From: Candidatus Hydrothermarchaeum profundi
GTDB taxonomy: Archaea; Hydrothermarchaeota; Hydrothermarchaeia; Hydrothermarchaeales; Hydrothermarchaeaceae
Length of the DNA stretch: 9,945 nt
Direction: 5' to 3'
NCBI GenBank assembly: GCA_002011125.2
Contig: MTMF02000016.1
Span: 1-9,945, forward strand
Shown here: in pieces, positions 1 through 9,945 of the stretch
How positions within the stretch are numbered: the stretch's first letter is position 1
How the letters are laid out: every line of letters starts with the position of its first letter
Notes under the pieces: model-generated
Seen by the model: the letters and a program-made list of their open reading frames with translations, nothing else
Databases searched by the model: none
Told to the model about the DNA's origin: nothing
Translations under genes and position numbers: made by a program

Positions 1-698
1 TTCTGCCGCTTAAGCTGAGGCACCTGAGTTTTGACCACTACGGCGCCGTGCTCAGGGTTACCGGCAAGACCGGCGACAGGAGAATACGCCTGGTAGCCTC
101 TACCTTAGCGTTGCAGCGCTGGATAGAGGAGCACCCCGCAAAGAACAACCCCGACGCCTTCCTGTGGTGCAAGATTCCAACGCCCAACAACCCAAAGTGG
201 AAGAATCACCACCTGAGCTACGGTTTTGTCAGTCGCCTGCTGAAGGAGCTGGCAGCAAAGGCAGGGGTAAAGAAGAAGGTTAATCCTCATGCCTTCAGGC
301 ATGCTAGGGCTACCTTCCTGGCGAGGCATTTAAAGGAGCCTGAGATGCGGGAGTTCTTCGGCTGGGGCAAGGATTCAGAGATGCCCTCCATCTACGTCCA
401 CCTCAGCGGTAGAGACGTGGATAGCAGCGTCCTCAGCATCTACGGCATCAAGGATACGAGCAAAGCCGCTGAACCCAAGCTAAAAGCTGAGCAGTGCCCA
501 AGATGCAGAGAACCCAACGACCCTGCAAGCAGGTTCTGCCGCAGGTGCGGCCTGCCCCTCGGCAAGTTCTACAACGTCGACAAGCTCGAGGATGTGCTGC
601 TCGAGTTCCTGAAGGTGATCGCAGAAACATTCCCTGAGGTAAAGGAGAAGTTCAGGGAGGTGGTAAGAAGAAAGGGAGCGGAGGAGGTGTTTATGTGA
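1..698 (+). CDS. Tyrosine recombinase/integrase with C-terminal zinc ribbon (5'-truncated by window edge)
   Basis: C-terminal part of a phage-type integrase/XerC-D-like tyrosine recombinase, which cuts and rejoins DNA through a 3'-phosphotyrosine. The frame is open to the left edge (codons from position 3), and residues before the GTG at 48 still fit the family (LRHLSFDHYGAVLRVTGKTG), so 48 is not the true start. Counting from the codon at 48: the beta-hairpin lysine is K7, the HxxR box is H81-A-F-R84, and the nucleophile is probably Y116 in PSIYVHLSG. The usual second His/Trp position is W106 in FFGWG. The first catalytic Arg lies outside the window. After the catalytic domain comes a CxxC-x10-CxxC zinc ribbon (C150, C153, C164, C167) and a charged helix, an arrangement I associate with archaeal integrases. 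Codon choice is clearly GC-richer than in the genes to the right. It may mobilise an integrated element or be a resident recombinase. Its target site is not visible. Confidence 0.88.
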   Translation, partial: LPLKLRHLSFDHYGAVLRVTGKTGDRRIRLVASTLALQRWIEEHPAKNNPDAFLWCKIPTPNNPKWKNHHLSYGFVSRLLKELAAKAGVKKKVNPHAFRHARATFLARHLKEPEMREFFGWGKDSEMPSIYVHLSGRDVDSSVLSIYGIKDTSKAAEPKLKAEQCPRCREPNDPASRFCRRCGLPLGKFYNVDKLEDVLLEFLKVIAETFPEVKEKFREVVRRKGAEEVFM

Positions 699-739
699 GG
701 GAGATAGGGATTAATAAAATCTCTAAAAAGACATATAAA

Positions 740-762
740 AAACATAAAATTTTTGATTTTTC
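740..762 (+). terminator. Possible T-run terminator after the integrase gene
   Basis: Two T-runs (750-754 and 757-761) lie about 50 bases after the integrase stop codon. Archaeal RNA polymerase can terminate at oligo-T tracts without a strong hairpin. No stem-loop is obvious here, so this is a weak call. Confidence 0.25.
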
Positions 763-910
763 AAGAAATTAAATGTAATAAAAGCGAGATAGATACAAAG
801 GAGAGATATAAACAAAGACAGGAAATATACACATAGGTTTAAGCCTGGGGTGCAAAGTCAACATTCTTAGAATTAACGATGTTGTACCTCGTTTTCTAAC
901 GTTTATCGAC

Positions 911-926
911 CTTTCAAAGTTGAAAG
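911..926. repeat. 16-bp perfect inverted repeat in the intergenic region
   Basis: CTTTCAA-AG-TTGAAAG is fully symmetric apart from the two central bases. A dyad of this size could be an operator for a dimeric regulator, but no regulator gene is in the window and no second copy was found. The short word TTGAAAG also ends many archaeal CRISPR repeats, but there is no repeat-spacer periodicity here. Confidence 0.3.
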
Positions 927-993
927 CAAACCCTTCGTTTTTCGCGTTGCACCTCAATATTTTGCATTCCAAACCGGGCTAGCAAGGTGATGA

Positions 994-1191
994 ACCTCAG
1001 TTTTAGCGCTTCAGTACTTAAAGGTTTATTTCGAAATTTCAGAGGTAGAAAATTTTACCCGTTTTTACGCTTTTATGCTTCAAGTGAGAGATTGCGTAAT
1101 GCAGCGGGTTTATGAGCTTCTAAGGAGCTGGTGGTTGGAGGGATTTGGGAGAGAAGATGATGGTGAGGATGAAGGGGAGGCAAAAAATTGA
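994..1191 (+). other. Short open reading stretch, possible small ORF or gene relic
   Basis: The frame is free of stops from 994 to the TGA at 1189-1191, about 65 codons. The first ATG is at 1075, giving a 38-residue product (MLQVRDCVMQRVYELLRSWW then an acidic tail ending EDEGEAKN). There is no Shine-Dalgarno site before the ATG. The upstream residues (FEISEVENFTRFYAFMLQ) are not obviously random. It could be a relic of a larger gene, a small protein or a chance opening. I recognise no family. Confidence 0.12.
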
Positions 1192-1254
1192 AATAACATT
1201 TCATTCTTTCTGCTTTGTCCGATCCCCCTTTGCTATCTTTTAAGGAGACTACAC

Positions 1255-1269
1255 AAAAAAGTTTAAGAG
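1255..1269 (+). promoter_or_regulatory. hsdR: Candidate archaeal BRE/TATA promoter upstream of hsdR
   Basis: An A-run followed by GTTTAAGAG resembles an archaeal BRE plus TATA box (A-rich element followed by TTTA-type box). Transcription starting about 25 bases downstream would give a leader of roughly 90 bases before the hsdR ATG at 1385. A second AT-rich stretch at 1354-1365 could serve a shorter transcript. It is found by eye only. Confidence 0.22.
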
Positions 1270-1339
1270 GGATTGGTAGCTAAAGATGAGACAGTAGGGA
1301 GGTGGTCGAAAGTAAGACCTCGTATCAGAATGGGACACA

Positions 1340-1376
1340 CTAATAAGAACTTATTGAAAAAATAGATTCTAATAAG
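1340..1376. promoter_or_regulatory. Palindrome and direct repeat immediately upstream of hsdR, possible operator
   Basis: AATAAG-AA-CTTATT at 1342-1355 is a perfect dyad. The 8-mer CTAATAAG occurs at 1340-1347 and again at 1369-1376, a 29-base offset (close to three helical turns), and the second copy ends 8 bases before the hsdR ATG. This is a plausible binding site controlling the hsd-Argonaute-SIR2 operon, since the locus needs timed expression of modification before restriction. No regulator gene is visible. Confidence 0.28.
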
Positions 1377-1384
1377 TGGTGCTC

Positions 1385-3871
1385 ATGCTCAATGAAGCTG
1401 ACACACGAGCAAAGCTTATAGATCCAGAACTTTGGAAAAGTGGATGGGACGAAAGTAAGATAAAAAGAGATATCTACATTCCCGGCAAAATTATAGATGA
1501 AAATGGGAGGAGACAAAGACCTAAGAAGCCTGACTATGTTCTCTATTACAACCCCTACCTTCCAATAGCTGTGGTTGAGGCTAAAGAAGAAGGAAAATCC
1601 GCCTTAGATGGCATGGCACAGGCAAAGGAGTACGCCAAAAGATTGGGTGTTTTCTTTGCCTACTCCACAAATGGGCATGAAATAGAAGAGTTTGATTTTA
1701 CAACAAATATTCAGAGAACTATTGAGAGATTTCCAACACCAGAAGAGCTATACAAAAGATATTCCGAATTTGTCTTTAAACAGGAGACAAAAGTAGACCC
1801 ATTGAAATACCCTTATTACTCAGTACCGGGTGGGAAAAAGCCAAGATACTACCAAGAGGCGGCAATAAAGCGAGCTATTGAAGCAATTCTTCAGGGAAAA
1901 AAGAGAGTACTTCTAACAATGGCAACAGGCACAGGAAAAACTTTTGTCGCCTTTCAGATAGTTTGGAAGCTTTTGAATTCCGGCTACTTCCAGAGGGTTC
2001 TATATATTGCAGACAGAAACTTTCTCCGAGATCAGGCTTACAACGAATTCGCCCCCTTTGAAGATGCCAGAGCAATTATAGAGGAGGGCAACGCCCCCAA
2101 GAACAGGCAGGTTTACTTCAGCATATACCAAGCCCTCTACAGCGGCGACGAAGAAAAGAGACTCTATCGAGAGTATCCACCTGACTTTTTTGACATGGTT
2201 ATTATCGACGAGTGCCACCGATCTGGTTATGGCACGTGGAAGGAAATCCTCGACTACTTTGGAGATGCAGTACACCTCGGAATGACGGCTACGCCTAAGA
2301 GGAGCGACAACATAGACACCTACGCCTACTTTGGTAAGCCTGTGTATTCCTACAGCATGGGACAGGGAATTGAGGACGGCTTTCTTGCACCTTTCCATAT
2401 TTACCGCATCTTTACAAATATAGACAAAAAGGGTTTGCACTTGGAAGAGGCCCTTCACCAAGGTGCCAGAGTTTATATTCCTGAGGAGACGGATGTGAGG
2501 GACATCTATACACTTGAGAACTTTGAAAGGGAGATTATTCTACCGGACAGAACAAAGAAGATATGCCAGCATCTGGCGAGCCTCCTCGACAAGTTTGGAC
2601 CCTTGGAGAAAACCATTGTCTTCTGTGTTAATAGGGAGCATGCCGCACAGGTTGCCAAGGAGTTACAGAACAGCTTTGCCCATCTTGGTTACTCTGACTA
2701 TGCTGTTAGAATAGTGGCTGAGGAGAGCGATGTTAAGGAAGTTTATGAGAATTTTAAGGACTCTGAGAAAACTACCCCTGTGGTGGCAACAACTGTAGAC
2801 CTCCTAACAACGGGTGTTGATATCCCCTCAGTTAAAAATCTGGTTTTTCTGAAGCCTATAAGCTCCAAGGTTTACTTTAAGCAGCACATTGGCAGAGGTT
2901 CAAGAATAGATAAGGTTTCAAAGAAGTACTTTTTCAGGATAATAGATTATGTAAATGCGACACGCCTGCTTGATGACTGGGATTATCCCTCCGATGTGGG
3001 AGGTGCAGTAGAGGTAGAAGGCCCCTTCGACCTTGAGCTTAGGGGATTTGTGCTGCATTCTGAGACCAATGAGCCTATAGATTCAGCTACAATTAAAGCC
3101 CAGATAGCACCCAATATGCAGAGGCTTGCCAAAAGCGATGGTAGGGGTTATTTCGTGCTGGACAGGTTGCCCTGCTTTTCCATTACTCTGGTAATTTCCA
3201 AATATGGCTTCAGAACCAGGCGGGTGACCATTACCCCAAGCGAAGATATGGAGCCAATCATTGTCGAGCTTAAGCCTGAGAAGCCTAAGAGGAAGAAGAT
3301 AGTTGCAGAAGGAGTTGAGGTTTATATTGCAGAGGAGACTCAGGTCTTTATATCTTCTTCTGGAAAGACGCTGACAGACGCAGAATATAAAGAGTATTCA
3401 AAGGAGGGAGTTATCAAAAGGGTTGCCACTCTCGGAGACTTTTACAAGCTGTGGATTGATAGGGAGAAAAGGAGGAAGTTTTTGGAGGAGTTGTACAAGG
3501 AATCTATAAACCCTGAGCTTCTTGCAAATATTCTCAAAGCACCTGATGCAGATGCCTTTGATGTTCTCGCGCATGTTGCCTTTGGTGCTCCTATTTTGAC
3601 GAGAGATGAAAGGGCGAGAGCTTTTATGAACAAGAAAAAGAAAGTAATAGAAGCTCTGGGAGGCAAAGCCCAGGAAGTTGTGCTCTCTCTTCTGGAGAAG
3701 TACAAAGCAGGAGGTATTGAGCAGATTACAAGCCCAGATATATTCGAGGTGTCGCCTTTCGACAAGATGGGTTACCTCCGTGGTGTGGCTGAGATTTTTG
3801 GCGGTATTGATAAGCTTAAGGAGGCAATAGAGCTTATAGAGAAGGGAATCTACGAGAGCGTGGAGGTGTAG
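1385..3871 (+). CDS. hsdR: Type I restriction enzyme, endonuclease/translocase subunit HsdR (EcoAI/EcoEI-like)
   Basis: Motor and nuclease subunit of a type I R-M complex: it translocates DNA with ATP and cuts unmodified DNA far from the recognition site. Numbering from the ATG at 1385 (828 aa): an N-terminal PD-(D/E)XK nuclease shows D50 and E65-A-K67; Walker A is ATGTGKT at 180-186; the DEAD-like box is DECH at 275-278; motif III is TAT at 301-303; motif VI is QHIGRGSR at 500-507. A C-terminal domain resembling the EcoEI R-subunit C-terminus begins near residue 640. Residues about 549-630 form a probable carboxypeptidase-regulatory-like insert, listed separately. I chose ATG 1385 because MLNEADTRAKLIDPELW matches the usual family N-terminus; GTG at 1376 or 1379 would add two or three residues. 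It is first in an operon with hsdM, 4 bases away, and the hsdM ribosome site lies in its last codons. All key motifs are intact, so it should be active. Confidence 0.95.
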   Translation: MLNEADTRAKLIDPELWKSGWDESKIKRDIYIPGKIIDENGRRQRPKKPDYVLYYNPYLPIAVVEAKEEGKSALDGMAQAKEYAKRLGVFFAYSTNGHEIEEFDFTTNIQRTIERFPTPEELYKRYSEFVFKQETKVDPLKYPYYSVPGGKKPRYYQEAAIKRAIEAILQGKKRVLLTMATGTGKTFVAFQIVWKLLNSGYFQRVLYIADRNFLRDQAYNEFAPFEDARAIIEEGNAPKNRQVYFSIYQALYSGDEEKRLYREYPPDFFDMVIIDECHRSGYGTWKEILDYFGDAVHLGMTATPKRSDNIDTYAYFGKPVYSYSMGQGIEDGFLAPFHIYRIFTNIDKKGLHLEEALHQGARVYIPEETDVRDIYTLENFEREIILPDRTKKICQHLASLLDKFGPLEKTIVFCVNREHAAQVAKELQNSFAHLGYSDYAVRIVAEESDVKEVYENFKDSEKTTPVVATTVDLLTTGVDIPSVKNLVFLKPISSKVYFKQHIGRGSRIDKVSKKYFFRIIDYVNATRLLDDWDYPSDVGGAVEVEGPFDLELRGFVLHSETNEPIDSATIKAQIAPNMQRLAKSDGRGYFVLDRLPCFSITLVISKYGFRTRRVTITPSEDMEPIIVELKPEKPKRKKIVAEGVEVYIAEETQVFISSSGKTLTDAEYKEYSKEGVIKRVATLGDFYKLWIDREKRRKFLEELYKESINPELLANILKAPDADAFDVLAHVAFGAPILTRDERARAFMNKKKKVIEALGGKAQEVVLSLLEKYKAGGIEQITSPDIFEVSPFDKMGYLRGVAEIFGGIDKLKEAIELIEKGIYESVEV
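3029..3274 (+). other. Predicted carboxypeptidase-regulatory-like (Ig-fold) domain within HsdR
   Basis: Residues about 549-630 of HsdR carry the pattern of a CarboxypepD_reg beta-sandwich: LRGFVLHSETNEPIDSATI, then S-D-G-R-G-Y-F-V-L-D-R-L and later V-I-S-K-Y-G-F-R-T with a closing VELKPEKP strand. It lies between the end of the helicase core (YFFRIIDYVNATRLLD) and the C-terminal domain (IVAEGVEVYIAEE). The fold is usually found in secreted or surface proteins and, as far as I know, is not part of canonical HsdR. It might bind protein or DNA partners. The call rests on motif recognition, not on a search. Confidence 0.6.
3862..3868 (+). promoter_or_regulatory. hsdM: Shine-Dalgarno site that fixes the hsdM TTG start
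   Basis: GGAGGTG lies within the last codons of hsdR, 7 bases before the TTG at 3876. No ATG or GTG is nearby, and the product from this TTG (MNRRDLASKIWRACDIMRSD) matches the HsdM N-terminus, so the rare start is supported. Confidence 0.75.
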
Positions 3872-3875
3872 TTTT

Positions 3876-5393
3876 TTGAATCGCAGAGACCTTGCCAGTA
3901 AGATATGGAGAGCCTGCGACATAATGAGGAGCGATGATGGCACAACGGGCATTCTTGAGTACATGGAGCAGCTTTCATGGATGATTTTCCTCAAGGTGTT
4001 TGAGGATGTAGAGAGGAGGTTTGAAGACAAGGCTCTGTTTGAGGGAAAGCCCTACTCTCCGATTATAGAACCCCGGTTTAGATGGTCTTCGTGGGCAACC
4101 AAGGATGACAGAGAACTTGAGGAGTACTTCACCGATGAAGAGCTCAGAAACATGAGGGCAACAAATGAGCATATTTTAATTGCCTTCATTGACAGAAAGC
4201 TCTTTCCCTATCTAAAATCACTGAGAGGTTCTCCTGAGAGGGAGAGGATTGCGAGCATCTTTCAGGAGTTTCGCGGGAATAGGATGAAATCTCCCTACAA
4301 TTTGAGGGATGTAATCTCCCTCCTGAATGATATCGACTTCTACAATCCCGAGGATTCCCATGTGCTCTCTCAGGTATATGAAGAGCTTCTAATACGCATG
4401 GGCAGAGAGGGCGGGGTTGCCGGCGAATTTTACACCCCGAGACCTATTGTAAGGCTGATGGTTAAGATTGTAAATCCGCAGATTGGTGAGAGGGTTTTTG
4501 ACCCCTTCTGCGGCTCCTGCGGTTTTATTGTTGAGTCCTACAATCACATGAAGGAATCTAAGGAGCTGCTGATTGAAGACCACAGAACTCTCCAGAAGGA
4601 AACCTTCTATGGACAGGAGAAGAAGCCTCTGCCCTACTTAATAGGTGTGATGAACTGCCTGCTGCATGGACTGCTTACCCCTAACATAGTCAGAAAGAAC
4701 ACCTTGGAGGAGAATATAAGGAATATCCCTGAGAGTGAGAGGTATGATGTAATTTTAACCAATCCCCCCTTCGGCGGAAAAGAGGGCAAGCATATAAAGC
4801 AAAACTTCCCCTACCCTTCGAGCAAGACTGAGATTTTAGCCCTGCAGTATGTGATGAAGAAGCTCAAGAAGGGTGGTAGATGCGGAATTGTTGTGCCCGA
4901 AGGCATTCTCTTCAACATCTCAGAGAAAGCCTTTGTCAAAACCAAGAAGGACTTGCTGGAAAACTACAACCTCCACACAATTATAAGCCTTCCTCAGGGT
5001 GTATTCGCCAATGTAACTTCCACAGGACAGGGACCCAAGACTAATCTACTTTTCTTTGACAGAGATGGCCCCACCAAGGAAATCTGGTACTACGACTTTG
5101 CAGGCTACTCTGAAGCTGTGCTTGGAAAGAAGTACACAAAGGCAAACCCCGTTATTTACGAAGATTTGAAGGATGCCTTTGAAAAGTGGGAGAAGAGGGA
5201 AATCTCAGAGTGGTCGTGGATTACGCCAGTAGAGGAGATAGTTGAAAACGACTACGACCTCACAGCGAGGAATCCAAACAGGAAAGAGGAAATAAGCTAC
5301 AGGGAGCCTATAGAAATAGTTGAAAGCATATCCACCAAAGAAGAAGAAATTTCAAGAATTCTGAATGAGCTGAGTGCAATTCTAAGAGGCTGA
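3876..5393 (+). CDS. hsdM: Type I restriction enzyme, DNA methyltransferase subunit HsdM (N6-adenine)
   Basis: Methyltransferase subunit: transfers a methyl group from S-adenosylmethionine to adenine N6 at the site chosen by HsdS, and is also needed for restriction. The 505-aa product starts at TTG 3876. The N-terminal HsdM_N helical domain spans about 1-160 (ILEYMEQLSWMIFLKVFEDVE). The catalytic domain carries GEFYTPRPIVRLMV (183-196), the SAM-binding motif I D209-P-F-C-G-S-C-G-F217, and the gamma-class catalytic motif N296-P-P-F299 in VILTNPPFGG. The C-terminal tail (about 475-505) is a charged helix likely to contact HsdS. Motif I is slightly unusual: most relatives read C-G-[ST]-G-G-F, whereas here a Cys replaces the first Gly of the GG pair. 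It lies 4 bases after hsdR and 4 bases before hsdS. Length is ordinary for the family. Confidence 0.95.
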   Translation: MNRRDLASKIWRACDIMRSDDGTTGILEYMEQLSWMIFLKVFEDVERRFEDKALFEGKPYSPIIEPRFRWSSWATKDDRELEEYFTDEELRNMRATNEHILIAFIDRKLFPYLKSLRGSPERERIASIFQEFRGNRMKSPYNLRDVISLLNDIDFYNPEDSHVLSQVYEELLIRMGREGGVAGEFYTPRPIVRLMVKIVNPQIGERVFDPFCGSCGFIVESYNHMKESKELLIEDHRTLQKETFYGQEKKPLPYLIGVMNCLLHGLLTPNIVRKNTLEENIRNIPESERYDVILTNPPFGGKEGKHIKQNFPYPSSKTEILALQYVMKKLKKGGRCGIVVPEGILFNISEKAFVKTKKDLLENYNLHTIISLPQGVFANVTSTGQGPKTNLLFFDRDGPTKEIWYYDFAGYSEAVLGKKYTKANPVIYEDLKDAFEKWEKREISEWSWITPVEEIVENDYDLTARNPNRKEEISYREPIEIVESISTKEEEISRILNELSAILRG

Positions 5394-5397
5394 GCAA

Positions 5398-6672
5398 ATG
5401 GTTCAGACAAAATTGATTGAGTTCAAATCCACTGGAAAACAGGATAATTATGAAATCAGAGAAATGAGGGGTCCCTATCCTCTGCCAAAGGGGTGGAAGT
5501 GGGTGAGGTTAGGGGATGTAGCTTATACCACGAGTGGTGGAACTCCTAGTAGGTCTAATAAAAAATACTGGCAAAATGGAAACATTCCTTGGGTAAAGTC
5601 TGGAGAACTTGAGGATAATATAATTTATGATACAGAAGAAAAAATTACTGAAATTGGTTTAAAAAATTCAAACTGTAAGATTTTTCCTAAGGGCACATTA
5701 TTGGTAGCAATGTACGGGGCAACTGTAGGCAAAACAGCAATTTTAGGCATTGACGCAGCTACTAATCAAGCAGTATGTGCAATTTTCCCTAATAACATAA
5801 TTAATAGAGACTATATTAGATATTATCTGGTTTTTATCAGACCAAAACTTATAGAAAGAAGCAAAAATTTAGGTGGTGCTCAACCCAATATAAGTCAAGA
5901 ATTTATAAAATCCCTAAAAATCCCCATCCCCTTCCACAACGGCAAACCAGACCTCCAAGAACAAAAACGCATCGTGGCGAAAATTGAAGCCCTATTCCAA
6001 AAGCTGGACAGAGTAAAAGAGCTGAGACGCCAAGCCAAGAAAGAGGCTGAGGAGCTTTTACAGGCGGCGTTGCACAAGGTGTTTTCGAGGGCTGATGAAA
6101 AAGGTTGGAAGTGGGTGAGGTTGGGGGATGTAGCCGAGATAATTATGGGACAATCTCCACCTTCTGAAACTTATAATGATAATGGAGAAGGTTTACCATT
6201 CTATCAGGGAAAGGTAGATTTTGGCGATCTTTATCCAAGTCCAAGGATTTATTGCACATCTCCGAGTAGGGTTGCTGAGCCTCATGATATATTAATTTCA
6301 GTTAGAGCCCCAGTAGGTCCTGTAAACATTGCTAATCAGCAGTGTGGTATTGGAAGAGGTTTAGCAGCTATAAGACCTAAAAATTTGAAAAGTTTCTATG
6401 TGTTTTATTGGTTTAAATATCTCGAAGATAAGTGGAATGTTGGAGGAACAACTTTTGGGGCAATAAAGAAGCCGGATCTTATAAATCACAAACTCCCCAT
6501 TCCCTTCCGCAATGGCAAACCCGACCTCGAAGAACAAAAACGCATAGTTGCTTATCTTGATGAGATTGCGGAAAAGCAGAGGAAACTTTTAAAACTCTAT
6601 GAAGATACTGAGAGAGAGATTGAGGAGATGAGGCAGGCGATATTGAATAAGGCATTTAGGGGGGAATTGTGA
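5398..6672 (+). CDS. hsdS: Type I restriction enzyme, specificity subunit HsdS with two target-recognition domains
   Basis: Specificity subunit that selects the bipartite DNA target and bridges the methyltransferase and nuclease subunits. The 424-aa product has two half-subunits. TRD1 spans about 29-178, from PLPKGWKWVRLGDVAYTTSG to IPIPF, followed by a conserved helix (LQEQKRIVAKIEALF to about 228). TRD2 spans about 233-371, from EKGWKWVRLGDVAEIIMG to LPIPF, followed by the second helix (LEEQKRIVAYLDEI) and the usual ending QAILNKAFRGEL. The two helices form the antiparallel spacer that sets the gap between half-sites. The TRD cores are visibly more AT-rich than the conserved parts, which is typical of swapped TRDs. 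The start is ATG 5398, with AGAGG about 9 bases upstream. The stop codon overlaps the Argonaute start. The recognition sequence cannot be read from the protein by eye. Confidence 0.95.
   Translation: MVQTKLIEFKSTGKQDNYEIREMRGPYPLPKGWKWVRLGDVAYTTSGGTPSRSNKKYWQNGNIPWVKSGELEDNIIYDTEEKITEIGLKNSNCKIFPKGTLLVAMYGATVGKTAILGIDAATNQAVCAIFPNNIINRDYIRYYLVFIRPKLIERSKNLGGAQPNISQEFIKSLKIPIPFHNGKPDLQEQKRIVAKIEALFQKLDRVKELRRQAKKEAEELLQAALHKVFSRADEKGWKWVRLGDVAEIIMGQSPPSETYNDNGEGLPFYQGKVDFGDLYPSPRIYCTSPSRVAEPHDILISVRAPVGPVNIANQQCGIGRGLAAIRPKNLKSFYVFYWFKYLEDKWNVGGTTFGAIKKPDLINHKLPIPFRNGKPDLEEQKRIVAYLDEIAEKQRKLLKLYEDTEREIEEMRQAILNKAFRGEL
5491..5522 (+). repeat. HsdS conserved-segment repeat A, copy 1 (entry to TRD1)
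   Basis: This 32-base stretch encodes GWKWVRLGDVA at the start of TRD1. It matches 6103-6134 at 30 of 32 bases. Confidence 0.85.
5921..5972 (+). repeat. HsdS conserved-segment repeat B, copy 1 (exit of TRD1)
   Basis: This 52-base stretch encodes the PIPFHNGKPDLQEQKR region that leaves TRD1 and begins the first helix. It matches 6494-6545 at 47 of 52 bases. Confidence 0.85.
6103..6134 (+). repeat. HsdS conserved-segment repeat A, copy 2 (entry to TRD2)
   Basis: Second copy of the 32-base stretch at 5491-5522, at the start of TRD2, with two mismatches. The near-identity at DNA level allows recombination between half-genes. Confidence 0.85.
6494..6545 (+). repeat. HsdS conserved-segment repeat B, copy 2 (exit of TRD2)
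   Basis: Second copy of the 52-base stretch at 5921-5972 with five mismatches. Repeats A and B bracket each TRD, so a TRD can be exchanged as a cassette by homologous recombination. Confidence 0.85.
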
Positions 6673-8594
6673 TGATAGAGAATGGAATTTATGCAAGAAA
6701 TATGATAAGACTTAATTTTTTGCCACTTTCGGAGCAAAATTTTGAATTTAAAGTATATAGAAAAAAACATGCGGGTGAAAGAAAAGAGGGCGAGTTTGAA
6801 AATTTATATCTAAATACACTACCAATTGATCCGAACAAAACCGAAGATCGTGAAAAATATTGGATTTCTTTTGAACCAAAAAATGATTTTGAAGAATTTA
6901 TATGCAAACAAGACCATAATCATAAACTTACGCAACATTTGTTATTCTCTCTGTTGACAAAGAAAGCAAAGGAATCTTTAGCGAGTAAGGAATATATCAT
7001 ACCAGAAAAAATATTTAGAAGGCAGATTTATTTTGTATTGAGAGAACACAAAGAAGGAAAAGAGACAGTATGGCTAGAACCATATTATCTAAAGCCAAAA
7101 AGGAAATTTGGTTTCCTTGTAGATTTTAAATTTCGCAAAAATCCTGAAGTTGAATTCTCAAGAGTAGTCCAAATGTTGAGTCTCAGTCTAGATAAAGATT
7201 TTAGAAGTAATCGAAATTTTTACATAGATAAATATCAGAAAATCAGAGAATTTTTAAATAAATTCAGAGATAAAATCTTTCCTCTTAAATTCGGAGAATT
7301 AGAAATTGATATTTTAGTAGATTTTGAAGATTTACCATATGGTAATTTAGATATTAAGAACTATATATTCGCTAATAACAATAAGGAAATTTCGCAATAT
7401 CGTGGATTAGAGAAATATGGTCCTTTAGAGGAAGTGAAAAAAGATGTAATATTTGTTTGTATTTATAGAGATGAAGATAGATATCTTTTAGATGATTTAA
7501 TCAATGCATTAAATGGAAAATCGCATATAGTCCCATTTAAGGGTGTTAAAAGAATATTCAATCTAAATGTAACAGATACTGTATATATCCCACTTCACGA
7601 TTTTTCCAAAGAAAGTTTAGATGAAGCAATAAATAGTATAATCTCTATTAAACAAGAAAATAATAGTGTTTTGGTGATGCCTATTTTCATAATGGATAAA
7701 AATGATGAAGACACTTACTATTATTTAAAATATATGTTACTTAACGAAAATATGCCAATTCAGGTGGTAACTGTAGATCTTCTTAGGAGGAGGAGTGCCT
7801 TTAAATGGTCTATTTCTAATATTGCTTTACAAATTTTTGCTAAGCTTGGTGGAAAACCATGGCAGGTATTACCAAGTCATAAAGACTCTATTATTTTAGG
7901 TATTGGACAGGCACATAAAAAAATTGGAGATAAGATTGTAAAATATTTTGCATATTCAGTTTGTACTGATTCTAGCGGTATATACAAAAAAATAGATGTA
8001 CTTGGAAAGTCTGATGACGAAAAAAGTTATTTAGAGCAACTAAGAGAGAATATTCTAGATGTTATTGAAGAGAATATAAATGGTAGTCATAAAAAAATTA
8101 TTTTGCATATACCGTTTAAAATAAAAAAGAATGAGTTGGAAACGATTAATGGAGCATTAAAAGAAATAGCAAGTCAAAATAACAGCGATATAGATTTTGT
8201 TGTATTAAAGGTGAATCAGAAAAATAAATTCTTTGGTTACGCTTATACAAATAGTTTAGTTCCTTATGAAAGCTCATATGTTGTATTATCAAACAATCCA
8301 AAAGAATATTTAGTATGGTTTGAAGGTTTACAATATCATCGAGAAACTATTTATAAAAGGATACCAGGACCCATCCACATAGAATTTTATTGGAGCAATA
8401 GGAAACTTACTGAAGATGAACGAATAAAATATCTACAAGATGTTTTAAATTTATCTGGAGCAAATTGGAGAGGATTCAATGCAAAAAACTTGCCAATATC
8501 AATTTATTATTGTCAATTAATAGCCAATTTTCTGAAAAAGTTTCCTGAAGATGTAGAAAATATAGAACATATACCAGCGCCGTGGTTCCTATAG
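6672..8594 (+). CDS. Prokaryotic Argonaute, AfAgo-like/long-B type, PAZ-less and predicted catalytically inactive
   Basis: Guide-binding Argonaute, expected to load a short nucleic-acid guide and recognise invader nucleic acid. Numbering from ATG 6672 (640 aa). Residues about 1-245 look like N/L1/L2 sequence (FRRQIYFVLREH, FGFLVDFKFRKN, VVQMLSLSLDKDFRSN). RGLEKYGPLEE leads into MID (about 250-400) and PIWI (about 400-640, ending APWFL). Compared from memory with A. fulgidus AfAgo, the 5'-phosphate pocket Y123/K127/Q137/K163 aligns with Y349, K353, Q364 and K391 (in AKLGGKPW). The first PIWI aspartate is lost: the strand reads ILGIGQAH, like AfAgo IIGTGATR. The second-Asp strand reads ILHIPFKI, also without Asp, so slicing is not expected. 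ANWRGFNAKNLPISI and the C-terminal Leu are conserved. No PAZ is evident, and the length roughly equals AfAgo plus its separate N-L1-L2 partner fused. The start forms TGATG with the hsdS stop; GTG 6669 would add one residue. Codon use is much more AT-rich than hsdRMS. Confidence 0.88.
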   Translation: MIENGIYARNMIRLNFLPLSEQNFEFKVYRKKHAGERKEGEFENLYLNTLPIDPNKTEDREKYWISFEPKNDFEEFICKQDHNHKLTQHLLFSLLTKKAKESLASKEYIIPEKIFRRQIYFVLREHKEGKETVWLEPYYLKPKRKFGFLVDFKFRKNPEVEFSRVVQMLSLSLDKDFRSNRNFYIDKYQKIREFLNKFRDKIFPLKFGELEIDILVDFEDLPYGNLDIKNYIFANNNKEISQYRGLEKYGPLEEVKKDVIFVCIYRDEDRYLLDDLINALNGKSHIVPFKGVKRIFNLNVTDTVYIPLHDFSKESLDEAINSIISIKQENNSVLVMPIFIMDKNDEDTYYYLKYMLLNENMPIQVVTVDLLRRRSAFKWSISNIALQIFAKLGGKPWQVLPSHKDSIILGIGQAHKKIGDKIVKYFAYSVCTDSSGIYKKIDVLGKSDDEKSYLEQLRENILDVIEENINGSHKKIILHIPFKIKKNELETINGALKEIASQNNSDIDFVVLKVNQKNKFFGYAYTNSLVPYESSYVVLSNNPKEYLVWFEGLQYHRETIYKRIPGPIHIEFYWSNRKLTEDERIKYLQDVLNLSGANWRGFNAKNLPISIYYCQLIANFLKKFPEDVENIEHIPAPWFL

Positions 8595-8599
8595 GGGGT
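8594..8599 (+). promoter_or_regulatory. Shine-Dalgarno site deciding the GTG start of the SIR2 gene
   Basis: GGGGGT overlaps the last base of the Argonaute stop codon and lies 7 bases before GTG 8607. An ATG at 8605 is in a different frame and gives no SIR2 product, so GTG 8607 is preferred. Confidence 0.6.
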
Positions 8600-8606
8600 A
8601 ATAAAT

Positions 8607-9608
8607 GTGTTTAGAGAAGATGAGATAATAATTCTAATCGGCGCAGGATGTAGCGCAGATGCGGGAATACCAACATCTACACAAATGGTGAAAAAAGTTG
8701 AAAATCTTATAAAAAATAATAGAGAATGGGAAAAATATATTGATATATTTAATTACGTCAAAAGTGCTATTTTATATGTAGACGGAATAAAAGGAAGTTT
8801 TGGAAATAATTTTGACATTGAAAGACTAGTTAATGTTCTTGGTGAATTAGAGAAGAAAGAAAACAGCATTTTATATCCATTTATTGGAAGTTGGAGCCCA
8901 AGATTATTAGAAATTGCTGGCTATGATTTCGGTATTATCAGAGAATTTAAACAAAAAATATTAAAAGAATTAACAAAATGGGTTCGTAAATCTAATTATT
9001 ATAGGAAGTTTTTTGAATTTGCCCGTGAGTATACATATCCATTAAGAATTTTCTCTTTGAATTATGATATTTGCATTGAAAAAAATAAGCCATCTGGAAT
9101 AGATCTTGAAAGAGGTTTTGATCCAGAAACAAAAACTTGGGATTGGAGGAGATTCGAACGTAGTGAAGTATATGAACCTGCAATCTATTTGTACAAACTT
9201 CATGGTTCTATTGATTGGAAAAGGGACAAAAAGGAAGGCAATATCCTGAAAGAAGTTGATAGAATTCCAGAAGAACCGGATCTAATTTTCGGTACCGACT
9301 ATAAAATGCAATATGTTGATCCTTATTTATTTTATGCATATGAATTTAGAAAATATTCCTTAGAAGCTAGAGTTATTATTATAATCGGATATAGCTTTGG
9401 GGATGAGCATATAAACAGTATATTAAAGCAGGCACTCGATAATAGAAATGATCGAAAATTGTTAATAGTTTCCCCAAGAATAGATGAAGACTATATTGTA
9501 AGTAGATTACATTGTAACGATAAAAAACAAGTTATTGTCGTGAATAAAAGAGCTAGTGAGTTTCTAAATGAATTACATATAGAAACTCTAGAAAATTGGT
9601 TAAACTAA
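8607..9608 (+). CDS. SIR2-family NAD+-hydrolase effector paired with the Argonaute
   Basis: SIR2_2-type protein of 333 aa, expected to hydrolyse NAD+ when activated and so stop growth of an infected cell. The N-terminus enters the Rossmann fold at once: IIILIGAGCSADAGIPTS, with the GAGxS signature at 12-16. FSLNYD (149-154) supplies the catalytic Asn N152 and D154. YKLHGSIDW (196-204) supplies the catalytic His H199. IIIIGYSFGDEHINSIL (257-273) is the C-terminal nucleotide-binding motif. All residues needed for NADase activity in defence SIR2 proteins such as ThsA or SPARSA appear present. Unlike SIR2-APAZ proteins, it is little longer than one SIR2 domain and shows no APAZ, fitting a partner Argonaute that already has its own N/L domains. 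It is 12 bases after the Argonaute stop, shares its AT-rich codon use and is surely co-transcribed. A target other than NAD+ cannot be excluded. Confidence 0.9.
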   Translation: MFREDEIIILIGAGCSADAGIPTSTQMVKKVENLIKNNREWEKYIDIFNYVKSAILYVDGIKGSFGNNFDIERLVNVLGELEKKENSILYPFIGSWSPRLLEIAGYDFGIIREFKQKILKELTKWVRKSNYYRKFFEFAREYTYPLRIFSLNYDICIEKNKPSGIDLERGFDPETKTWDWRRFERSEVYEPAIYLYKLHGSIDWKRDKKEGNILKEVDRIPEEPDLIFGTDYKMQYVDPYLFYAYEFRKYSLEARVIIIIGYSFGDEHINSILKQALDNRNDRKLLIVSPRIDEDYIVSRLHCNDKKQVIVVNKRASEFLNELHIETLENWLN

Positions 9609-9612
9609 AGGT

Positions 9613-9625
9613 ATAACTTAGTTAT
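9613..9625. repeat. 13-base palindrome after the SIR2 gene
   Basis: ATAACT-T-AGTTAT starts 5 bases after the SIR2 stop codon. It could be a weak terminator stem or a binding site for the downstream gene. A short T-run (9628-9630) follows. The evidence is only the symmetry. Confidence 0.25.
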
Positions 9626-9671
9626 TCTTTGATGATAACCAAGCCAATATTTAATTCACAATAAAAGAACG

Positions 9672-9711
9672 GAGCAAGCGATATTGAGTAAGGCATTTAA
9701 GGGAGTTGTGA
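9672..9711 (+). pseudogene. Relic of a second hsdS 3' end
   Basis: Bases 9674-9711 align with the last 40 bases of hsdS (6633-6672) at 34 positions, with 4 mismatches and one 2-base gap. In the matching frame it reads EQAILSKAFKG, against RQAILNKAFRG in the intact HsdS. The expected GEL-stop is broken by the 2-base deletion, so the frame continues as VVRLLLLNFRG to a later stop. Nothing upstream of about 9670 resembles HsdS. It is therefore a fragment of another hsdS, or of a duplication made when the Argonaute-SIR2 block arrived. Confidence 0.7.
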
Positions 9712-9732
9712 GATTATTGTTGCTTAATTTTA

Positions 9733-9738
9733 GGGGGA
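9733..9738 (+). promoter_or_regulatory. Shine-Dalgarno site of the right-edge gene
   Basis: GGGGGA ends 7 bases before ATG 9746, good spacing, and is the same G-rich style as the other starts in this cluster. It supports the small right-edge frame as a real gene. Confidence 0.55.
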
Positions 9739-9745
9739 AATTCAG

Positions 9746-9945
9746 ATGTCCACTAATAAAAAATGGAACAGATTAATTGAAGTTATGGGTAAAGCTAGTT
9801 TGTTATTCTTAATTGTTTTACTAATTGATGTAGGTTCAACTATCCCATACTACTACCTTTATGCAAAAAAACATGGCTCTGATAAAATTCCAGAAACTGC
9901 AAATAAAATAGTGGAAGGAATAAATGATGACGAACAAAAAGTTAG
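9746..9945 (+). CDS. Unknown protein with one N-terminal membrane helix (3'-truncated by window edge)
   Basis: I do not recognise this gene. The first 66 codons are visible, starting at ATG 9746 behind GGGGGA. The product begins with a short basic segment (MSTNKKWNRLIEVMGK). A hydrophobic helix follows at about 17-39 (ASLLFLIVLLIDVG, then STIPYYYLYAKKHG), and then a polar, charged stretch (SDKIPETANKIVEGINDDEQ). The helix and its positive N-terminal flank suggest a membrane-anchored protein, with the part after the helix probably outside by the positive-inside rule, though KKHG on the other side makes this uncertain. Composition is AT-rich, like the Argonaute-SIR2 pair. A 137-base gap from the SIR2 gene holds the hsdS relic, so it could be a separate unit or a further member of the defence cluster. 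Confidence 0.6.
   Translation, partial: MSTNKKWNRLIEVMGKASLLFLIVLLIDVGSTIPYYYLYAKKHGSDKIPETANKIVEGINDDEQKV

Follow-up and report, generated by a model that had tools for sequence, protein, structure and literature searches.

The Argonaute (Ago) and SIR2 genes in this stretch of archaeal DNA form a module of a type that has been described in bacteria, and PADLOC models exactly such a pair. By analogy with GbBPAS, the pair is very probably a PAZ-less BPAS that confers abortive infection through guide-directed NAD+ depletion, in a cassette that would have been acquired horizontally at the end of an hsdRMS operon. This reading is built on the domain content, the 5'-phosphate pocket of the Ago, the loss of its catalytic residues and PAZ domain, the NADase-type pocket of the SIR2 protein, the conserved linkage of the two genes and their co-divergence. 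Unusual are its apparent acquisition from elsewhere and its location: the module lies directly behind, and overlaps, the last gene of a complete R-M operon.

Contig, host and gene order

The window (the whole stretch analysed) is an entire 9945-bp contig in a 2.19-Mb archaeal metagenome bin with a completeness of 97.65% and a contamination of 1.46%. Five genes on the + strand (hsdR, hsdM, hsdS, ago and sir2) are separated by 4, 4, −1 and 12 nt (Table 1). The coordinates, strand, gene order and ago-sir2 spacing given in the earlier note were all correct, and both target frames are intact. Translation of ago most likely starts at the ATG at 6672, and that of sir2 starts at the GTG at 8607. The hsdRMS operon fused upstream was absent from the earlier note and is the less expected part.

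Table 1. Features of the 9945-bp window
Feature	Position	Strand	Remarks
Tyrosine integrase, 3' part	48..698	+	C-terminal zinc ribbon; 98% identity to that of an archaeal order-level relative
HsdR, EcoAI/FtnUII-family type I restriction subunit	1376..3871	+	NF046051, 775 bits (cutoff 550); 4 nt before hsdM
HsdM, type I methyltransferase	3876..5393	+	4 nt before hsdS
HsdS, specificity subunit	5398..6672	+	Stop TGA 6670-6672 overlaps Ago ATG 6672
hsdS 3' end, copy 1 of 44-nt direct repeat	6633..6676	+	
Argonaute, 640 aa	6672..8594	+	N-L1-L2 (about 1-227, no PAZ), MID, inactive PIWI; YKQK pocket
SIR2_2 effector, 333 aa	8607..9608	+	GTG start after GGGGGT; no APAZ, no Zn-ribbon cysteine pairs
SIR2 catalytic Asn152	9060..9062	+	
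SIR2 catalytic His199	9201..9203	+	
hsdS 3' end, copy 2 of repeat	9674..9717	+	Decayed (80%), just past sir2; repeats bracket the ago-sir2 cassette

The contig is short and metagenome-binned, which was counted against the preferred explanation. Its integrase is 98% identical to the copy in the order-level archaeal relative (G007) and 71–78% identical to copies on the main contig of the host, and its hsd genes are 80–97% identical to those of archaeal genomes. These matches rule out a mis-binned bacterial contig and indicate an archaeal one, possibly from a related archaeon. The DNA of window positions 1–1139 is 89% identical to G007 (L115, G007:C38) across the integrase and for some 440 bp past it. 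Where the window has hsdRMS-ago-sir2, G007 has genes for an AAA (McrB-like) protein and McrC behind the integrase; the same integrase is thus accompanied by other defence cargo.

The host had been taken for a probable thermophilic archaeon, of which the archaeal part stands and the thermophily was not established. No reverse gyrase above the cutoff was found in the host, so hyperthermophily is unsupported, and the GC content of the 16S fragment is 59.7%. Hyperthermophily is unlikely and moderate thermophily possible; the data would be consistent with anything from a mesophile to a moderate thermophile.

The Argonaute, its SIR2 partner and their relatives

The Ago has Piwi (E=3e-22) as the sole Pfam family over cutoff, and its partner matches SIR2_2 (E=4e-12). 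Both proteins match PADLOC models over their full length and well past chance, i.e. class II pAgo (pAgo_II, PDLC02381) with 712 bits over Ago residues 11–640 and class II Aga_SIR2 (PDLC02408) with 427 bits over residues 1–331 of the partner. Sequence similarity to Agos in the PDB decreases from AfAgo to EcAgo and RsAgo (long-B), a short pAgo and, last, long-A proteins. The assignment to long-B rather than SPARSA in the earlier note is backed by the HMMs, the predicted structure, the YK (not HK) pocket, the separate SIR2 protein without APAZ and the tree. Long-A and SPARSA readings are ruled out by tree, pocket and domain content.

The Y-K-Q-K pocket is intact: Y349, K353, Q364 and K391 align with Y123, K127, Q137 and K163 of AfAgo, and the last three are invariant in an alignment of 44 long-B sequences. 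In an alignment with long-A proteins the catalytic Asp of GLDV is replaced by G412 and that of HRDG by P481, and that of YYAD is missing; the fourth tetrad site has no acidic residue. The N-L1-L2 domains are carried by the Ago itself, as seen from the model and the junction alignment. The L1–L2 junction measures 44 residues in the clade of the window, compared to 140–170 in most long-A, 127–131 in Rs/Ec-type long-B and about 70–107 in most other long-B proteins. This indicates that PAZ was lost outright rather than shortened, and the AlphaFold2 model (mean pLDDT 92.8, pTM 0.90) agrees. Residues 221–640 of the model match AfAgo with a Z of 37.8 (rmsd 2.6, 383 aligned), and 570 residues match RsAgo with a Z of 32.8 (rmsd 3.2).

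The catalytic Asn and His of the partner (N152 and H199) are kept and are invariant in 28 sequences. The 333-aa protein is SIR2 from end to end, which leaves no space for APAZ, and it has no CxxC pairs; it therefore lacks the zinc ribbon found in deacetylase sirtuins. The structures closest to the SIR2 model (mean pLDDT 87.4) are PsSIR2 and the antiphage complexes of SIR2 with HerA (Z 25.5 and 25.2); some true sirtuins also match, at a lower Z of 15–18. ThsA, which is named in papers as a similar SIR2, does not appear in the list of top PDB matches to the model, and this was counted against the preferred explanation.

In a tree of MID-PIWI sequences the window Ago falls in a clade of 16 rows with a support of 100/100. 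This clade lies within a long-B group (97/87) that also contains RsAgo, EcAgo and AfAgo and is separate from long-A and short pAgos, in line with the earlier placement. The sister of the window Ago is an Ago from a Syntrophobacterales bin (100/99; 55% identity over the whole protein). A scan of genome contigs with the single sequence detected no relatives; an alignment-based scan found close ones in Thermodesulfobacteriota, Chloroflexota, Acidobacteriota, Chlorobiota, Bacteroidota and Bacillota, and further ones on Leptolyngbya and Hymenobacter plasmids. The SIR2 gene starts −13 to +21 nt from the ago stop in every complete clade locus examined (including L158). Ago and SIR2 distances are correlated: the Mantel r is 0.71 for 14 core pairs, a value reached in 1 of 5000 permutations, and 0.86 for 27 pairs, reached in 0 of 5000; common host ancestry can raise such a correlation too, but the clade does not branch along host phyla. 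Within the samples of archaea searched (392 genomes from the phylum of a haloarchaeal relative, 279 from that of another archaeal bin and 23 from the host phylum) no second archaeal member of the clade was found, while a more distant BPAS is present in at least one archaeal bin (L040). Neither phages nor viral contigs gave a match to the module, and a phage origin was ruled out on this ground.

Several of the related loci have features of their own. Besides a related integrase (45%), the contig of the closest relative, the Syntrophobacterales bin (L015/L125, G023:C295), carries a Cdc6-like AAA protein, a HerA-like ATPase and pgk-tpiA; it may represent an archaeal-type element residing in a bacterium, or may be chimeric or mis-binned. 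At L015 12142–13362 a 406-aa ORF with no Pfam or PADLOC match lies between sir2 and hsdM. In Anoxybacillus (L024 4231–10275, and L025) roughly 4 kb resembling a cadmium-resistance insertion separate the N part of ago from MID-PIWI; the MID-PIWI frame and sir2 are still open. The SIR2 partner on the Leptolyngbya plasmid (L007 9938–10852) matches to about residue 252 and differs in its C-terminal part; the gene is probably frameshifted, and an IS1-type element is located nearby.

Probable acquisition of the cassette and the hsdS junction

The GC content is 0.285 for ago and 0.298 for sir2, against 0.44–0.46 for hsdR and hsdM and about 0.43–0.445 for chromosomal stretches, and the window Ago is nested among bacteria in the tree. 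The AT-rich composition and the tree position point to horizontal acquisition of ago-sir2, set at the end of the type I R-M operon; given this location the two genes are probably co-transcribed with hsdRMS. The ago ATG and the hsdS TGA overlap by one base. Just behind sir2 lies a second copy, 80% identical, of 44 nt from the hsdS 3' end, and the cassette is thus bracketed by hsdS ends.

Related hsd loci show this junction with and without an Argonaute. In G348, from the phylum of the haloarchaeal relative, hsdM and hsdR are 97% and 93.5% identical to those of the window and no Argonaute follows hsdS; this copy is on a 6.3-kb contig that could be mis-binned itself. G191 (hsdM 80% identical) also has no Argonaute after hsdS. 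Save for the hsdS 3' end, the DNA 3' of hsdS in these Ago-less relatives has no match to the window 3' of sir2, and a precise empty site is therefore not seen. In G275 (hsdM 80% identical) hsdS is followed by a 245-aa ORF whose ATG overlaps the hsdS TAA, a MID-PIWI-only Argonaute and a HEPN effector (PADLOC Aga_HEPN, 299 bits). The 245-aa ORF has no PDB sequence match, and its identity as the putative N-terminal partner of a split Ago is based on position and size. Two different inactive long-B modules (SIR2 type in the window, split Ago-HEPN in G275) thus occupy one place behind related hsdS genes, in two cases only. Between hsdM and hsdS, G275 (L157 6213–8448) contains 397-, 191- and 158-aa ORFs, as does G191 (L181); one is weakly SocA/Panacea-like and the others have no Pfam match. 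HsdS was listed among pAgo-operon proteins by Ryazansky et al. 2018 (PMC6299218), and the association as such is therefore not new; for an overlapping hsdS-ago junction no report was found in the open-licence literature.

Proposed function and relation to known systems

In the proposed mechanism, the YKQK pocket of the Ago would hold a short 5'-phosphorylated guide, probably an RNA, as AfAgo, RsAgo and characterised long-B systems suggest. The Ago would pair the guide with invader DNA without cutting it, and target binding would free or activate the SIR2 protein, which would then hydrolyse NAD+, so that the infected cell stops or dies. What we infer here from characterised systems are the types of guide and target, the formation of a complex, the NADase activity and the abortive outcome. 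GbBPAS depletes NAD+ on plasmid sensing (PMC10620215), Ala substitution of the corresponding Asn abolishes the NADase activity of ThsA (PMC10620215), and full AfAgo performs RNA-guided DNA binding (PMC10954474). No experiment on the PAZ-less clade was found in the literature, and activation may therefore differ from that of GbBPAS.

In principle, the Ago could be chiefly an antitoxin-like inhibitor of SIR2 in an addiction module, with a trigger other than guide-target pairing (e.g. Ago loss or host DNA damage). The GbBPAS SIR2 is toxic alone and is suppressed by its Ago (PMC10620215), and the pair occurs on plasmids; however, the invariant K353, Q364 and K391 argue that guide binding is retained, and we regard this explanation as improbable. 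Even less credence is given to a SIR2 that acts as nuclease or deacetylase instead of NADase. pAgo-linked SIR2 was predicted to be a nuclease in early papers (PMC2743648), and some true sirtuins are found among the weaker structural matches, but the zinc ribbon is lacking, the closest structures are antiphage SIR2, and GbBPAS depletes NAD+ (PMC10620215).

The R-M operon and the Ago-SIR2 pair could also be one layered system, in which restriction products or restriction failure feed or trigger the Ago. The close same-strand spacing of the five genes, the presence of another type of inactive Ago module at this junction in a second archaeal locus (G275) and R-M genes near the cassette in L008, L015, L019 and L021 are in favour of such coupling. 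However, other members of the clade have the cassette without an adjoining R-M operon, near-identical hsd loci lack the cassette, and no hsd genes lie next to AfAgo or its Halobellus relative. Defence genes form clusters in any case, and the hsdS 3' end might be no more than a recombination site. A layered system is rather unlikely. A broader proposal, which we consider doubtful to a similar degree, is that the hsdS-end slot of archaeal type I R-M operons repeatedly takes inactive Ago suicide modules (SIR2 here, split Ago-HEPN in G275) that are translated with HsdS, giving two coupled layers of which the second would kill the cell when the first fails.

As a PAZ-less BPAS, the module would extend NAD+-depleting Argonaute immunity of the BPAS type, predicted here, to another archaeal lineage. 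New are the archaeal member of the PAZ-less clade (the sole one found in the samples searched), the extent of PAZ loss measured across long-B proteins, and the hsdS junction with the module present, absent or replaced. A coherent subfamily with complete PAZ loss can help to study how a guide is bound in the absence of this domain. The hsdS junction offers a concrete, testable case for R-M/Argonaute co-operation, with natural loci that have the module, lack it or have a different one; a link between restriction and Argonaute is possible.

Of the known systems, BPAS (long-B pAgo with bAgaS, e.g. GbBPAS; PMC10620215) is like the window in having an inactive long-B Ago followed, in the same gene order, by a separate SIR2_2 protein with the conserved Asn. 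The window has all of these traits: the long-B clade, the lost tetrad, SIR2_2 directly downstream, and Asn and His kept. It differs in the absence of PAZ (a junction of 44 residues versus about 70–90 in the majority of the more distantly related SIR2-linked long-B Agos compared), in its archaeal host and in the placement behind hsdS. PDLC02381 and PDLC02408 represent the same subfamily as the window pair; they are known as database models only, and no functional test of them was found in the literature. SPARSA shares the inactive PIWI and the SIR2 effector, but consists of a short pAgo, with an HK-type pocket in those compared, and a SIR2-APAZ fusion; the window Ago is longer than MID-PIWI and its SIR2 is not fused to APAZ. 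The AfAgo/AfAgo-N/Af1317 system (PMC10954474) is likewise PAZ-less long-B with a YKQK pocket, and provides the closest MID-PIWI structure. The term AfAgo-like, used in the earlier note, therefore holds for the MID-PIWI fold but not for the architecture: AfAgo is made of two chains, has a different, non-SIR2 partner downstream and branches outside the window clade, whereas that clade is single-chain, PAZ-less and SIR2-linked, and the window Ago is one open frame of 640 codons.

Follow-up and report, generated by a model that had tools for sequence, protein, structure and literature searches.

The genome of Candidatus Hydrothermarchaeum profundi carries, directly behind a type I restriction-modification (R-M) operon, two genes that on sequence grounds form a BPAS-type abortive-infection pair: an inactive Argonaute and a SIR2 effector. 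We consider it probable that this module, a dead, RNA-guided, PAZ-less long-B pAgo with a SIR2 NADase, arrived in one piece and was attached to the hsdS 3' end of an R-M operon already resident in the archaeon, and that the two systems act independently. Three pAgo lineages or more have abortive-infection Argonautes placed behind restriction genes; the R-M types vary and the order R-M gene, Ago, effector is kept. Two defence layers usually studied separately travel, and possibly switch on, together. The idea of defence layers linked through operon position becomes testable, be it as restraint of a toxic partner, as timing of suicide after restriction, or as joint transfer alone.

Gene content of the window

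The DNA analyzed here (the window) comprises 9,945 nt (GCA_002011125.2, contig MTMF02000016.1, positions 1 to 9,945, forward strand) and is an entire small contig of a 19-contig genome. Genes hsdR, hsdM, hsdS, Ago and SIR2 lie head-to-tail on the (+) strand (Table 1). The successive gaps are 4, 4, -1 and 12 nt, so that a single five-gene operon is a fair reading, the transcript being predicted. The type I gene set is complete by Pfam and PADLOC, with a nuclease-motor subunit, an N6-adenine methyltransferase and two target-recognition domains; the operon preceding Ago-SIR2 is intact. Gene hsdM has a TTG start codon and a GGAGGT Shine-Dalgarno sequence. The reading frame opening at 9746 gave zero matches above the cut-off in a Pfam search.

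Table 1. Features of the window
Feature	Coordinates	Strand	Evidence or remark
hsdR, type I restriction subunit, 828 aa	1385..3871	+	Pfam and PADLOC REase_I; HSDR_N, SWI2/SNF2-ResIII motor, EcoEI_R_C
hsdM, type I N6-adenine methyltransferase, 505 aa	3876..5393	+	Pfam N6_Mtase 4e-60, HsdM_N
hsdS, specificity subunit, 424 aa, two target-recognition domains	5398..6672	+	Pfam Methylase_S, two stretches
BRE/TATA-like site GGAAACTTTTAAAA, possible internal Ago-SIR2 promoter	6581..6594	+	predicted start ~6615
3'-terminal 40 nt of hsdS, upstream copy of duplicated tail, encoding QAILNKAFRGEL	6633..6672	+	
Six-G run, possible Ago Shine-Dalgarno sequence	6659..6664	+	within HsdS FRGEL codons
TGATG, Ago start sharing one base with the hsdS stop	6670..6674	+	sequence
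pAgo, 640 aa, single-chain, apparently PAZ-less, predicted inactive long-B (AfAgo-like)	6672..8594	+	PADLOC pAgo_II 712 bits
SIR2_2 effector, 333 aa, predicted NADase	8607..9608	+	PADLOC Aga_SIR2 427 bits; PF13289 3.8e-12
Displaced copy of hsdS 3' end, encoding QAILSKAFKG, 2-nt deletion	9674..9713	+	far side of Ago-SIR2
First 66 codons of a further AT-rich ORF cut off by the contig edge, probably the next cargo gene	9746..9945	+	

An inactive Argonaute and its SIR2 partner

The AF2 model of the Ago has a pLDDT of 86.7, and its MID-PIWI residues (221 to 640) match AfAgo with a Z score of 29.8. The model aligns over 577 residues to RsAgo, a protein of 759 residues against 640 in the model; as judged from length rather than from residue-by-residue mapping, a PAZ domain is apparently missing. 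The protein carries its own N-L1-L2, with no PAZ-sized domain. In this Ago and its relatives the first catalytic Asp of PIWI is a Gly (GIGxAH motif), and the protein is predicted to be catalytically inactive. Fold and inactive PIWI place it among the long-B, PAZ-less AfAgo-like proteins. Indeed, AfAgo/fAfAgo (Manakova et al. 2024, PMC10954474) shares with it the N-L1-L2 and a downstream effector gene; however, the A. fulgidus protein is split where the window Ago is a single chain, and the gene downstream of AfAgo encodes the helical Af1317 protein instead of a SIR2. Membership in SPARSA was rejected: there is no APAZ, the SIR2 is a lone domain protein, and the Ago, unlike a short pAgo, has its own N-L1-L2.

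With the single Ago sequence as query, neither genome nor viral collections yielded close relatives; a five-sequence Ago alignment was required to retrieve any. Phage sequences and IMG/VR gave no Ago relatives at the sensitivities used (single sequence, then five-sequence alignment), and a search of 22 further genomes from the phylum likewise turned up no pAgo relative.

The SIR2 gene follows directly downstream, as in BPAS, and its product has the SIR2 fold and keeps the catalytic Asn and His: GAGxS, N152 and H199 are invariant, the latter two across 14 sequences. The NADase residues are thus retained, and NADase activity is predicted. In the characterized BPAS, SIR2 alone kills and its Ago suppresses it; plasmid triggers NAD+ loss, which the N155A substitution abolishes (PMC10620215). 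N155 of the GbBPAS SIR2 is probably N152 of the window protein. GbBPAS (Song et al. 2023, PMC10620215) likewise pairs an inactive long-B pAgo with a SIR2_2 directly downstream, and it is the only system in which suppression of SIR2 by Ago and NAD+ depletion by invader DNA have been demonstrated. In contrast to GbBPAS, the window Ago is PAZ-less and AfAgo-like, the pair overlaps a type I hsdS, and its activity is predicted.

The hsdS/Ago junction

The hsdS stop (TGA, 6670 to 6672) and the Ago start (ATG, 6672 to 6674) overlap by 1 nt, and a G-run ends 7 nt ahead of the ATG. A sequence-only reading of this DNA had pointed to the TGATG overlap and to the G-run within hsdS, and both are present. 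Such overlaps are frequent in prokaryotes, and of 14 overlapping gene pairs tested in E. coli and an archaeon, 13 showed strict coupling (PMC6728339), so that translational coupling of the Ago is likely. That much holds of the earlier claim that Ago and SIR2 are translated from the hsdRMS transcript; its other half, a putative single promoter for HsdR and the Argonaute/SIR2 pair, is weakened by the top-scoring archaeal BRE/TATA-like site of the window, which sits near the end of hsdS (shuffling of the 200 nt gave P 0.004, with a consensus picked after the site was seen). This strong site is so placed that it could drive Ago-SIR2 alone. An internal promoter may render read-through from hsd minor.

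We rejected the G-run as a special sign of coupling, since it encodes the FRGEL motif of the HsdS tail. G-runs of at least five occur in 2 of 28 hsdS tails, both ahead of an Ago; the second is L054, from the Bacteroidota, where Shine-Dalgarno sequences are seldom used. As for the anti-Shine-Dalgarno sequence at the 16S rRNA 3' end, the rRNA gene runs past a contig edge in the assembly. A candidate third hsdS tail ahead of the ORF at 9746 (TTTAGGGGGAAATTCAGATG) was rejected and judged a Shine-Dalgarno-like match.

Tight spacing after hsdS is ordinary. In a sample taken mostly from loci picked for pAgo or CBASS, 27 hsdS genes had a neighbor behind them, and in every case it was on the same strand, at -49 to +97 nt. 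The unusual feature is the identity of the follower.

Recurrence in other genomes

The sequence-only reading named absence of the arrangement from all related genomes as a refutation. The arrangement does recur: hsdS stands before a pAgo in at least three lineages. In the BPAS clade hsdS lies directly ahead of the pAgo system in four loci (-10 to 15 nt). It immediately precedes pAgo-SIR2 in L031, L032, L039 and L054, the first three having hsdR further downstream; a fused HsdMS precedes pAgo-SIR2 in L161. Elsewhere, hsdS is directly upstream (27 nt) of a split Ago in a Desulfobacterota locus, and hsdMS is followed by a split Ago and a nuclease in L247. HsdS (og_11) was already among the proteins enriched in pAgo operons in Ryazansky et al. 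2018 (PMC6299218); the parts of that study consulted here give no analysis of order, gap, R-M type or partner swaps. One BPAS clade has an R-M gene upstream in 8 of 9 members, though its type varies, a hint that an R-M partner may matter beyond simple co-location.

R-M genes around pAgos are biased upstream (25/68, versus 5/63 downstream; p 1.2e-4). A linkage specific to pAgos was rejected, the CBASS control being comparable (9/37 with an R-M gene upstream, p 0.28). For hsdS immediately upstream the difference between pAgo-SIR2 (5/25) and CBASS (1/37) is marginal (p 0.035), and CBASS operons may begin with other genes. No R-M neighbor was detected upstream in 13 of the 25 pAgo-SIR2 loci. Moreover, the R-M partner is swapped between close relatives: Agos 87% identical stand behind type III in L049 and type I in L059, and a pair 90% identical behind type I in L037 and a DUF499 gene in L053.

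Foreign composition and a duplicated hsdS tail

The hsdS/Ago junction marks a drop in GC content, with about 44% before it and 29% after it. Ago and SIR2 have 28 to 30% GC and a GC3 of 0.20, against a GC3 of 0.35 to 0.56 in hsdRMS, and the host chromosome has about 42% GC (two stretches). Just past SIR2 the 40 nt that end hsdS are repeated with 86% identity (alignment score 50, versus a maximum of 33 in 2000 shuffles). Across 23 genomes of the phylum this tail sequence occurs just as the two window copies (reversed-pattern control, 0). Given the GC break and the tail copy, neither of them mentioned in the sequence-only reading, Ago-SIR2 appears to be a recent modular addition to the hsd operon. 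The lack of pAgo relatives in the 22 other genomes searched agrees with this. A search for an empty site in relatives ended at hsdM, whose best homologue in the phylum is only 33% identical.

The 3' ends of tRNA genes serve integrases as entry points. By that model, the hsdS 3' end would be a recurrent entry point: each cassette would bring a tail copy that restores HsdS and would land coupled to R-M translation, with the former tail displaced beyond it, Ago-SIR2 being the newest and the ORF at 9746 older. We regard this as an unlikely conjecture. Tail duplication as a general rule was rejected, none being found in eight other hsdS loci; the duplicated tail is seen solely here, so that any joining mechanism rests on one scar.

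How the two systems may be related

In the independent-action reading that we favor, ribosomes re-initiating after HsdS would make Ago at least partly off the hsd mRNA. The R-M enzyme would first destroy unmethylated DNA; SIR2, kept inactive by Ago until the guide pairs with invader DNA, would then be released and deplete NAD+, and the infected cell would stop. R-M and Ago-SIR2 probably hit the invader independently. Operon position would give co-expression, ordered synthesis (Ago ahead of its toxic partner) and co-transfer, with no physical HsdS-Ago machine. The CBASS linkage, the partner swaps and the ordinary tightness of hsdS junctions speak for shared location and expression rather than for a dedicated machine. 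In such a machine, which builds on the layered response proposed by the sequence-only reading, R-M and Ago-SIR2 would have co-evolved, HsdR would cut first and the Ago would sense survivors with guides from degraded DNA. The operon layout, the conserved gene order and the clade nearly always found behind an R-M gene fit that proposal, yet near-identical pAgos behind differing R-M types, CBASS likewise behind type I R-M genes, and a pair foreign in composition to the hsd genes give no indication of a dedicated machine, and we think it improbable. Its guides are a further difficulty: fAfAgo and long-B pAgos, the closest characterized relatives, use 5'-phosphorylated RNA guides against DNA targets (PMC10954474, PMC10620215), which disfavors DNA guides made by HsdR and corrects the idea of such an Argonaute feeding on HsdR fragments.

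A better alternative, though still doubtful, is mere proximity, with Ago-SIR2 independently regulated from its own promoter in the hsdS 3' end and the start-stop overlap incidental to insertion. The BRE/TATA-like site, the clustering of defence genes and the CBASS control, a sign of general clustering behind R-M genes, suit it; an exact overlap preceded by a G-run at the spacing of a Shine-Dalgarno sequence, and the upstream bias around pAgos, do not. An assembly or binning artefact, with the contig misplaced or mis-joined at the junction, is very improbable. The contig is small and its composition breaks abruptly, but the break falls on the exact stop-start overlap, the hsd genes fit host tetranucleotide use (0.80, inside the control range), the contig's integrase has 72 to 79% identical paralogues on the 1.9-Mb contig, and other assemblies show the same junction type. 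There remains a guard of the PrrC kind, in which the R-M complex, directly or via its state, silences the NADase and phage anti-restriction proteins trigger SIR2. PrrC, an anticodon nuclease embedded in the type I EcoprrI operon, is restrained by its R-M enzyme and freed by phage T4 Stp (PMC3874165, PMC2610378), and the three loci with hsdR after SIR2 resemble that layout. The window differs in that hsdR is the first gene, before hsdM and hsdS, the effector follows all three (L031, L032 and L039 are the sole loci that place it between hsdS and hsdR), and sensing is presumed to fall to a guided Ago. Moreover, partners are swapped across R-M types, about half of the pAgo-SIR2 loci have no detected upstream R-M neighbor, and the known BPAS Ago silences SIR2 without any R-M (PMC10620215); such a guard seems to us slightly less credible still than the layered machine. 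Another comparable system is TgvAB, an independent two-gene defence within a type I R-M operon that needs no hsdR activity (PMC11411939); it belongs to type IV restriction and resembles GmrSD, whereas the window pair is an Ago-NADase.

The hsdS-Ago junction

The 9,945-bp window is one entire contig of a 2.19-Mb archaeal genome, the SSU rRNA of which scores 509 bits against the archaeal model. Its five co-directional genes are separated by 4 nt (hsdR/hsdM), 4 nt (hsdM/hsdS), -1 nt (hsdS/Ago) and 12 nt (Ago/SIR2).

Features of the window
Feature	Position	Remark
Tyrosine integrase	3-698	partial; C-terminal zinc ribbon
Non-coding region	between integrase and hsdR	~0.7 kb
hsdR	1385-3871	first of five co-directional genes
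hsdM	3876-5393	co-directional with hsdR
hsdS	5398-6672	co-directional with hsdR, hsdM
Ago	6672-8594	co-directional with hsdRMS
SIR2	8607-9608	last of five co-directional genes
ORF	9746-9945	AT-rich, to contig end; N-terminal part hydrophobic

The sequence-only reading had proposed that the hsdS stop overlaps the Argonaute start behind a G-run within hsdS. Indeed, the A of the stop TGA (6670-6672) is the first base of the Ago ATG, the one base in common, and a run of six G (6659-6664) lies 7 nt 5' of that ATG, where it codes R-G of the HsdS tail KAFRGEL. Such a tight junction is ordinary, since a close co-directional next gene was nearly always present behind the sampled hsdS genes. Within HsdR, a carboxypeptidase-regulatory-like domain (CarboxypepD_reg; residues 552-633, window 3035-3285) sits between the motor and EcoEI_R_C.

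A BPAS-type pair and its proposed expression

The 640-residue Ago scores 712 bits as PADLOC pAgo_II, and its top PDB sequence match is AfAgo (1e-23). In its AlphaFold model (pLDDT 86.7), residues 221-640 match the AfAgo MID-PIWI with a Z of 29.8; the full chain aligns with RsAgo over 577 residues, the window protein being ~120 residues shorter. The fold matches and the shorter length are compatible with a long-B pAgo that forms one chain and lacks PAZ. In this family, Gly replaces the first catalytic Asp (GIGxAH). The partner is a lone SIR2_2 protein (PADLOC Aga_SIR2, 427 bits) with GAGxS, N152 and H199 invariant in the alignment; its nearest folds are SIR2-HerA, followed by ThsA and the SPARSA SIR2. 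The described type of the pair is BPAS, in which a long-B pAgo and a SIR2_2 protein act in abortive infection. In the characterised GbBPAS, GbbAgaS kills when alone and is suppressed by GbAgo, and a plasmid sets off NAD+ loss that N155A abolishes (PMC10620215).

Every function ascribed to the window locus is one that we infer. Ribosomes that terminate at the end of hsdS would begin again on the Ago ATG that overlaps it, in line with the strict coupling of 13/14 tested overlapping gene pairs (PMC6728339), and Ago would be synthesised ahead of its toxic partner. The R-M enzyme would destroy unmethylated DNA, and the RNA-guided Ago would free SIR2 on meeting surviving invader DNA. The suggestion that guides derive from HsdR fragments is unlikely, because fAfAgo and long-B pAgos are guided by RNA (PMC10954474, PMC10620215). 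The top BRE/TATA-like site of the window, GGAAACTTTTAAAA (6581-6594; P 0.004 in 200-nt shuffles, with a consensus written after the site was seen), lies within hsdS. This putative site is placed to drive Ago-SIR2 alone; read-through from hsd, which the single-promoter proposal had assumed, may supply all or only part of the Ago-SIR2 mRNA.

An added module with a scar

Ago and SIR2 have a GC of 28-30% and a GC3 of 0.20, against 40-46% and 0.35-0.56 for hsdRMS and ~42% GC for two sampled stretches of the host chromosome. The 40-nt 3' end of hsdS (6633-6672) is repeated at 9674-9713, directly after SIR2, with 86% identity over 44 aligned columns (local alignment score 50; maximum 33 in 2,000 shuffles). 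The far copy reads QAILSKAFKG and carries a 2-nt deletion. Across 23 genomes of the phylum, the tail pattern occurs only at these two window sites and the reversed-pattern control gave 0 matches; no copy was found at the other tested pAgo-hsdS loci. Ago was not found in the genomes searched from 22 other species of this small phylum. Together, the composition break, the tail copy and the Ago-less relatives argue that the pair is an added module joined onto the hsdS end, leaving a scar; a single scar is not enough to establish how the joining took place.

The contig itself looks native to the host, because tetranucleotide use of the hsd genes fits it (0.80) and two paralogues of the integrase, one 72% and the other 79% identical to it, lie on the 1.9-Mb host contig C9. 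The window integrase could mobilise cassettes in trans. The terminal ORF, for which no family match above cut-off was found, is possibly an older cargo gene.

Recurrence and partner swapping

With a five-sequence alignment as query, 80 loci were obtained from 84,980 genomes, and two further samples of 395 each were drawn from Bacteroidota and from the phylum to which the Syntrophobacterales match belongs; the survey is modest in size, with R-M calls based on phmmer and Pfam. The arrangement recurs: hsdS directly precedes Ago-SIR2 with gaps of 3 nt (L031), -10 nt (L032), 14 nt (L039) and, counted up to the ATG, 15 nt (L054), and at L161 a fused HsdMS lies 41 nt upstream. L247 (2154-8562) is a split system of a separate lineage, in which hsdM-hsdS is followed after 27 nt by a split Ago (N half, 277 aa; MID-PIWI half, 481 aa) and then by an effector nuclease of the DpnII-MboI type. 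On the Ago tree, which does not include L247, the window is distant from the BPAS clade with the other hsdS-direct loci, and the hsdS-direct state requires at least 3 changes. Within that clade, 8/9 members lie behind an R-M gene, type I or Eco57I-like.

Closely related long-B Agos point directly to swapping of R-M partners: upstream are type III versus type I R-M for L049 and L059 (Agos 87% identical), type I R-M versus a DUF499 gene for L037 and L053 (90%), and type I versus type III for L163 and L069 (77%).

HsdS is already among the proteins enriched in pAgo operons (PMC6299218), and PrrC (PMC3874165, PMC2610378) and TgvAB (PMC11411939) are known precedents for a second defence embedded in a type I operon. 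In the publications consulted we found no earlier description of the exact order R-M, Ago, effector, of its recurrence across separate pAgo lineages, of R-M partner swapping behind pAgos, or of the insertion scar.

The closest relative (L010, Syntrophobacterales, 55% identical; 11933-16628) has the reversed order, with Ago-SIR2 and a 406-aa unknown protein ahead of hsdM and a short hsdS. An Anoxybacillus Ago of the same family (L019/L020, 5231-11275) is split by ~4 kb of inserted genes and adjoined upstream by a CAP12/Pycsar-type TIR gene.

R-M linkage in pAgo and CBASS loci

Counting non-redundant loci and R-M genes in the co-directional run, with each locus's own genes left out of the queries and with counts that are lower bounds, R-M genes lie upstream of pAgo at 25/68 loci versus downstream at 5/63 (p 1.2e-4); for SIR2-paired pAgos the figures are 12/25 and 4/28. 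As a control, 37 CBASS loci (PF18144) of that Bacteroidota sample were scored likewise; R-M genes lay upstream at 9/37 and downstream at 4/37. The upstream linkage is similar to that of pAgo (p 0.28), and therefore R-M linkage as such is not pAgo-specific. Directly upstream hsdS is marginally more frequent at pAgo-SIR2 (5/25 versus 1/37 for CBASS, p 0.035), and CBASS operons may start with another gene. In these Bacteroidota control loci (L203-L239), CBASS CD-NTase genes frequently follow type I R-M operons or are embedded in them (e.g., L204, L205 and L210), with hsdR after the CBASS genes in L204 and L210.
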